This document shows, piece by piece, positions 1-64,000 of a DNA stretch of 64,000 nt. The stretch lies in the NCBI RefSeq assembly GCF_030580935.1, contig NZ_JAUQOM010000002.1:62001-126000 (forward strand). Direction: 5' to 3'. The notes beneath the pieces are model-generated. The model saw only the letters and a program-made list of their open reading frames with translations. It was not told the origin of the DNA and searched no databases. The DNA is from Sphingobium cyanobacteriorum. GTDB lineage: Bacteria; Pseudomonadota; Alphaproteobacteria; Sphingomonadales; Sphingomonadaceae. The translations under genes and the position numbers were made by a program. The stretch's first letter is position 1, and every line of letters starts with the position of its first letter.

Positions 1-175
1 GTGCGAGCTGTGCATCCTGTTCGAGCGGGCGCGTGATGTCGCGCAATTCGCCATCCACCCGCGCGGCGATCGCCGCCTTGGCCAGGCCCGGCCCGATCGC
101 CGCTGCAATGTCCGCCGGGGTAGTGCCGGGCGCGACTTCGCGCACGGAACCGTCGGGCAGGGTGATCTTGAGCAT
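1..175 (-). CDS. thrS: threonyl-tRNA synthetase, N-terminal fragment
   Basis: Reading the minus strand from the ATG at 175 gives [17 protein letters not shown] followed by [17 protein letters not shown]. This is the start of the TGS domain that opens bacterial threonyl-tRNA synthetases. The enzyme charges tRNA(Thr) with threonine in the cytoplasm. Only about 58 codons lie in the window, and the editing, catalytic and anticodon-binding domains are beyond the left edge, so the assignment rests on the TGS sequence alone. A TTGACA-16-TAAGGG promoter candidate lies about 70 bases upstream. The gene diverges from the exbD-like gene. Confidence 0.85.
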
Positions 176-242
176 GGCGGACAAGGGACGGGACTTTCTG
201 TGACTATGGGCATGTCGCGCGGCCGGAAATTGCCGCGCCTTC

Positions 243-270
243 CCCTTAAATGGGCGGTCGGCGCTGTCAA
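243..270 (-). promoter_or_regulatory. candidate promoter of thrS
   Basis: On the minus strand, TTGACA (265-270) is followed after 16 bases by TAAGGG (243-248). The -35 matches consensus exactly and the -10 is weak. The same TAAGGG hexamer lies downstream of a TTGACG before rpsT. The spacing to the thrS ATG allows a leader of about 60 bases. Confidence 0.4.
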
Positions 271-281
271 TAGAAGGGCTA

Positions 282-310
282 TTGCCAACTGTGGCCAAGA
301 CGCGCATGAT
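282..310 (+). promoter_or_regulatory. candidate promoter of the exbD-like gene
   Basis: TTGCCA (282-287) and CATGAT (305-310) are separated by 17 bases, about 40 bases before the exbD ATG. The -35 has five of six consensus bases and the -10 four of six. This is a motif match only. Confidence 0.3.
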
Positions 311-351
311 CCATGTGTTGTTATATCATATTTCAACAGAGGGAGGAACTT

Positions 352-789
352 ATGGCCTTGCGCTTGGCAACCCCCAATGGCCGCGACGCGGATGTACCGA
401 TGGGCGAGATGAACACGACGCCGCTGATCGACGTGATGCTGGTGCTGCTGATCATGTTCATCCTCACCATCCCGATCCAGACCCACAGCGTGGGCATCGA
501 CTTGCCCCAGACCCCGGTGACGCCGCAGCAACCGATGCCCGATCCGGTCAAGAACAAGGTCGGCGTCGATGCCGATGGCGTGATTCGCTGGAACGGCGCG
601 GCGGTCGACCGGCTGACGCTGCGCCAATATCTCGCCGCGACGCAGCGGATGCCGGTCGAGCCGGAATTGCAGTTCCAGCCCGATGCCGCCGCCCGCTATC
701 TGGCGGTCGACGAAGTGCTGGCCGACATCAAGCGGTCGGGCGTGACCAAGCTGGGCTTCGTCGGCAACGAGCGATATGGCAACTTCTGA
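352..789 (+). CDS. ExbD/TolR-family biopolymer transport protein
   Basis: A 145-residue protein with one N-terminal membrane helix (about residues 25-43) and a periplasmic domain. The motif MNTTPLIDVMLVLLIMFI carries the conserved proton-channel aspartate (D27) typical of ExbD/TolR. These proteins join ExbB/TolQ to couple the proton motive force to TonB or TolA. The ATG at 352 was chosen because GGGAGG lies 6 bases upstream and the family motif starts soon after; an upstream in-frame start would add 13 unlikely residues. No exbB, tonB or tolA is adjacent, so its partner must be encoded elsewhere. ExbD against TolR cannot be settled here, but the short periplasmic part favours ExbD. Confidence 0.85.
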   Translation: MALRLATPNGRDADVPMGEMNTTPLIDVMLVLLIMFILTIPIQTHSVGIDLPQTPVTPQQPMPDPVKNKVGVDADGVIRWNGAAVDRLTLRQYLAATQRMPVEPELQFQPDAAARYLAVDEVLADIKRSGVTKLGFVGNERYGNF

Positions 790-810
790 TAGCAGGTTGA
801 GGCGCGCGCC

Positions 811-1176
811 TCACAGGGACAGCAGGCGTGCGTCGTCTCCCAGCTTTTGCATCAGGCTGACCGGGCCACCCGTCTCGATCCCGGCGGGCAGGTCGACCGC
901 GCTCAGCCCGACCAGCGCCAGGCCGCTCTGGCAGGCGATCAGGGTGACGCCCAGCGCCCGCGCATCGTCCAGCAGCGTGGCCAGATCGGGCATGCCCGCA
1001 GCCCGATGCGCGGCATCGCGCGGCGCGGAGATCGGGGCGCGCAGCAGCGCTACGGCGTCCAGTTGCAGAAAAACGGTTGCATCGCCGCCCAGCGCCGCCT
1101 GCGCCGCCGCCAGCACCAGTGCGCCGCGCAGCCGCTCCGCATCGGCCGTCACGACGATGATCGTCAGGGCGCGCAT
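811..1176 (-). CDS. DsrE-family protein
   Basis: A 121-residue protein beginning MRALTIIVVTADAERLRGAL. The Rossmann-like small fold, with alternating hydrophobic strands and Ala-rich helices, resembles the DsrE/TusD family of sulfur-relay and persulfide-handling proteins. The internal start at 1176 was chosen because upstream codons read antisense-like Arg-rich sequence from the next gene's frame. It overlaps the 3' end of the MoeB-like gene by 13 bases, so the two are probably translationally coupled. A sulfur-carrier role would fit beside an E1-like adenylating enzyme, but that is inference. One cysteine (in LIACQSG) could carry a persulfide. Confidence 0.65.
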   Translation of the reverse strand: MRALTIIVVTADAERLRGALVLAAAQAALGGDATVFLQLDAVALLRAPISAPRDAAHRAAGMPDLATLLDDARALGVTLIACQSGLALVGLSAVDLPAGIETGGPVSLMQKLGDDARLLSL

Positions 1177-1931
1177 AATTCTATGGCGCAGACCGCGCAG
1201 CCGGGGTCTTTCGCCACATCGATCGTGCGGAACCGCATCGAAAGCAGGTCGGCGATCAGCAACCGCCCGGCCATGTCCGTGCCGAAGGGCACCAGCGCGC
1301 GGATCACCTCCAGCGCGGCCAGGCTGCCGATCGCGCCGGTCAGCGCGCCGATGACGCCGGTTTCGGCGCAATTGCGTTCCGGTGCATCCTGCGGCGCGCC
1401 GACCAGGCAGCGATAGCAGGGCTTGTCGGCTTCCCATCCGCGATAGGTGGACAACTGCCCCTCGAACGGGCCGACCGCTGCCGACACCAGGGGTATGCGC
1501 AACCGCTGCGCTGCATCCGCGACGGTCAGGCGGGTGTCGAAATTGTCGCAGCCGTCCAGCACCACATCCGCTTCGCGCAGGATCAGGTCGGCATTGCCCG
1601 CGTCGATCCGGGCGTTGATCGGGACCAGCTTCACATCGGGATTGATCCGTGCCACCGCCGCCATCGCGGCTTCCGCCTTGGGCGCGCCGACATCGGCGGT
1701 GCCGAACAAGATCTGCCGTTGCAGGTTGGACAGGGCAACGGCGTCATCGTCGATGACCCGGATCGTGCCGATGCCCGCTGCGGCCAGATAGAGGATTGCG
1801 GGGCTGCCGATGCCGCCCGCGCCGATCACGGCCACGTCCGCTGACCGCAGCCGCGCCTGCCCCGCGCCGCCGATCTCCTTGAGGACGATATGCCGGGCAT
1901 AGCGCTCCAGTTGCTCGTCGGTCAGCATCAT
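1164..1931 (-). CDS. moeB: MoeB/ThiF/HesA-family E1-like adenylyltransferase
   Basis: A 255-residue protein. The N-terminal part reads DEQLERYARHIVLKEIGG, then the nucleotide-binding loop VIGAGGIGSP (about residues 35-44), typical of E1-like enzymes. These adenylate the C-terminal glycine of ubiquitin-like sulfur carriers such as MoaD or ThiS for molybdopterin or thiamine synthesis. CYRC near residue 171 and a C-terminal CAVC form the expected zinc site. There is no C-terminal rhodanese domain. It lies in the minus-strand operon after dut (5-base gap) and overlaps the DsrE-like gene. Whether the partner is MoaD or ThiS cannot be told from sequence, so the symbol is provisional. Confidence 0.8.
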   Translation of the reverse strand: MMLTDEQLERYARHIVLKEIGGAGQARLRSADVAVIGAGGIGSPAILYLAAAGIGTIRVIDDDAVALSNLQRQILFGTADVGAPKAEAAMAAVARINPDVKLVPINARIDAGNADLILREADVVLDGCDNFDTRLTVADAAQRLRIPLVSAAVGPFEGQLSTYRGWEADKPCYRCLVGAPQDAPERNCAETGVIGALTGAIGSLAALEVIRALVPFGTDMAGRLLIADLLSMRFRTIDVAKDPGCAVCAIELCAP

Positions 1932-1936
1932 GGGCG

Positions 1937-2392
1937 TTACACTCCTGTCGAACCGAAGCCGCCCTGCCCCCGGACGGTGTCATCCAGGCTATCGACTTCC
2001 GCGAAGCTGGCAAGCTGCACCGGCGCGACCACCAGTTGCGCGATCCGGTCACCGCGCGCGATTGCGAAGGGGGCATCGCCCAGATTGATGAGGATGATCT
2101 TCAATTCGCCGCGATAATCGGCATCGATCGTGCCGGGCGTGTTGGGCAGGCTGATGCCATGTTTGAGCGCCAGGCCGGACCGGGGACGCACCTGCACCTC
2201 ATAGCCTTGTGGAATGGCCATGGCGAAGCCCGTCGCCACGGCATGGCGGCCGCCCGGCGCGAGCACCAGTTCCTCGGCCGCCACCACGTCCATGCCCGCC
2301 GCATGAGCGGTGGCATAGGCGGGGACGGGCAGGCCTTCGCCATGGGGCAGGCGCTTGATCTGGATTTCAATCGGCGGAAGGGGCGAGGACAT
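1937..2392 (-). CDS. dut: deoxyuridine 5'-triphosphate nucleotidohydrolase
   Basis: A 151-residue homotrimeric-type dUTPase, which hydrolyses dUTP to dUMP and pyrophosphate, keeping uracil out of DNA and feeding dTMP synthesis. The family motifs appear in order: AAGMDVVA (motif 1), [13 protein letters not shown] (motif 2), [13 protein letters not shown] with the catalytic aspartate (motif 3), [10 protein letters not shown] (motif 4) and the C-terminal P-loop-like GQGGFGSTG (motif 5). The start at 2392 ([10 protein letters not shown]) was preferred over one five codons upstream because it fits family length. It overlaps the 3' end of coaBC by 26 bases. Confidence 0.95.
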
Positions 2393-3641
2393 GGGCGACC
2401 TTTGCAATGAGTTTGTCGGCGACCGCGCCTTTGGGCAGGGTCGGCCAGGATTCGATGCCGGCGGCGGTGACGATCTGAACGGCGTTGGCGTCGCCGCCCA
2501 TCACGTCGCCCGACACGTCGTTGGCGACGATCCAGTCCGCGCCCTTCTTCGCCAGCTTGGCCTGGGCATGGGCGGCGATCTGCTGCGTTTCGGCGGCGAA
2601 GCCGACCAGTAGCGCGGGGCGATTGGCGTGATGGCCCAGGGTCGCGAGAATGTCCGGGTTCTCGACCAGGGCGAGCGGGGCGGGCTGGCCGGAGCCGTCC
2701 TTCTTGATCTTCTGGCCGGCGGCATCGGCGGCGCGCCAGTCGGCGACGGCCGCAACCATGATCGCGGCGTCGGCGGGCAAGGCGGCCTCGACCGCAGCCA
2801 GCATCTGCCGCGCGGTTTCGACATCGATACGGGTCACGCCGGCAGGCGTGGGCAGATGCACTGGCCCTGCCACCAGCGTCACCCGCGCGCCGGCCCTTGC
2901 GGCGGCGGCGGCGATGGCGAAGCCCTGCTTGCCCGATGATCGATTGGCGATGTAGCGTACCGGGTCGATCGGCTCATGCGTCGGCCCGGCGGTGATGAGG
3001 ATATGGCGGCCCTTAAGGGAGCCGTTCGTTTCGCGCGGGTCGGGAACCGACCGCGCATCGCTGGCGAAATCGGGCTGGTCCGCCAGCGGATCGACGCTGC
3101 GCGGCATCGCCAGCAGGCGTTCGATCTCCGCCGCGATTGTCTCCGGTTCCGGCAGTCGCCCCTTGCCATATTCGCCGCAGGCCATTTCGCCATCCTCCGG
3201 CGTCATGATGTGGACGCCATCGGCATGGAGCCGCTCCAGATTGCGCTGCGTTGCCTTGTGATGCCACATGCGCACATTCATCGCCGGCACCGCCAGCACC
3301 GGCTTGTCGGTGGCCAGCAGCAGCGTGGTGGCCAGATCGTCGGCAATGCCGTTCGCCATCTTCGCCAGGATATTCGCGGTCGCGGGTGCGACCACGACCA
3401 GATCGGCCTGGCGACTAAGCTGGATATGGCCGATTTCCTGTTCGTTCTTCAGGTCGAACAATTGGGTAAAGACATGATCCTCGGTCAGCACGCCAAGGCT
3501 GAGCGGCGTGACGAATTGCTGCGCCGACGCCGTCAACACCGCCCGCACCGCGATCCCGCGCTTGCGCAGCGTGCGCACCAGTTCGAGCGACTTATAGGCC
3601 GCAATACCGCCGGAGATGATGAGGAGGACGCGCTGGGTCAT
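2367..3641 (-). CDS. coaBC: bifunctional phosphopantothenoylcysteine decarboxylase/phosphopantothenate-cysteine ligase
   Basis: A 424-residue fusion that makes 4'-phosphopantetheine from phosphopantothenate and cysteine in coenzyme A synthesis. The N-terminal flavoprotein CoaC part (about residues 1-180) opens with [19 protein letters not shown] and has [10 protein letters not shown] (the PXMNXXMW-type substrate motif) and a C-G-E-Y-G loop. The CoaB part (about 210-424) has [20 protein letters not shown] followed by SGKQG, and the lysine motif KIKKDG. A linker of roughly 30 residues rich in D, S and R joins them. The gene starts 4 bases inside the end of the upstream nucleotidyltransferase and overlaps dut downstream, so the operon is tightly packed. 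Confidence 0.95.
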
Positions 3642-4471
3642 GGCATCGGTGCATATCGCCGGATTGCCACTCGGAAAAGCGCTTCCGCTGCTTCCTTGGC
3701 ATTATGGTTCAATGTCTTGCTGCGCGGCGCGAATATGTCGCGCGCCGTAGTGAACTCGGAATCGACGAAATTGCGAATGGGACCGGGCAACGGCGCACTC
3801 CCCATTTCTTTCGATGTTGCCTTCAGCTCGATCAGTTCGGATGTAATGCTGGCCACCTCTACCGGTGGTTGGCATTGCGCCATCAATGTCGGGAAATGCA
3901 TGGGGGCGACACCTGCGTCCGGGTGAAGCCGCATCCATCGCAGCGCGGCTGCCGGGCGCAGGGCATAGAATAGCTTCTTCAACGCAACGTCTTTATCGTC
4001 AGAAAAATAGGCTTTTCGCTGACCTTCGCCCAAATGCAGATAATGGCGTGCAACGGCATCGCGATCCGTGAAGCGGCGGGCCAGGTCCAGCAATTCTTCG
4101 CGCATCCAAGGATCGCCGCGATAGGCGATAGGCGACGTTAGCCACTCGATGACGACGGCATTGCCCTTGAGCAGCAATTTTATCGCCTTGCCCAAATCCC
4201 AGCCGTTCACGTCCAGATCGCCTTCGAGCGGTGTTTCGATCACGTCCCGACGAACCCAAGGTGACAGATAATCATCCACCTGCCGCACAAACAGGAAGCG
4301 GCAGTCATAGTCGCTGTCCGGCGATGGAAAGCCCCACGCCCGGCTACCGCTTTCGATGGCCCAGGCTATCACAACGTGATCATCGATTTCGATGGCGTCC
4401 AAGCGGGCATCGATCTGCTTAACCGTCACCGGATCAAAGCTGGCAGGAATGGTTCTGATATGGTTGTCCAT
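3638..4471 (-). CDS. RlaP/YcgL-like predicted nucleotidyltransferase
   Basis: A 277-residue protein of the DNA polymerase beta superfamily. The signature GSRAWGFPSPDSDYD supplies G42-S43 and the metal-binding D54 and D56. The spacing and following region (RFLFVR, then YLSPW) match the RlaP/YcgL (COG3541-type) group, whose members are often linked to RNA repair; the substrate here is unknown. It lies between ubiB (6-base gap) and coaBC (4-base overlap), so it is cotranscribed with housekeeping genes rather than an RNA ligase. Its codon use and GC content are slightly lower than the flanking genes, which could mean later acquisition. Confidence 0.75.
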   Translation of the reverse strand: MDNHIRTIPASFDPVTVKQIDARLDAIEIDDHVVIAWAIESGSRAWGFPSPDSDYDCRFLFVRQVDDYLSPWVRRDVIETPLEGDLDVNGWDLGKAIKLLLKGNAVVIEWLTSPIAYRGDPWMREELLDLARRFTDRDAVARHYLHLGEGQRKAYFSDDKDVALKKLFYALRPAAALRWMRLHPDAGVAPMHFPTLMAQCQPPVEVASITSELIELKATSKEMGSAPLPGPIRNFVDSEFTTARDIFAPRSKTLNHNAKEAAEALFRVAIRRYAPMP

Positions 4472-4477
4472 CCGCTG

Positions 4478-6016
4478 TCAGATAGCGGATGCCAGCCACA
4501 TCACGCCAGCCCCCGCCGCCGCCGCGACCGCCGCCACCAGCGCATAGCGCCAGCCGCCGCCCACGCGGATCAGTTTGATTTCGCTCAACGGGGGCGGGGG
4601 CGGGGCGCCGCCCTTTTCGGGGAAGGCGTCCTCGATCCGCTTCACCAGCCCCGGCAGCCGTTGCAGCGTGCGCCAGTTTTCGATCAGCGTATCGGCGGCC
4701 TTCGCCTCCGGCCCCAGCTCGTCGCGCAGCCAGTTCTTCACATAGGGGCCGCTGGTTTCCCACAGGTTGATGTCGGGGTCCAGCGCGGTCGCCACGCCCT
4801 CCACCATCACCATCGTCTTTTGCAGCAGCAGCAGATGCGGCTGGGTCTGCATGTCGAAATCGCGGGTGATGGCGAACAGCCCGTCCAGCATCCCGCCGAC
4901 CGACAATTCGCGCACCGGCTTGCCGCGCATCGGTTCGCCCACGGCGCGCAGGGCGGTGGCGAATTCGGCGACATTATGATGGGCGGGCACATATTGCGCC
5001 TCGAAATGGATTTCCGCCACGCGCTTGTAGTTGCCGGTGATCAGGCCGTAGAGAATTTCCGCCAGCCACATGCGCGCGCGCCGGTCGATCCGGCCCATGA
5101 TGCCGAAGTCGATCGCGACGATATCGCCATCGGGGCAGACGAACAGATTGCCCTGATGCATGTCGGCATGGAAGAAGCCTTCGGCGATCGCCTGCCGCAA
5201 AAAGGCGTTGACCAGCCGGGCAGCCAGATCCTTCACATCATGGCCCGCCGCGATCAGGCCGTCGCGATCGGCGATCTTGATGCCGTCGATCCACGCCATC
5301 GTCATGACCTTGCCGGTCGTGCGGTCCCAGTCGATCGCGGGGATGCGGTATCCTGGCATCGCCTCCATCGCTTCGGCCAGTTCCGACGCCGACGCCGCCT
5401 CGCGCCGCAAATCCAGTTCGCGCGCGGTCCAGCGCTTCATGTTGGCGATCACCAATCGCGGGCGCAGCCGGGCGATTTCGCCGCCCAGCATCTCGACATG
5501 GGCGGCGGCCCATTCATAGGTCTGGATGTCCCGATTGAACTTTTCGATCACGCCGGGACGGATCACCTTGACCGCCACGTCGCGGCCATCGATGGTGAGC
5601 GCGCGATGCACCTGCGCGATCGATGCGGCGCCGACCGGCACTTCGTCGAAGCGGCTGTATATCTGCTCCAGCGGCCGCCCGAAACTCTGCTCGATCTGCG
5701 CGCGGATCGTGTCGAACGGCACGGGAGGCAGGGCGTCCTGCAACCGCAACAGGTCGTTTGCGGCATGATCGCCGACCAGGTCGGGCCGGGTCGCCAGCGT
5801 CTGGCCCAGCTTGATCGCGGCCGGGCCGATCGCCTGGAAGGCGTCGGCATAGCGTGGCTGCTTGGGCACGCGCGCACCGAACCGGGCGATGCGGACCAGG
5901 CGACGCACCGGGCCGGGGGTCAGCGGATCACGCTCGATCCCGGTCAGCGCGCCATGCCGCGCCAGCGTCCGGCCCCATTTCAGGAGGCGCCAGATATGGG
6001 TGATGTGGGACGTCAT
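4478..6016 (-). CDS. ubiB: UbiB-family atypical kinase/ATPase for ubiquinone biosynthesis
   Basis: A 512-residue ABC1/ADCK/UbiB protein. It shows the KxGQ motif in AAIKLGQTLATRPDLVG (about residues 65-81), the Ala-rich loop before IAQVHRA, the lysine strand DVAVKVIRPG, the catalytic loop HADMHQGNLF and the metal site AIDFGIMGR. The C-terminus ends in one hydrophobic helix (about 489-511), consistent with membrane association. UbiB supports the hydroxylation steps of coenzyme Q synthesis, probably by ATP-driven extraction of lipid intermediates. It follows ubiE by 7 bases in the same operon. Confidence 0.95.
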   Translation of the reverse strand: MTSHITHIWRLLKWGRTLARHGALTGIERDPLTPGPVRRLVRIARFGARVPKQPRYADAFQAIGPAAIKLGQTLATRPDLVGDHAANDLLRLQDALPPVPFDTIRAQIEQSFGRPLEQIYSRFDEVPVGAASIAQVHRALTIDGRDVAVKVIRPGVIEKFNRDIQTYEWAAAHVEMLGGEIARLRPRLVIANMKRWTARELDLRREAASASELAEAMEAMPGYRIPAIDWDRTTGKVMTMAWIDGIKIADRDGLIAAGHDVKDLAARLVNAFLRQAIAEGFFHADMHQGNLFVCPDGDIVAIDFGIMGRIDRRARMWLAEILYGLITGNYKRVAEIHFEAQYVPAHHNVAEFATALRAVGEPMRGKPVRELSVGGMLDGLFAITRDFDMQTQPHLLLLQKTMVMVEGVATALDPDINLWETSGPYVKNWLRDELGPEAKAADTLIENWRTLQRLPGLVKRIEDAFPEKGGAPPPPPLSEIKLIRVGGGWRYALVAAVAAAAGAGVMWLASAI

Positions 6017-6023
6017 GCGGGCT

Positions 6024-6755
6024 TCAAATCTTCCAGCCGCTATGGATCGCCACCAGCCCGCCCAATATCGGCTCGACCTTCGTGTTCACGAAGCCCGCGT
6101 CGCGGATCATCCCTTCGAATTTGGGCATGGGCGGGAAGCGGCGGATCGATTCGATCAGATAGCGATAGCTGTCGGCGTCATTGGCGAACAGCTTGCCCAG
6201 TTGCGGCACCAGTCTGTGCGAATAAACGTCATACACGTCCGAAAAGCCGGGCCAGGTGGTGGTCGAAAATTCCAGGCAGAAGAAGCGCCCGCCATATTTG
6301 AGCACGCGATGCGCCTCGGCCAGGGCCTTGTCGATATGGGTCACGTTGCGGATGCCGAAGGCGATCGTATAGGCGTCGAACGCGCGGTCGCCAAAGGTCA
6401 GCTCTTCCGCATTCTGTTCCGACCAGATCAGCCCGTCATAGCCTTTCTTCTGCGCCCGCTCGACGCCCACGGCGAGCATTTGCGGGTTGATGTCGGATAC
6501 GGTGACATGCGCGCCATATTTGTGCATCCTAAACGCGATGTCGCCGGTGCCGCCCGCCATGTCGAGGATCTGCTCGCCGGCGCGGGGTTTTACCCGGCGG
6601 ACGAACTGGTCCTTCCACAGCCGGTGCGCGCCGCCGGACATGGCGTCGTTCATCAGGTCATATTTCGCCGCGACATTGGAAAAGACTTCGCGGACCATGC
6701 CCTGCTTTGCAGCGGCATCGACGTCGCGATAGCCGAAGGATGCTGTGTCGTTCAT
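6024..6755 (-). CDS. ubiE: bifunctional demethylmenaquinone/2-polyprenyl-6-methoxybenzoquinol C-methyltransferase
   Basis: A 243-residue class I SAM methyltransferase that adds the C-methyl group to the ubiquinone ring. SAM motif I reads ILDMAGGTGDIAFRM and the UbiE signature YDLMNDAMSGGAHRLWKD is present, as is the later FGIRNVTHIDKAL block. The ATG at 6755 has AGAGGA just upstream and yields the usual length; an upstream in-frame ATG would add 14 atypical residues. It heads the operon ubiE-ubiB-nucleotidyltransferase-coaBC-dut and diverges from mutM, a common alphaproteobacterial arrangement. Confidence 0.95.
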   Translation of the reverse strand: MNDTASFGYRDVDAAAKQGMVREVFSNVAAKYDLMNDAMSGGAHRLWKDQFVRRVKPRAGEQILDMAGGTGDIAFRMHKYGAHVTVSDINPQMLAVGVERAQKKGYDGLIWSEQNAEELTFGDRAFDAYTIAFGIRNVTHIDKALAEAHRVLKYGGRFFCLEFSTTTWPGFSDVYDVYSHRLVPQLGKLFANDADSYRYLIESIRRFPPMPKFEGMIRDAGFVNTKVEPILGGLVAIHSGWKI

Positions 6756-6837
6756 GGAGAAGTCCTCTAGACAGAGATTGCGCGCCATTCCAGCCATGAA
6801 GCTGGTTATTCTCCTCCCGCTTTCCTAGATGTCCTTC

Positions 6838-7650
6838 ATGCCGGAACTTCCCGAAGTCGAAACCACCGTCGCGGGCCTGCGGTCCGTTCTGCAGGGCAGC
6901 GTGCTGACGCGGGTGGAGCCGCGCCGCGCCGACCTGCGCTTTCCGATCCCGGTCGACCTGCGCCAGCGGATGACCGGCGCGACCGTGACGGGCCTGTCGC
7001 GTCGCGCCAAATATGGCCTGATCGAAACCGATCGCGGCGACATGATGATCTTTCACCTCGGCATGTCGGGCCGCTGGCGAATCGACCCGGCGGAGATCGG
7101 GACGCATGATCATCTGCTGCTGGAAACGGCCGGCGGGCGCGTGCTGGCGCTCAACGATCCGCGCCGCTTCGGTTCGATCGATCTGGTGCGGACGGAGGCG
7201 TGGCAGGCCTATGCCCCCTTCACCCGCATGGGGCCGGAGCCGCTGGGACCCGCCTTCGACGTGGCGATGCTCGCCGCCGCGCTCAAGGGCAAGGCGACCT
7301 CGATCAAGGCGGCCCTGCTCGACCAGCGCGTCGTTGCCGGGCTGGGCAATATCTATGTCTGCGAAGCACTGAACATGGCGGGCATCGCGCCGACTCGCCC
7401 GGCGGGGAAGATCGGCCGGCCCCGACTCGCCCTGCTGGTCGCGGCGATTCGCGATGTGCTGTCGGCCGCGATCGTGGCGGGCGGCTCCACCCTGCGTGAT
7501 TATGCCCGGCCCGATGGCGAACTGGGCTATTTTTCCAAACAATGGCGCGTATATGGGCGCGAAGGCGAATCCTGCCCGTGTGGCGGCGCGGTCCAGCGCC
7601 GGATCGACGGCGGGCGATCCACCTTTTTCTGCGCGCAATGCCAGAAATAG
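6838..7650 (+). CDS. mutM: formamidopyrimidine-DNA glycosylase
   Basis: A 270-residue Fpg/MutM base-excision repair enzyme that removes 8-oxoguanine and ring-opened purines and nicks the abasic site. The start at 6838 gives MPELPEVET, placing the catalytic Pro2 and Glu3 right after the processed methionine; an ATG three codons earlier would bury them and is rejected. The helix-two-turn-helix region includes AGLGNIYVCEAL, and the C-terminal zinc finger is formed by CPCGG and CAQC at the end. The gene diverges from ubiE across an 82-base gap. Confidence 0.97.
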   Translation: MPELPEVETTVAGLRSVLQGSVLTRVEPRRADLRFPIPVDLRQRMTGATVTGLSRRAKYGLIETDRGDMMIFHLGMSGRWRIDPAEIGTHDHLLLETAGGRVLALNDPRRFGSIDLVRTEAWQAYAPFTRMGPEPLGPAFDVAMLAAALKGKATSIKAALLDQRVVAGLGNIYVCEALNMAGIAPTRPAGKIGRPRLALLVAAIRDVLSAAIVAGGSTLRDYARPDGELGYFSKQWRVYGREGESCPCGGAVQRRIDGGRSTFFCAQCQK

Positions 7651-7665
7651 CGCGGGTCCGGGTGG

Positions 7666-7694
7666 TTGACGCCTGCCGCGATCCCCTGTAAGGG
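7666..7694 (+). promoter_or_regulatory. candidate promoter of rpsT
   Basis: TTGACG (7666-7671) and TAAGGG (7689-7694) are separated by 17 bases, about 70 bases before the rpsT ATG. The -35 is strong and the -10 non-consensus, like the thrS candidate. AGAACCGAGGAAT before the ATG supplies the ribosome-binding site. Confidence 0.5.
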
Positions 7695-7766
7695 GCGCAC
7701 CTTCATGAGGCAGTCCGGTGTTCCGGTCAGTCTCCTCCCAAGATCTGACGAGAACCGAGGAATAGA

Positions 7767-8030
7767 ATGGCCAATACGCCGCAAGCCAAGAAGCGCATCC
7801 GCCGCAACGAACGTCGTGCCGCCATCAATGGCGCCCGCATCAGCCGGATTCGCACCCTGGTGAAGAAGGTGGAAGCCGCCATCACCGCCGGCGACAAGGA
7901 TGCCGCCGCTACCGCGCTTCAGACCGTGCAGCCTGAACTGGCCCGTGGCGTTGCCCGCGGCGTGCTGCACAAGAACACCGCCGCGCGCAAGTTCGGCCGC
8001 CTGACCAAGGCTGTCAGCGCGATCGCCTGA
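7767..8030 (+). CDS. rpsT: 30S ribosomal protein S20
   Basis: An 87-residue basic protein beginning [19 protein letters not shown], the signature of S20, which binds 16S rRNA early in small-subunit assembly. It contains the conserved [16 protein letters not shown] helix and a C-terminal [14 protein letters not shown] segment. It is a single-gene unit, with its own promoter candidate upstream and a strong hairpin terminator 25 bases after the stop. Its position directly before dnaA is characteristic of many alphaproteobacteria. Confidence 0.97.
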
Positions 8031-8054
8031 ACCCCCTGGGGTCATGACGGACGA

Positions 8055-8088
8055 AAAGGCCCGCTCCGGTCTGCCGGAGCGGGCCTTT
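8055..8088 (+). terminator. intrinsic terminator after rpsT
   Basis: A perfect 15-base-pair stem AAAGGCCCGCTCCGG / CCGGAGCGGGCCTTT (8055-8069 and 8074-8088) with loop TCTG. The 3' arm ends in TTT, followed by CGCCGTTTG. It is the strongest intrinsic terminator in the window and separates rpsT from dnaA. Confidence 0.85.
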
Positions 8089-8453
8089 CGCCGTTTGTTC
8101 ATCAATCGGTCATCTTTGTGCAATGACGCTTTTCCCGCGATTCGACGCGCTGCGGTATAAAATTGCCCAAATAAATGGCTGAAATCCGCCGGAAATTTCA
8201 TTCTCCTTCGATTTCGGCGGCTTTGCTGAGTCAACGGCTTTATTTCACTTTTTTGAACCGGACTGCCCTTGATCCGGCGAACCCCCCCTGTCTATTTTTG
8301 AACTCCGGCCACCGTCGAATCACCTTGAGGCGGCCGTCATGTGAGATCGTTTGTCGCATTGAACTCGGAAGGGCAGTGGCTTTTCCGATCGAGTGTCTTG
8401 CGTCGAATTTCCTGGCCGGACGGGGGGCGTTGTTGGTGGGGAATGCAAAGAAT
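8089..8453 (+). other. rpsT-dnaA intergenic region, dnaA 5' region
   Basis: About 365 bases, AT-richer than its surroundings (notably 8150-8260), without a convincing gene. A TTGATC-18-TATTTT pair (8269-8298) could be a weak dnaA promoter. I saw no TTATCCACA-type DnaA boxes, so there is no sign that this is the replication origin or a DnaA autoregulatory site. Confidence 0.4.
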
Positions 8454-9860
8454 ATGAAGGATGAAGTGCGCGTGGTTGCTTGGCAGGACGGAGATGTTGT
8501 TCAGGCCGATACCGGCCTGGAATCCGCCTGGACCGGCATTCGCGCCGGGCTGCGCCGCGATGTCGGCGCGCGCATGTTCGACCAGTGGCTCAAACCTGTG
8601 CGCTTGGGCGACTATTGCCGCGAATCACAGACGCTCGACCTGCTGGTCGCCAGCGACTTCAGCGCCAATTTCGTGGCGGGCCAGTTCGGCGACCGGCTGC
8701 GCATGGCGTGGCGCAGCGCCGCTGTCGGCGTGCGCGAGGTGCGGCTGCGCCGGGCCCCGGACGCCACTGGCCCGCGCCTGCTCGAAGTCGTGCATGTCGA
8801 ACCGGCATCGCCCGTCGCCGCAGTGGACATGCCTGTCGCGTCCAATTTCCTGCCGCGCCACGGCTTTGCCGACTTCATCGTCGGCGACACCAACCGGCTC
8901 GCTTTTTCCGCCGCGCAGGCCATGGCAGGCGAGGCGCAGCCGCGCTTCACGCCGCTGTTCATCCATGGCGGCACCGGCCAGGGCAAGACCCATCTGCTCC
9001 ACGGCATCGCGGCGGCCTTTTCCGCCCATTCGCCCTCCGCGCCGGTCCTCTACATGTCGGCCGAACGATTCATGATGGAATTTGTGAACGCGATGCGCGC
9101 CAATGACACGATGGCGTTCAAGGCCCGGCTGCGCGCGGCCCGGCTGCTGCTGATCGACGACATTCAGTTCATCGCCGGCAAGGGATCGACGCAGGAGGAG
9201 TTTCTCCACACGATCAACGATCTGATCGACACCGGCGCGCGCATCGTCGTGACCGCGGACCGGGCGCCGCAAATGCTCGAATCGATCGATGCGCGCATCC
9301 TGTCGCGGCTGGCCGGTGGCCTTGTCGCCGACATTCAGCCGGCCGGCCTCGACCTGCGGCTCGCCATCCTCGAATCCAAGCGCCTGGTGGCGGGCGATCC
9401 GCCGGTGCCCGATGCGGTGATCGATTTCCTCGCCCGCGCGATCCGGTCGAATGTGCGCGAACTGGAAGGCGCCTTCAACAAGCTGGTCGCCTATGGCCAG
9501 TTGACCGGCCGCGCGATCGATCTGGATTTCGCGCAAGGGATGCTCGCCGACGCGGTGCGCGCCAATGCGCGGCGCATCACCGTGGACGAAATCCAGAAGG
9601 CATGCGCCGCCCATTTCAAGATCGACCCGTCCGAAATGCGCTCCAAGCGCCGTGCCCGCGCCGTCGCCCGGCCGCGTCAGGTGGCGATGTACCTGGCCAA
9701 GAAGATGACGCCGCGTTCGCTGCCCGAAATCGGCCGCATCTTCGGCGGGCGTGACCATAGCACGGTGATTCACGCCGTGCGGACGATCGAAGCGCTGCGC
9801 GAAACCAACCCGGACATGGATGCCGACGTGCGCGCGCTCCAGCGCCTGCTGGAGGGCTGA
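8454..9860 (+). CDS. dnaA: chromosomal replication initiator protein DnaA
   Basis: A 468-residue AAA+ initiator that binds DnaA boxes at oriC and loads DnaB helicase. Domain I spans about residues 20-100. The Walker A loop is GGTGQGKTH (172-180), where many DnaA proteins have a GGVGLGKTH-type loop, and Walker B is LLLIDDIQFI. Domain IV ends with the DNA-binding signature FGGRDHSTVIHA. The start at 8454 (MKDEVRVVAW) was chosen because the 93 upstream in-frame codons read non-protein-like sequence. A weak TGGGG lies about 12 bases upstream, so a nearby alternative start is possible. Linker domain II is short. Confidence 0.95.
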   Translation: MKDEVRVVAWQDGDVVQADTGLESAWTGIRAGLRRDVGARMFDQWLKPVRLGDYCRESQTLDLLVASDFSANFVAGQFGDRLRMAWRSAAVGVREVRLRRAPDATGPRLLEVVHVEPASPVAAVDMPVASNFLPRHGFADFIVGDTNRLAFSAAQAMAGEAQPRFTPLFIHGGTGQGKTHLLHGIAAAFSAHSPSAPVLYMSAERFMMEFVNAMRANDTMAFKARLRAARLLLIDDIQFIAGKGSTQEEFLHTINDLIDTGARIVVTADRAPQMLESIDARILSRLAGGLVADIQPAGLDLRLAILESKRLVAGDPPVPDAVIDFLARAIRSNVRELEGAFNKLVAYGQLTGRAIDLDFAQGMLADAVRANARRITVDEIQKACAAHFKIDPSEMRSKRRARAVARPRQVAMYLAKKMTPRSLPEIGRIFGGRDHSTVIHAVRTIEALRETNPDMDADVRALQRLLEG

Positions 9861-9904
9861 CAGGCCCCACTGGCGCTGGCCGCAGGACAGGCTAGGGTAA
9901 GGGC

Positions 9905-10513
9905 ATGATTCGCGCTCTCCTGCTTCTGGTCGCCGCTTTCCTTGGCCTTGCCACTGCTACGGCCCAGACCCTGCAACCCGCATCGGCGCCCGGCGATGTC
10001 CATGTTGTGCTGGAAACGGACAAGGGCCGCATCATGGTGGCCGTTCATGGCGACAAGGCGCCCGTCACCGCCGCCAATTTCCTGCAATATGTCGATCAGA
10101 AACGGTTTGACGGCACGCTATTCTACCGTGGCGTGGGCGCGGCCGACTATGGCTTCGTCCAGGGCGGGGCGCAAAATGATCCCAAGCGGATATTGTCGTC
10201 GATCCCGCATGAACCGACCAGCCGGACCGGCCTTGTCCATGATGATGGCGCGCTGTCGATGGCCCGCTATGCGCCCGGCAGCGCGACGGGCGATTTCTTC
10301 ATCGTGCTGGGCCGGATGCCGGCGATGGATGCCCATCCCGATGCGCCCGGCGACAATCAGGGCTTTGCCGTTTTCGCGCATGTGGTCGAAGGGCTGGACG
10401 TGGTGAAGGCGATCCTGGCCGCCCCCAAGTCCCCCAGCGCAGGAGAAGGCGTGATGAAGGGGCAGATGCTGGAAGCGCCGGTGAAGATCGTCACCGCGCG
10501 GCGGGCACCGTAA
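9905..10513 (+). CDS. periplasmic cyclophilin-type peptidyl-prolyl cis-trans isomerase
   Basis: A 202-residue protein with an N-terminal signal peptide (MIRALLLLVAAFLGLATATAQ, cleavage likely after TATA or AQ) and then a cyclophilin domain. Family landmarks include the VVLETDKGRIMVAVHGDKAP strand pair, APVTAANFLQYVD, FYRGV in place of the usual FHRV, GALSMAR, and DFFIVLG in place of SQFFI. The active-site Arg of FHRVI is present as the R of FYRG. It catalyses prolyl isomerization during folding of exported proteins. It is a stand-alone gene convergent with the symporter gene. Confidence 0.85.
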   Translation: MIRALLLLVAAFLGLATATAQTLQPASAPGDVHVVLETDKGRIMVAVHGDKAPVTAANFLQYVDQKRFDGTLFYRGVGAADYGFVQGGAQNDPKRILSSIPHEPTSRTGLVHDDGALSMARYAPGSATGDFFIVLGRMPAMDAHPDAPGDNQGFAVFAHVVEGLDVVKAILAAPKSPSAGEGVMKGQMLEAPVKIVTARRAP

Positions 10514-10536
10514 GGCGGGATTATTAGCGTCGCGCT

Positions 10537-10556
10537 GTTCCCGCGCAGGCGGGAAC
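10537..10556. terminator. palindrome between convergent genes
   Basis: An 8-base-pair perfect stem GTTCCCGC/GCGGGAAC with loop GCAG, in the 48-base gap between the convergent cyclophilin and symporter genes. It lacks a T-run, so any terminator role is uncertain. Similar GGGAAC palindromes are common intergenic repeats in GC-rich alphaproteobacteria. Confidence 0.4.
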
Positions 10557-10561
10557 CCAGT

Positions 10562-11794
10562 TCATGCCTTGGCCTCACCCGCCTGATCCAATATCCGCGC
10601 GACCCCCATATCCGCCGTCACGTTGCCGACGGTGCGGAAAATGTCCGGCACCGTCTCCACTGCCAGCAGCAGGGGCAGCGCTTCCACCGGCACGCCCATC
10701 GCCAGGCAGATGGGGCCTGTGGTGGTGAAGAAGGTGATCTGGCTGGGCAGGCCGACCGCCGCCAGGCTGACGATCGCCGCGACGGCCACCCCCATCACCA
10801 GTTGCGCGGGGCCGAGCGCCACGCCGTTCATCGCCGCCACATAGAGGGCGACGCCCAGATTGGCGGGCGGGCTGGTGATGCGGAACAGCGAGATGGCGAG
10901 TGGCAGGACGATGCTGCGCGTCGTTTCGCGTACCTTGAGCGGTCCGTCGCTCGCCCGGATCATCGCGGGCAGCGATGCGATCGAGCTTTGGGTTGAAAAG
11001 GCGATGGCCTGGGCGGGCAGGGCGGCGCGCAGGAAACGGCTTGGTGCGATCCGCCCGGTGATCACCACCAGCGGATAGACCAGCAACGTCACCAGGACGC
11101 AGAGCAGCACGATGAAGCCGATATAGTGAAGCAGCGCCCCGGCGGTGGCCAGGCCCGATCGCGCGCCCGCCACCAGCGCCAGCGCGAACACGCCGACCGG
11201 GGCCAGCCACAGCACCCAGCCGACCAGTATCAGCAGTGCGTCGGCCAGCGCCTGGAAAAAGCCGGTCAGCAGCGCACGGCGCTCCGGCGCGATGCGGGTG
11301 ACGGCAAAACCGAACAGCAAGGCGAACAGCACCACGGCGACCACCTGCCCCTCGCTCGCGGACCGGATCGGATTGACCGGGATGAAGCCTAGCAGCCATT
11401 CCGCCGACGGCCGCACATCCGGCACGTCCGCCGCTGGCCCGGCGCCAGCCAGCGCACCGACCGCGCCGGGCGGCACGGGCCACAGATGGAGCAGCAGTGG
11501 CCCGGCCAGGGCCGCCACCGCCGCCGCACCGACCAGCAGCAGCGCGAACAGTGCGATGGCGCGTCCGGCCAGGCCGCTGGTCCGCGCCGTGGTCGCCGCC
11601 TGTGCGATGCCCGTCACCAGCAGCGCGAAGATCAGGGGGATGAGCGGCATCTGCAATCCGCCGAGCCACGCCTTGCCGACCGGCTGGGCGATCGCGACGG
11701 CCTGCGCTTCCCATGTCCCGCCCCATTCGGTCAGGGCGATACCGCTTGCCAGCCCCAGCGCGAGCGCGATCAGGATGCGGACGGTCAAGGACAT
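10562..11794 (-). CDS. dicarboxylate/amino acid:cation symporter (DAACS/GltPh fold)
   Basis: A 410-residue polytopic membrane protein with eight or more hydrophobic helices. It starts MSLTVRILIALALGLASGIA and includes LQMPLIPLIFALLVTGIA (TM2 region), the serine-rich reentrant loop AFSTQSSIASLPAMI and the helix PLAISLFRITSPPANLGVALY, which match sodium- or proton-coupled dicarboxylate and glutamate symporters. The 46 in-frame codons upstream of 11794 read unlike protein, so this ATG was chosen. The TM8-type FTTTGPI segment is present near the end. The substrate cannot be assigned. Confidence 0.85.
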   Translation of the reverse strand: MSLTVRILIALALGLASGIALTEWGGTWEAQAVAIAQPVGKAWLGGLQMPLIPLIFALLVTGIAQAATTARTSGLAGRAIALFALLLVGAAAVAALAGPLLLHLWPVPPGAVGALAGAGPAADVPDVRPSAEWLLGFIPVNPIRSASEGQVVAVVLFALLFGFAVTRIAPERRALLTGFFQALADALLILVGWVLWLAPVGVFALALVAGARSGLATAGALLHYIGFIVLLCVLVTLLVYPLVVITGRIAPSRFLRAALPAQAIAFSTQSSIASLPAMIRASDGPLKVRETTRSIVLPLAISLFRITSPPANLGVALYVAAMNGVALGPAQLVMGVAVAAIVSLAAVGLPSQITFFTTTGPICLAMGVPVEALPLLLAVETVPDIFRTVGNVTADMGVARILDQAGEAKA

Positions 11795-11931
11795 GAAGCT
11801 TGGCAATCCCCCGGCGGCGCTGCCTGCATGACAACGCACGGGGAGCAGGCTATCCGCTACAGGGGCGTGGGGAACAGCGAAAAATAGGACAGGATGCGAA
11901 TCGTGCAGACCCTCCCTGATCCATAATGCCA

Positions 11932-11965
11932 AAAGCCCGGCGCTCCATCGGGAGCGCCGGGCTTT
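11932..11965 (-). terminator. intrinsic terminator after the DUF4136 lipoprotein gene
   Basis: A perfect 15-base-pair stem AAAGCCCGGCGCTCC / GGAGCGCCGGGCTTT with loop ATCG, lying 25 bases downstream of the minus-strand lipoprotein gene. Read on the minus strand, the stem ends in a short T-run (TTTTGG). Confidence 0.8.
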
Positions 11966-11989
11966 GGATCGTCCTGGTCAACCCTGGCT

Positions 11990-12649
11990 TCAGCCCTTCT
12001 TTTCAGGTGGCAGGGTGATCTTCACGCTTTCCCCATTCTGACCGGGAAAATTGGTGAACATCGCGTCGATCAGGTTGGGGATCAGGTAGGTCAGCTTGTT
12101 CGACAGCGACTGGGCGCTTGCCTTGCCTTCGAAAAGGCGGCGATTATCGGCCGCGCGGTCGATCTTCATGCTGAGGTCGCTGGTATAGACGGTGTAGCTC
12201 GACACGTCGTTATAGCCTGCTCCGCCGAACAGCCAGGGATCATAGAAACCATAGCCCCAGGGGCGGCCCCAATAGCCGCCATAACCGAATCGACCACCCC
12301 AGCCAGGGCCCCAGCCCGGACCAAAGCCACCGCCGGTCGATCGCACCTTTTCCCGGCCATTGTCGACATCATAGGCGACACGCACGATCAGGTCGGCGCG
12401 GGCCGGGTCGCTGGCCGGGACATAGCCGGTCTGGGCCAGCCGCTGCCCGACCATGTCGGCATAATGGGCGAACTCCAGCCCGCCGGCGAGCTGCGGATTG
12501 TCCGCGACGATGGTGTAGCTTTGCCCGGCGGGGGCGGGGAGCTGTTGGAAACGGGCGACATCGGCCTTGAAGCCGGTGGTGCATCCCGACAGCGCCACCA
12601 GCGCCAGAGCAGGCGCCGCAATCAGGCCGAACTTCTTGAAACGGGTCAT
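11990..12649 (-). CDS. DUF4136-type lipoprotein
   Basis: A 219-residue lipoprotein with a signal sequence and lipobox: MTRFKKFGLIAAPALALVAL then SGC, with Cys about residue 22. The middle contains a Gly/Trp/Tyr-rich stretch (GPGWGPGWGGRFGYGG) typical of DUF4136 proteins, followed by TVYTSDLSMKIDRAADNRRLFEG. DUF4136 lipoproteins are outer-membrane or periplasmic proteins of unknown function. The internal ATG at 12649 was chosen because it puts the basic N-region directly before the hydrophobic core. It is monocistronic, with a strong terminator. Confidence 0.8.
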   Translation of the reverse strand: MTRFKKFGLIAAPALALVALSGCTTGFKADVARFQQLPAPAGQSYTIVADNPQLAGGLEFAHYADMVGQRLAQTGYVPASDPARADLIVRVAYDVDNGREKVRSTGGGFGPGWGPGWGGRFGYGGYWGRPWGYGFYDPWLFGGAGYNDVSSYTVYTSDLSMKIDRAADNRRLFEGKASAQSLSNKLTYLIPNLIDAMFTNFPGQNGESVKITLPPEKKG

Positions 12650-12859
12650 TTTTCTGCGTCCTGTACCAGGCATGAGCCTTCAACCATCATTGCGCCCTGC
12701 GATAGCAAAACGCAACTGAACATCGTTTGAACGCGCGAACCGACCGAACGGGCGCAAACCATGTTCGTGTCATTAGGACGCTGCCGCAAGGGCATTTCCG
12801 TCCTGTCATGGGAAAGGGCGACAAAGCGCTTTGCCAGGACGACAGGGCTTGATTTGCAA

Positions 12860-12897
12860 AGGACATGGGGCCGCCCTTGCGGACAACCCCATGTCCT
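12860..12897 (-). terminator. hairpin downstream of trpS
   Basis: AGGACATGGGG (12860-12870) pairs with CCCCATGTCCT (12887-12897), with a small nested stem CCGC/GCGG in the loop. On the minus strand it lies about 40 bases after the trpS stop and is followed by TTTGC, so it could end murJ-trpS transcription. The T-run is short. Confidence 0.5.
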
Positions 12898-12937
12898 GGT
12901 GCATCAGTCAGGGTTCAGTGCGGCACGCCCCGGCGTG

Positions 12938-13942
12938 TCAGCGCATCAGCCCCATCGCATCATAGGCCGCGCGCAGCGTGGGTTCCGCCGCCGCCGCCGC
13001 CCTGGCCGCGCCCTTGTCCAGGATCGCGTCGAGCGCGGCGTCATCGGTGCGCAGGTCCAGGAAGCGTTCGCGAATCGGGCGCAGCGTCTCGACCAGCAGC
13101 TCGCCCAGCGCCGGCTTGAATGCGCCGAACCCCTTGCCCGCGAACGCGGCGCACACCGCATCGGGCGTCATGCCGCGCAGGGTGGCGTAGATGCCGATCA
13201 GGTTGCCGGCTTCGGGTCGCCCTTCCAGCCCGGCTGCCGTTTCGGGCAGTGGTTCGGGATCGGTCTTGGCCTTCTTCACCTTGTTCATGATCGCGGCGTC
13301 GTCATCGGTCAGGTTGATGCGGCTCATGTCGCTGGGATCGGACTTGGACATTTTTGCCGTGCCATCGCGCAGCGACATGATCCGTGCCGATTCCTTGGGG
13401 ATGATCGGGGCGGGCAGGGTGAACAGGTCCACGCCGAAATCGCTGTTGAACTTCGCGGCAATGTCGCGGCACAGTTCCAGATGCTGCTTCTGGTCCTCGC
13501 CCACCGGCACATGGGTGGCGTTATAGAGCAATATGTCAGCCGCCTGGAGCACCGGATAGACGAACAGGCCGATCGAGGCGCCCTCGCGGTCCTTGCCGAC
13601 CTTGTCCTTGAACTGGGTCATGCGGTTGAGCCAGCCGATCCGCGCGGTGCCATTGAGCAACCAGCACAGTTCCGCATGGGCGGGCACCCGCGCCTGGTTG
13701 AACAGCACGCTGCGGTCCGGGTCGATTCCCGCGGCGACCAGCGCGGCGGCCATGTCGCGGACATTGCGGATGCGCTGGTCGCGGGCCTCATGGACGGTGA
13801 TCGAATGCATGTCGGCCAGGAAGAAGAAGCACTGGCTCTGGCTGTCCATCTCATCCTGCATCCGCACCCAGTTGCGGATCGCCCCAAGGTAGTTGCCAAG
13901 GTGCAGATTGCCGGTCGGCTGGATGCCGGAAAGGACGCGCAT
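12938..13942 (-). CDS. trpS: tryptophanyl-tRNA synthetase
   Basis: A 334-residue class I aminoacyl-tRNA synthetase that charges tRNA(Trp). The N-terminus MRVLSGIQPTGNLHLGNY contains the HIGH-type motif (HLGN), and the KMSKS loop appears as TAKMSKSDPSD around residue 195. The length fits bacterial TrpRS. It follows murJ by 18 bases on the same strand and is probably cotranscribed with it, a pairing often seen in this group. Confidence 0.97.
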   Translation of the reverse strand: MRVLSGIQPTGNLHLGNYLGAIRNWVRMQDEMDSQSQCFFFLADMHSITVHEARDQRIRNVRDMAAALVAAGIDPDRSVLFNQARVPAHAELCWLLNGTARIGWLNRMTQFKDKVGKDREGASIGLFVYPVLQAADILLYNATHVPVGEDQKQHLELCRDIAAKFNSDFGVDLFTLPAPIIPKESARIMSLRDGTAKMSKSDPSDMSRINLTDDDAAIMNKVKKAKTDPEPLPETAAGLEGRPEAGNLIGIYATLRGMTPDAVCAAFAGKGFGAFKPALGELLVETLRPIRERFLDLRTDDAALDAILDKGAARAAAAAEPTLRAAYDAMGLMR

Positions 13943-13960
13943 GTCTGTATCCGTTCTTAT

Positions 13961-15535
13961 TCAGGTTGCACTTTTGCGGCGCATCAGCGCCTTAATGTCG
14001 GACAGCCGATAGGCGCCCGTAACGAAGGAGGCCAGCCCGTACAGCGCCACGCCCGCGCCGACAAGCAGGGCCAGCGCGCCATAGCGCTGCACCATCGCGC
14101 CGGTCAGCCAGGGATCGAGCAGCCCCTCGCCCGTCCACAGGGCCACCCCCATGATCAGCGCGGCGAGCGCCAGCCGGGGCAGGCGGCGGCGCAATCCGGC
14201 ATCGGCGGTGAAATGGCCACGCCTGACCAGCGTGCGATAGAGCATCGCGACATTGACGGTGGAGGACAGGGCGGTCGCCAATGGCGGGCCGATATGGCCC
14301 AGGGTCGGGATCATGGCGAGATTGCCGATGATGTTGATGACGATCGACAGCATGGCATAGCGTACCGGCGTTTTCGTGTCGCCGCGCGCATAATAACCGG
14401 GCGTCAGCACCTTCACCAGGACGTAAGATGGCAGGCCGATGGAGAAGGCCGACAGCGCCCAGCCGCAGCGCATCGCGTCCTCTGCGGTAAAGCGGCCATA
14501 TTGGAACAGCCCGCGCACGATCGGTTCCGCCACCACCAGAAAGGCGACGGTCGCGGGCAGGGTAAGGAACAGGGCGAGTTCGATGCCCCTGTTCTGCGTC
14601 TCCATCGCCGCCGCATCCTCACCCTTCGACAACATGCGCGAAATGGTGGGGAGCAGGATGGTGCCCAGGCCAATGCCGATCAGGCCCAGCGGCAACTGGT
14701 TCAGCCGGTCGGCATAATAGATATAGGTGATCGAACCGGACGCCAGCAGCCAGCCCGACAGGGCGGTGGAGACAAGCAGGTTGATCTGCGACGCGCCAGC
14801 CCCCGCGGCCGCCGGCAAGATCTTGCGCAGCAATTCGCGCGCATCCTTGTCCAGGCGCGGGCGCTTCAACCTCATCGACACGCCCGCGCGCCGGCACGCC
14901 CAGATCAGCCAGAGCAGTTGCAGCGCGCCGCCGATCGTCACCGATATCGCCTGCACCCGCGCCGTCTCATATTCGTCCGCGCCATGAAAGACCCACAGGC
15001 CCACGATCATCGACAGGTTCAGCAATATCGGCGCGGCAGCATTGACCCAGAATTTGTCGAGCGAATTCAATATGCCGCCCAGCAGCGAGGCCAGGCTGAT
15101 CAGCGCCAGATAGGGAATGGTGATGCGCGAGAGCATGACCGCGAAGGCGAATTGCTCCGCGCTCGGATTCTGGCGCGCAAAGCCGCCAGACAGTGCCCAG
15201 GTGATCGGCCAGGCGGCGGCGATCAGGATGGCCGTGAACAGGATCAGGACGGGTAGCAGCACCGCGAGCGCCCGCTCGGCGAAATCATAGCCGGCTGGCA
15301 ATCCGCCCTCGCCCGCCGCCCTTTTGTTGAATAGCGGCACGAAGGCGGCGGCAAAGGCGCCCTCGGCAAAGAGCGCGCGGAACATGTTGGGCAGGCGGAA
15401 GGCGACGCCGTTGAACGCATCCGACGCAAAGCCCGCGCCGACATAGCGCGCCGCCAGCGAATCGCGCACCAGCGCCAGCACCCGGCTGGCCAGCGTCAGT
15501 CCGCCCACCGAACCAAGCGCGCGGACCAGTTTCAT
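13961..15535 (-). CDS. murJ: lipid II flippase MurJ
   Basis: A 524-residue polytopic protein of the MviN/MurJ (MOP exporter) family with about 14 predicted helices. The N-terminus shows LASRVLALVRDSLAARYVG, then the conserved FRLPNMFRALFAEGAF motif including the essential Arg residues. MurJ flips undecaprenyl-pyrophosphate-linked muropeptide across the inner membrane for peptidoglycan synthesis. It sits directly upstream of trpS. The region before its start holds palindromic repeats rather than an obvious promoter. Confidence 0.95.
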   Translation of the reverse strand: MKLVRALGSVGGLTLASRVLALVRDSLAARYVGAGFASDAFNGVAFRLPNMFRALFAEGAFAAAFVPLFNKRAAGEGGLPAGYDFAERALAVLLPVLILFTAILIAAAWPITWALSGGFARQNPSAEQFAFAVMLSRITIPYLALISLASLLGGILNSLDKFWVNAAAPILLNLSMIVGLWVFHGADEYETARVQAISVTIGGALQLLWLIWACRRAGVSMRLKRPRLDKDARELLRKILPAAAGAGASQINLLVSTALSGWLLASGSITYIYYADRLNQLPLGLIGIGLGTILLPTISRMLSKGEDAAAMETQNRGIELALFLTLPATVAFLVVAEPIVRGLFQYGRFTAEDAMRCGWALSAFSIGLPSYVLVKVLTPGYYARGDTKTPVRYAMLSIVINIIGNLAMIPTLGHIGPPLATALSSTVNVAMLYRTLVRRGHFTADAGLRRRLPRLALAALIMGVALWTGEGLLDPWLTGAMVQRYGALALLVGAGVALYGLASFVTGAYRLSDIKALMRRKSAT

Positions 15536-15575
15536 GCAATCCTCCGTTCGGGCTGAGCGAAGTCGAAGCCCTGCA

Positions 15576-15651
15576 CTGAGCGAAGCGAAGTGGCGTCGCT
15601 TCGCTCAGCCGCGCCCTTCGACATTTGAACGAGGCGCGTGACTCGTTCAAA
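15576..15651. repeat. intergenic palindromic repeats between secB and murJ
   Basis: Two inverted repeats occupy the gap. CTGAGCGAAGCGA / TCGCTTCGCTCAG (15576-15588, 15596-15608) has a 13-base-pair stem; TTTGAACGAG / CTCGTTCAAA (15624-15633, 15642-15651) has a 10-base-pair stem. A related CTGAGCGAAGTCGAAG copy lies just before at about 15552. GAGCGAAGTCGAA motifs are recurrent intergenic elements in sphingomonads. Confidence 0.6.
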
Positions 15652-15681
15652 CAGGGCGAACGGAAGCTGCAGCATGAAAAA

Positions 15682-16182
15682 TCAGGCGTGACCGGCCGGC
15701 TCGCCCGACGTCACTTCCATCTGCTGCGCCTGTTGCAGGTACAGCGCCCCGAAATCGATCGGGTCGAGCAGCAGCGGCGGGAAGCCGCCGTCGCGGATCG
15801 CGTCGGCCAGCACGCGGCGGGCGAAGGGGAAGATCAGGCGCGGCGCTTCGGCCAGCATGAAGGGCTGGACCTGATCCTCCGGCACGTTGCGCATCCCAAA
15901 AATGGCGGCATAGAGCAGTTCGACGGCAAAGGCGGTGCCCTGCGGCGCGACCGCCTTCACGTCGATCTTCAGCGCGATTTCCAGCACTTCCTCGCCGACC
16001 TTTTCGGCCCCGATATTGAACTGCACGTCGATCTGCGGCTGGTCCTGCCACTGGTACACGGCCGGGGCGTTCGGATTTTCGAACGACAGATCCTTCACAT
16101 ATTGGCTGATCAGCGCGATCTGCGGCGCGGTGTCGGCGCCATTGCCCAGGCTGGTGGTGATGTGATCCGTTTCGTCGGCCAT
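15682..16182 (-). CDS. secB: protein-export chaperone SecB
   Basis: A 166-residue homotetrameric chaperone that holds presecretory proteins unfolded and delivers them to SecA. Landmarks are QYVKDLSFENPNAP near the N-terminus, VYQWQDQPQIDVQFNIGAE, the GMRNVPEDQVQPFMLAEAPR block and FPFARRVLADAIRDGGFPP with LLLDPIDF. The acidic, polar N-terminal 25 residues are typical of alphaproteobacterial SecB. It diverges from timA, as in several relatives. Confidence 0.96.
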   Translation of the reverse strand: MADETDHITTSLGNGADTAPQIALISQYVKDLSFENPNAPAVYQWQDQPQIDVQFNIGAEKVGEEVLEIALKIDVKAVAPQGTAFAVELLYAAIFGMRNVPEDQVQPFMLAEAPRLIFPFARRVLADAIRDGGFPPLLLDPIDFGALYLQQAQQMEVTSGEPAGHA

Positions 16183-16242
16183 GTTCTTCCCTAGACTTCC
16201 CTCTGGTCGGTGGCGGAACGCCCCCGTCTGTATCGACCCGCG

Positions 16243-16271
16243 CGCTTAGCAGGGGCGTGGGAACAGGGCAA
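16243..16271 (-). promoter_or_regulatory. candidate promoter of secB
   Basis: On the minus strand TTGCCC (16266-16271) is followed after 17 bases by TAAGCG (16243-16248), about 60 bases before the secB ATG. Like the thrS and rpsT candidates it has a TAAG-type -10. Evidence is motif similarity only. Confidence 0.3.
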
Positions 16272-16382
16272 TGGCGACGCACCTGCCATTCGGGACACAA
16301 AGACAAGGCTCTATTTGAAGTTGCGCGCAAACATGCCTATGTTGGACGGAACATTGTCCCCACACAAAGGGTATAGCCTTCC

Positions 16383-17036
16383 GTGTATGTGATCGTCATC
16401 CTCGCCATGATCGCCGGCTTTCTGGCGCTGCGGCTCTATTCCGTGCTCGGCAAGCGCACCGGGCATGAGCAGGAGCCTGCGCCGCGCGCGGCGGACGAAC
16501 GGCCCAAGGTGACGGTGCTGCAACCCGGCCCGGTGGGGCAGGGTAGTGGCGACGCGGTGCGGCTGGCCGAAGGGCTGATCGCGCCGGGTGCCGAAAATGG
16601 TGTGCGCGCGCTGATCGCCGCCGACCGCAGCTTCGACGTGCCGCAATTTGTCGAAGGCGCCAAGAGCGCGTACAAGATGGTGCTGGAAGCCTTCTGGCGC
16701 GGCAATCGCGATGAACTGGCCTGGCTGTGCGACGATGATGTCCGCGCTTCGTTCGAGGAAGCGATCGCCGCGCGCGAAGCCGATGGCCATGTCCTCGACA
16801 ACCGGCTGGTCCGCATCGAAAAGGCGCAGATCGTCGAAGCCGCGCTCAACGGCCGTATCGCCGAAGTGACCCTGCGGTTCGAGGCGGACATTGCCGCCAT
16901 CACCCGCGACAAGGACGGCACCGTCGTCGCCGGTTCCATGACCGATGCTGTAGGCACCAAGGATATCTGGACCTTCAGCCGCGATATTCGCAGCGCCGAT
17001 CCCAACTGGAAGCTCAGCGAAACCGACGAAGCGTGA
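16383..17036 (+). CDS. timA: TimA, Tim44/TimA-family putative adaptor protein
   Basis: A 217-residue protein with one N-terminal membrane helix (VIVILAMIAGFLALRLYSVL), a Pro/Glu-rich linker, and a C-terminal Tim44-like domain from about residue 65. The domain includes GAKSAYKMVLEAFWRGNRDEL and ends in a beta-rich region with TKDIWTFSRDI. In alphaproteobacteria these are thought to be ancestors of the mitochondrial import factor Tim44, acting at the inner membrane. The start is GTG at 16383, with another in-frame GTG two codons on. It overlaps mltA by 4 bases and diverges from secB, consistent with an export or envelope role. Confidence 0.85.
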   Translation: MYVIVILAMIAGFLALRLYSVLGKRTGHEQEPAPRAADERPKVTVLQPGPVGQGSGDAVRLAEGLIAPGAENGVRALIAADRSFDVPQFVEGAKSAYKMVLEAFWRGNRDELAWLCDDDVRASFEEAIAAREADGHVLDNRLVRIEKAQIVEAALNGRIAEVTLRFEADIAAITRDKDGTVVAGSMTDAVGTKDIWTFSRDIRSADPNWKLSETDEA

Positions 17037-18310
17037 TTTCGGGCGTGATGCGGCGTCAATCGGGAGCCGCGCTGCTTGCGGCGCTGCTGCTGTCGGCCTG
17101 CGCCGGGGGCGTCATTCCTCCCTCCGCCGGCGGCCCCGCCCCAGGCCGGCCCACATCGCCCGGCCCCCCATCGCCGGGCAGCGCGACCCGTCCCGTTCCC
17201 GCCACGCCGCGCCCGACCCTGCCGATAGACCTGCCGACCGATCCTGCACTCGACAGGGGCACCGCTGCCGGCATGGGCGTCACGCGCGGCCCCGACATTG
17301 CCAGCCTGATGCCATCGGGCGATCGGTCGCGCCTCGCGCTCACGGCGTTCCGCCTGTCCTGCCCCACCTTGATGCGCCGGGCCGACGCGAGCGGGCTGAC
17401 CAGGGGAGCCGACTGGAACAACGCCTGCGCCGCCGCGTCGAGCTGGCCCGAAGCATCGGCCAGCGAATTTTTCGCCCGCTATTTCGAAGCGGTGCAGGTG
17501 GGCGACGGCGCGGCCTTCGTCACCGGCTATTATGAACCCGAAATCGCCGGATCGCGGACCCGCCAGCCCGGCTATGCGGTGCCGATCTACCGCCGCCCGA
17601 CCGACCTGATCGATGCCGATCTCGGCCAGTTCAGCGACAGTCTGAAAGGCCGTACGATCCGGGGCAAGGTGAAGGGCAGCAAATTCGTTCCCTATGACGA
17701 TCGCAGCCAGATCGTTGCCGGGTCGCTTGCCGGACGCGGGCTGGAACTGGCCTGGGCGGCAGACCCGGTCGAATTCTTCTTCCTCCAGGTGCAGGGCAGC
17801 GGCCGATTGAACCTGCCCGACGGCAGCGTCATGCGGATCGGCTATGACGGGCAGAATGGCCGCGATTATACCGGCATCGGCAAGCTGATGAAGGATCGTG
17901 GCCTGATCCAGGCCGGATCGATGCAGGATATCATGCAATATCTGCGCGCCAACCCGGTCGATGGCGCGGAAATCATGAACGAAAACAGGAGCTTCGTCTT
18001 TTTCCGCGAACTGACCGGCGCCGGGCCGCTGGGCGCGCTGGGCGTGCCGGTGACGGCGGAGGCGACGGTCGCGGCGGACCCCAAATTCGTGCCGCTGGGC
18101 GCGCCGGTGCTGCTCTCGCTCGACCGCGCCGAACCCAATGGCATCTGGATCGCGCAGGATACGGGCGGGGCGATCAAGGGCGCGAACCGCTTCGACAGCT
18201 TCTGGGGGGCGGGCGCGCGGGCGCGGGGCATCGCCGGGGGCATGTCGGCGCGGGGCAGCGCCCTTATCCTGCTGCCGATCGGGTCGACGGCGCGCCTTTC
18301 CCGGCCCTGA
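17033..18310 (+). CDS. mltA: membrane-bound lytic murein transglycosylase A
   Basis: A 425-residue lipoprotein. The leader ends in LLSACAGG, a lipobox, followed by a long Pro/Gly-rich linker (about residues 25-75). The MltA domain includes FVTGYYEPEIAGS, the VEFFFLQVQGSGRL segment and the 3D-type C-terminal part with GIWIAQDTGGAIKG, which holds the catalytic aspartate. MltA cleaves glycan strands to form 1,6-anhydromuropeptides at the outer membrane. The GTG at 17033 overlaps the timA stop; an ATG at 17048 would give a more typical leader, so the exact start is unsure. Confidence 0.92.
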   Translation: MISGVMRRQSGAALLAALLLSACAGGVIPPSAGGPAPGRPTSPGPPSPGSATRPVPATPRPTLPIDLPTDPALDRGTAAGMGVTRGPDIASLMPSGDRSRLALTAFRLSCPTLMRRADASGLTRGADWNNACAAASSWPEASASEFFARYFEAVQVGDGAAFVTGYYEPEIAGSRTRQPGYAVPIYRRPTDLIDADLGQFSDSLKGRTIRGKVKGSKFVPYDDRSQIVAGSLAGRGLELAWAADPVEFFFLQVQGSGRLNLPDGSVMRIGYDGQNGRDYTGIGKLMKDRGLIQAGSMQDIMQYLRANPVDGAEIMNENRSFVFFRELTGAGPLGALGVPVTAEATVAADPKFVPLGAPVLLSLDRAEPNGIWIAQDTGGAIKGANRFDSFWGAGARARGIAGGMSARGSALILLPIGSTARLSRP

Positions 18311-18313
18311 ACC

Positions 18314-18880
18314 ATGGCCCGCAGACGGCTCTCGACCGACGAGGAAGCGCTATGGAACGCCCTGATCCGCAGCGTCCGGCCGATACGGCCCAATGCGCGG
18401 CCGGTTGCGCGGCCCGCGACGCAGGAGGCGATGGCCACGCCCGCGGTGCCCGATCCCGCGCCCCGTCCGGCGCCAAAAGGGTTAACGCTTCCGCCACAAC
18501 GGCCGATTGCCGCACCGCCGCTAAAACCCCCTGCCGCCGTGCTGGACAGCGGCTGGGAAAGGCGCATTCGGGGCGGCACGATCAGCCCCGACATGAGCAT
18601 CGACCTGCATGGCCATACGCTCGCCGCCGCCCATGCGCAGCTTAACCAGGCGATTGCCCAGGGGCTGGCACGCGACGCCCGCGTGCTGCTGGTCGTGACC
18701 GGCAAGCCGCCCAAAAGCGCCGCCACCGGCGCAGGCGCCCGCCGGGGCGCGATTCGTGGCGAAATCGGCCACTGGCTCGAAACCAGCCCCTATGCCGATC
18801 GCATCGCCAGCGTCCGCATCGCCCATCCGCGTCATGGCGGCGACGGGGCGCTCTATTTGATCTTGCGTCGCAAAAAGTAA
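18314..18880 (+). CDS. Smr/MutS2-type endonuclease domain protein
   Basis: A 188-residue protein with a disordered Pro/Ala/Arg-rich N-terminal half (about residues 20-80) and a C-terminal Smr domain. The domain shows DLHGHTLAAAHAQL and ends with IASVRIAHPRHGGDGALYLIL, matching the LDLHG and GxGALxVxL signatures. Smr domains nick DNA or RNA, and stand-alone versions may act in ribosome rescue or nucleic-acid processing. It starts 3 bases after mltA and is part of the timA-mltA-smr unit. Confidence 0.88.
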   Translation: MARRRLSTDEEALWNALIRSVRPIRPNARPVARPATQEAMATPAVPDPAPRPAPKGLTLPPQRPIAAPPLKPPAAVLDSGWERRIRGGTISPDMSIDLHGHTLAAAHAQLNQAIAQGLARDARVLLVVTGKPPKSAATGAGARRGAIRGEIGHWLETSPYADRIASVRIAHPRHGGDGALYLILRRKK

Positions 18881-18979
18881 CGTTTTTCTGTGGGCTTGCT
18901 GATCTTTTCTTAACCACCGTCCTTCATGTTCCGCGGATCGGGCCTCAAGCGTGGAGGCCGCAGCGGGGCAGGGAGACAC

Positions 18980-20665
18980 ATGCAGGGCGTGACGTTGAAA
19001 AGCCGCGCCGCTGCCTTCGCCTGCGCCGCGGGGGCGCTGGTGTTCATCCTGTCGCTGGTGCTGGGCTATACGCCGGGGCAGGAGGACGACCTGCTCCAGG
19101 TCGGCCGCGCGCTGATCATCGCCATATTGTGCGGCACGATGAGCTGGGCGTCGGCCCGCCGCACCATCGCCACCACCGCGACCGCCATCGACGCGGCGAC
19201 CGAACGGCTGCTGTCCGCCGCCCATGGCGACCTGCAATCGCCGGTGCCGGGCGGGATCGCCCATGAACTGCCCGACCTGTCGGTGGCGCTGGAAAGCCTG
19301 TTCAGCCAGGTGCGCACCAATCTCGACCATGTGCAGGCGCTGGCCCTGTTCGACCAGATCACCGGCCTTGCCAACCGCACCAGCTTTTGTCGGCAGGTCG
19401 AACGGCTGCTGGCCGACCATGACGACAATGGCACGCCCACACTTTTCTTCATCGACCTCGACGGGTTCAAATCGGTCAACGACACGCTGGGCCATGCGGC
19501 GGGCGACCAGTTGCTCGCACGGGTTGCCGGCCGGCTGCGCGAAGTGGTGATGACGCAGGTCAGCACCGGCTGTAGCGACGCCGTGATCGGACGGCTGGCT
19601 GGCGACGAATTCACCATGTTCTTTCCGCGGCTGAGCGGCCGGGCGGCGGCGCAGCGGATCGCGCGCGCGATCCAGTTCGCGCTGGGGGAACGGTTTGACC
19701 TGGGCAGCCAGCATGTCGAACTGGGCGCGTCGATCGGCATCGCCTGCTACCCCGACCATGGCGACACGCTGGCCGGGCTGCTGCGCGCGGCCGACACGGC
19801 CATGTATCATGCCAAGAATCAGGGGCGTGGCCGGGCGGAAATCTATACCGATGCGATGGCGCTGGCGGCGGAGGACAAGGCCGAACTGGAGCGCGACCTG
19901 CTGGTCGGATTGCAACGGGACGAGTTTCTGCTGGAATTCCAGCCGCAGATCGACATCGTCAGCGGCGGCGCGGTGGCCGCCGAAGCGCTGGTCCGCTGGG
20001 CGCATCCTGAACGCAACATCGTCATGCCCGGCGCCTTCGTGCCTGTGGCGGAAGAAAGCGGCGTCATCGTCGCGCTGGGCGACTGGGTGATGGACAAGGT
20101 GTGCCAGACCGCCGCGCGCTGGGCAAATGCGGGCATCAGCCAGCGCATCGCGATCAACATTTCCACCCGCGAACTGGGCCAGCCCGACTTCTTCCTGCGC
20201 CTGCGCCACGCCATCGCCACCCATGCCGCGCCGCCCGCCATGCTGGAGCTGGAGATCAGCGAATCGCTGGCGATGGAGATGGAACCGCGCATATTGGAGC
20301 AACTGGGGGCGCTGCGTCGCGATGGCGTCTGCGTTGCGATCGACGATTTCGGCACCGGCTATTCCAACCTGTCACGGCTGAAGGAACTGCCCGTTGACCG
20401 GGTCAAGATCGACCGCAGCCTGGTCCGCGACATCGCCACCTCGGCCGAAGCGCGCACCATCTGCTCGGCGGTCGTCGGGCTGGTCCAGGGTCTGGGCATG
20501 GAAGTGGTGGTCGAAGGCGTCGAAAGCGAAGCGCAGATGGACGTGCTGCGCGTGATCGGCTGCACCCTGTTCCAGGGCTATCACCTGGCCCGCCCGACCG
20601 GCGAGCAGGCATATCTGGCACAATTCGGCGTGCAGGACAGAGGGCAGGTCCGCGACGCGGGGTAG
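18980..20665 (+). CDS. GGDEF/EAL bifunctional-type cyclic-di-GMP protein, membrane anchored
   Basis: A 561-residue protein with two N-terminal membrane helices (about 11-29 and 42-58), a HAMP-like linker, a GGDEF domain and an EAL domain. The cyclase signature is AGDEF (207-211) rather than GGDEF, and no RxxD inhibitory site lies five residues upstream. The EAL motif (335-337, in EALVRW) and the later NISTREL, ELEISES and DDFGTGYSNLS motifs are intact, so phosphodiesterase activity is likely and cyclase activity possible. The ATG at 18980 was chosen for the GGGAGA before it; an upstream ATG at 18926 lacks a ribosome-binding site. Confidence 0.9.
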   Translation: MQGVTLKSRAAAFACAAGALVFILSLVLGYTPGQEDDLLQVGRALIIAILCGTMSWASARRTIATTATAIDAATERLLSAAHGDLQSPVPGGIAHELPDLSVALESLFSQVRTNLDHVQALALFDQITGLANRTSFCRQVERLLADHDDNGTPTLFFIDLDGFKSVNDTLGHAAGDQLLARVAGRLREVVMTQVSTGCSDAVIGRLAGDEFTMFFPRLSGRAAAQRIARAIQFALGERFDLGSQHVELGASIGIACYPDHGDTLAGLLRAADTAMYHAKNQGRGRAEIYTDAMALAAEDKAELERDLLVGLQRDEFLLEFQPQIDIVSGGAVAAEALVRWAHPERNIVMPGAFVPVAEESGVIVALGDWVMDKVCQTAARWANAGISQRIAINISTRELGQPDFFLRLRHAIATHAAPPAMLELEISESLAMEMEPRILEQLGALRRDGVCVAIDDFGTGYSNLSRLKELPVDRVKIDRSLVRDIATSAEARTICSAVVGLVQGLGMEVVVEGVESEAQMDVLRVIGCTLFQGYHLARPTGEQAYLAQFGVQDRGQVRDAG

Positions 20666-20718
20666 AGTGGCGGGCTTGGGTGGATTTCGGACCGGCGGCT
20701 TTTGGGCGTTGCAGAGCG

Positions 20719-21120
20719 CTAACTGCCAGTCTGTTGGGCTGACCTCTGCTTCGCTGCGACGATGAGAACAGCGCAGACCAGCGCTGATCCACTTCCGCAC
20801 CCTATTACCACGGCGGACATGTCTTTCTCTAAACCAAAATTCCACCCGACCCATGCCGCCGTGAATACCGCGCCAGCCGCAGCCGTCGAAACGACTGCAA
20901 TGATGGGGCGCATCACGCGAGCAGCATACAAGAGGTATAGTGATGTAGCGAGACTAGGAAGAAAACCTATATAGTAAGCAGCCGACAGGAACAAGGGCCA
21001 AAAAAGCGCGAATACCGCCATTCCGGGGAAAGCAGTTATCAGGATAATGCTACCCAGCAATGGTCCGACTAACGCCAGCAGCACGCTTTGCCAAAGATGC
21101 TTCTTCCAAGAGAATGCCAT
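20719..21120 (-). CDS. hypothetical membrane protein
   Basis: A 133-residue protein starting MAFSWKKHLWQSVLLAL, with four hydrophobic segments (about 9-30, 33-52, 68-90 and 101-123) and a basic, polar tail. I do not recognise the family. The gene and its flanks (roughly 20690-21300) are clearly AT-richer and use rarer codons than the rest of the window, for example ATA, TTA and AGA. This suggests a recently acquired or orphan gene. No ribosome-binding site is obvious upstream of the ATG, but the reading frame and membrane pattern are coherent. Confidence 0.6.
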   Translation of the reverse strand: MAFSWKKHLWQSVLLALVGPLLGSIILITAFPGMAVFALFWPLFLSAAYYIGFLPSLATSLYLLYAARVMRPIIAVVSTAAAGAVFTAAWVGWNFGLEKDMSAVVIGCGSGSALVCAVLIVAAKQRSAQQTGS

Positions 21121-21300
21121 CTTTTAAGCGTATAGGATATTAGTAAAGTATAACTGAACGGCTCTCACGCCGGACATTTTCATCGCAGAGCGCCTTTTGA
21201 AGGAGGTCGCAGTCTCACAGACTAACGTCCGCAATCAGGAGCGTGAACGAAAGCGAGAGTGGCAACAACTGGTCGATAACGGCCGAATCGCCTACGCCGC

Positions 21301-22440
21301 TCACCCCAGCGCCCGCTCCACCACCAGTGCGTAGATCCGCTGCAAGTCGCGCAGATCCTGCACCGCGACCGCCTCGTCCAGCTTGTGCATGGTCGCGTTG
21401 TTCAACCCGAACTCCACCACCGGGCATAGCCGCGACAGGAAGCGCGCGTCGGACGTGCCGCCCGTCGTGGACAATTCCGTTTCCACCCCGGTCACATCGC
21501 GGATCGCGCCGCGCACCAGGTCGCTGAACGCGCCCGGCGCGGTCAGGAAGGATTCGCCGCTGATCTTCGCTTCCACCGTGCCGCCTTCGACAGCCGCGAT
21601 CTCCTTGATCCGCGCGATCAGCGACGCGCCTGTATGCTGGTCGTTGAAGCGGATCGATATGCGCGCGGTCGCCGCGCCTGGGATCACATTATGCGCGACA
21701 TTGCCGACTTCCAGGTCGGTGATCTCGATATTGCTGGGCTGGAACCAGTCGGTCCCCTCGTCCAGCACTTCCGCTTCGATGGTGGTCAGGATGCGCACCA
21801 GCCTGGGGATCGGATTGTCGGCCAGATGCGGATAGGCGACATGGCCCTGGCTGCCAGCCACGCGAATCCACATGTTCACCGACCCGCGCCGGCCGATCTT
21901 CACCACATCGCCCAGCCGCGCCGACGATGTCGGCTCGCCCACCAGGCACAGGTCCGGGCGCAGGTCGCGCGCCGCCATCCGGTCCATCAGCGCCAGTGTG
22001 CCATGGACCGCCGGCCCTTCCTCGTCCCCGGTGATGATCAGGCTGATCGTGCCGGGCAGGTCGTCGGGCAGGTCGGCAAGCGCTGCGACGAAGGCGGCGA
22101 TCGATCCCTTCATGTCCACCGCGCCCCGCCCGTAAAGCAGGTCGCCGCGAATCTCCGGCACGAACGGATCGCTGGTCCAGCCCGGCCCTGGCGGCACCAC
22201 GTCCAGATGCCCGGCGAAGGCGAAATGCGGCCCCGCGCCGGTGGTCCGCCAGGCAAGCAGATTTTCGACCGGCCCGTCAGGGGCCTCCCCCGCCACGAAG
22301 CGGTCCACGGTAAAGCCCAGCGGCGTCAGCATCGCCTCCAGGGCCGTAAAGACCGCCCCGGTCGCCGGGGTGACGGAGGGGCAGGCCAGCAGGCGCTCGG
22401 CCAGGGCCACGACATCATGATTGGTGCTGGTCATGCTCAT
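21301..22440 (-). CDS. dapE: succinyl-diaminopimelate desuccinylase
   Basis: A 379-residue M20-family zinc hydrolase that converts N-succinyl-LL-diaminopimelate to LL-diaminopimelate for lysine and peptidoglycan. Metal ligands sit in AFAGHLDVVPPG (His), GRGAVDMKGS (Asp) and ITGDEEGPA (Glu pair), and the dimerization domain contains SVNMWIRVAGSQGHVAYPHL. The GGTSDARF motif near residue 330 and the C-terminal NNATMHKLDE are DapE-specific. The start has two methionines two residues apart; the first was kept. Confidence 0.95.
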   Translation of the reverse strand: MSMTSTNHDVVALAERLLACPSVTPATGAVFTALEAMLTPLGFTVDRFVAGEAPDGPVENLLAWRTTGAGPHFAFAGHLDVVPPGPGWTSDPFVPEIRGDLLYGRGAVDMKGSIAAFVAALADLPDDLPGTISLIITGDEEGPAVHGTLALMDRMAARDLRPDLCLVGEPTSSARLGDVVKIGRRGSVNMWIRVAGSQGHVAYPHLADNPIPRLVRILTTIEAEVLDEGTDWFQPSNIEITDLEVGNVAHNVIPGAATARISIRFNDQHTGASLIARIKEIAAVEGGTVEAKISGESFLTAPGAFSDLVRGAIRDVTGVETELSTTGGTSDARFLSRLCPVVEFGLNNATMHKLDEAVAVQDLRDLQRIYALVVERALG

Positions 22441-22495
22441 CCCGCCGCGTTAGCGAAAGCCTCGACCCTTGGCCAGCGGCAGGAGGAGTGAACCC

Positions 22496-22939
22496 ATGCC
22501 CCGTATCGAACTGGACGGCATCGCACAGACCAACAGCACCGGCTATCCGGCCGACCATGCGGCCATCGTCGCGCAGCGATGGGTGCGACGGCTGGGACCG
22601 GCGACCGGCCTGTCCGACTTCGGCGTCAGCCATGTCGTGCTGAAACCCGGCGCGGCATCGGCCCACCGCCACTGGCATGAGGATGAGGATGAGGTCGTCG
22701 TCATGCTGGCGGGGGAAGCGATGCTGGTGGAGGAAGGCGCGCGTACCCTGATGCGGCCGGGCGACATGGCGGCGTTCCCGAAGGGCGAGCCGAACGGCCA
22801 TCATCTGGTCAATGAAGGCGCGGTCGATTGCGTCTATGTCGCGGTCGGCCGGCCGCCCACGGGCGATTGCCACTATCCCGACATCGACCTGCTCTGGTCG
22901 CGCGGCGGCTATCGCCACAGGGACGGGAGCGCCTATTGA
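22496..22939 (+). CDS. cupin-domain protein
   Basis: A 147-residue single-domain cupin. The first cupin motif includes AHRHWHEDEDEVVVMLAGEA (metal-type His57, His59, His61 and the following Glu) and the second PGDMAAFPKGEPNGHHLVN. AGGAGGAG lies 8 bases upstream of the ATG at 22496, so the longer frame is rejected. The small-molecule substrate is unknown; many such proteins are isomerases or sensors of sugar-like compounds. Its stop overlaps the start of the LD-carboxypeptidase gene (TGATG), implying translational coupling. Confidence 0.85.
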   Translation: MPRIELDGIAQTNSTGYPADHAAIVAQRWVRRLGPATGLSDFGVSHVVLKPGAASAHRHWHEDEDEVVVMLAGEAMLVEEGARTLMRPGDMAAFPKGEPNGHHLVNEGAVDCVYVAVGRPPTGDCHYPDIDLLWSRGGYRHRDGSAY

Positions 22940-23973
22940 TGCTGCGGCTGGACCGACGCGGCTGGATCGCCGGGATGGGCGCGCTGCTGGCGGCGGGCAA
23001 GGCGCCTGCGGTCGCGGCGACGGGGCTGGTGAAGCCCGCGCGGCTGCGGCCGGGCGACATGGTCGGCCTGATCGAGCCGGCCGGCTTTACCGACGATGCG
23101 TTCGATCTCGATCCTGTCATGGAAACCATCGTCGCGATGGGCCTCAAGCCCAGGGCCGCGCCGCATCTGGCGGGGCGCTACGGCTATCTGGCGGGCACGG
23201 ACCGGGATCGCGCGGCGGACCTCCATGCGATGTTCGCCGACCCGCAGGTCAAGGCGGTGTTCGCGGTGCGTGGCGGCTGGGGCTGCGCGCGCATCCTGCC
23301 GCTGCTGGATTTCGCCCTGATCCGCAAAAATCCCAAGCTGCTGATCGGCTTTTCGGACATCACCGCACTGCATCTGGCCTTTGCGGCGAAGGCGGGCTTC
23401 ACCACCATTCACGGTCCCAATGCCGCAAGCAGTTGGGGCAGCTTTAGCTGGGACGCCTTTCGCGCGCTCGCCTTTGACGGCGCGACGCCCACCCTGTCGA
23501 CGCCGCCAGGGCATGAGGACCGGCTGGTCCAGCGCGCCGGGCGCATCCGCACCTTTCGCCCCGGTCTGGCGCGCGGGCGGCTGCTGGGCGGCAACCTGAC
23601 CGTGCTGGCGGCGCTGATGGGCACGCCCTATTTGCCCGATTTCAGCGGCGCGATCCTGTTTGTCGAGGATATTGGCGAGCAACCCTATCGCATCGACCGG
23701 ATGCTGACCCAGTTGGCACTGGGCGGCGTGCTGGGGAAGCTGGCGGGGGTGGCGTTCGGCCAGTGCACCGATTGTGGCCCGGCCGGCGCCAGCTATGGCG
23801 GCTTCACCCTGTCGCAGGTGCTGCAACAGCATCTCGAACCGCTGGGCATCCCGGCCTTTCAGGGTGGCCAGTTCGGCCATGTCGCCAATCAATATAGCCT
23901 GCCGCTGGGCGTGCCGGCGGAAATCGACGCGGCTGCGGGGACGATAAGGCTGCTGGAACCGGCGGTCGGGTAG
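22939..23973 (+). CDS. LD-carboxypeptidase (peptidase S66), probable Tat substrate
   Basis: A 344-residue LdcA-family protein. The leader MLRLDRRGWIAGMGALLAAG has a twin-arginine-like RRGWI motif followed by a weakly hydrophobic stretch, suggesting export by Tat. S66 landmarks are FAVRGGWGCARILPLLD, LIGFSDITALHLAF with the catalytic serine region, LLGGNLTVLAALMGTPYLPD and ILFVEDIGEQPYRIDR. The family removes the terminal D-alanine from murein tetrapeptides in recycling. Most LdcA enzymes are cytoplasmic, so a Tat leader would be unusual in location. Confidence 0.88.
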   Translation: MLRLDRRGWIAGMGALLAAGKAPAVAATGLVKPARLRPGDMVGLIEPAGFTDDAFDLDPVMETIVAMGLKPRAAPHLAGRYGYLAGTDRDRAADLHAMFADPQVKAVFAVRGGWGCARILPLLDFALIRKNPKLLIGFSDITALHLAFAAKAGFTTIHGPNAASSWGSFSWDAFRALAFDGATPTLSTPPGHEDRLVQRAGRIRTFRPGLARGRLLGGNLTVLAALMGTPYLPDFSGAILFVEDIGEQPYRIDRMLTQLALGGVLGKLAGVAFGQCTDCGPAGASYGGFTLSQVLQQHLEPLGIPAFQGGQFGHVANQYSLPLGVPAEIDAAAGTIRLLEPAVG

Positions 23974-24064
23974 GGGGATAGGGTTCCTCTGCGCGACGCC
24001 AGCCATCGCCGCCCGGCATATTGAAGGTTAACTCCCTCCCCATATTCCGCGAATCGCATTAGGC

Positions 24065-24601
24065 ATGGCGTCCATGATCCGCTTGCCCGCCCTTCTCGCC
24101 CTCGGCCTGCTGGCCGCCTGTTCCGGCCCCAAGCCCGCGCCCGACAATGGCGCGCAGGCGCAGGCCGTGCCCGCCCTTCTCCCGGTCGTGATCCGCACCG
24201 CCAAGGGCGTGCACCGCTTCGATGTCGAAGTGGCGGCGACGCCGCAGGAACAGGAAAAGGGGCTGATGTTCCGCAAGGATCTGCCCGCGGACGGCGGGAT
24301 GCTGTTTCCGATGGAGCCGCCGCGCACGGCGAGTTTCTGGATGAAGGATACGCTGATCCCGCTCGACATGCTGTTCATCCATACTGACGGGACGATCGCC
24401 TTCCTGAAAAGCAATGCGCAGCCCTATTCCCGCATCCCGGTGTCGGCCGGCGTGCCCGTGGCCGCCGTGCTGGAACTGCGTGGCGGGCGCGCGGCGGACC
24501 TTGGCATTGCGGAGGGCGATATGGTCAACTGGGGCGGCTGTGCGGTGCCGGCGGCCAAGGTCGCGACCGACCGCAATTTCTGCCCGGCCCCGTCCAGATA
24601 A
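24065..24601 (+). CDS. DUF192 lipoprotein
   Basis: A 178-residue protein with a signal sequence and lipobox (LLAACSGPK). The DUF192 domain covers about residues 38-172, with the conserved EQEKGLMFRKDLP, GMLFPMEPPR, SFWMKDTLIPLDMLFI and GIAEGDMV elements. DUF192 proteins are widespread but their biochemical function is not established. An alternative start three codons downstream (24074) gives a shorter leader. Cys residues at GGCAVP and NFCPAP could form a disulfide in the periplasm. Confidence 0.85.
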   Translation: MASMIRLPALLALGLLAACSGPKPAPDNGAQAQAVPALLPVVIRTAKGVHRFDVEVAATPQEQEKGLMFRKDLPADGGMLFPMEPPRTASFWMKDTLIPLDMLFIHTDGTIAFLKSNAQPYSRIPVSAGVPVAAVLELRGGRAADLGIAEGDMVNWGGCAVPAAKVATDRNFCPAPSR

Positions 24602-24712
24602 AGTCCCCTTTGAAAAATGCGCGGGGGAGCGGGCCGGTGCGGCCGAAATGTGCGACAGCACATGCCCAAAACGCCTTGCCCGCGCCCGTCTCAGCGGCTA
24701 AGCGCGTGGGCC

Positions 24713-25111
24713 ATGGGTATCCTCGGCAAGATCTTCACCTGGTGGGATGGCGCGACCATCGGCACTGCGCTCTTCACCTCTCGCAAGGGCACGAAGGTGG
24801 GGGAGGACCATCAGGGCAATGTCTATTATCAGGGCGGCACCGATCCCAATGGCCTGACGCGCCGCTGGGTGATCTATAATGGCGCGAACGACGCCAGCCG
24901 CGTGCCGGCCGAATGGCATGGCTGGCTGCACCATTCGATCGAGGGGGCACCGGAAAGTTTCCTGCCGCCGCCGCGTATCTGGGAAAGGGATTTTACCCCC
25001 AACGCCACTGGCACCGTCAACGCCTATCGTCCGTCCGGCGCGCTCGAAAAGGGCGGTCAGCGCCAGAGGGCGACCGGCGACTATGAGGCGTGGAGCCCCG
25101 ACGCGGCATGA
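24713..25111 (+). CDS. NDUFA12-family complex I accessory subunit
   Basis: A 132-residue protein homologous to mitochondrial NDUFA12/B17.2, an accessory subunit of NADH:ubiquinone oxidoreductase found also in alphaproteobacteria. Landmarks are FTWWDGATIGTALFTSRKG, GNVYYQGG, RRWVIYNGANDASRVPAEWH and GWLHH, followed by a Pro-rich C-terminal tail. The ATG at 24713 was chosen because upstream codons are not protein-like. Its last base pairs overlap the DUF2155 start (ATGA). This gene next to DUF2155 and aat is a typical alphaproteobacterial grouping. Confidence 0.9.
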   Translation: MGILGKIFTWWDGATIGTALFTSRKGTKVGEDHQGNVYYQGGTDPNGLTRRWVIYNGANDASRVPAEWHGWLHHSIEGAPESFLPPPRIWERDFTPNATGTVNAYRPSGALEKGGQRQRATGDYEAWSPDAA

Positions 25112-25764
25112 TCCGGCGTCCGGCGGGGGATGTTTCGTCGATCCTGCTGCATCTGCCCCTTCTGTCCTGTGCGCTGGCGCTGGCCGCGTGCGGCAGGAAT
25201 GATGTGCCTGCCGGCAATCTGACCGGGCCGGTCAAGGTCGAAGGCGCGCCGATCCGGTCCGCCGCCGGTGGCGCTTTGCCCGGCACGCCCATGGCGGAGC
25301 GGACGGCGGTGATCGGCCTGCTCAACAAACGCAACGGCTTGACCCGCGACCTGACGATGAAGCCGGGTGAAGCGTTGCGCGCGGGTGACGCGATCGTGCG
25401 CTTGCAGGCCTGCGAAACCACCGCGCCATGGGAAAATGTGCAGGATACCGGCGCCTTCGTGCAGTTGGACGTGCGCTCCAGCGCCGATGGCAAATGGCGC
25501 CGCGCCTTTTCCGGCTGGCTGTTCCGCGACCGGCCCGACCGCAATGTGGTTCAGCACCCGATCTATGATGTCTGGGTCAGGAGCTGCGCGATGGCCTGGC
25601 CCGAAACCGGGCCGGATACGGTGAAGCTGGGGGCCAAGGGCGAACCTGTCGCCGCCGGGGCCCGCGCCAGCGGATCGAACGCCAGTTCCGCCGCTGCGCC
25701 CGAACCCGACAGCGAAGCCCCCGCGCCCAGCGCCACGCCCGCAACCGCGCCGCCCAGCAACTGA
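25108..25764 (+). CDS. DUF2155 lipoprotein
   Basis: A 218-residue protein with a signal sequence ending in ALAACGRN (lipobox Cys28). The DUF2155 core spans about residues 64-168, including VIGLLNKRNGLTRDL, ACETTAPWENVQDTGAFV, GWLFRDRPDRNVVQHP and YDVWVRSCA. The last 50 residues are Ala/Pro/Ser-rich and low-complexity. The gene overlaps aat tail to tail by 202 bases, including the end of the conserved core. DUF2155 proteins are envelope proteins of unknown function, often encoded next to NDUFA12. Confidence 0.85.
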   Translation: MIRRPAGDVSSILLHLPLLSCALALAACGRNDVPAGNLTGPVKVEGAPIRSAAGGALPGTPMAERTAVIGLLNKRNGLTRDLTMKPGEALRAGDAIVRLQACETTAPWENVQDTGAFVQLDVRSSADGKWRRAFSGWLFRDRPDRNVVQHPIYDVWVRSCAMAWPETGPDTVKLGAKGEPVAAGARASGSNASSAAAPEPDSEAPAPSATPATAPPSN

Positions 25765-26309
25765 AGATAGGCGCGCTGGCTGATCTCCACCGCGCCCATG
25801 CTGCGCAGATGATCGGTCATGAACTGGCAGTCCAGCAAGGTGAAGCCGGCGTAACGCATCCGCGCCACCAGCCAGGCCAGTGCCACCTTCGACGCATCGG
25901 TGCGGCGCGACACCATCGATTCGCCAAAGAAGGCGCGGCCGAGCGCGACGCCATACAGGCCGCCGACCAGTTCGTCCCCCTCCCATATCTCGATGGAATG
26001 GGCGAAACCGGCGTCGTGCAAATGGCCATAGGCGCGCTCGATCGCATGGTTGATCCAGGTGGAGGGGCGGTCCTGCGCCGATTGCGCGCAGAGCGCCAGG
26101 ATGCGGCCGAAGGCGCGGTTGGCGGTGACGCGGAAGCGATCACGGCGGATGACCTTGGCCAGCGAATGGGACAGGTGAAAAGCGTCCAGTGGCAGGATCG
26201 CCCGCTGCTTCGGCTCGACCCAATAGACCTCCTCCGCCTCGCGATCGTCGGCCATGGGGAATACGCCGATGGAATAGGCCTGAAGCAGGACGAGCGGATC
26301 GATCATCAT
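25563..26309 (-). CDS. aat: leucyl/phenylalanyl-tRNA-protein transferase
   Basis: A 248-residue enzyme that attaches Leu or Phe to N-terminal Lys/Arg of proteins, creating N-degrons for ClpS/ClpAP. The core (residues 1-186) has LLQAYSIGVFPMA, VYWVEPKQRAILP, ESMVSRRTDASKVALAWLV and LLDCQFMTDHLRSMGAVEI. The remaining 62 residues are an Ala/Gly/Ser/Pro-rich tail encoded wholly antisense to the DUF2155 gene, beyond the usual end of the family. Two ATG codons in tandem (26309 and 26306) are possible starts; no strong ribosome-binding site was seen. Confidence 0.9.
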   Translation of the reverse strand: MMIDPLVLLQAYSIGVFPMADDREAEEVYWVEPKQRAILPLDAFHLSHSLAKVIRRDRFRVTANRAFGRILALCAQSAQDRPSTWINHAIERAYGHLHDAGFAHSIEIWEGDELVGGLYGVALGRAFFGESMVSRRTDASKVALAWLVARMRYAGFTLLDCQFMTDHLRSMGAVEISQRAYLQLLGGAVAGVALGAGASLSGSGAAAELAFDPLARAPAATGSPLAPSFTVSGPVSGQAIAQLLTQTS

Positions 26310-26407
26310 TGCATGGCAGGATAAGCGGGCGAGGCGAGCGGGGAAAGCCCTTCCTGTCATCGCGCGCGGCGATTGACTTGCCTCGACACGGCCCTAGCCT
26401 GCACGCG

Positions 26408-27628
26408 ATGAAAAGCCTGTCCCTGGCCCTGCTGCCACTCCTCCTCGCCGCGCTGCCCGCCCAGGCCGCGCCCGATCCCCATGCCGCGCGGATCGCCAGG
26501 ATATTGAAGGCCACGCCCCTGATCGACGGCCATAATGACTGGCCCGAAGCCTTGGCCGAAAAGGCGAAGGAGGCCCGCTGGACCATGGACCTGCGCCGGC
26601 TCGATCCCGCCCGCTATCATAGCGACATCGACCGGCTGCGCGCGGGCGGGGTCGGCGGGCAATTCTGGTCGGTCTGGGTATCGGCCGACCTGTCGCCCCT
26701 GCAACAGGTGCGCGACACGATCGAGCAGATCGACCTGGCCCATAGTTTCGCGCGCCGCTACCCGCGCGATTTCGCCTTCGTCACCACCGCCGCGCAGGTC
26801 CGCGCCGCGCACAGGGCGGGCCGGATCGCGTCGCTGATCGGGGTGGAGGGCGGCGGCCAGATCGACGGCAGCCTGGCGGTGCTGCGCGCCTATCATGACC
26901 TTGGCGCATCCTATCTGACCCTGACCCACAGCCGGACGACCGACTGGGCCGACAGCGCGACCGACGACCCGCGACATGACGGCCTGACCCCGTTCGGGGA
27001 AAGCGTGGTGACGGAACTCAACCGGCTGGGGATGCTGGTGGACCTCAGCCATGTCAGCGAGGCGACGATGCTGGACGCGCTGCGGGTCAGCCGGGCGCCG
27101 GTGATCTTCTCCCACTCCAGCGCGCGGGCGCTGTGCGACAGCCCGCGCAACGTTTCCGACGCCGTGCTGCAACAGGTGGCGGCGAATGGCGGCGTGGTGA
27201 TGGTCAATTATGCGCCGCAATATGTGTCGGAAGCACGCCGCGTCTGGAGCGCCAATCGCAGCGCGGAGATCGCCCGCTACAATGCGCCGCCCTTTGGCGG
27301 CCTCCATATCGGCGATCCGGCGGCGGCGAAGCGGGCGCTGGCGGCGTGGGAGCAGGCGAACCCGGAGCCGGTGGTGACGCTGGCGCAGGTCGCCGACCAT
27401 ATCGACCATATCGCCAAAGTGGCCGGCGTCGACCATGTGGGGCTGGGCAGCGACTATGACGGCGTGGGATCGTTGCCGCAGGGACTGGGCGGGGTCGACA
27501 CCTATCCTGCCCTGCTCGCCGAACTGATGCGACGCGGCTGGAGCGACGCCAACGTCGCGAAACTGGCCGGCGAGAATATATTGCGCGTGATGACGGCGGC
27601 CGAAAAAGTAGCGGCCGGGATGCGGTGA
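26408..27628 (+). CDS. membrane dipeptidase (peptidase M19)
   Basis: A 406-residue secreted zinc dipeptidase of the renal-dipeptidase family. A cleavable leader (MKSLSLALLPLLLAALPAQA) precedes LIDGHNDWPEAL, the first metal-binding HxD. VEGGGQIDGSLAVL (bridging Glu), LVDLSHVSEATM, VIFSHSSARAL and GLGSDYDGV follow in family order. It hydrolyses dipeptides, including those with a C-terminal D-residue in some members. The start at 26408 gives the signal peptide; upstream in-frame codons overlap aat's complement and are rejected. Confidence 0.92.
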   Translation: MKSLSLALLPLLLAALPAQAAPDPHAARIARILKATPLIDGHNDWPEALAEKAKEARWTMDLRRLDPARYHSDIDRLRAGGVGGQFWSVWVSADLSPLQQVRDTIEQIDLAHSFARRYPRDFAFVTTAAQVRAAHRAGRIASLIGVEGGGQIDGSLAVLRAYHDLGASYLTLTHSRTTDWADSATDDPRHDGLTPFGESVVTELNRLGMLVDLSHVSEATMLDALRVSRAPVIFSHSSARALCDSPRNVSDAVLQQVAANGGVVMVNYAPQYVSEARRVWSANRSAEIARYNAPPFGGLHIGDPAAAKRALAAWEQANPEPVVTLAQVADHIDHIAKVAGVDHVGLGSDYDGVGSLPQGLGGVDTYPALLAELMRRGWSDANVAKLAGENILRVMTAAEKVAAGMR

Positions 27629-27742
27629 AAAGGGGGGATCGGGCGGCCTGGTCGCGATCTCAGGCTGCCATGGCATCTTCGCCCGGATATGATGGCGAAA
27701 AGCCGGCAGCCCGCCACCCGCGCAGGCCGGGCATGGGCCTCT

Positions 27743-27865
27743 TCAGGGCAGCGGTCGGACGCTGACCAGCGTGTAGAGGCCGATCAGGATGCCGCCGCCG
27801 GTAAAGCCCAGCAGGAAACGCCGGATGTCGGGCCAGAAGTCGGGCCAGAGTTCGAAATCGTCCAT
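27743..27865 (-). CDS. small membrane peptide, 40 residues
   Basis: A short frame beginning MDDFELWPDFWPDIRRFLLG, with one hydrophobic helix (about residues 17-37). GGAAAGG lies 7 bases before the ATG at 27865, a clear ribosome-binding site. Trp/Asp-rich ends around a single helix suggest a membrane-inserted peptide. The coordinates exclude an in-frame 43-codon upstream extension that is not protein-like. The family is not recognised. It is isolated between the dipeptidase and bactofilin genes. Confidence 0.55.
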   Translation of the reverse strand: MDDFELWPDFWPDIRRFLLGFTGGGILIGLYTLVSVRPLP

Positions 27866-28018
27866 GGCGCACCTTTCCCATCGGATGATGGCGCGGGGCG
27901 TAGGCGCGGGGCGACAGCGGTGCCAGTGACAAATATGGTTAGAGTTTGATGACGTACATGTGCTTCGTCCGCCTTCGGCTCGCTGCGCGCGCAAGGACGG
28001 GCGTGGGTCAATCCGGGG

Positions 28019-28444
28019 TCATCCCGCGCTGTCGTTGGCGATCAGTTTGAGTTCGGGGGCCGGGGCGTCGCTGTCCTTGGGGCGGAAGCGGCCTTCGACG
28101 CGGCTGCCCGGTTCGATCGTGATGCGTTCATAGACGACATCGCCGGTGATGCGGGCGCTGCTTTCCACCACCAGTTCCCCGGCGGTGATCGACCCGTCGA
28201 CAAGGCCGGCGAGGCGCGCGCTCTGTGCGGTGACATGGCCGGTGATGCGGCTGTCGGGGCCCTGCACCAGCGCGGCGCAGCTTATGTCGCCCTCGATCGC
28301 GCCATCGACATGCAGGTCGACGCTGGCGGACAGGTTGCCGCTGATCGTCACATCGCTGCCGATCAGCGAGAAGGGGATGCTTTTACCCCCGGTCGCGGAC
28401 GTCGGCGAAGCGGGCCGTGGCGACTTGCTGGACTTGGAGAACAT
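28019..28444 (-). CDS. bactofilin
   Basis: A 141-residue cytoskeletal protein. The right-handed beta-helix core (about residues 23-125) shows repeated GSDVTISGNLSASVDLHVDGAI, with ESSARITGDVVYERITIEPG and further turns, typical of the bactofilin (DUF583) domain, with Pro/Ser-rich disordered ends. Bactofilins polymerize without nucleotide and scaffold local cell-wall synthesis. GGAGG lies about 10 bases upstream of the ATG at 28444. It overlaps the M23 endopeptidase gene by 62 bases, and bactofilin/M23 pairs are a known functional combination. Confidence 0.92.
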   Translation of the reverse strand: MFSKSSKSPRPASPTSATGGKSIPFSLIGSDVTISGNLSASVDLHVDGAIEGDISCAALVQGPDSRITGHVTAQSARLAGLVDGSITAGELVVESSARITGDVVYERITIEPGSRVEGRFRPKDSDAPAPELKLIANDSAG

Positions 28445-29564
28445 CTTGGCGGGCCTCCAGGAAGGGGCGGGGATTGACGGCCTGGCCGTTCAGCCGGACC
28501 TCGAAATGCAGATGGGTGCCGGTCGATCGGCCGGTCGATCCCATGCGGCCGATCGTGTCGCCGCGCGCGACCGCCTCTCCCACATGGGCAGCAAAGCCGG
28601 ACAGATGGGCATAACGGGTCATGATGCCATTGCCATGGTCGACCTCGACCACATTGCCATAGCCCTGGCGCTGGCCGACATAGCTGACCTTGCCGTCGGC
28701 GGCGGCGTTGATCGGCTGGCCGTAGCGGCCGGGAAAGTCGAGGCCGGCATGGAAGGCGGCATGGCCGTTGAACGGGTCGCGCCGATAGCCATAGCTGCTG
28801 GTCAGCATCGGCGATCCGGTCGGGCGGCCCGACGGGATGGTCAGCAGGCTGCGCTCCAGAAACTCCATCCGCGACATCGCATCGGCCAGATGTTCCAGTT
28901 CATTGGTCAGCGCGCCCTTCTCGCCCTTCCACGGCACGAAAGGGCCGCCCTGGGCGCGGGCGGCGCTGCGAGCGAGATTGTCGGGGTTCAGGCCAAAGCT
29001 GCGGATGGCGGCGGCGGCCTTGTCCGCCCGGCGCTCGACCGCATGGGTCAGCAGCAGGGCGAAGCGGCGCTGGCGCTGCTCCAGCCGGACCAGCGGGGCG
29101 GCTTCGGGCGCCATGCTGATCTTGGTGGTCAGGCTGCCCTTCTTCTCTTCCCTGGCGGGGCCGACCAGATCGGCGCCTGCGGCATTGCCTTCCTCGGTGC
29201 CGAAATGAGTCTTGTACAGGTCGTCCATGAAGTCCTGGCGGGCTTCCAGGTCCTGGGCCAGATCCTCGACCGACTTGCGATAATCAGCAACCTTGCCGGC
29301 GGCCTTGGCGACCGACTGGCCCTGTGCGGCGAGCGCGGCGCGCTGTTGCGCGACGGCGCTGTTGTTCGCCACCATCGATAGGGTGACGCCGGCCCAGCCG
29401 ATCAGCGCGACAGAAAGAAAGCCGGCGGCGGCCAGTTGCGCGCGACGGGAAATGCGGATGAACTTCACCTGCCCGCCGGACCGCAGGAAAATCTCCCGCT
29501 CAGGGCAGAGGGCGTTCAGCCGGTCGGACAGGCCGGCGAGCCCTTTCTTCTTCTGATGCGACAA
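28383..29564 (-). CDS. M23-family (LytM) peptidoglycan endopeptidase, membrane anchored
   Basis: A 393-residue protein: a short cytoplasmic N-terminus, one membrane helix (about 43-64), a coiled-coil-like region (70-240) and a C-terminal LytM domain. Zinc ligands are in HAGLDFPG and GTHLHFEVR (about residues 350-357), both intact, so it is probably an active DD-endopeptidase. The start codon is TTG or ATG near 29564; ATG was taken. Overlap with the bactofilin gene suggests the scaffold recruits this hydrolase for cell shape. Confidence 0.92.
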   Translation of the reverse strand: MSHQKKKGLAGLSDRLNALCPEREIFLRSGGQVKFIRISRRAQLAAAGFLSVALIGWAGVTLSMVANNSAVAQQRAALAAQGQSVAKAAGKVADYRKSVEDLAQDLEARQDFMDDLYKTHFGTEEGNAAGADLVGPAREEKKGSLTTKISMAPEAAPLVRLEQRQRRFALLLTHAVERRADKAAAAIRSFGLNPDNLARSAARAQGGPFVPWKGEKGALTNELEHLADAMSRMEFLERSLLTIPSGRPTGSPMLTSSYGYRRDPFNGHAAFHAGLDFPGRYGQPINAAADGKVSYVGQRQGYGNVVEVDHGNGIMTRYAHLSGFAAHVGEAVARGDTIGRMGSTGRSTGTHLHFEVRLNGQAVNPRPFLEARQDVLQVQQVATARFADVRDRG

Positions 29565-29714
29565 TGCGACCCCGCGTTTTTATTTGCGAGTCGGGCCGGT
29601 AGCAAAACCGGGCCAGTCGCGCGAATCCGTCGTTGCGGACTCGTGACGAATCGAAAGCGGAATACGCCCAAATGAAGCACGGCCGCTTTGGTTCCGTCTC
29701 CATGACGATATTTT

Positions 29715-32030
29715 TCACTTTTGCAGGGATATGTCCTGGGGCGTCGCGCACGGGCGCTGGGCCTTCAGCATCGCGTCGATCGCGTCCATCGGCATGGCCG
29801 CGCCGAAATGAAAACCCTGGCCATAATGGCAACCGCCCGCGCGCAGATAATCGGCCTGCGCCTGCGTTTCCACGCCTTCCGCCACGGTACGGATGCCAAG
29901 GCTGTAGGCGAGGTTGAGCACGGTGCGGACGATGGCGGCGTCCTCCGGGTCGGTTTCCAGGTCACGCACGAAGCGCTGGTCGATCTTGATCACGTCGATC
30001 GGAAACTGCTTGAGGTGGGAGAGCGAGGCGTAGCCGGTGCCGAAATCGTCGAGCGCGATCGCCACCCCGGCATCGCTCAATGTCTGGAGCGCACGCCCGA
30101 CCCGATCGGCATTGCGGCCCAGAAAGACCGATTCGGTCACTTCCAGTTCGATCACCGCAGGCGGCAGCCCGGCCAGGGCCAGCCGGTCCAGCAGCCGGTC
30201 GGCAAAGCTGTCGTCATTAAGGTCGGCGCCCGACACGTTGATCGCGACATGGCCGAAATCCAGCCCGGCGGCGCGCCAGCGGATGCAGTCGGTGACGACG
30301 CCGTCCATCATCTGCGCGGTGATGGCGGGGCCAAGTTCGGGATGTTCGAACGCGGCGGCGATATCGCCCGGCATGATCAGCACGCCATTGTCGGCGGGGC
30401 AGCGGAACAGCGCCTCGAACCCGACCAGCTTGCCGCTGTCGAGCGCGATCTTGGGCTGATACCAGGGGGTGGGCCGCTCCTGGGTCAGGATATGGCGCGC
30501 GCGATCCAGCATCGCGGCCTCGCGTTCCCAGCTATCGAGCAGGCCGGGACCGAACAGGGTGGCGCGCCCGCGCCCGCTATTCTTGGCATGGTACAGGGCG
30601 ATGTCGGCATGTTTGATGAGCGAATCGACCTCGTCCCCATGATCGGGGAAGAGGGCGACGCCAATGCTGACCCGGCTTTCGATCGGCCGCCCGCGATAAT
30701 GGAAGGGGGCATGAAGATGCTCGGTGATCCGTGTCAGGATGGCGTGGATCGCGTCGGCATCGGGCAGGCGGGTGAGCAGCACGGCAAATTCGTCGCCGCC
30801 CATGCGCGCAACCAGATCGCCGGGGCGCAGCGCGTGGCGCAGCCGGTTCGCGACCGCGCAAAGCAGCGCGTCGCCCGCGTCATGGCCGGCGGTGTCATTG
30901 ACCCGCTTGAATTCGTCAAGGTCGATCAGCAGCACGGCCGACTGGGTGGGGTTGCCCGCTTTCCCGCCGGGCGCGGCCGCCACCTGGGTCACGGCCGCCA
31001 TGAAATGCGCGCGATTGGCAAGGCCGGTCAGTGCGTCGGTCATCGCCAGCCGCTCCAGCCGCCCTTCCGTCTCCTTGCGCTCGGTAATGTCGACCATGCT
31101 GGTCATGAAACAGGCTTCGCCGTCGATCACGATCGGGCGCGAGGACAAAAGCGCGCTGCGGATACTGCCGTCGCTGTGGCGCAGGCGGCATTCGAAATTG
31201 TCGATCACCTCGCCGCGGTCGAGCCGTTCGAACATCTGGTCGCGCACCAGCGGATCGACATAGGTGGGATTGACATTGTCGAGCGTGGCATCCCGTCCTG
31301 TCGCATAATCCTCGACTGCGGCGCGATTGAGCCGCAGCACGCTGCCGTCGCGGCGCGTGACCGCCAGGGGCAGGGGCACCGCCATGAACATCCGTTCGAG
31401 CGTGTCGCGGCTGTCGGCCAGCGCGGCCTGCGCGGCGCGCGCCAGTTGCCCGGCGGTCCATTCCTGCCGCTGGAGCCGGTTGTTGCGCGCGATCGCGATC
31501 CACATGGCGCAATGCAGGATCAGAAAGGCCAATATCATGCCGGGCGTGGTCGCGGTGAGCGGCGCCGGGGCGAGATAGCCGATCAGCAGCAGCATGCCGC
31601 AGCCCAGTCCGCCGCCGACATTGCCCCGGAAGCTGCTCGGCACCACCAGATAAAAGACGACGGGCAGCATCACCAGCACGAAGATGGCGATGTCGCTGCG
31701 CGAACTGACGAGAAAGGCGACGCCGATCGCGGTCACGACCTGCCAGGCAAAGCAGATGCGCTCGACCGCCGCGAAGCTGGTCATGCGCCGACAGAGCGAG
31801 AGGCAATAGAGCGACCAGAGGACGACCGCGACCCTTGCCGTCACCGCCACCCAGAAATGCGGCGTCCCGGCAAAGCGCCAGTCGCTCAGCAGGAACAGCG
31901 CATTGAGGCAGGCGGACAACTGGAACAGCAGCCTTGCATGGCGGCGGGATTCGTCCAGGCGCTCGGCCTGGAAAGCCGATTCCCGCACACGATCATGAAA
32001 TTCGCCGGTGTAAGTGGATAGATCGTTCAC
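29715..32030 (-). CDS. PAS-GGDEF-EAL cyclic-di-GMP protein with multi-helix membrane sensor
   Basis: A 771-residue protein. About six N-terminal helices (residues 32-182, MASE-like) precede a PAS domain (about 210-320), a GGDEF domain with intact GGDEF (411-415) and an RPGD inhibitory I-site (402-405), and an EAL domain with EAL (539-541), then NVSGADL, ELEVTES and [11 protein letters not shown]. All catalytic motifs are intact, so it may make and degrade cyclic-di-GMP, with feedback through the I-site. It diverges from rpsL. The ligand of the membrane sensor is unknown. Confidence 0.92.
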
Positions 32031-32097
32031 ATTTCGTCCCTGCTGCGCAGGGCCAAGGATAGATTGTCGAGGTTACGAATTTCCTAAGCTGTTGAAA

Positions 32098-32115
32098 TGC
32101 TGCTGCTGCTGCTGC
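32098..32115. repeat. TGC trinucleotide repeat upstream of rpsL
   Basis: Six tandem TGC units, lying about 20 bases before the rpsL -35 element and within the 334-base gap before rpsL. A simple repeat so near a core promoter could vary in copy number, but nothing else supports a role. Confidence 0.6.
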
Positions 32116-32136
32116 GGCGCGGGGCTGGTGGGCCGC

Positions 32137-32165
32137 TTGACCCTTTGTTGCCACATCGCTATAGG
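32137..32165 (+). promoter_or_regulatory. str operon promoter
   Basis: TTGACC (32137-32142) and TATAGG (32160-32165) are separated by 17 bases, the best sigma70-type promoter seen in the window. Transcription from here would give a leader of about 190 bases before rpsL, of which the remainder shows no clear small gene. It should drive rpsL-rpsG-fusA-tuf and possibly further genes. Confidence 0.65.
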
Positions 32166-32364
32166 CCCGCCCTGCCCAGAGGTCTGCCGTGCGAAGACTC
32201 GTCTCCTTGCGATATATGGCTGGGCGCCACACGAGCTGAACATTACCGGGTGCTCTTGCGGCTCCAGGGGGCACTTGCCCACCGGGGCCTTTGCCGTTTG
32301 GGATATTTCCAGGCGGCATGAGACTGGGGATGCCGGTAAAGTAACTGAAAAGGTGAAGGGCTTC

Positions 32365-32736
32365 ATGCCAACGATCAACCAGTTGGTCCGCAAGGGCCGC
32401 GAACTGCAGAAGACCAAGTCCAAGGTCCCTGCCATGGATGCGAACCCGCAAAAGCGCGGCGTGTGCACCCGCGTCTATACGACGACCCCGAAGAAGCCGA
32501 ACTCGGCGCTTCGCAAGGTGGCGAAAGTGCGTCTGGTCAACCAGCGCGAAGTCATCACCTATATTCCGGGTGAAGGCCATAACCTCCAGGAACACAGCGT
32601 CGTGCTGATCCGTGGCGGTCGTGTGCGCGATCTTCCGGGCGTGCGCTATCACGTTCTTCGCGGCGTTCTGGATACCCAGGGCGTCAAGGATCGCAAGCAG
32701 AGCCGTTCCAAATACGGCGCGAAGCGTCCGAAGTAA
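32365..32736 (+). CDS. rpsL: 30S ribosomal protein S12
   Basis: A 123-residue S12 that sits at the decoding centre. The sequence starts [13 protein letters not shown] and includes [15 protein letters not shown] and [20 protein letters not shown], with Lys residues at the classical streptomycin-resistance positions (Lys42-43 region TPKKPN and Lys88 region). AAGGTGAAGG lies just upstream of ATG 32365; longer frames into the leader are rejected. The residues expected in a streptomycin-sensitive strain appear unchanged (KKPNSA), an inference from motif only. Confidence 0.97.
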
Positions 32737-32751
32737 GGGGAGAACAATAAT

Positions 32752-33222
32752 ATGTCACGTCGTCGTCGCCCCGAAAAGCGCGTTATCCTGCCCGATCCCA
32801 AGTTCGGTGATATCGTGCTGTCGAAATTCATGAACTCCATCATGCAGGACGGCAAGAAAGCCGTCGCTGAATCGATCGTCTATGGCGCTCTCGAAACCGT
32901 CGAGACCCGCGCCAAGAAGGATCCGATCGGCCTGTTCCATGATGCGCTCAACAACATCAAGCCCGGCATCGAAGTCCGCAGCCGCCGCGTCGGCGGTGCG
33001 ACCTACCAGGTTCCTGTCGAAGTCCGCCCTGAGCGTTCGCAGGCTCTGGCGATTCGCTGGCTGATCACCGCCGCGCGCAACCGCAGCGAAACCACGATGG
33101 CCGCACGGCTGTCGGGTGAGTTGCTGGACGCTGCCAACAACCGCGGCAATGCGGTCAAGAAGCGCGAAGACACGCACCGCATGGCGGAAGCGAACCGCGC
33201 CTTCTCGCACTATCGCTGGTAA
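32752..33222 (+). CDS. rpsG: 30S ribosomal protein S7
   Basis: A 156-residue S7 that nucleates assembly of the 30S head. It opens [16 protein letters not shown] and contains [19 protein letters not shown] and [23 protein letters not shown] lies upstream of the ATG. It starts 15 bases after rpsL. A 17-base-pair hairpin follows in the gap before fusA. Confidence 0.97.
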
Positions 33223-33273
33223 GGAAGGGGCGGGCGCAACCGTGCCCGCCTCGCCATTCGGCTTTGAAGATCG

Positions 33274-33311
33274 ATCCGTTCGCCATGGGTGGCTACCCAT
33301 GGCGAACGGAT
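33274..33311. other. 17-base-pair hairpin between rpsG and fusA
   Basis: ATCCGTTCGCCATGGGT (33274-33290) pairs perfectly with ACCCATGGCGAACGGAT (33295-33311) around loop GGCT. It sits about 50 bases after rpsG and 68 before fusA. No long T-run follows (TGGTTTAGG), so it is not an ordinary terminator. It could be an RNase processing or attenuation site, or a mobile palindromic repeat. Confidence 0.75.
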
Positions 33312-33378
33312 TGGTTTAGGGGCCACCCCAGATCACACGAATCCCCAACCGCCGGCGCGCCGGCAACGGAGAAGCATC

Positions 33379-35451
<2,073 letters not shown>

Positions 35452-35464
35452 TGATTTTCCCGCG

Positions 35465-35486
35465 CCGAGCCGTGCAAACGGCTCGG
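35465..35486 (+). other. hairpin after fusA
   Basis: A 9-base-pair perfect stem CCGAGCCGT/ACGGCTCGG with loop GCAA, in the 137-base gap before tuf. A second stem GCGCCTTCGCGAGGCGC lies at about 35525. Neither is followed by a T-run; they may stabilize or punctuate the transcript. Confidence 0.55.
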
Positions 35487-35588
35487 TTAGGGGCTGGTAA
35501 TCTGTAAATTTGCTGCTATGGACGCGCCTTCGCGAGGCGCGGCCGAGCGGTCAGACCCAAGCTGATTTTGATTAGAAGGTAGGATAAA

Positions 35589-36779
35589 ATGGCTAAGGCT
35601 AAGTTTGAGCGGAACAAGCCGCACTGCAACATCGGCACCATCGGTCACGTTGACCATGGCAAGACCTCGCTGACCGCGGCGATCACGAAGGTGCTGGCCG
35701 AAACCGGCGGCGCGACCTTCACGTCGTACGACAATATCGACAAGGCGCCTGAAGAGCGTGAGCGCGGCATCACGATCTCGACCGCCCACGTCGAATATGA
35801 AACCGAAGCGCGCCACTATGCGCACGTCGACTGCCCCGGCCACGCTGACTATGTGAAGAACATGATCACCGGCGCCGCGCAGATGGACGGTGCGATCCTG
35901 GTCGTGTCGGCCACCGATGGCCCGATGCCGCAGACCCGCGAGCACATCCTGCTCGCCCGCCAGGTCGGCGTGCCGCAGCTTGTCGTGTTCATGAACAAGG
36001 TCGACCTGGTCGACGACGCCGAAATCCTTGAGCTGGTCGAGCTGGAAATCCGCGAACTGCTCAGCAGCTATGATTTCGACGGCGACAACATCCCCGTCAT
36101 CCCCGGCTCGGCCGTTGCCGCGCTGCAGGACAAGACCCCGGAAATCGGCCATGACGCCGTTCTGAAGCTGATGGCCGCTGTCGATAGCTGGATCCCGCAG
36201 CCGGAACGTCCGATCGACAAGCCCTTCCTGATGCCGATCGAAGACGTGTTCTCGATCTCCGGTCGCGGCACCGTCGTCACCGGCCGTGTCGAAACCGGCA
36301 TCATCAAGGTTGGTGAAGAAGTCGAGATCGTCGGCCTGAAGAACACCGCCAAGACCACCGTTACCGGCGTGGAAATGTTCCGCAAGCTGCTCGACGAAGG
36401 TCGTGCGGGCGACAATATCGGCGCCCTGGTGCGCGGCACGAAGCGTGAAGAAGTCGAGCGCGGCCAGGTTCTGGCCAAGCCCGGCACGATCACCCCGCAC
36501 ACCGAATTCGACGCGGAAGTCTATGTCCTGTCGAAGGAAGAAGGCGGCCGTCACACCCCGTTCTTCGCCAACTATCGCCCGCAATTCTACTTCCGCACCA
36601 CGGACGTGACCGGCGAAGTGATCCTTCCCGAAGGCACCGAGATGGTCATGCCCGGCGACAATGTGAAGCTCGGCGTCAAGCTGATCGCGCCGATCGCCAT
36701 GGATGCCGGCCTGCGCTTCGCCATCCGTGAAGGCGGTCGTACCGTCGGCGCAGGGGTTGTCGGCACGATCTCGAAGTAA
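35589..36779 (+). CDS. tuf: elongation factor Tu
   Basis: A 396-residue translational GTPase that delivers aminoacyl-tRNA to the ribosome. It starts [16 protein letters not shown], with G1 [11 protein letters not shown]3 DCPGHADY, G4 NKVD, and the C-terminal RTVGAGVV region. GGTAGGA precedes the ATG. It is followed by a strong hairpin. Only one tuf copy lies in the window, so whether a second exists elsewhere is unknown. Confidence 0.98.
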
Positions 36780-36789
36780 TATAGGACCG

Positions 36790-36821
36790 CAGCGGCGCGA
36801 ATCACCCGATTCGCGCCGCTG
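36790..36821 (+). terminator. hairpin terminator candidate after tuf
   Basis: CAGCGGCGCGAATC (36790-36803) pairs perfectly with GATTCGCGCCGCTG (36808-36821) around loop ACCC, and is followed by AGGATTTTAA. The 14-base-pair GC-rich stem and modest T-run suggest full or partial termination of the str operon before rpsJ. Confidence 0.6.
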
Positions 36822-36984
36822 AGGATTTTAACCGCCCCGGATCGTCTTTCTCCGGCTCTTGCGAGCTAGAAGGGCAATGGACGGGGCGGATATTTTTTGT
36901 TGGCGCATTTTGTAAATCATCGGCTGCTCCGGCTGATTTTCACAATGCTCCGGTTTTTGGCTCTTTCGCATCGGTACAGGAACT

Positions 36985-37293
36985 ATGGACAGCAATATCC
37001 GCATTCGCCTCAAGGCGTTCGATCATCGCGTGCTCGATCAGGCGACCGGCGACATCGCCGACACCGCCCGCCGCACCGGCGCCCTCATTCGCGGTCCGAT
37101 TCCCCTTCCGACGCGCATCGAAAAGTTCACGGTCAACCGTGGCCCGCACATCGACAAGAAATCGCGCGAGCAGTTCGAGGTCCGCACCTACAAGCGCATG
37201 CTTGACATTGTGCAGCCGACGCCGCAGACGGTCGACGCGCTGATGAAGCTGGACCTGGCTGCCGGCGTCAACGTCGAGATCAAACTCGCTTAA
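36985..37293 (+). CDS. rpsJ: 30S ribosomal protein S10
   Basis: A 102-residue S10, also NusE in antitermination. It begins [18 protein letters not shown] and contains [18 protein letters not shown] and [15 protein letters not shown]. It starts the S10 operon. It is separated from rplC by 329 bases, an unusually long gap for this junction. GGTACAGG precedes the ATG. Confidence 0.97.
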
Positions 37294-37622
37294 GCGGGTT
37301 TGCCTGTAGCCCCGGCGAAGGCCGGGGTGGGCAAGCCGGCAAGTTCCTGCTCTGCGAAAGCTGGGCAGGGTATCGGGCATTTCGGGAAACCGGAAGCTCA
37401 CACGACACAAGGGATACCGCACGGCCTCTCCGGCAAACCGGACAGGCACGTGGTCCTGGTCCCCCGTCGCCGTTCCCGGGCAGGGGGTGGCATCCAACCC
37501 GGACGGGGTGATCTATATTTTGGGTTGGGCCGCGAAGGAGAGATCCTGAGCGGTTTTTTCGTTGGATACGCCCGTTGCCCAGAATGACCTGGCGCTGCGG
37601 GCCTCTATGGGAGTAATCGGTG
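37294..37622 (+). other. long rpsJ-rplC intergenic region with hairpins
   Basis: 329 bases without a convincing gene. It holds CCCCGGC/GCCGGGG around GAAG (37310-37327), other short inverted repeats, and GGAGTAATC near the rplC start. A U-rich stretch, GCGGTTTTTTCG, lies at about 37552. In many bacteria rpsJ and rplC are close, so this may be a leader where the operon is attenuated or a second promoter lies. Confidence 0.5.
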
Positions 37623-38375
37623 ATGCGCACAGGCGTGATCGCTAAGAAAGTCGGGATGACCCGTCTGTTCCAAGAGGACGGACGTCATATTCCCGTTACG
37701 GTTCTTGCCCTTGAGGGCAATCAGGTCGTGGCTCGCAAGGAAGTCGATCGTGACGGTTATGTCGCGGTTCAGCTCGGTGCGGGCGTCGCGAAGGTCAAGA
37801 ATGTCGCCAAGCCGCAGCGCGGCCACTTCGCCAAGGCGGAAGTGGAGCCGAAGGCGCGTCTGGTCGAATTCCGTGTCGCCGAGGACGCGCTCCTCGATGT
37901 CGGCGCAGAGATCGCGGCCGATCATTTCATCGCCGGCCAGTTGGTCGATGTTGCCGGTCACACCCAGGGTAAGGGTTTTGCCGGCGCCATGAAGCGCTGG
38001 GGCTTCGGCGGCATGCGCGCCACCCATGGCGTGTCGATCAGCCACCGTGCCCATGGTTCGACGGGTAATCGTCAGGATCCGGGTCGCGTTTTCAAGAACA
38101 AGAAGATGGCCGGCCACATGGGCGACCGTGAGCGGACCCAGCAGAATCTGGAAATCGTGCGCACCGATGTCGAGCGTGGCCTGCTGTTCGTCAAGGGCAG
38201 CGTTCCGGGCGCCAAGGGCACCTGGCTCACCGTCAGCGACGCCGTCAAGGTGAAGCGTCCGGCCGACGTGCCGTATCCCGCCAGCCTGAAGCAGGCTGCC
38301 AACAGCAACCCCGCTCCGGCTGAAACGCCCGCGGAAGCGGCCGCTCCCGAAGCGACCGAAGGCCAGGAGGGCTAA
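37623..38375 (+). CDS. rplC: 50S ribosomal protein L3
   Basis: A 250-residue L3 that starts 23S assembly near the peptidyl transferase centre. [16 protein letters not shown] opens it and [15 protein letters not shown] contains the conserved Trp/Gly loop. The last ~25 residues are an Ala/Glu/Pro-rich tail ([17 protein letters not shown]) beyond the core. ATG 37623 was chosen over the GTG one codon earlier. Confidence 0.97.
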
Positions 38376-38378
38376 ACC

Positions 38379-39002
38379 ATGAAGGTCAATGTACAGACCC
38401 TCGACGCGCAGGCCGCCGGCGAACTGGAACTGAATGACGACGTGTTCGGCCTGGAGCCGCGCGCCGACATTCTGCACCGCGTCGTCACCTGGCAGCTCGA
38501 AAAGCGTCGCGGCACCGCGCGCGGCACCCGTGAGCGTAGTGATGTCGCCCGCACCGGCAAGAAGTTCGGCCGCCAGAAGGGCGGCGGCACCGCCCGTCAC
38601 GGCGATCGCCGCGCGCCGGTGTTCATCGGCGGTGGTAAGGCGCACGGCGCCCGCGTCCGCGACTTCAACCCCTCGCTGAACAAGAAGGTTCGCGCGCTGG
38701 GCCTGAAGATGGCGCTGTCGTCGAAGGCGAAGGCGGGCACGCTGACGATCATCGACAGCCTGGACGTGGCCGAAGGCAAGACCAAGGCGCTGGTCGCCAG
38801 CCTTGCCAAGCTGAACCTGACCAAGGTGCTGTTCATCGACGGCGATGCGGTCAATGTCAGCTTCGCGAAGGCTTCGGCGAACATCATCGGCGTGGACCTG
38901 CTCCCTGCCGTTGGCGCCAATGTCTATGACATTCTGAAGGCCGACTCGCTGGTGCTCACCCGCGCCGCGGTCGAAAAGCTGGAGGCCCGTTTCAATGGCT
39001 AA
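38379..39002 (+). CDS. rplD: 50S ribosomal protein L4
   Basis: A 207-residue L4 that lines the exit tunnel and, in Escherichia coli, autoregulates the S10 operon. The tunnel loop [18 protein letters not shown], then [18 protein letters not shown], is intact. It starts 3 bases after rplC and overlaps rplW by 8 bases. Confidence 0.97.
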
Positions 39003-39312
39003 AAAAGAAGCCGCGGCCGTCGCCAACCGTCATTATGACGTGGTTGTCGCCCCGCACATCACCGAGAAGTCGACCCTTCTCTCCGAAAACAACGCCGTCG
39101 TCTTCAAGGTCGCCGGCGATGCGTCGAAGCCGGAGATCAAGGCTGCCGTCGAAGCGATCTGGGGCGTGGACGTCAAGAGCGTCAACACGCTGGTCGTCAA
39201 GGGCAAGACGAAGCGCTGGAAGGGCAAGCCCTACAAGCGCACCGATGTGAAGAAGGCGATCGTCCGCCTGGCCGAAGGCCAGTCGATCGACATCACCGAG
39301 GGAGTCCGCTGA
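38995..39312 (+). CDS. rplW: 50S ribosomal protein L23
   Basis: A 105-residue L23, which sits at the tunnel exit and docks trigger factor and SRP. It shows [32 protein letters not shown]-type sequence ([20 protein letters not shown]) and [11 protein letters not shown]. The start overlaps the end of rplD by 8 bases, implying coupling. Confidence 0.97.
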
Positions 39313-39313
39313 G

Positions 39314-40150
39314 ATGGCTCTGAAGCATTATAACCCGACCAGCCCGGCCCAGCGCGGCCTGATCCTGGTCGACAAGTCCAGCCTGCACAAGGGCAAGCCC
39401 GTCAAGGCGCTGACCGAAGGCAAGCGCAAGACCGGCGGCCGCAACAACAAGGGGCATGTGACCTCGCGCGGCATCGGTGGCGGTCACAAGCAGCGTTACC
39501 GCATCATCGACTTCAAGCGTCGCTTGTGGGATGTCGAGGGCACGGTCGAGCGTCTGGAATATGACCCCAACCGCACCGCCTTCATCGCGCTGGTCAACTA
39601 TCCCGACGGCACCCAGAGCTATATCCTGGCGCCGCAGCGTCTGGCCCCCGGTGACAAGGTCATCGCGGGTAAAAAGACCGACGTGAAGCCGGGCAACGCG
39701 ATGGAACTGGGTCAGATGCCGGTCGGCACGATCATCCACAATATCGAGATGAAGCCGGGCAAGGGCGGTCAGCTCTGCCGCTCGGCGGGCACCTATGCCC
39801 AGCTCGTCGGTCGCGATCGCGGCATGGTGATGGTGCGTCTCTCGTCGGGTGAGCAGCGCTACATCCGTTCAGACTGCATGGGCACCATCGGCGCCGTCAG
39901 CAACCCGGACAATGGCAACACCAACCTGGCCAAGGCCGGCCGCAACCGTTGGAACGGCATCCGCCCGCTGACGCGCGGTGTCGCCAAGAACCCGGTCGAT
40001 CACCCGCATGGTGGTGGTGAAGGCCGCACATCGGGCGGCCGTCATCCGGTCACCCCCTGGGGCAAGCCGACCAAGGGTGCCCGCACCCGCCACAACAAGG
40101 CGACGGACAAGATGATTATCCGTAGCCGCCACGCGAAGAAGAAGAGGTAA
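39314..40150 (+). CDS. rplB: 50S ribosomal protein L2
   Basis: A 278-residue L2 needed for subunit joining and peptidyl transfer. It has [15 protein letters not shown] at the start, [16 protein letters not shown], and the C-terminal [15 protein letters not shown] with the functional His. It begins 1 base after rplW. Confidence 0.98.
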
Positions 40151-40155
40151 GCGAG

Positions 40156-40434
40156 ATGGCTCGTTCCGTCTGGAAAGGTCCTTTCGTGGACCTCAGCCTT
40201 CTGAAGAAGGCGGAAACCGCGCAGGACGCGGGTGGCCGTGCCGGTCCGATCAAGACCTGGTCGCGCCGCTCCACCATCCTGCCGCAGTTCGTTGGCCTGA
40301 CGTTCAACGTCTATAATGGCCGCAAGCATGTTCCTGTCGTCGTGAACGAGGAAATGGTAGGTCACAAGCTGGGCGAATTCGCCCCGACCCGCTACTTCCC
40401 CGGCCACGCCGCCGACAAGAAGGGCAAGCGCTGA
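40156..40434 (+). CDS. rpsS: 30S ribosomal protein S19
   Basis: A 92-residue S19 in the 30S head. [18 protein letters not shown] opens it, and [20 protein letters not shown] and [12 protein letters not shown] are conserved. Its stop overlaps the rplV start (TGATG). Confidence 0.97.
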
Positions 40435-40820
40435 TGAGCAAGGAAAAGGCTCCCCGTCGCGTCGCCGACAATGAAGCACTGGCCGTTGGCACGCAGATCC
40501 GTGGTTCGGCCCAGAAGCTGAACCTGGTCGCCACGCTGATCCGCGGCCGCAAGGTCGAGGACGCGCTGAACATCCTCGCCTTCTCCAAGAAGGCGATGGC
40601 GGTCGACGTGCGCAAGGTGCTGGCTTCGGCCATCGCCAATGCGGAAAATAATCACAATCTGGATGTCGACGCTCTGGTCGTCGCGGAAGCATCGGTGGGC
40701 AAGAGCTTCACCCTCAAGCGCTTCCACGCTCGCGGCCGCGGCAAGTCGACCCGGATCCTGAAGCCCTTCAGCCGCGTGCGCATCGTCGTACGGGAAGCGG
40801 CCGAAGAAGCGGAGGCGTAA
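40434..40820 (+). CDS. rplV: 50S ribosomal protein L22
   Basis: A 128-residue L22, whose beta-hairpin lines the exit tunnel. It has [39 protein letters not shown] and the extended loop [13 protein letters not shown], where macrolide-resistance changes occur in other species. A short acidic C-terminal tail is present. Confidence 0.97.
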
Positions 40821-40824
40821 GCAC

Positions 40825-41520
40825 ATGGGTCACAAGAGCAATCCGATCGGTCTGCGTCTGCAGATCAACCGCACCTGGGACAGCCGCTGGTTCGCCGAAG
40901 GCGCGGACTATGGGCGTCTGCTGCTGGAGGATCTCAAGATTCGCCAGTTCATCATGAAGACCCTGCCGCAGGCCGCGATCTCCAAGGTCGTGATCGAGCG
41001 TCCGGCCAAGCTGTGCCGCGTGTCGATCTATGCCGCCCGTCCGGGTGTCATCATCGGCAAGAAGGGCGCGGACATCGAAAAGCTTCGCAAGAAGCTGGGC
41101 GCGCTGACCTCGTCCGACGTGTCGCTGAACATCGTCGAGATCCGCAAGCCGGAAGTCGATTCCAAGCTCGTCGCACAGGGCATCGCCGATCAGTTGGAAC
41201 GCCGTGTCGCGTTCCGCCGCGCGATGAAGCGTGCGGTGCAGTCGGCCCTGCGTCTGGGTGCCGAAGGCATCAAGATCACCTGCGGCGGCCGTCTGGGCGG
41301 CGCGGAGATCGCGCGTGTCGAATGGTATCGCGAAGGCCGCGTGCCGTTGCATACGCTGCGTGCGAACGTCGACTATGCCGAAGCCACGGCGCACACCGCC
41401 TATGGCGTTTGCGGCATCAAGGTCTGGATCTTCAAGGGCGAGATTCTCGGCCATGATCCGTTCGCGACCGACCGGCTGATGCTGGAGGCTCAGACCTCCG
41501 GTGTGCGCCCGGCGCGCTGA
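40825..41520 (+). CDS. rpsC: 30S ribosomal protein S3
   Basis: A 231-residue S3, which forms part of the mRNA entry site and helicase. [16 protein letters not shown], the KH loop [17 protein letters not shown] and [20 protein letters not shown] are present. The gene sits between rplV and rplP, 4 bases after rplV. Confidence 0.98.
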
Positions 41521-41541
41521 GAATAAGGTAGGTATAGCGTC

Positions 41542-41973
41542 ATGCTGCAACCGAAGAAAATGAAGTTCCGCAAGACCTTCAAGGGTCGGATCAAGGGCGA
41601 TGCCAAGGGTGGCTCGGCCTTGAATTTCGGCTCCTATGGTCTCAAGGCCCTGGAACCCGAACGTGTCACCGCACGCCAGATCGAAGCGGCCCGCCGCGCG
41701 ATCACCCGCCACATCCGCCGTCAGGGCCGGTTGTGGATCCGCGTGTTCCCCGACGTGCCGGTGTCCAAGAAGCCTGCCGAAGTCCGTCAGGGCAAGGGCA
41801 AGGGTTCGGTCGAATATTGGGCGGCGCGCGTCAAGCCGGGCCGTATCCTGTTCGAACTGGACGGCGTGCCCGGTCCGCTCGCAGCAGAGGCATTCTCGCG
41901 CGCCGCGATGAAGCTGCCCATCAAGACGAAGGTTGTCGCCCGCCTCGGCGACACCTCGCACCTGGAGGGTTAA
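41542..41973 (+). CDS. rplP: 50S ribosomal protein L16
   Basis: A 143-residue L16, near the A-site tRNA elbow. [39 protein letters not shown] and [15 protein letters not shown] are conserved. The GMGKGKG-type segment reads [11 protein letters not shown], with the MGKGKG glycine-rich loop largely kept. It starts 21 bases after rpsC. Confidence 0.97.
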
Positions 41974-41976
41974 GCC

Positions 41977-42180
41977 GTGGCCAACGTCGCAGACCTCAAG
42001 ACCAAGACGGACGACGAACTGTCGACCGAACTCAACAACCTGAAGCGCGAGCAGTTCAACCTGCGTTTCCAGGCGGCCACCAACCAGCTCGAAAAGCCGA
42101 GCCGGGTCAAGGAAGTCCGCCGGTCGATCGCGCAGATCAAGACCCTGCAGACCGAGCGCACCCGCTCGGCCGCGAAGTAA
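41977..42180 (+). CDS. rpmC: 50S ribosomal protein L29
   Basis: A 67-residue helical L29 at the tunnel exit near L23. The motifs [36 protein letters not shown] and [11 protein letters not shown] are typical. It uses a GTG start at 41977, 3 bases after rplP. Confidence 0.96.
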
Positions 42181-42192
42181 AGGAAACACACG

Positions 42193-42456
42193 ATGCCCAA
42201 GCGCGTGCTGACGGGAACGGTGGTTTCCGACAAGACCGACAAGACGGTGGTGGTGCGGGTGGAGCGCAAGGTTAAGCATGCGCTCTACGGCAAGATCATC
42301 CGCCGTTCGAAGAAATATCATGCCCATGACGAGGGCAATGTCTACAAGGAAGGCGAGACGGTCCGCATCGAGGAGACCGCACCGATTTCCAAGCTCAAGA
42401 CCTGGAAGGTCATCGAGCGCGTGGACACCCACAAGTCGCCGGAAACGGCGGCCTGA
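42193..42456 (+). CDS. rpsQ: 30S ribosomal protein S17
   Basis: An 87-residue OB-fold S17 that binds 16S rRNA early. It begins [20 protein letters not shown] and contains [20 protein letters not shown] and [20 protein letters not shown] structured 176-base gap follows before rplN. Confidence 0.97.
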
Positions 42457-42490
42457 GGGAGGCCCGCCGGGCCTTTGTACTAAAATCGCG

Positions 42491-42535
42491 GCGCGGGGCT
42501 GGCCTTTTCCTCCGGGAAAGGCTACAGGCCCGCGC
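42491..42535 (+). other. composite hairpin between rpsQ and rplN
   Basis: An outer stem GCGCGGG/CCCGCGC (42491-42497, 42529-42535) encloses an inner stem GCCTTT/AAAGGC around TCCTCCGGG. It lies in a 176-base gap that interrupts an otherwise tight S10 operon. No T-run follows. Confidence 0.5.
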
Positions 42536-42632
42536 TTCGCGTAGAGTCAAAGGCTCCTGTGAGTCTCTATGCACTTGAATTCGGAACCGCCGGGAATTGC
42601 CCCGGTAGGCCAAATAAGAAGGAACCGGATCT

Positions 42633-43001
42633 ATGATCCAGATGCAATCCAATCTTGACGTCGCTGACAACAGCGGTGCCAAGCGCGTCCAGTGCATCAA
42701 GGTGCTGGGCGGGTCGAAGCGTCGCTTCGCCAGCGTGGGCGACATCATCGTCGTCTCGATCAAGGAGGCCGCGCCGCGCGGCAAGGTGAAGAAGGGTGAC
42801 GTGCATCGCGCCGTCATCGTCCGCACCGCCAAGGATATCCGTCGCGCCGACGGTTCGGTGATCCGCTTCGACGGCAATGCCGCCGTGCTGATCAACAAGA
42901 ACCAGGAGCCGATCGGCACCCGCATCTTTGGCCCCGTCGTTCGTGAGCTGCGCGCCAAGCAGCACATGAAGATCATCTCGCTCGCTCCTGAGGTGCTGTA
43001 A
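42633..43001 (+). CDS. rplN: 50S ribosomal protein L14
   Basis: A 122-residue L14 at the subunit interface. [39 protein letters not shown] and the conserved [18 protein letters not shown] block are intact. Its stop shares a base with the rplX start (TAATG). Confidence 0.97.
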
Positions 43002-43312
43002 TGAGCGCTGCCAAGATCAAGAAGGGCGACAAGATCGTCGTCCTGGCCGGCAAGGACAAGGGCCGCACCGGCGCTGTCCTTCAGGTGATGCCGAAGGAGG
43101 ACAAGGTCCTCGTCGAAGGCATCAACGTCCATGCGCGTCACCGCAAGCCCGATCAGGCCAACCCGCAGGGTGGCATCGATCGCAAGCCGGCGCCGCTGCA
43201 CATTTCGAACGTCGCTGTCGCCGACAAGGATGGCAAGCCGACCCGCGTCCGTTTCGAGGACCGCGACGGCAAGAAGGTCCGCGTCGCCGTCAAGTCCGGT
43301 GAGGTGCTGTAA
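43001..43312 (+). CDS. rplX: 50S ribosomal protein L24
   Basis: A 103-residue KOW-domain L24, one of the two initiators of 50S assembly. [20 protein letters not shown] and [20 protein letters not shown] are conserved. It overlaps the stops and starts of rplN and rplE by one base each. Confidence 0.97.
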
Positions 43313-43884
43313 TGAGCGACACATATATTCCCCGCTCGAAGGCGCAATATGACGCCGAAATCGCCAAGGCGATGACCGAGAAGTTCGGTTACCAGAACGT
43401 CATGGAAGTCCCCCGGATCGAAAAGATCGTGCTCAACATGGGCGTGGGCGAAGCGACCCAGGACAAGAAGAAGGTCACGCAGGCCGCCGAGGAAATGGAA
43501 CTGATCGCCGGGCAGAAGCCGGTCATCACCAAGGCGCGCAAGTCCATCGCGCAGTTCAAGCTGCGTGAAGGCATGCCGATCGGCGCCAAGGTCACGCTGC
43601 GCCGCGAGCGCATGTATGAATTTCTGGACCGCCTGATCAACATCGCGCTGCCCCGCGTGCGCGACTTCCGCGGCCTGAACCCCAAGAGCTTCGATGGACG
43701 TGGCAACTATGCCTTCGGCATCAAGGAGCAGTTGATTTTCCCGGAAATCAGCTACGACAAGATCGACAAGGTTCGGGGCATGGACATCATCGTCACCACC
43801 ACGGCGAAGACGGACGAGGAAGCGCGCGAACTGCTGCGCCTCTTCGGCTTCCCCTTCCCGATCGAAGAGAAGCAGGCGGCCTAA
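43312..43884 (+). CDS. rplE: 50S ribosomal protein L5
   Basis: A 190-residue L5 that binds 5S rRNA and the P-site t[23 protein letters not shown], then [16 protein letters not shown] and [20 protein letters not shown], are typical. A 54-base gap follows before rpsN. Confidence 0.97.
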
Positions 43885-43938
43885 TTTTAAGGCCCCGCTT
43901 CTCTCCCAACGCTTAAGCTAAGGAAGAGAACTTAAGTC

Positions 43939-44244
43939 ATGGCGAAACTGAGTTCGATCAACAAGAACGAGCGCCGCAAGAAGCTGGTGAAGAAATATGC
44001 CGGCCGCTATGCGAAGCTCAAGGCGATCGCGAATGATACCGCGGCCGATGACAGCGATCGTCTGATCGCGCGTCTGAAGATGGCGGAGATTCCCCGCAAC
44101 GGCAATCCGACCCGCGTTCGGAACCGCTGCGAACTTACCGGGCGTCCCCGCGCTTACTACCGCAAATTCCGCCTCTGCCGCGTGCAGCTGCGTGATCTGG
44201 CCAACAAGGGCCTGATCCCCGGCGTCACCAAGTCGAGCTGGTAA
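43939..44244 (+). CDS. rpsN: 30S ribosomal protein S14 (zinc-independent type)
   Basis: A 101-residue S14 of the long, C-minus type without a CxxC zinc ribbon. [38 protein letters not shown] and the C-terminal GVTKSSW are conserved. It precedes rpsH by 12 bases. Confidence 0.97.
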
Positions 44245-44256
44245 GGATCATTTGAG

Positions 44257-44652
44257 ATGGCATTGACCGATCCCCTGGGTGATATGCTCACCCGCATCCG
44301 CAACGGGCAGCAGGCGAAGAAGGACAGCGTTGTGTCCCCCGCGTCCAAGCTGCGCGCCCGCGTGCTCGACGTGCTCCAGCGCGAAGGCTACATCCGCGGC
44401 TATTCCGAGGAAGCCCTTGGCAAGCATCCGGGCCTGCGCATCGAGCTGAAATATTTCGAGGGCCAGCCCGCGATCAAGCATGTCGCGCGCGTGTCCAAGC
44501 CTGGCCGCCGCGTCTATTCGGGTTCCAAGGAACTGCCGGTGGTCCGCAATGGCCTGGGCATCACCATTGTCTCGACGCCCCGTGGCGTTCTGTCCGACGC
44601 CGAAGCGCGTGAGCAGAATGTCGGTGGCGAAGTGCTGGCGGAGGTGTTCTGA
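44257..44652 (+). CDS. rpsH: 30S ribosomal protein S8
   Basis: A 131-residue S8 that organizes the 16S central domain and represses the spc operon in Escherichia coli. [18 protein letters not shown] and the C-terminal [17 protein letters not shown] are intact. Its stop overlaps the rplF start by one base. Confidence 0.97.
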
Positions 44653-45185
44653 TGAGCCGCATCGGTAAAAAGCCGGTCGCGATCCCCGCTGGGGTGACGG
44701 CGACCATCGAAGGCGGGCAGCTTTCGGTGAAGGGGCCCAAGGGCACCCTCGCCATGCCGCTGCGCGACGAGATCAGCTACACGCTGGAAAATGACGGCAT
44801 CTCCGTGCAGCCGGCCAACAAGACCAAGGCGGCGCGCGCCTTCTGGGGGATGCAGCGCACGCTGGTCCAGAACCTGGTGACGGGCGTGACCGAGGGCTTT
44901 TCCAAGAAGCTGCTCATCACCGGCGTCGGCTATCGTGCCAACTCGCAGGGCAAGACCCTGAAGTTGCAGCTTGGCTATTCGCATGATGTCGATTTCGCGG
45001 TGCCGGACGGCATCGAGATCAAGACCCCGGACAACACCACGGTCGAGATCAGCGGCATCGACAAGCAGAAGGTCGGTCAGGTCGCAGCCGAAATCCGTCG
45101 CTGGCGCAAGCCCGAACCCTATAAGGGCAAGGGTATCAAATATGCTGGCGAATTCATCTTCCGCAAGGAAGGGAAGAAGAAGTAA
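44652..45185 (+). CDS. rplF: 50S ribosomal protein L6
   Basis: A 177-residue L6 of two repeated domains, near the factor-binding site. [20 protein letters not shown], then [19 protein letters not shown] and [20 protein letters not shown], are conserved. It starts at the rpsH stop. Confidence 0.97.
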
Positions 45186-45186
45186 G

Positions 45187-45552
45187 ATGGCAAAGCTTTC
45201 CCTCTTCGCGCGGCGTCGCCGCCGCGTCCGCACCGCGCTCAAGGCTGTATCGGGCCACAAGCCCCGCCTCAGCGTCCACCGTTCGGGCCGTCACATCTAC
45301 GCCCAGGTCATCGATGACGCCGCCGGCAAGACCGTCGCGTCGGCATCGACCCTGGACAAGGATGTCGGCTCCAAGGCGCTGGGCAAGACCGGCGCCAGCA
45401 CCGAAGCCGCAGCCGAAGTCGGCAAGCGCGTCGCCGCTGCGGCGACCGCTGCCGGCGTCACCCGTGTCGTGTTCGACCGTGGTGGCTTCCTGTTCCATGG
45501 CCGCGTCAAGGCGCTGGCCGATGCCGCCCGCGAAGGCGGGCTGGAGTTCTGA
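45187..45552 (+). CDS. rplR: 50S ribosomal protein L18
   Basis: A 121-residue L18 that carries 5S rRNA into the 50S subunit. [19 protein letters not shown] and [18 protein letters not shown] are typical, as is the end [21 protein letters not shown] longer in-frame reading begins inside rplF and is rejected, since ATG 45187 lies one base after the rplF stop. Confidence 0.97.
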
Positions 45553-45554
45553 TC

Positions 45555-46286
45555 ATGGCTGACGAAAACACCAACGAAGTCGTCGCGCCCGTCGAGGGTG
45601 CCGAAGCGACTGCACCGACCGAAGGTCGTGGTCCCGGCCGTGGCCGTGGCAACCGCGGCGGCGGTGGCGGCAATGACCGCAACCGTGGCGATCGCGGCGG
45701 CCGTGGCCGTCGTGATGATCGTCGCGGCGGCAACCGCGACGAGGAGCAGGGCGAGGAACTGATCGAGAAGCTGGTTCACATCAACCGCGTCTCCAAGACC
45801 GTCAAGGGCGGCAAGCGCTTCGGTTTCGCGGCGCTGGTCGTTGTCGGCGACGGCAAGGGTCGTGCCGGCTTTGGCCATGGCAAGGCGCGCGAAGTGCCCG
45901 AAGCCATCAGCAAGGCGACCGCCGCCGCCAAGAAGGCGATGGTCCGCGTACCGCTGAAGGAAGGCCGCACCCTGCATCATGATGGCCTGGGCCATTTCGG
46001 TGCGGGCAAGGTGACGGTGCGTTCGGCCCCGGCCGGTACGGGCATCATCGCCGGTGGTCCGATGCGCGCCGTGTTCGAAAGCCTCGGCGTCGCGGACGTC
46101 GTGACCAAGTCGAACGGCACGTCCAACCCCTATAACATGATCCGTGCGACCTTCGCGGCGCTGGGCGAACAGACCAGCCCCAAGTCGGTGGCGCAGCGCC
46201 GTGGCAAGAAGGTCGCCGACCTTCTGCGTCGTGGCGGTGCGTCCGCTGAAGTCGCGCAGGCTGATGCCGAAGCGATTGCGGAGTAA
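45555..46286 (+). CDS. rpsE: 30S ribosomal protein S5 with RG-rich N-terminal extension
   Basis: A 243-residue S5 involved in decoding fidelity and mRNA helicase. The core starts around residue 66 ([20 protein letters not shown]) and contains [21 protein letters not shown]. Before it lies a disordered extension: an acidic first 22 residues, then an RG/RGG and Asp/Asn-rich stretch ([13 protein letters not shown], continuing with DRNRG repeats to about residue 60). Other alphaproteobacteria have shorter RG-rich starts. The extension might bind RNA. Confidence 0.97.
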
Positions 46287-46291
46287 CTGAT

Positions 46292-46471
46292 ATGGCGAAG
46301 ATCAAGATCAAGCAGATCGGTTCGCCGATCCGTCGCCCCGCCGACCAGAAGAAGATTCTGATCGGCCTGGGCCTTGGCAAGATGCACCGCGTGGTGGAAT
46401 TGGAAGACACTGCGGAAGTCCGCGGCGCCATCAGGAAGCTGCCCCACATGGTGGCCGTGGTCGAAGGCTGA
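46292..46471 (+). CDS. rpmD: 50S ribosomal protein L30
   Basis: A 59-residue L30. The frame from ATG 46292 reads [19 protein letters not shown], then [20 protein letters not shown], ending in HMVAVVEG at TGA 46469-46471. It sits in the standard place between rpsE and rplO, 5 bases after rpsE. A terminator-like hairpin lies 29 bases downstream. Confidence 0.96.
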
Positions 46472-46500
46472 AGCTTTCCGACCGGATGATATAAGAGCGC

Positions 46501-46530
46501 AAGAGGGGGCGACCCCTCTTTCGTTTTTTG
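46501..46530 (+). terminator. intrinsic-terminator-like element between rpmD and rplO
   Basis: AAGAGGGG (46501-46508) pairs with CCCCTCTT (46513-46520) around GCGA, followed by TCGTTTTTTG. The stem and U-rich tail meet the usual form of an intrinsic terminator. Its place in the middle of the spc operon is unexpected. Confidence 0.75.
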
Positions 46531-46559
46531 TGGATGGGGGCTAAAGGCGCGCATCCACA

Positions 46560-46675
46560 ATCCCGGCGAATACCGGGATCTCCGGCCAATTGGCGGTTCC
46601 TCGACAGGAAGCGCCAGGCCTTAACCGGCCCCAGCTTTCGCTGGGGCATCGGCTCGATTGCTTCGCAACCGAGCC
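46560..46675. repeat. cluster of hairpins before rplO
   Basis: Three palindromes follow the terminator: ATCCCGG/CCGGGAT (46560-46579), GCCCCAGC/GCTGGGGC (46628-46647) and an 11-base stem with one mismatch GGCTCGATTGC/GCAACCGAGCC (46651-46675). Together they fill the 236-base gap between rpmD and rplO. Such GC-rich palindromes are often mobile intergenic repeats. Confidence 0.6.
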
Positions 46676-46707
46676 TCGCGCGAACCAAGCGAAAGCGAGT
46701 GCACGAT

Positions 46708-47241
46708 ATGAAACTGAACGAAATCAAGGACAATGATGGCGCCCGCAAGGGCCGGATGCGCGTCGGACGCGGCATCGGTTCCGGCAAGGGCAAGACCGCC
46801 GGGCGCGGCCAGAAGGGTGCGAAGGCGCGTTCGGGCGTCAGCATCAACGGCTTCGAAGGTGGTCAGATGCCGCTCCACATGCGCATCCCGAAGCGCGGCT
46901 TCAACAACATCTTTGCCAAGGATTACGCGATCGTGAACCTGGGCGCGGTGCAGAAGGCGATCGACGCCGGCAAGCTGGACGCTGCCGCCACCATCGATCA
47001 GGCCGCGCTGAACGCCGCCAGCCTGACCCGCGGTGGCAAGGATGGCGTCCGCCTCCTGGCCAAGGGTGAACTGACCGCCAAGGTCAGCTTCCTGGTCGCG
47101 GGCGCGTCGCAAAGCGCCATCGACGCTGTCGAAAAGGCGGGCGGCAAGGTCGAAGTGATCGCCGTCGTCCCGGCCGCCGACAAGGCGAAGGCCAAGAAGG
47201 GCACGACCCTGGCCGCCAGGAAAGCCGCCAGGCAGGGCTGA
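46708..47241 (+). CDS. rplO: 50S ribosomal protein L15
   Basis: A 177-residue L15 that binds late in 50S assembly. [20 protein letters not shown], then [20 protein letters not shown] and [17 protein letters not shown], are conserved. A longer in-frame reading upstream covers the hairpin region and is rejected. A short Lys/Ala tail ends it. Confidence 0.97.
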
Positions 47242-47263
47242 TTTTTCGCCTGAGACTTGCATG

Positions 47264-47300
47264 CATGACCCCGCTGCCCGATATGGGCGGCGGGGTCATG
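47264..47300 (+). other. hairpin between rplO and secY
   Basis: CATGACCCCGCTGCCC (47264-47279) pairs with GGGCGGCGGGGTCATG (47285-47300) around GATAT, with one G-U pair in 16. It lies 22 bases after the rplO stop and 132 before secY. No T-run follows, so it resembles a processing or stabilizing element. Confidence 0.6.
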
Positions 47301-47432
47301 TGCATCCGGGGACGCTATTTTGTCGCATAAACGGCAAATCCCGGTTCGACAGCGCCCCACGGCCCCGTTAAGGGGATTCCCGATTCCGGCCCATATTCCA
47401 TCCGGGCATGAGTGATTTGAAGGGCAGCCACC

Positions 47433-48797
47433 ATGGCATCGAGAGCCGACCAGCTCGCATCCAATCTCAGCCTCGCAAAGTTCAGCCAGGCGACCGACCT
47501 CAAGAAGCGCCTGTGGTTCACGCTGGGCGCGTTGATCGTGTTCCGTTTCCTGAGCTTCGTGCCGCTGCCCGGCGTTGACCCGACCGCCCTGTCGCAGCTC
47601 TACAAGCAGACCAACGGCGGCATCCTCGACATCTTCAACACCTTTTCGGGTGGGTCGCTCTCGCGCATGAGCCTGATCGCGCTGGGCGTGATGCCTTATA
47701 TCACCGCCTCGATCGTGGTGCAGCTTGCCGCCTCCCTCTCGCCGCAACTTGCCGCGATCAAGAAGGAGGGCGAAAGCGGGCGCAAGAAGCTGAACCAATA
47801 TACCCGCTATGGCACTGTCGGTCTGACGGCGGTTCAGGGCTATTTCATCGCCGTCGGGCTGGAAAGCTTCGGCGCCCAGTCGGGCGTCGCGGCGGTGGTC
47901 GATCCCGGCCTGCTGTTCCGCCTGACCGCGGTTGTGTCGCTGATCGGCGGCACCATGTTCCTGATGTGGCTGGGTGAACAGATCACCTCGCGCGGCATCG
48001 GCAACGGCACGTCGCTCATCATCATGGCGGGCATCGTCGCGCAATTGCCGGTGACGCTCAGCAACCTGTTCAAGTCGGGCAGCGAAGGCTCCATTTCCGG
48101 CCTGCTTATCATGTTCGTGATGGTGATGGCGATGGGCCTCATCCTGCTGATCTGTTTCATGGAACGGGCGCAGCGCCGGGTGCTAATCCAATATCCCAAG
48201 CGCCAGACGCGCCAGGGCCTGATGCAGGCGGATCGCAGCCATCTGCCGCTCAAGGTCAACACCGCCGGCGTCATCCCGCCCATCTTCGCCAGTTCGCTGC
48301 TGCTGATGCCGTTGACGATCTCGCAATTCGCGGGGCAGACCGTGGCGGGCGAAAGCAAGTGGGGCGACTTCATCCTGTCGCTCAACCAGTATCTGTCGCA
48401 TGGCAGCCCGGTCTATATGGGCCTCTATGGCCTGGGCATCGTCTTTTTCTGCTTCTTCTACACCGCCGTGGTGTTCAACCCGGAAGAGACGGCCGACAAT
48501 CTCAAGCGCAACGGCGGCTTCATCCCCGGTATCCGGCCGGGCAAGAATACCGAACATTATCTGGACTATGTGCTGACGCGCATCACCGTCATCGGCGCGG
48601 CCTATCTGGCCTTCATCTGCCTGGTGCCGGAATTTGCCATCGCGCGCGCGGGCATCCCCTTCTACCTTGGCGGGACTAGCCTGTTGATCGTGGTCAATGT
48701 TACGGTGGATACCGTGACCCAGATCCAGAGTCATCTGCTCGCCCATCAATATGGCGATCTGATCAAGAAGGCGAAGCTCAAGGGACGTTTGCGCTGA
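47433..48797 (+). CDS. secY: protein translocase subunit SecY
   Basis: A 454-residue, ten-helix channel protein of the SecYEG translocon. FRFLSFVPLPGVDPTAL near the start, SRMSLIALGVMPYITASIVV, the plug region, and IQYPKRQTRQGLMQAD cytoplasmic loop are typical. GTGATTTGAAGGG lies before ATG 47433. It is in the standard position after rplO and before adk. Confidence 0.97.
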   Translation: MASRADQLASNLSLAKFSQATDLKKRLWFTLGALIVFRFLSFVPLPGVDPTALSQLYKQTNGGILDIFNTFSGGSLSRMSLIALGVMPYITASIVVQLAASLSPQLAAIKKEGESGRKKLNQYTRYGTVGLTAVQGYFIAVGLESFGAQSGVAAVVDPGLLFRLTAVVSLIGGTMFLMWLGEQITSRGIGNGTSLIIMAGIVAQLPVTLSNLFKSGSEGSISGLLIMFVMVMAMGLILLICFMERAQRRVLIQYPKRQTRQGLMQADRSHLPLKVNTAGVIPPIFASSLLLMPLTISQFAGQTVAGESKWGDFILSLNQYLSHGSPVYMGLYGLGIVFFCFFYTAVVFNPEETADNLKRNGGFIPGIRPGKNTEHYLDYVLTRITVIGAAYLAFICLVPEFAIARAGIPFYLGGTSLLIVVNVTVDTVTQIQSHLLAHQYGDLIKKAKLKGRLR

Positions 48798-48846
48798 GGG
48801 GCGCAGCCGATTCCGATTGGCGCACGAACAGGGGAGAATGCGCGTA

Positions 48847-49503
48847 ATGAATATCATTCTGCTTGGCCCTCCGGGAGCCGGCAAGGGGACGCAGGCGACC
48901 AGGCTGGTGGAAAGCCGGTCCATGGTGCAGCTTTCGACCGGCGACATGCTGCGCGCGGCGGTGAAGGCGGGGACGCCCATTGGCCTTAAGGCCAAGGCGG
49001 TGATGGAAGCGGGCGAACTGGTGTCCGATGACATCGTGTCGGGCATCATCGGTGAAGCGCTCGACGCGCTGCCGGCCGATACCGGCGTGATCTTCGACGG
49101 CTATCCGCGCACGCAGGCGCAGGCCCATTCGCTCGACGGCATTTTGAGCGACCGTGGCCGCACGCTCGACCATGTGATCGAACTGGACGTGAACGAGGAT
49201 GCGCTGGTCGAACGCATCACCGGCCGCTTCACCTGCGCGACGTGCGGGGCGGGCTATCATGACAGCTTCGCCAGGCCCAAGGTCGAGGGCGAGTGCGACA
49301 AGTGCCATGGGCATGAGTTCAAGCGCCGTCCCGACGACAATGAGGACACGGTGCGCACCCGCATGGCCGAATATCGCGCCAAGACCGCGCCGATCCTGCC
49401 GATCTATGAAGCGCGCGGCATCGTCAGCCGCGTGGATGGCATGGCGGACATGGATGACGTGACCGTCGCCATCGCTGCCATCTTGGACGGCGGCGCGGCC
49501 TGA
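48847..49503 (+). CDS. adk: adenylate kinase, zinc-LID type
   Basis: A 218-residue enzyme interconverting AMP and ATP with ADP. The P-loop is LLGPPGAGKGTQATRL, followed by STGDMLRAAV and the DGYPRT motif. The LID carries CATC and CDKC, a four-Cys zinc site, as in the long Gram-positive-like form. ATG 48847 has GGGGAGA upstream. It ends the superoperon in this window; rpsM does not follow. Confidence 0.97.
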   Translation: MNIILLGPPGAGKGTQATRLVESRSMVQLSTGDMLRAAVKAGTPIGLKAKAVMEAGELVSDDIVSGIIGEALDALPADTGVIFDGYPRTQAQAHSLDGILSDRGRTLDHVIELDVNEDALVERITGRFTCATCGAGYHDSFARPKVEGECDKCHGHEFKRRPDDNEDTVRTRMAEYRAKTAPILPIYEARGIVSRVDGMADMDDVTVAIAAILDGGAA

Positions 49504-49541
49504 TATAGTCTCCTGCCCCGCAATGATGGGGGGAGGATGAC

Positions 49542-50081
49542 ATGCGCATATCGATGATTCTGGCATGGGCTGGTGTGGCGATGGCCGCGCCGGCCCATGC
49601 TGCTGTTACCGGCACGAGCGAGATCGGCTTCGCGACGGAGAACCGGGTCGAGATCGCCGCCGACGCGGCCAGCCTCTATGCGCTGCTGGGCCAGCCGGGG
49701 CGCTGGTGGAGCGGCGCCCACACCTACAGCGGCGATTCGGCGAACATGACGATCGACGCACATGCAGGGGGCTGTTTCTGCGAAACCATCCCGGCCAGGG
49801 CGGGACCGTCGGGCACGATCGAACATGCGCGCGTCATCTATGCCGTGCCGGGCCAGAGGCTGCGCCTGTCGGGCGCGCTCGGCCCGCTCCAGGGGGAGGG
49901 CGTGGTCGGCACGCTGGACATGCACATCACGCCCGCAGGAAAGGGCGTGCGGGTGACGATGACCTATGTGGTGGGCGGCTATCTGCGCGGCGGTGCGGCG
50001 GCGATGGCGCCGCTGGTCGATCAGGTGCTGGCCGCGCAGTTGCAGGGGCTGAAACGGGTGGCGGAATCACCCGCGCCATAA
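49542..50081 (+). CDS. secreted SRPBCC-fold protein
   Basis: A 179-residue protein with a signal peptide (MRISMILAWAGVAMAAPAHA). The body resembles START/Bet v1-like SRPBCC proteins: a strand with EIAADAASLYALLGQPGRWW, a GGCFCE turn, and a helix near the end (PLVDQVLAAQLQGLKRV). Such folds bind hydrophobic ligands. GGGGGGAGGATGAC gives a strong ribosome-binding site. It lies 38 bases after adk; no specific function is recognised. Confidence 0.75.
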   Translation: MRISMILAWAGVAMAAPAHAAVTGTSEIGFATENRVEIAADAASLYALLGQPGRWWSGAHTYSGDSANMTIDAHAGGCFCETIPARAGPSGTIEHARVIYAVPGQRLRLSGALGPLQGEGVVGTLDMHITPAGKGVRVTMTYVVGGYLRGGAAAMAPLVDQVLAAQLQGLKRVAESPAP

Positions 50082-50163
50082 ACGGACAAACTATAGCAAC
50101 GAAAATTCTGTCATTAACCACGATCTTAACGGATTCGTTGCTGTGCTATTGCTATGAAGCGAC

Positions 50164-51207
50164 GTGGTTGAATCCTTATCGTCCCGTGGCCGCCTGACGG
50201 AATTGGATGCGTTGCGCGGCATCGGCGCGCTGTGCGTGCTGGTTTTCCATTATTCGACCCGGTTCCACGAACTGTTCCCGCAGGCGGCGCATGTGCCGTT
50301 CAGCTTTCCCGGCGGCAATTACCGTGTCCTGCTGTTCTTCACCATTTCGGGTTTCGCGATCTTCTTCACGCTCGACCGGATCGGGACGGTGGCGGACTTC
50401 ATCGTCAACCGTTTCGCGCGGCTGTATCCGGCCTATCTGGTGGCGATGCTGCTGACGTTGGGGATCGAATATCTGGCGCATGCGACCCAGTTGCTGGTCG
50501 GCCCGCTCGCGATCCTCGCCAATATGACCATGCTCCAGGGTTTCGCCTTCCTGCCCGAAGTGGATGGCGCCTATTGGACGCTGACGGTCGAAATCGCCTT
50601 CTATTTCTGCATGATCACGATCTGGAAATTTGCAGGCGTGCGGCGGCTGGAGCCGGTGCTGGCGGGATGGCTGGTGATTCGCTGGCTGTTCTGGGTCTGG
50701 CCCGACATGCCGGAACGGATCATCATGCTTCTGGTGCTGCGCTATACGCCCTTCTTCGTCATCGGGATGCTGGCCTACCGGGTCTGGCGGGGGCAGCGCA
50801 GCCTGTGGCAACAGGCCCCCTATGCGGCACTGGCCCTGCTGTCGATCGCCACCATGGAAACATGGGATGTCGCCGTCGTCGGCCTCGTACTGCTGATGGC
50901 CTTCGTGGCGCTGATCCATGGCCATCTGCGCTTCCTCGCCCTGCGGCCGCTCGTCTGGCTGGGCGGGATCAGCTACAGCTTCTACCTCATCCACCAGCAT
51001 GTCGGCTTCGTCGTCATGCTGGAATGCGCCAGGGCCGGCTACAGCCCGTGGATCGGTTTTGCGGCTGCCTTCCTGGTGGCGCTGACGCTGGGCACGGCGA
51101 TCAATCGCGTGGTCGAGCGTCCGGCGGGCGAAGCGATCCTGGCATGGTGGAAACGGCGGCGTGACACGCGCCGCCCGGCCCGCAGGCCGGTGGTCAGCGA
51201 AGGCTGA
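50164..51207 (+). CDS. acyltransferase-3 family membrane protein
   Basis: A 347-residue integral membrane acyltransferase with about ten helices. The N-terminal RxxxxxxxxxxH motif is met (R18 and H29, in ALRGIGALCVLVFHY). FTISGFAIFFTL and the C-terminal WLGGISYSFYLIHQH are typical of the OafA/NodX-like family, which O-acylates polysaccharides, lipids or peptidoglycan. It starts with GTG at 50164. The substrate is unknown, and no polysaccharide operon surrounds it. Confidence 0.88.
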   Translation: MVESLSSRGRLTELDALRGIGALCVLVFHYSTRFHELFPQAAHVPFSFPGGNYRVLLFFTISGFAIFFTLDRIGTVADFIVNRFARLYPAYLVAMLLTLGIEYLAHATQLLVGPLAILANMTMLQGFAFLPEVDGAYWTLTVEIAFYFCMITIWKFAGVRRLEPVLAGWLVIRWLFWVWPDMPERIIMLLVLRYTPFFVIGMLAYRVWRGQRSLWQQAPYAALALLSIATMETWDVAVVGLVLLMAFVALIHGHLRFLALRPLVWLGGISYSFYLIHQHVGFVVMLECARAGYSPWIGFAAAFLVALTLGTAINRVVERPAGEAILAWWKRRRDTRRPARRPVVSEG

Positions 51208-51213
51208 GCAGAA

Positions 51214-51241
51214 AGGGCGCCGCCGTTTCCGGCCGCGCCCT
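51214..51241. terminator. inverted repeat between convergent genes
   Basis: AGGGCGC (51214-51220) and GCGCCCT (51235-51241) bracket an imperfect GC-rich stem in the gap between the acyltransferase and CsgG-family genes. It could act in both directions, but the pairing is interrupted. Confidence 0.35.
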
Positions 51242-51262
51242 CCTTTCCCTGCGGTGCAATGC

Positions 51263-52033
51263 TTATTGTGCGACCGGCGCCGCTGCCGCCGCATTGACCG
51301 GCAATCCGCCCATCTGCGTCACCATCTTGGTATAGGCGTCGAGATAGGCGAGCACGATCACCTGGCCGATGTCGGTATTCTGGTAGCCGCCACCGCCCAC
51401 AGCGGCGAGGCCCCCCATCCAGCCGAGGCCGCCGCCGCCGCCAAAGCTCAGGTCCGACTTGCGGAAATAGCCTTCGGCCATCACCTCTTCCTCGGTGGTG
51501 CGGGCATTGACGACGGAGAGCATGACATTCGCCTCGCTCTTCTTGACCGAAATGCCGCCCAGCAACGCGCCGCCGATCCGGCCGCCCAGCATGCCGCCCA
51601 GCATGCCGCCAATGGCGTTGCCGCCGCTATTCTTGTTCGTCGTCACGATGTCGGGCTGGATGAAATAGTCCGCCGCCTTCACCTGTCCCTTGCCCAGGTT
51701 CGACCCGGCCTGCAATTCGCCCGAATCGGCCATGGCGCGTTCCAGGTTGCGGCTGGCCATCGATCGGCCGCGGTTGACGATGCCGAAACAGCCGGACTGC
51801 TGCACGAACAATTTGATGATCGCTTCAGGACTGCCCAGATTCAGTTCGCGCCACCACTGATTGTCCGGCTCCACGATGGCGACCGTGCCCAGTCGCTTGG
51901 TGCAGCGGGGAATTTCCATCTGCTTCTTGGTCTGGGCCTGGCGCCCCGATGAACCCTTGTCCGCCGCCAGCGCCGGCAATGTCGTCACAGCAAGGCAAGC
52001 CGACGCAGCGGCCAGCATCTTCAATCCACGCAT
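51263..52033 (-). CDS. CsgG/HfaB-family protein
   Basis: A 256-residue secreted protein with a signal peptide (MRGLKMLAAASACLAVTTLP, cleavage near LALA). The body has the CsgG-like order: CTKRLGTVAIVEPDN, a GCFGIVNRGRSMASRNLERA block, a DYFIQPDIVTTNKN strand and a Gly-rich insert (GGMLGGMLGGRIGG). CsgG relatives form outer-membrane pores or holdfast anchors; Cys residues at the start of the mature part are not in lipobox position. The ATG at 52033 was chosen as the leader start. It diverges from lepA. Confidence 0.7.
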   Translation of the reverse strand: MRGLKMLAAASACLAVTTLPALAADKGSSGRQAQTKKQMEIPRCTKRLGTVAIVEPDNQWWRELNLGSPEAIIKLFVQQSGCFGIVNRGRSMASRNLERAMADSGELQAGSNLGKGQVKAADYFIQPDIVTTNKNSGGNAIGGMLGGMLGGRIGGALLGGISVKKSEANVMLSVVNARTTEEEVMAEGYFRKSDLSFGGGGGLGWMGGLAAVGGGGYQNTDIGQVIVLAYLDAYTKMVTQMGGLPVNAAAAAPVAQ

Positions 52034-52170
52034 TTCAACAACCCCGTTCCTGTATTGAGAAAATATCGCGCGGCCCCGGTTATTTTTGCGGCAGCCTATC
52101 ACAGCCGCCCGCTGCTTCCAAGCAAGGCGGCGGCAGATGACGGCGCTTGTCATCGCCGCGCGCGATCCTG

Positions 52171-52199
52171 CTGACAGGGCGGAGAATCGCTGCTATCGG
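52171..52199 (+). promoter_or_regulatory. candidate promoter at the lepA start
   Basis: CTGACA (52171-52176) and TATCGG (52194-52199) are separated by 17 bases. If used, transcription would begin at or within a base or two of the lepA ATG at 52206, giving a leaderless transcript. The -10 is weak. Confidence 0.35.
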
Positions 52200-52205
52200 G
52201 CGCCG

Positions 52206-54014
52206 ATGACCGATCTCAGCCATATCCGCAATTTTTCCATCATCGCGCATATCGACCATGGCAAATCGACGCTGGCCGACCGGCTGATCCAGCGCACCGG
52301 CGGCCTGACCGATCGTGAGATGAGCGCCCAGGTCCTCGATAATATGGATATCGAGAAAGAGCGCGGCATCACCATCAAGGCGCAGACCGTGCGCCTCGAT
52401 TATGTCGCGAAAAATGGCGAAACCTACGAACTCAACCTGATGGACACGCCGGGCCATGTCGACTTCGCCTATGAAGTGTCGCGCAGCCTGGCCGCCTGTG
52501 AAGGCGCGCTGCTGGTGGTGGACGCCGCGCAGGGCGTGGAAGCGCAGACGCTGGCCAACGTCTATCAGTCGATCGAGCATGATCATGAGATCGTGCCGGT
52601 CCTCAACAAGATCGACCTGCCCGCCGCCGAACCGGAAAAGGTGCGCGCGGAAATCGAGGAAGTGATTGGCCTGGACGCATCCGAAGCGGTGCTGGCCAGC
52701 GCCAAGTCGGGCATCGGCATCGACGATATCCTCGAAGCCATCGTCAGGAAAATCCCCCCGCCCAAGGGCGATCGCGACGCGCCGCTGGAAGCGATGCTGG
52801 TCGATTCATGGTATGACCCCTATCTGGGCGTCGTCATCCTGGTGCGCGTCATGAACGGCGTCATCAGGAAGGGGCAGAACGTCAAGTTCATGATCGGCGG
52901 CACCGAACATCTGGTCGATCGGGTGGGTTGCATGCGGCCCAAGATCGAACAGTTGCCGGAACTTGGCCCCGGCGAGATCGGCTTCATCACCGCGCAGATC
53001 AAGGATATCAGCCAGACCCGCGTGGGCGACACCATCACCACGGTCAAGAACCCGGCGGCCAAGCCGCTGCCGGGCTTCAAGGAAGTGCAGCCGGTGGTGT
53101 TCTGCGGCCTGTTCCCGGTCGATGCGAACGATTTCGACAAGCTGCGCGATTCGATCAGCAAGCTGCGCCTCAATGACGCCAGCTTCTCCTTCGAAATGGA
53201 GAGCAGCGCGGCGCTGGGTTTCGGCTTCCGCTGCGGCTTCCTGGGTCTGCTCCATCTGGAAATCATCCAGGAACGGCTGACCCGCGAATATGATCTCGAC
53301 CTCATCACCACCGCGCCGTCGGTGGTGTACAAGATCCAGCTCACCTATGGCGCAGGCGAGATCGAGCTGCACAATCCGGCCGACATGCCCGACCCCACCA
53401 AGATCGACGAGATCGAGGAGCCGTGGATCGAGGCGATCATCTATTGCCCCGACGAATATCTCGGCTCCATCCTGAAACTTTGCCAGGACCGGCGCGGCAT
53501 CCAGAAGAACCTGACCTATGTGGGTGGCCGGGCGCAGGTCACATACGAACTGCCATTGAACGAAGTCGTGTTCGACTTCTATGATCGCCTCAAGTCCATC
53601 AGCCGGGGCTATGCCAGCTTCGACTATCACCAGATCGGCTATCGCGAGGGCGACCTGGTCAAGATGAGCATCATGGTGAACAGCGAACCCGTCGATGCGC
53701 TGTCCATGATCGTCCATCGCGGCACCGCCGAATCGCGCGGGCGCGGCATGTGCGAGCGGCTGAAGGATCTGATCCCCCGCCACCTGTTCAAGATCCCCAT
53801 TCAGGCGGCGATCGGCGGCAAGGTGATCGCACGCGAAACGATCGCCGCGATGCGCAAGGACGTGACCGCCAAATGCTATGGCGGCGACATCAGCCGCAAG
53901 AAGAAGCTGCTCGACAAGCAGAAGGAAGGCAAGAAGCGGATGCGCGAATATGGATCGGTCCAGATTCCGCAGGAAGCCTTCATCGCCGCGCTGCGCATGG
54001 GCGACGAGAACTGA
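52206..54014 (+). CDS. lepA: elongation factor 4 (LepA)
   Basis: A 602-residue translational GTPase that binds ribosomes and affects initiation and translocation. G1 is [15 protein letters not shown]3 DTPGHVDF, G4 NKIDLP, and the LepA-specific C-terminal motif [20 protein letters not shown] is intact. The start at 52206 has no Shine-Dalgarno-like sequence just upstream (GGGCGCCG), while a promoter candidate ends 6 bases before it. It diverges from the CsgG-family gene. Confidence 0.96.
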
Positions 54015-54018
54015 TCGG

Positions 54019-54570
54019 ATGCGCGACCGCTGCGCCGAGATAGCGGGGCAGGTCGCGCGGATCGAGCGGGCGGCGGCGTTCCTGGCCAACGGCCTGTCGC
54101 TGGGCGCCTGCCCGCACGCGGCGGCGCGGCGGCGCGATGCCATGTCCGCCAGGCTGATCGGCAACGGGCTGCGCGAACTCGACCTGTTCCTGACCGACCT
54201 GATCGTGGAAGCGGGGCGGATCGACCGGCTGGGCGCGGCGGCGGGGCGCGACCCTGGCATGCATCCGGGCCGCCGCATCTTCAGCGCGGCCGAAGCCTGG
54301 CGGCGCGCAGAACCGCATCTGGGGCTGGCCGCCGATGCGCGCGACCGCCTGCGCCAGATGCGCGCGGCGCAGAACCGCCAATGTTTCGGCCGGTTGCGCG
54401 GCGACGGAGCCGAAGCCGCGCTGCAACGCGCCTGCGCCGACTATGCGCGGCTGGCCGGTGACGTGCTGGCGGCGCTGCGGGCGCGGGGCGGATCGGTCGG
54501 GCTTCACCCGCCTTCGGCCCGCTGCGCGCGCAAGGACGCGGTGGGGCAATCTGCCGTCATCCCGTTCTAA
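54019..54570 (+). CDS. hypothetical protein, Ala/Arg-rich
   Basis: A 183-residue frame starting 4 bases after lepA. It is rich in Ala, Arg and Leu with helical periodicity (GQVARIERAAAFLANGLSLG, then ADYARLAGDVLAALRARGG). No family was recognised. The frame on the other strand is also open, so coding status is not certain. Position right after lepA, and convergence by 4 bases with the HNH gene, favour a real gene. The tail ends VGQSAVIPF. Confidence 0.45.
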   Translation: MRDRCAEIAGQVARIERAAAFLANGLSLGACPHAAARRRDAMSARLIGNGLRELDLFLTDLIVEAGRIDRLGAAAGRDPGMHPGRRIFSAAEAWRRAEPHLGLAADARDRLRQMRAAQNRQCFGRLRGDGAEAALQRACADYARLAGDVLAALRARGGSVGLHPPSARCARKDAVGQSAVIPF

Positions 54571-55268
54571 AGCTCCAGCCCGATCAGCGTCCCGCTGCCG
54601 ATCCGGTCGACATGGCGTTTGCCGTCAATCTCCAGCCAGTCGGGCGTGATCTCCAGCCGGCGGCCGTTGATGGTGGTGCGCAGATGTTCGACCGCGATCC
54701 GGTTGCGCGCGACGATTCGCAACACGCACAGGCCATCGCCGCGCGCCGCCATCATCGAATAGCGGTCGCCGCGCAGCAGGAAATGCCAACTGCCGTTGGT
54801 CGGCTTCCATTCATTGCCGTCGATGATCTGCGTTGCTTCGCCTTCCGCATTGCCCAGCCGCACGCTGATCCGGGTCGCGCCATTGGTCCGGCGTGGCGGC
54901 GCGAAGATCAGGATCGGCTCGCCCTCCAGCGTGATCGGGATCGGCGTGTCGCGCAGCAGCCGCGATCCGCCGACGATCAGTTGCGGCAACTCCGCCGAAA
55001 AGGGCAGCCGGTCGCGCGAAAAATGACGCTGGCGGACCACCGGATTGGCGTGGAAGCTGTGCACCTGGGTCGTGGTCAGCCGCCCTTCCTCCACCAGCCC
55101 GTGGCAGGTCGGGCAGAGCAGCGTCGCGCCCGGCCCGTCGGGCAGGCCCAGATAGCGATAGATGGTGACGCCGCAGCGCACACAGGCAAAGCCGCAGGCG
55201 TGGCGGATTTCCGCGCGCTGATCGGCGGTCAGGTCCAGCAAAGACGGCATCACTCGCAAGCCAACCAT
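54567..55268 (-). CDS. HNH-like zinc protein with unassigned C-terminal domain
   Basis: A 233-residue protein. The N-terminal part (about 15-80) has two CxxC pairs, CVRC (29-32) and CPTC (52-55), followed by HG, the arrangement of an HNH endonuclease zinc ribbon. The C-terminal half (about 90-233) is beta-rich, with no motif I can name (TPIPITLEGEPILIFAPP, ISVRLGNAEGEATQII). Whether the HNH catalytic His pair is intact is unclear (HGLVEEG and TQVHSFHANP are candidates). ATG 55268 has AAAGGGGTG upstream. A hairpin lies 20 bases before it. Confidence 0.65.
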   Translation of the reverse strand: MVGLRVMPSLLDLTADQRAEIRHACGFACVRCGVTIYRYLGLPDGPGATLLCPTCHGLVEEGRLTTTQVHSFHANPVVRQRHFSRDRLPFSAELPQLIVGGSRLLRDTPIPITLEGEPILIFAPPRRTNGATRISVRLGNAEGEATQIIDGNEWKPTNGSWHFLLRGDRYSMMAARGDGLCVLRIVARNRIAVEHLRTTINGRRLEITPDWLEIDGKRHVDRIGSGTLIGLEL

Positions 55269-55287
55269 GGCGACACCCCTTTGAGCG

Positions 55288-55309
55288 CCGTCCACACCTT
55301 TGTGGACGG
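55288..55309 (-). promoter_or_regulatory. palindrome upstream of the HNH gene
   Basis: A perfect 9-base-pair palindrome CCGTCCACA/TGTGGACGG with a 4-base loop lies 20 bases upstream of the HNH-gene ATG. Its place in the 5' region could make it an operator or an mRNA hairpin. No regulator gene is adjacent. Confidence 0.4.
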
Positions 55310-55518
55310 TCGTTCCTCACATGGCGTCCTCTTGCGATCGGGCGCTCGACCGGCGCCCTTCTGGTTACACTATCGTTGAAATAAATGCGGCCAAGTCAAG
55401 GGGCTGGGCATAATCTTCTCGCAACCGCGATATGAAACCGGCGGCGGGGATGCGCACCCACCCCCTGTTTTTCGGCTGTTATCCGGGGGAAAAGCGCTGC
55501 CTCTCCAACCGCGCGCCC

Positions 55519-55905
55519 TTATCGCTGTGGCAACAGGTCGAGCTTGCGTGCAGCCGCGATCGCACGGATGCGGTCGGGGCGCGGCATATTCTTGATCGCG
55601 ATTTCCGCGACATCGCCGGCGCTGAACAGTTCGACATGGCCGACGCCGAAGATGCGCTGGCCCAGGCTCTGGGTGATCCGCACCGACCGGATAGAGGTCA
55701 GCGCGATCTCGGTCCGCTGCTTGGCCAGCAGCCCGCGCTCCAGCAACACCTCGCGCTCGCTCAGCGCCAGCCGCTCGCCCTTGTGCAGCACCCACCACAC
55801 GCCGATCGCCAGGATGCCGACGACCGACAGCAGCAGCAGCAGGAACAGGAAAGGGTGCGCCCGGATCATCGCGGGATGCTCGTCATATAGCCAGGGTTCG
55901 CTCAT
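55519..55905 (-). CDS. bacterial PH-domain (DUF304-like) membrane protein
   Basis: A 128-residue protein: a short start (MSEPWLYDEHPAMIRAHP), a membrane helix (about 21-41) and a PH-like domain. The domain shows RLALSEREVLLERGLLAKQR, TEIALTSIRSVRITQSLGQ, and FGVGHVELFSAGD, matching the bPH2/YdbS type. Function is unknown for the family. ATG 55905 was taken because upstream codons are not typical. The gene is isolated. Confidence 0.75.
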   Translation of the reverse strand: MSEPWLYDEHPAMIRAHPFLFLLLLLSVVGILAIGVWWVLHKGERLALSEREVLLERGLLAKQRTEIALTSIRSVRITQSLGQRIFGVGHVELFSAGDVAEIAIKNMPRPDRIRAIAAARKLDLLPQR

Positions 55906-56036
55906 GCCGTCTCCGATCCGTGTGGGCGGCGACTTCATCATGGCCCCGCGCGTGCGTCAAGCCATGGACGATAGCGGGGTAGTTAACCAAAATTTTCCAT
56001 AGTTGCTGATAAGGGTCGATCGGAACAGGACGGAAT

Positions 56037-56582
56037 ATGGCACGCAATCTCTATGATGTCGGCGATCGTCCGGATGAAACGGGCGCCTGGCTGAATGACA
56101 AGCAGGAAGAGCGCGCGCGCGTCGTGCCGGTCGGCATGATCCTGGCCGCGCTGGCACTGGCGGCAGGGGTGATGTTCCTGTTGAAGGATGCACTGCCGGG
56201 GGCCGGTCAACGGGGCGGGGCGGACGGGCCGGCCACCATCTCGGCCACATTCGCCCTGTGCGACGATCCTGGCGGCGATGCCTGCGTCCTGTCCGCCGAT
56301 ACCTATGCCTGGCGCGGCCGGCGCTATCATCTGTCCGACCTCAGCGTCCCCAGCCTCACCGCGCCGCTATGCGAACGGGAAGGCGCCCGCGCCCGCCAGG
56401 GCCGCGCCGCGCTGGCCACGATGATGAACGGCGGCGCGTTCGAAGCGGTGCCCGATCCCACCGATCCCGATCCCGCATCCCGCATCCTGACCCGCGATGG
56501 CGTGTCGCTGAGCCAGCTCATGATCCTCAAGGGCCATGCCCGCCCCTGGTCACGGACCGCGATAGACTGGTGCGCGGACTGA
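56037..56582 (+). CDS. membrane protein with degenerate nuclease-like domain
   Basis: A 181-residue protein with one helix (about 31-49) and a C-terminal domain that resembles a thermonuclease (SNase) fold by pattern: YHLSDLSVPSL aligns with the usual IRL..ID.PE element, CEREGARARQGRAAL with C..E...G..A...L, and SQLMILKGHARPW with the last helix. The catalytic Asp and Glu of DxPE are not seen, so it is probably inactive as a nuclease. This fold call is inference. GGACGGA precedes the ATG. Confidence 0.55.
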   Translation: MARNLYDVGDRPDETGAWLNDKQEERARVVPVGMILAALALAAGVMFLLKDALPGAGQRGGADGPATISATFALCDDPGGDACVLSADTYAWRGRRYHLSDLSVPSLTAPLCEREGARARQGRAALATMMNGGAFEAVPDPTDPDPASRILTRDGVSLSQLMILKGHARPWSRTAIDWCAD

Positions 56583-56696
56583 CCTGAGGCGGCCTGGAGC
56601 ACGCTGCCTTTGGCCGGACGCGGATCGCGCGCTCCGCTTTCGTGTTTTCGCATCATGTCCGGCGGAAAGCCGGTTCCCGCTTTTCCGCACGATGCT

Positions 56697-57455
56697 TTAC
56701 TGGCCGACCCTGATCTCGAACAGCTTGGGCCAGTTCTTGCCGGTGATGAAGATGCGGTCGGCCTTTGCGTCATAGGCGATGCCGTTGGCGACCGCTTCGC
56801 TGTCGGTCACGCCTGCGGCCTTGCGCAGCGGGGCGATATCGATCCAGTCGATCACCGCGCCGGTCGCCGGATCGATCCGGGCGATGCGCGTGTCGTACCA
56901 GATATTGGCCCAGACCTCGCCCTTCACATATTCCAGCTCGTTCAGGCGATCGACCATCCGGCCGTTCCAGGTCACGGTGACGCGCCGCCGTTCGGCCAGG
57001 CTGTCGGGGTCCAGGAAGCGCAGTTGCGCGGTGCCGTCGCTCATGATCAGGTTTGTGCCATCCTGCGTCAGGCCCCAGCCTTCGCCATCATAGCGAAAGC
57101 CCGAAAGCGGGGCGAAGTCGCTCAGTCGCCAGACAAAGCCCTGACCATGGCGCCAGGTCAGGCTGACCAGCCTGTCCTTCCAGTTGACGATGCCTTCCCC
57201 GAAATAGGGCCGTTCGATGATCCGGCGGTGCAATATCTTGCCGGTCCTGAGCGCGACCTTGCGAATGTCGGAGCGGCCTTCCAGCCCGGTGCTCTCATAG
57301 AGCGCGCCGTCAAGATAGAAGAGACCCTCGGTAAAGGCGGTCGCGTCATGCGGATGGCTTTTCACCAGCGTCCAGCGCGTGTCGGCCCGCGCCGGGGCGG
57401 CGAGGGTGAAGGCGACGACCAGCGCCCCCATCACGGCAAGGATGCGGCGCTTCAT
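56697..57455 (-). CDS. secreted glutamine cyclotransferase
   Basis: A 252-residue protein with a signal peptide (MKRRILAVMGALVVAFTLA, cleavage near ARA). It belongs to the five-bladed beta-propeller plant/bacterial glutaminyl-peptide cyclotransferase family: PHDATAFTEGLFYLDGALYE, STGLEGRSDIRKVAL, VDRLNELEYVKGEVWANIW and FITGKNWPKLFEI are conserved. It converts N-terminal glutamine to pyroglutamate in exported peptides. It overlaps ygfZ by 4 bases. Confidence 0.9.
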   Translation of the reverse strand: MKRRILAVMGALVVAFTLAAPARADTRWTLVKSHPHDATAFTEGLFYLDGALYESTGLEGRSDIRKVALRTGKILHRRIIERPYFGEGIVNWKDRLVSLTWRHGQGFVWRLSDFAPLSGFRYDGEGWGLTQDGTNLIMSDGTAQLRFLDPDSLAERRRVTVTWNGRMVDRLNELEYVKGEVWANIWYDTRIARIDPATGAVIDWIDIAPLRKAAGVTDSEAVANGIAYDAKADRIFITGKNWPKLFEIRVGQ

Positions 57456-58189
57456 TCCGCCGCCTGATCCGCGATCGCGGCGGCCAGCCAGCCGGGCAGG
57501 GTGACAGGATCGAGCGTTTCGACCCGGCGCAGTTCGATCGAGAGGTTAAGGTCGGGCAGGGCGGCGCGCTGGCGTTTCTCGTCCGCCTCGTCCAGCGGCA
57601 CGGCGACCAGACGGCGGCTCACCTTGTTGCGATAATGCATCCGCGCGGTATTTTCCTGGCCGACATAGCAGCCCTTGTCATAATCGACGCCGTGCAGTTC
57701 GCCGGCATTGGTTTCGAGCCAGAGAAGCTGGTCCTGCCCCAGTTCGGCGACCCCTTCGAACACGCCCAGCGCCAGCCGATGCGCGCGGAAGGCGGCCGAT
57801 GCGTCGCCAGGCATGGCGGGGGCGAGCCAGCGATGGCCGAGCGCGGGCAGGCGCGGGTCGAGCGGCTGGTCGCCGGCATCGGGGGACCAGTGGACCGCCA
57901 GCGATTCGTCGCGGGCGATCGTCACCTTCCGGCGCAGGCGGTAGAGGGTCAGGCGCTTTGCCAGCGCATCTGACTGCGCCGCCTCGCAATCGAGCAGCAC
58001 ATCGTCGTCCTCTGCCCACAGGATGAAGTCGAACAGCGCCTTGCCCTGCGGCGTCAGCAGCCCCGTCCAGCGCGGTTGCCCCTGCTGAAGCGTCAGGACA
58101 TCGCGGGTCAGCAGGCCCTGCAGGAAGGGTTTCGCCTCCGCGCCCGAAATTCGTAAGATCGCGCGGTCGCGCAGGGTGGTGCCAATCAT
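57452..58189 (-). CDS. ygfZ: YgfZ-family folate-dependent iron-sulfur repair protein
   Basis: A 245-residue protein of the GcvT-like fold with the diagnostic motif KGCYVGQENTARM (about residues 178-190), including the essential Cys. YgfZ acts with folate in iron-sulfur cluster assembly or repair, for example on MiaB. The ATG at 58189 (MIGTTLRDRAIL) was chosen over one eight codons upstream. It overlaps the next gene by 4 bases and diverges from the dihydroorotase gene. Confidence 0.93.
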   Translation of the reverse strand: MIGTTLRDRAILRISGAEAKPFLQGLLTRDVLTLQQGQPRWTGLLTPQGKALFDFILWAEDDDVLLDCEAAQSDALAKRLTLYRLRRKVTIARDESLAVHWSPDAGDQPLDPRLPALGHRWLAPAMPGDASAAFRAHRLALGVFEGVAELGQDQLLWLETNAGELHGVDYDKGCYVGQENTARMHYRNKVSRRLVAVPLDEADEKRQRAALPDLNLSIELRRVETLDPVTLPGWLAAAIADQAAE

Positions 58190-58258
58190 CGGCTTTAGGT
58201 AGGACGGCAGCACGACTTAGCCAAGCCGTCCGCGCGAACGGAATATAGGAATATCCGC

Positions 58259-59590
58259 ATGACCCAGACCTTCGACATGATCCTGAAGAACGGCACCGTC
58301 CATACGCCGGGCGGCGCGGAGCGCGTGGACGTGGGCGTGCGCGCCGGCAGGATCGTGGCGATCGGCACGGCCTTGGGGGACGCGGGCGAGGTGATCGACT
58401 GCACCGGCCTCGACGTGCTGCCCGGCTGCATCGACAGCCAGGTCCATTTCCGCGAACCGGGGCTGGAATATAAGGAGGATCTGGAATCGGGCAGCCGCGC
58501 GGCAGTGCTGGGCGGCATTACCGCCGTGTTCGAAATGCCCAACACCAATCCCAACACCGACACCGCCGAGCGGGTCCATGACAAGCTCGCCCGCGCGCAT
58601 CATCGCATGTGGTGCGACCATGCCTTCTATGTCGGCGCGACCGCCGACAATGCCGAGCAACTCAAAGAGCTGGAGCGGATTCCCGGCACGGCGGGGGTGA
58701 AGATCTTCATGGGCGCGTCGACTGGCAGCCTGCTGGTGGACGATGACAAGGCGTTGGCCCGCGTGCTGGCCAGCGGCACCCGCCGCGTCGCCATCCATGC
58801 CGAGGACGAGACGCGGATGAACGCGCGCAAGGATTTGCGGGTCGAGGGCGACCCGTCCTCCCATCCGGTCTGGCGCGACGATGAAAGCGCGCTGATCGCC
58901 ACGAAGCGGATCATCGCGCTCGCCCGCCAGGCGCGCCGCCGCATCCATATCCTGCACATCACCACGCCTGCCGAACTGGACTATATCGGCCAGAACAAGG
59001 ACATCGCCACCTGCGAGGTGACGCCCCAGCATCTGACGCTGGCGGGGGAGGATGCCTATCCGCGGCTGGGCACCTATGCGCAGATGAACCCGCCGATCCG
59101 GTCCGCCGCGCACCGCGACGGCCTGTGGTTCTGGCTGGGTCAGGGCGTGCCCGACGTGTTGGGCAGCGACCATGCGCCGCACACGATCGAGGAAAAGGCC
59201 AAAACCTATCCCGCTTCGCCCAGCGGGATGCCCGGCGTGCAGACGCTGGTGCCGCTGCTGCTCAACCATGTGGCGGAGGGGCGGCTGTCGCTGCGCCGCT
59301 TCATCGAACTCACCTCATCGGGGCCGCAGCGCGTGTTCGGCCTGACGGGGAAGGGTCGGATCGCCAAGGGCTATGACGCCGATTTCACCATCGTCGACCT
59401 CAAGAAGCGCTGGACCGTGGGCAGCGACTGGCTCGCCTCGCGCTGCAACTGGTCGCCGTTCGAGGGCATGGAGCTGACCGGCAAGGCGGTCGGCACCATC
59501 ATCCGCGGCAACCGCGTGATGTGGGAAGACGCGCTGGCCGATGCCGCCATCGGCGAGCCGGTGCGGTTCGAGGCGACGCAATTCGCCTGA
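58259..59590 (+). CDS. dihydroorotase, COG0044 type
   Basis: A 443-residue amidohydrolase. The TIM-barrel landmarks are PGCIDSQVHFREPG, VKIFMGASTGSL, AIHAEDE, LHITTPAEL and LGSDHAPHT. Candidate metal ligands are K148, H180, H233 and D304, while the canonical first HxH is Q61-V62-H63, so the first His is Gln. Relatives with QVHFREPG in alphaproteobacteria and Bacteroidetes are annotated as dihydroorotases, which make dihydroorotate for pyrimidines. The pyrC symbol is withheld because that change affects a ligand. AGGAATATC lies before ATG 58259. Confidence 0.85.
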   Translation: MTQTFDMILKNGTVHTPGGAERVDVGVRAGRIVAIGTALGDAGEVIDCTGLDVLPGCIDSQVHFREPGLEYKEDLESGSRAAVLGGITAVFEMPNTNPNTDTAERVHDKLARAHHRMWCDHAFYVGATADNAEQLKELERIPGTAGVKIFMGASTGSLLVDDDKALARVLASGTRRVAIHAEDETRMNARKDLRVEGDPSSHPVWRDDESALIATKRIIALARQARRRIHILHITTPAELDYIGQNKDIATCEVTPQHLTLAGEDAYPRLGTYAQMNPPIRSAAHRDGLWFWLGQGVPDVLGSDHAPHTIEEKAKTYPASPSGMPGVQTLVPLLLNHVAEGRLSLRRFIELTSSGPQRVFGLTGKGRIAKGYDADFTIVDLKKRWTVGSDWLASRCNWSPFEGMELTGKAVGTIIRGNRVMWEDALADAAIGEPVRFEATQFA

Positions 59591-59602
59591 AACCCGGCCG
59601 GA

Positions 59603-60469
59603 TCAGGCGGTCGCCAGCCGGTTGCGCCGGGCAACGGCGATGCCGTCGCTGGCAAAGAGGATCAGGCCGACCCAGATCAGGCCAAAGCTGAGCATCTGGC
59701 CCAGGCCCAGCTTTTCCCCGAACAACAGCACGCCGCAGAAAAATTGCAGCATGGGCGTGATATATTGCAACAGGCCCAGCATCGCCATCGGCAGACGCTG
59801 AGCGGCGACCGCGAACAGCAGCAGCGGCACGGTCGTCACGGCGCCCGCCAGGATCAGCAGGCTGGTGGTGGCCATGTCCTGTCCGAAACCGATGCCGCCA
59901 TGCTGCGCTTCCCAGACCAGATAGCCGACCGCCAGCGGCGCGAGCAGCGCCGTTTCCACGCCCAGCCCGGCCATCGGGGCAACCGGCGTCAGCTTGCGCA
60001 CCAGCGCATAGAAGGCAAAGCTGATGGCGAGGGTGAGGCTGATCCACAGGGTCGTGAGCGCCGACGCGGCCAGGATGGCGACGCCGATCGCCGCGATCCC
60101 GATGGCCAGCAATTGCGGCCGCCGCAGCCTTTCCTTCAGCACCAGCACGCCCAGCGTGACATTGACCAGCGGATTGAGGAAATAGCCCAGGCTCGCGGCC
60201 AGGACATGCCCCTGATTGACGGCCCAGACATAGGTGAGCCAGTTCAGCCCGATCATCAGGGCCGATATGGTGAGCGCCAGCACCAGCCGCCGGTCGCGCA
60301 GCACCAGGAAAAAGGCGGGCAGGCCGCGCCGCAGCGCCAGCAGGGACAGGATCAGCAGCAATGACCACAGGATGCGCTGGGTCACGATCTCGACCGGATC
60401 GACATGGTGCAGCAGGCGGAAGAAAAGCGGCAGCAGGCCCCACAGGCCATAGGCCGCAAGGCCCGCCAT
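59603..60469 (-). CDS. rarD: RarD-family EamA-type transporter
   Basis: A 288-residue membrane protein with ten helices in two EamA repeats, starting MAGLAAYGLWGLLPLFFRLL. It matches RarD: HHVDPVEIVTQRILWSLLL, NWLTYVWAVNQGHVLAASLG, YFLNPLVNVTLGVL and GLLQYITPMLQFF. RarD is a drug/metabolite-superfamily permease linked to chloramphenicol sensitivity in other species. The ATG at 60469 has AAGGGA just upstream; a GTG at 60484 is possible. It lies 47 bases after the small membrane protein gene and is convergent with dihydroorotase. Confidence 0.88.
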   Translation of the reverse strand: MAGLAAYGLWGLLPLFFRLLHHVDPVEIVTQRILWSLLLILSLLALRRGLPAFFLVLRDRRLVLALTISALMIGLNWLTYVWAVNQGHVLAASLGYFLNPLVNVTLGVLVLKERLRRPQLLAIGIAAIGVAILAASALTTLWISLTLAISFAFYALVRKLTPVAPMAGLGVETALLAPLAVGYLVWEAQHGGIGFGQDMATTSLLILAGAVTTVPLLLFAVAAQRLPMAMLGLLQYITPMLQFFCGVLLFGEKLGLGQMLSFGLIWVGLILFASDGIAVARRNRLATA

Positions 60470-60516
60470 CAATCCCTTGCGCACCGCGCCCGCGCCCTGC
60501 TGGGTCTGGTCGGCGA

Positions 60517-60738
60517 TCAGATGATGCCTCCACCCAGGAACAGGCGCAGCGCGCCGAAGGCGGCGACGATCAGGCAGAAATTCTGCCCGCCCTTCTTCGA
60601 CGACAGCATGCCGATGAACGCGCCCAGCAACGCCAGCGGCACGAACAGCCAGTTGAGCGCGCCCAGCAGCGGGATGACGGCGGGGATCATCAGGATGAGG
60701 GCGACGAGGCCGATGAAGCCGGAAAGAAGGTTCAGCAT
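60517..60738 (-). CDS. small hydrophobic membrane protein, 73 residues
   Basis: A 73-residue protein with two helices (about 3-24 and 29-47) and a hydrophobic tail: MLNLLSGFIGLVALILMIPA at the start and LIVAAFGALRLFLGGGII at the end, with a short loop SSKKGGQN. I do not recognise a family. It is read upstream of rarD and is probably cotranscribed. A 10-base-pair inverted repeat lies in the divergent gap before it. Confidence 0.7.
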   Translation of the reverse strand: MLNLLSGFIGLVALILMIPAVIPLLGALNWLFVPLALLGAFIGMLSSKKGGQNFCLIVAAFGALRLFLGGGII

Positions 60739-60797
60739 GCTTCACACATGGCTTTCAACCTGTCCCAGAGCAAGACAGGGCTGCGATGCCAGTGACA

Positions 60798-60834
60798 CCA
60801 AACTGGCCTTTCGTCGAAAAATCAGCCAGTTTGG
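60798..60834. promoter_or_regulatory. inverted repeat in divergent promoter region
   Basis: CCAAACTGGC (60798-60807) and GCCAGTTTGG (60825-60834) form a perfect 10-base inverted repeat with a 17-base spacer between the divergent small membrane protein and lipoprotein genes. The spacing is compatible with a dimeric regulator site, or with an RNA hairpin. Confidence 0.45.
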
Positions 60835-60896
60835 CCCCCATCCTAAAGAATAGAGCAAGGCTTCCCGTGCACAACTGGGCGGCGAGGGAGTGAAAC

Positions 60897-61640
60897 ATGG
60901 CATATATGCGGTCTGTCGGGATGCTGTCCCTGGTGCTGGCGCTCGCCGCCTGTGGCAAGGGCGACAAGGATGCCAGCCTCGCCGCGCTCGACGCGCAACT
61001 GACCAGCAATGCCGCCGACCCGGCGCTGAAGGGCGCGCTGGCCGACCCGATCCTGGTCGATCCGCAACTGGTGGGCCAGTCCAACCGCAACGCCGTGCGC
61101 CCGGCCGACCGGCCCGCCAATGGCGCGGTGCCGGTGCTGGCGGGCGATGCCGGCGCGGCGCAGGCGGCGGCGTTGAAGGCCGTCGGCGGCAAGCTGATGC
61201 CTGCGCCTGCCGCCAGCGAGGGCGAAGCGCTGGCGTCGACGGTGACGCTGGGCGCGGTCGCGCGCGAACAGGCGGTGCGGCGCGGCGGCACGGGCGGCTG
61301 CGCGAAAAAGCTGGCCTATGGCATGGAATGGGCGCAGCGCCTGCCCGAACCCTTCGCCCTGTACCCCGGCGCGCAACTGACCGAAGCGGCCGGCGCGGAA
61401 ACCGACGGCTGCACCTTGCGCGCGGCGAGCTTCGTCACGCCCGCGCCGCGACAGGGGGTGATGGACTATTATTATACGCTCGCCCGCCGCGCCGGCTATG
61501 ATGGCGAACACCGGATATTGGGCGGCGATCATGTGCTGGGCGGCACACGCGGGTCGGACGGCAGCGCCTATTTCATCCTCTTCACCGATGCGCCGGGCGG
61601 CAAGACCAGCGTGGACATCATCGCCGACAATGGGCGATAA
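60897..61640 (+). CDS. lipoprotein of unknown function
   Basis: A 247-residue protein with a signal sequence ending LALAACGKG (lipobox Cys19). The first 110 residues are Ala/Asp-rich and look disordered. The C-terminal half is compact, with GCAKKLAYGMEWAQRLPE, ALYPGAQLTEAAGAE and YYYTLARRAGYDGEH, and two cysteines that may pair. No family is recognised. Its stop codon lies inside a short tandem repeat. Confidence 0.8.
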   Translation: MAYMRSVGMLSLVLALAACGKGDKDASLAALDAQLTSNAADPALKGALADPILVDPQLVGQSNRNAVRPADRPANGAVPVLAGDAGAAQAAALKAVGGKLMPAPAASEGEALASTVTLGAVAREQAVRRGGTGGCAKKLAYGMEWAQRLPEPFALYPGAQLTEAAGAETDGCTLRAASFVTPAPRQGVMDYYYTLARRAGYDGEHRILGGDHVLGGTRGSDGSAYFILFTDAPGGKTSVDIIADNGR

Positions 61641-61682
61641 GGGTGGGGGACGATAAGGGCGGGGGACGATAAGGGCGGGGTC
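61636..61682. repeat. 16-base tandem repeat
   Basis: Three copies of a 16-base unit, GATAAGGGYGGGGGAC, begin at 61636, 61652 and 61668, the last truncated or diverged. The first overlaps the stop codon of the lipoprotein gene. Such a repeat may vary in copy number by slippage. Confidence 0.75.
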
Positions 61683-61993
61683 AGCTTCACGCGGCCGGCG
61701 GCTATGTGGCGCATCCCCTCCGCCCGCTGATCCCGGCGGGATCATGGAATTTTTAATTTATATAATATTTACAATGACTTATCCATGTCCGCTCATTGTT
61801 GCGGCCTGCTGCCCCCGACGCGCCATGCATTTCATGAGGCCGATGACACAGGCTTGATCCGTCCTTGCGAGCGCAGCGGATCAATCTGTCGTCATTGCGT
61901 TCTAGCTGTACCACTCGCTGTCACGCTTTGCGCTCCGATCGCCGCCTGATTGCGTCCTTTCCCCTTTGGCACTTTGCCTATAGGGCGTTTTCC
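61683..61993. other. gap before crcB
   Basis: About 310 bases without a gene. It includes an AT-rich stretch at about 61744-61800 (TTTTTAATTTATATAATATT), unusual for this GC-rich DNA and a possible promoter region. I see no fluoride-riboswitch consensus upstream of crcB. Confidence 0.4.
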
Positions 61994-62380
61994 ATGACCA
62001 ATATCTTTCTCGTGATGGGCGGCGGCGCGATCGGCGCTGCGCTGCGCTATCAACTGGGCCGCTTCGCCGTGCAGATGGCGCCCGGCACGACCTGGCCCTG
62101 GGGCACATTTGCCGCCAATCTGATCGGTGGCTTCGCCATGGGGCTGCTGGCTGGCTGGCTGGCGCGCGGCGGCGCCCTTTCGGCTGAACCGATCCGCCTG
62201 TTGCTGGGCGTGGGCGTGCTGGGCGGCTTCACCACCTTCTCCGCCTTCAGCCTGGAAACCCTGCTGATGATCGAACGGGGCCAGGTCGCGCTGGCGCTGG
62301 CCTATGCCCTGGCATCGGTGGTCGGCGCGATCGCCGCGCTGGCGCTGGGCCTTGGCCTGATGCGGAGTGTCGCGGCATGA
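61994..62380 (+). CDS. crcB: fluoride exporter CrcB/Fluc
   Basis: A 128-residue four-helix protein that forms dual-topology dimeric fluoride channels protecting the cell from fluoride. It starts MTNIFLVMGGGAIGAALRYQ, has GTFAANLIGGFAMGLLAG with the conserved Asn, and GGFTTFSAFSLE with the Thr/Phe/Ser signature. No riboswitch was found upstream. The start at 61994 gives the family length. Its stop overlaps the pseudouridine synthase start. Confidence 0.95.
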   Translation: MTNIFLVMGGGAIGAALRYQLGRFAVQMAPGTTWPWGTFAANLIGGFAMGLLAGWLARGGALSAEPIRLLLGVGVLGGFTTFSAFSLETLLMIERGQVALALAYALASVVGAIAALALGLGLMRSVAA

Positions 62381-63756
62381 AGGGGCGTCCTCCCGCCAGG
62401 GGTGGCACGGGCGCGCGCGGTGGCAAGCCGGCTGGCGGCAAGCCTGCGGCCGGCCGCCCCTCCACGGGCAAGTTCGCCGATCGCAAGCCCGGCGGCGCGC
62501 CCGGTCGCGGCAAGCCATCCGGCCCGCGCAAGAGCGACGGCGACAAGCCCGCCTTCCGGCCCAAGGCCCCGGCAGCGGCCAAATCCGCCGCCGCAAAACC
62601 GGCCCCGGCCAAGGTGGCATCCGTCCCCGCCAGGCCCAATCCCGCCAAGGGCGTGTCGCTCGACGTGCGCCAGTTCCGGGTCAAGGCCGACGATGACGGC
62701 ATCCGCCTCGACCGCTGGTTCCAGCGGCATCTGCCCGATGTCGGCTTCAACCTGGTGTCGCGCTGGTCGCGCACCGGCCAGCTCCGCGTCGACGGCGCCC
62801 GCGCCGCGCCGGGCGACCGCATCGTCGAAGGGCAGACCATCCGCGTCCCCCCCGCCGAAGCCCGGCCCGAAGCGGCGGACAAGCCCAGGCGCGTCCGCGT
62901 GATCGACCTGACCCCGGACGAAATCGCCTATGCGCAGGACATGGTGATCCACCGCGACGCGCAGGCGATCGTCATCAACAAGCCGCCGGGCCTTGCCACC
63001 CAGGGCGGGACCAAGACCGACGAGCATGTCGACAAGCTGCTCGACGGCCTGCTGTTCGACGCCGATTCGCGGCCCAAGCTGGTCCACCGGCTGGACAAGG
63101 ACACATCGGGCGCACTGCTGCTGGCCCGCTCCAGCCGTGCCGCCGCCCATTTCGCCAAGGCGTTCTCCAGCCGCACCGCGCGGAAAGTCTATTGGGCGCT
63201 GGTGATCGGCGTGCCCTCGATCAACGATGGCATGATCGAGCTGCCGCTCGCCAAGCAGCCGGGCACCGGCGGCGAGAAGATGCATGTGGACGAAGCCGAT
63301 GGCCTGCCCGCCCGCACCCGCTATCGCGTGATCGAGCGCGCGGGCAACCGCGCCGCCTGGGTCGAGCTGCAACCCTATACCGGGCGCACCCACCAGTTGC
63401 GCGTGCATCTTGCCGCGATCGGTTTCCCGATCGTGGGCGACGGCAAATATGGCGGCAAGGACGCTTTCCTGACCGGCACGATCAGCCGCAAGATGCACCT
63501 GCACGCCCGCCGCATCCGCGTCGATCATCCCGATGGCGGCCGGGTGGACGTGATGGCGGAGCTGCCGCCGCATTTCGCCAACAGCCTGCATGAACTGGGC
63601 TTCGACCTCAGCCTCGGCGACATGCCGCTCGATGACGAGATCGACCGCACCCCCACCCGCGAGGATGAAAAGAAGTTCGCGCGCCAGCACGCCAAGCAGG
63701 TCCGCAAGGACCGGAAGGGCGAGCGGCGCGCGCGCGGGAGCAGCCGCACCGCATGA
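62377..63756 (+). CDS. RluA-family 23S rRNA/tRNA pseudouridine synthase
   Basis: A 459-residue enzyme. The first ~90 residues are a basic, low-complexity Gly/Ala/Pro/Lys/Arg stretch, followed by an S4-like RNA-binding domain (about 93-155) and an RluA catalytic domain. HRLDKDTSGALLLARS (about residue 238) carries the catalytic aspartate, and GRTHQLRVHLAAIGFPIVGD is the usual late motif. A C-terminal Lys/Arg tail is also present. The specificity (RluC or RluD type) cannot be settled. It overlaps the crcB stop and the HAD start by 4 bases. Confidence 0.9.
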   Translation: MKGRPPARGGTGARGGKPAGGKPAAGRPSTGKFADRKPGGAPGRGKPSGPRKSDGDKPAFRPKAPAAAKSAAAKPAPAKVASVPARPNPAKGVSLDVRQFRVKADDDGIRLDRWFQRHLPDVGFNLVSRWSRTGQLRVDGARAAPGDRIVEGQTIRVPPAEARPEAADKPRRVRVIDLTPDEIAYAQDMVIHRDAQAIVINKPPGLATQGGTKTDEHVDKLLDGLLFDADSRPKLVHRLDKDTSGALLLARSSRAAAHFAKAFSSRTARKVYWALVIGVPSINDGMIELPLAKQPGTGGEKMHVDEADGLPARTRYRVIERAGNRAAWVELQPYTGRTHQLRVHLAAIGFPIVGDGKYGGKDAFLTGTISRKMHLHARRIRVDHPDGGRVDVMAELPPHFANSLHELGFDLSLGDMPLDDEIDRTPTREDEKKFARQHAKQVRKDRKGERRARGSSRTA

Positions 63757-64000
63757 GCAACCCCCTCGTCGTTTTCGATTGCGACGGCACGCTGGTCGAC
63801 AGCCAGCATAATATCTGCGCGGCGATGGTCCGCGCGTTCGAGGATGTGAAGCTGCCCCCGCCAGACCGGCCGGCGATCCTGTCGGCCGTCGGCCTGTCGC
63901 TGCCGGTCGCGATGGCGCGGCTGCTGCCGGATGCGGATCGCGATTTCCACGATCATCTGGCGGAACGCTACAAGCTGGCCTTCCACACCCTGCGCCGCGA
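63753..64000 (+). CDS. HAD-superfamily phosphatase, N-terminal fragment
   Basis: The first 82 residues of a HAD hydrolase. Motif I is VVFDCDGTLVDS, with nucleophile and acid aspartates in DCDGT, followed by a helical cap start. It resembles phosphoglycolate phosphatase-like or beta-phosphoglucomutase-like proteins; substrate specificity lies further on. The gene runs off the right edge of the window. It overlaps the RluA gene by 4 bases (ATGA). Confidence 0.85.
   Translation, partial: MSNPLVVFDCDGTLVDSQHNICAAMVRAFEDVKLPPPDRPAILSAVGLSLPVAMARLLPDADRDFHDHLAERYKLAFHTLRR

Follow-up and report, generated by a model that had tools for sequence, protein, structure and literature searches.

The aat gene and the DUF2155 gene of Sphingobium cyanobacteriorum, which converge and share their 3' ends, are best regarded as an old, phase-locked convergent overlap that has grown in frame, in which residues ~186-211 of the transferase Aat are dual-coded and residues 219-232 together with the terminal TQTS are either imposed by the DUF2155 protein or expendable; we give this reading a probability of about 0.75. 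At the overlapping loci compared, the stop of Aat is, with one exception, set by a conserved Tyr codon of DUF2155, and the stop of DUF2155 in turn faces a codon of Aat for Tyr, Gln or His; according to the proposed mechanism, in Sphingomonadaceae the segment between the two conserved cores would have expanded by indels in multiples of three, both proteins gaining tails from the same DNA, and frameshifts would have been removed since they spoil one or both tails.

The window, that is, the whole stretch of 64,000 nucleotides analysed, carries the following features around the overlap; the separated clade is the group of genomes, described below, in which the two genes lie apart.

24713..25111, plus strand: NDUFA12-family gene, 5' of the DUF2155 gene on the same strand (PF05071, 78.5 bits)
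25108..25764, plus strand: gene of the DUF2155 protein, 218 aa (PF09923, 84.3 bits)
25306..25587, plus strand: Pfam domain of DUF2155, residues 67-160 (Pfam match)
25561..25566, plus strand: ATC TAT, Ile152-Tyr153 of DUF2155; the C and the TA that meet over the codon border read TAG, the Aat stop, on the minus strand
25563-25764, both strands: tail-to-tail overlap of aat and DUF2155, 202 nt (sequence and translations)
25565..25563, minus strand: aat stop codon TAG (sequence)
25575..25601, minus strand: Aat residues 237-245, predicted helix (AlphaFold model)
25597..25626, plus strand: DUF2155 extension WPETGPDTVK, residues 164-173, opposite Aat residues 228-238
25614..25676, minus strand: Aat residues 212-232 (pLDDT below 50 for 215-232)
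25614-25655, minus strand: Aat residues 219-232, with no counterpart in the separated clade
25677..25754, minus strand: Aat residues 186-211, low-complexity stretch and ..AELAF motif (pLDDT, constraint, separated clade)
25762..25764, plus strand: DUF2155 stop TGA, the reverse complement of the T and CA that meet in CTT CAG (Leu182-Gln183 of Aat)
25768-25770, plus strand: second in-frame DUF2155 stop, TAG, opposite Ala180-Tyr181 of Aat
26309..25563, minus strand: aat, leucyl/phenylalanyl-tRNA-protein transferase, 248 aa (PF03588, 227.5 bits)

The two proteins and their shared segment

The overlap spans residues 183-248 of Aat and one base of residue 182, in a register that sets third codon position against third and first against second, i.e., phase (123:213) in the notation of PMC2174442. 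The Pfam matches run from residue 7 to residue 177 of Aat (cut-off 22.7 bits; profile positions 3-171 of 171) and from residue 67 to residue 160 of DUF2155 (cut-off 27 bits; profile positions 1-89 of 89), and from these limits it follows that the overlap comprises the entire Aat tail together with the last residues of the DUF2155 domain. Both the 202-base convergent overlap reported by the first-pass annotation and its statement that the Aat extension is antisense to DUF2155, including the end of the conserved core of the latter, are thereby borne out. Tyr181 of Aat, opposite the second DUF2155 stop, is invariant in the 70-row Aat alignment.

Proteins of the Aat family (PF03588) transfer Leu or Phe onto N-terminal Lys or Arg. 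The predicted structure of the window's Aat has the fold of the E. coli L/F-transferase (2dps_A: Z 25.3, rmsd 1.9, 200 aligned residues, 41% identity), and the best solved matches to the model are all entries of that enzyme (Z 24.6-25.3, 198-203 aligned). In the AlphaFold model of Aat, computed with 70 rows, mean pLDDT is 89.9, with block means of 83 and 87 over residues 191-210, values below 50 for residues 215-232, and 66 and 77 in the last two blocks; two helices are predicted in the tail, at 205-211 and 237-245. The model suggests that the Aat fold probably extends past residue 186, near which the core had been thought to end: that earlier boundary is only partly right, and by constraint, pLDDT and the separated clade the residues up to ~211 behave as Aat. 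In the model of DUF2155 (64 rows), the last predicted strand, 153-161, starts at Tyr153, the residue that supplies the Aat stop; from residue 161 onward the block means are 52-75.

As to the neighbouring genes, the NDUFA12-family gene and the DUF2155 gene share the ATGA at window positions 25108-25111 (start/stop overlap), and translational coupling of both genes may therefore be possible; in PMC9226611, NDUFA12, mlaD and DUF2155 of Thioclava electrotropha are reported in one operon and DUF2155 as non-essential. On the other strand, a membrane dipeptidase gene (Peptidase_M19, 374.9 bits; window 26408-27628) adjoins the 5' end of aat.

Spread, phase and stop sites of the overlap

Among the 385 genomes of the class, searches with the two Pfam families gave matches to Aat in 277 and to DUF2155 in 345; among the 196 genomes of the order, the figures were 191 and 189. 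The loci compared are the best-scoring 120 of the 277 class genomes and the best-scoring 60 of the 191 order genomes with an Aat match; they were chosen by the Aat match alone, and overlaps were counted from 31 nt up. The DUF2155 gene lies within the fetched stretch at 98 of the 120 class and 58 of the 60 order loci, always convergent with aat (a few class stretches end at contig ends, where a missing DUF2155 is no proof of absence). Both genes are kept with their 3' ends overlapping by at least 31 nt at 78/120 class and 57/60 order loci, hence at 135 of these 180 best-scoring loci, and at least one overlapping locus occurs in 46 of the 65 class families sampled in this way. The remaining 45 loci comprise 24 with no DUF2155 match in the stretch, 18 with convergent genes that do not overlap and three with a 4-nt overlap; several of their Aats end 13-16 residues past the core, so those lineages can do without most of the tail. 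The three 4-nt overlaps (L125, L129 and L178, all of the class) have the phase of the long ones and are possible intermediates between separate and overlapping genes.

Within the genus, the window's Aat protein was matched in 93 of 94 genomes and the DUF2155 family likewise in 93, one genome (G063) having neither; the same register, compared by eye from the coordinates, is found in 90 of the 93 genomes carrying both families, the window's own included. A sequencing error that removed an earlier stop is ruled out by the recurrence of the register in these 90 genomes and at 135 of the 180 best-scoring class and order loci. A set of 80 named loci, a few of them neither Sphingobium nor Sphingomonas, was retrieved with patterns that include the tail peptide; being biased towards the tail, it was left out of the frequencies. 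The 243 overlapping loci considered below exclude two repeats of the window (L001 and L002), and the genus and named sets among them share species.

At all 243 overlapping loci (at least 31 nt) the gap between the two cores is 2 mod 3, with 46 distinct gaps ranging from 68 to 338 nt; the 18 convergent pairs without overlap are distributed over phases 0, 1 and 2 as 8, 4 and 6, with no lock. Traced over a tree of 181 Aat cores, the 136 overlapping rows require 63 or more changes of the gap, which always stayed 2 mod 3, although a frameshifted pair may stop overlapping and so leave the count, a possible drop-out that weakens the argument: the lock links overlap with phase and does not tell how frequent frameshifts were. 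The explanation that we propose for the lock is that a frameshift would cost either tail. Since amino-acid constraint already offers such a reason, there is less need for a regulatory antisense unit, in which the paired 3' transcript ends would control each other by analogy with arfA/mscL of E. coli, a precedent described in PMC10070815. Between 24900 and 26500, neither terminator-like nor promoter-like sites were detected, and with no intrinsic terminator there the two transcripts may run into each other; yet the RNA of the 202-nt overlap folds only slightly better than shuffled sequences (z -1.65) and many lineages do without the overlap (45/180 best-scoring loci), and we consider such a unit improbable.

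At the best-scoring class and order loci, a core gap of 74 nt and an overlap of 64 nt are the most frequent values; in the window's family the gaps are 92-338 nt, and growth of the intervening segment in steps of three has brought overlaps to as much as 337 nt. Long gaps in other families (149 nt in L162, 158 in L211 and 152 in L279) indicate that this segment grew more than once. The idea that the length of the Aat tail would track the distance to DUF2155 proved correct, as at overlapping loci the tail measures (gap-2)/3 + 9 residues, with a single locus, L276, at +13; the length of the DUF2155 tail, in turn, correlates with the core gap with a Spearman coefficient of 0.91 (243 loci).

The site at which Aat stops is equally constant. 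It falls on one column of DUF2155 at 78/78 class and 56/57 order overlapping loci of the best-scoring sample, and on the same column at 78/78 named and 29/29 genus overlapping loci. The column consists of a codon with C or T as its third base, in most cases for Val or Ile, and next to it the conserved Tyr of H-P-[IV]-Y-D-V-W; Aat stops opposite this Tyr because a pyrimidine-ending codon and a TAT or TAC after it give TAG or TAA when the opposite strand is read. Two contexts yield an antisense stop in this phase: a TA- codon (Tyr) preceded by T or C, and a CA- codon (His, Gln) preceded by T. Wherever a conserved Tyr follows a codon that ends in a pyrimidine, an antisense stop is thus built in. 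In the exceptional L276, DUF2155 reads H-P-L-F-D, with Phe for Tyr, and Aat is four codons longer, its stop being given by a T and the CA of the Gln codon that follows it; this run-on is what the dependence on Tyr predicts. The fixed stop site also causes the Aat end to resemble QSxTQTS, the mirror of Y-D-V-W-V-x-x-C of DUF2155: among the best-scoring 180, the Aat C-terminus is exactly QTS at 93 of the 135 overlapping class and order loci, as against 0 of the other 45. In one non-overlapping Aat (L199), AQTS has 14 residues beyond it; this is perhaps the former end of an overlap, its stop having disappeared once the two genes had moved apart. On the other side, the DUF2155 stop is opposite an Aat Tyr at 47/78 class, 32/57 order, 43/78 named and 0/29 genus loci, the other DUF2155 stops facing Gln or His of Aat.

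These observations bear on the origin of the long tail, which the first-pass annotation had attributed to the loss of a stop codon in this lineage, extending Aat over DUF2155 by overprinting. The tail is indeed long, of low complexity and opposite DUF2155; nevertheless, the DUF2155 Tyr at which Aat stops is shared with distant alphaproteobacteria whose tails have only 33 residues, no earlier ancestral stop emerged (134 of the 135 overlapping loci among the best-scoring 180 share the column), the register is common to 90/93 genus genomes, and tail length varies with the distance between the cores and not with the position of the stop. Overprinting by stop loss is thus highly improbable; what grew is the stretch separating the two cores.

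The history of the overlap itself is less straightforward. On the Aat-core tree the overlap label changes at least 27 times, 95 of the 178 inner branches are open and starred branches force only 4 changes; with so many changes and open branches, a single ancestral origin was not established from this tree. The changes would suit a repeated independent origin, whereby the neighbouring genes drift together and Aat runs to the first antisense stop, by chance the Tyr codon, the more so since, given the DUF2155 protein, few stops precede that codon in this phase. Independent origins should, however, have used all three phases, and 243/243 overlapping loci use only one; moreover, in PMC2174442 this phase is the rarest of the three, accounting for 18% of 1218 convergent overlaps of at least 5 nt in 58 species. 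We regard repeated origin as quite unlikely and infer an ancestral overlap in a large part of Alphaproteobacteria, followed by many losses.

Selection on the two frames and the separated clade

The mere presence of an open frame is of little value as evidence. In synonymous shuffles that keep the DUF2155 protein and local codon usage fixed, the Aat frame is open in 95-99% on average, so that an open antisense frame is nearly free and proves little, and openness was rejected as proof of Aat coding; the non-chance part of the overlap is its fixed phase and fixed stop site. In the reverse shuffle the DUF2155 frame is open in 72-86% given the Aat protein, a figure conditional on the overlap. The DUF2155 tails are poor in the residues whose codons could interrupt Aat: Gln, His and Tyr account for 39 of 2634 residues at the 135 overlapping loci and for 31 of 500 at 35 others (p=1e-8; p=1e-5 without L311), where L293, L295 and L297 are left out and the three 4-nt overlaps are counted as non-overlapping; with so few of these codons, keeping the Aat frame open costs next to nothing.

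The constraint acting on each frame was assessed by a wobble test, in which transversions are counted by degeneracy in either frame at sites where the neighbouring first-two-base pairs are unchanged; the 243 loci represent 225 distinct sequences (90 and 135 by set), and the sphingomonad set consists of 45 disjoint pairs drawn from the genus and named loci, for the most part of Sphingobium and Sphingomonas. The controls behave as expected of single-coded DNA: where only Aat is coded, transversions occur at 43/1073 of its 2-fold sites and 405/2014 of its 4-fold sites (both with a 4-fold mirror), and where only DUF2155 is coded the Aat degeneracy has no effect (88/468 versus 197/976, p=0.57). Within the overlap of the sphingomonad set, the pooled test gives p=0.025 for the Aat frame, and the division into a linker and the last 20 Aat codons was made after this pooled result was known. 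Before the last 20 codons (window residues 183-228), sites 4-fold in both frames show transversions at 111/526, those 2-fold in Aat only at 7/104 (p=0.0003; ratio 0.32, 95% CI 0.11-0.58) and those 2-fold in DUF2155 only at 16/167 (p=0.0005; ratio 0.45, 0.26-0.66). Over the last 20 codons of the same 45 pairs, no constraint was detected in the Aat frame (24/104 versus 52/209, p=0.78), and DUF2155 is constrained (10/164 versus 52/209, p=6e-7). Dual coding in the genus and named loci is thus found before the last 20 Aat codons, and in these last 20 only DUF2155 is held. Over the last 20 codons of 64 class and order pairs, DUF2155 is strongly constrained (1/92 versus 22/56) and Aat less so (15/78 versus 22/56, p=0.018), so that treating the extreme end as a passenger may be valid for sphingomonads only; to judge from these counts, the end of Aat looks less restrained in sphingomonads than in their relatives.

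Extended to the whole tail, the same idea would make it a pure passenger, with only DUF2155 under selection and Aat reading on until it meets the Tyr codon. The 95-99% of shuffles with an open Aat frame, the unconstrained last 20 codons of the sphingomonad set and the existence of short Aats without a tail are all in keeping with it; the Aat-frame constraint in the linker (7/104 versus 111/526), the pLDDT of 83-87 for residues 191-210 and the retention of the linker after separation of the genes are not, and the idea seems unlikely.

This separation is observed in three of the 93 genus genomes (G003, G048 and G082, compared by eye), in which aat and DUF2155 are far apart or on other contigs. 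The three Aat cores (L292; L294, identical with L075; L296, identical with L076) are 85-89% identical to one another and at most 80% to 14 other rows compared, which indicates that the separation was probably one event. Their Aats keep the linker up to A-x-F and end in T-G-[RE]-D-V-x-x-L-L where overlapping ones have S-G-x-x-I-x-Q-L-L; the pattern [ST]G-x-x-[IV]-x-x-L-L, which corresponds to the helix 237-245 of the window, therefore recurs in the separated clade. They lack QTS and 14 residues (219-232 of the window, opposite DUF2155 ~169-183), and D+E+K+R make up 0.23, 0.24 and 0.19 of their tails, whereas 43 overlapping tails (L032-L074, mostly Sphingobium) have a median of 0.07 and do not exceed 0.17. 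The Ala/Gly/Ser/Pro-rich character noted for the tail is thus real, but in part imposed by the overlap, seeing that charged residues rise from a median of 7% to 19-24% once the genes are apart.

The separated DUF2155 proteins also retain their tail, with the motifs WPETGPDTLK, WPETGPETIK and WPQTGPDTLK; hence each protein kept its own tail after separation. Opposite these DUF2155 genes the old Aat frame is still open over 66 (L293), 61 (L295) and 170 (L297) codons; the relict frame of L293 ends in SGPVSGHVIRHSFTHTS and is matched by similarity alone (query 187-248, E 2.5e-4). In L295 the Ile codon before the stop-giving Tyr has become ATA (mirror TAT) and the antisense stop is gone, as is expected because no Aat depends on it after separation. 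The separated genomes most likely descend from overlapping ancestors. Relatives without the overlap and with an equally long, conserved Aat tail, which had been named as evidence against an origin of the tail by overprinting, do exist in L292, L294 and L296; with such ancestors most likely behind them, they show that Aat retains the tail, not that tail and overlap are unrelated. The DUF2155 gene of L293 (1758-2375, genome G048) is itself tail to tail with a SURF1-family gene (992-1765; PF02104, 181.8 bits), their 3' ends overlapping by 8 nt.

Taken together, the constraint tests and the separated clade point to a division of the tail under the phase-locked, in-frame growing overlap proposed here. 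Aat residues ~186-211 appear to be genuine Aat sequence, dual-coded with the opposite DUF2155 tail; residues 219-232 and the terminal TQTS appear to be dictated by DUF2155 or expendable. The helix 237-245 recurs after separation, yet lies in the section of the tail where no Aat-frame constraint was detected in sphingomonads.

Significance and comparison with known systems

The overlap provides a clean system for the study of how two unrelated proteins evolve on one stretch of DNA, and the natural separation of the pair shows what each protein keeps once free; it also explains the otherwise odd C-terminal QTS motif of Aat, and it suggests a simple rule, namely that, where third codon positions face each other, a conserved Tyr preceded by a pyrimidine-ending codon supplies a ready-made antisense stop. 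A bolder reading, which we put forward tentatively and think somewhat less probable than not, is that the pair is among the oldest dual-coded antisense protein segments in bacteria, arising by one ancestral event, with the Aat stop fixed within a conserved Tyr codon of DUF2155 (and often vice versa), C-termini that have co-evolved since early in the class and an overlap that went in sphingomonads from 64 to up to 337 nt, the tails of both proteins being under selection there. None of the matches listed in the literature searched reports the aat/DUF2155 overlap in its title or in the start of its abstract. Convergent overlap is a known kind of arrangement; what is new here is its spread, its phase lock, the fixed stop site and the division of the segment between the proteins.

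Among known cases, the long convergent overlaps (above 60 nt) surveyed by Palleja et al. 2008 (PMC2478687) are, like aat/DUF2155, tail-to-tail pairs sharing more than 60 nt; according to that paper, 124 of 178 were classed as misannotations and the other 54, possibly real, are mostly conserved in very close species only, unlike the register described here, which occurs in 46 of the 65 sampled class families (best-scoring loci). The (123:213) overlaps of PMC2174442 likewise set third codon position against third; that study gives phase frequencies, whereas aat/DUF2155 shows a stop site fixed by a Tyr codon and in-frame growth of the overlap.

The mscL and arfA genes of Enterobacteriaceae (PMC10070815) are convergent neighbours with overlapping 3' ends, as aat and DUF2155 are, and in that work the species form overlapping, proximal and distant clusters; there the distance between the genes is not conserved and regulation by antisense RNA is reported, whereas here it is the register and the stop site that are conserved. 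Finally, in ano, laoB and asa of E. coli O157:H7, as in aat/DUF2155, both strands of one stretch are coding; those three are described as novel genes lying over an annotated gene, whereas aat and DUF2155 are two widespread, unrelated genes that share their 3' ends.
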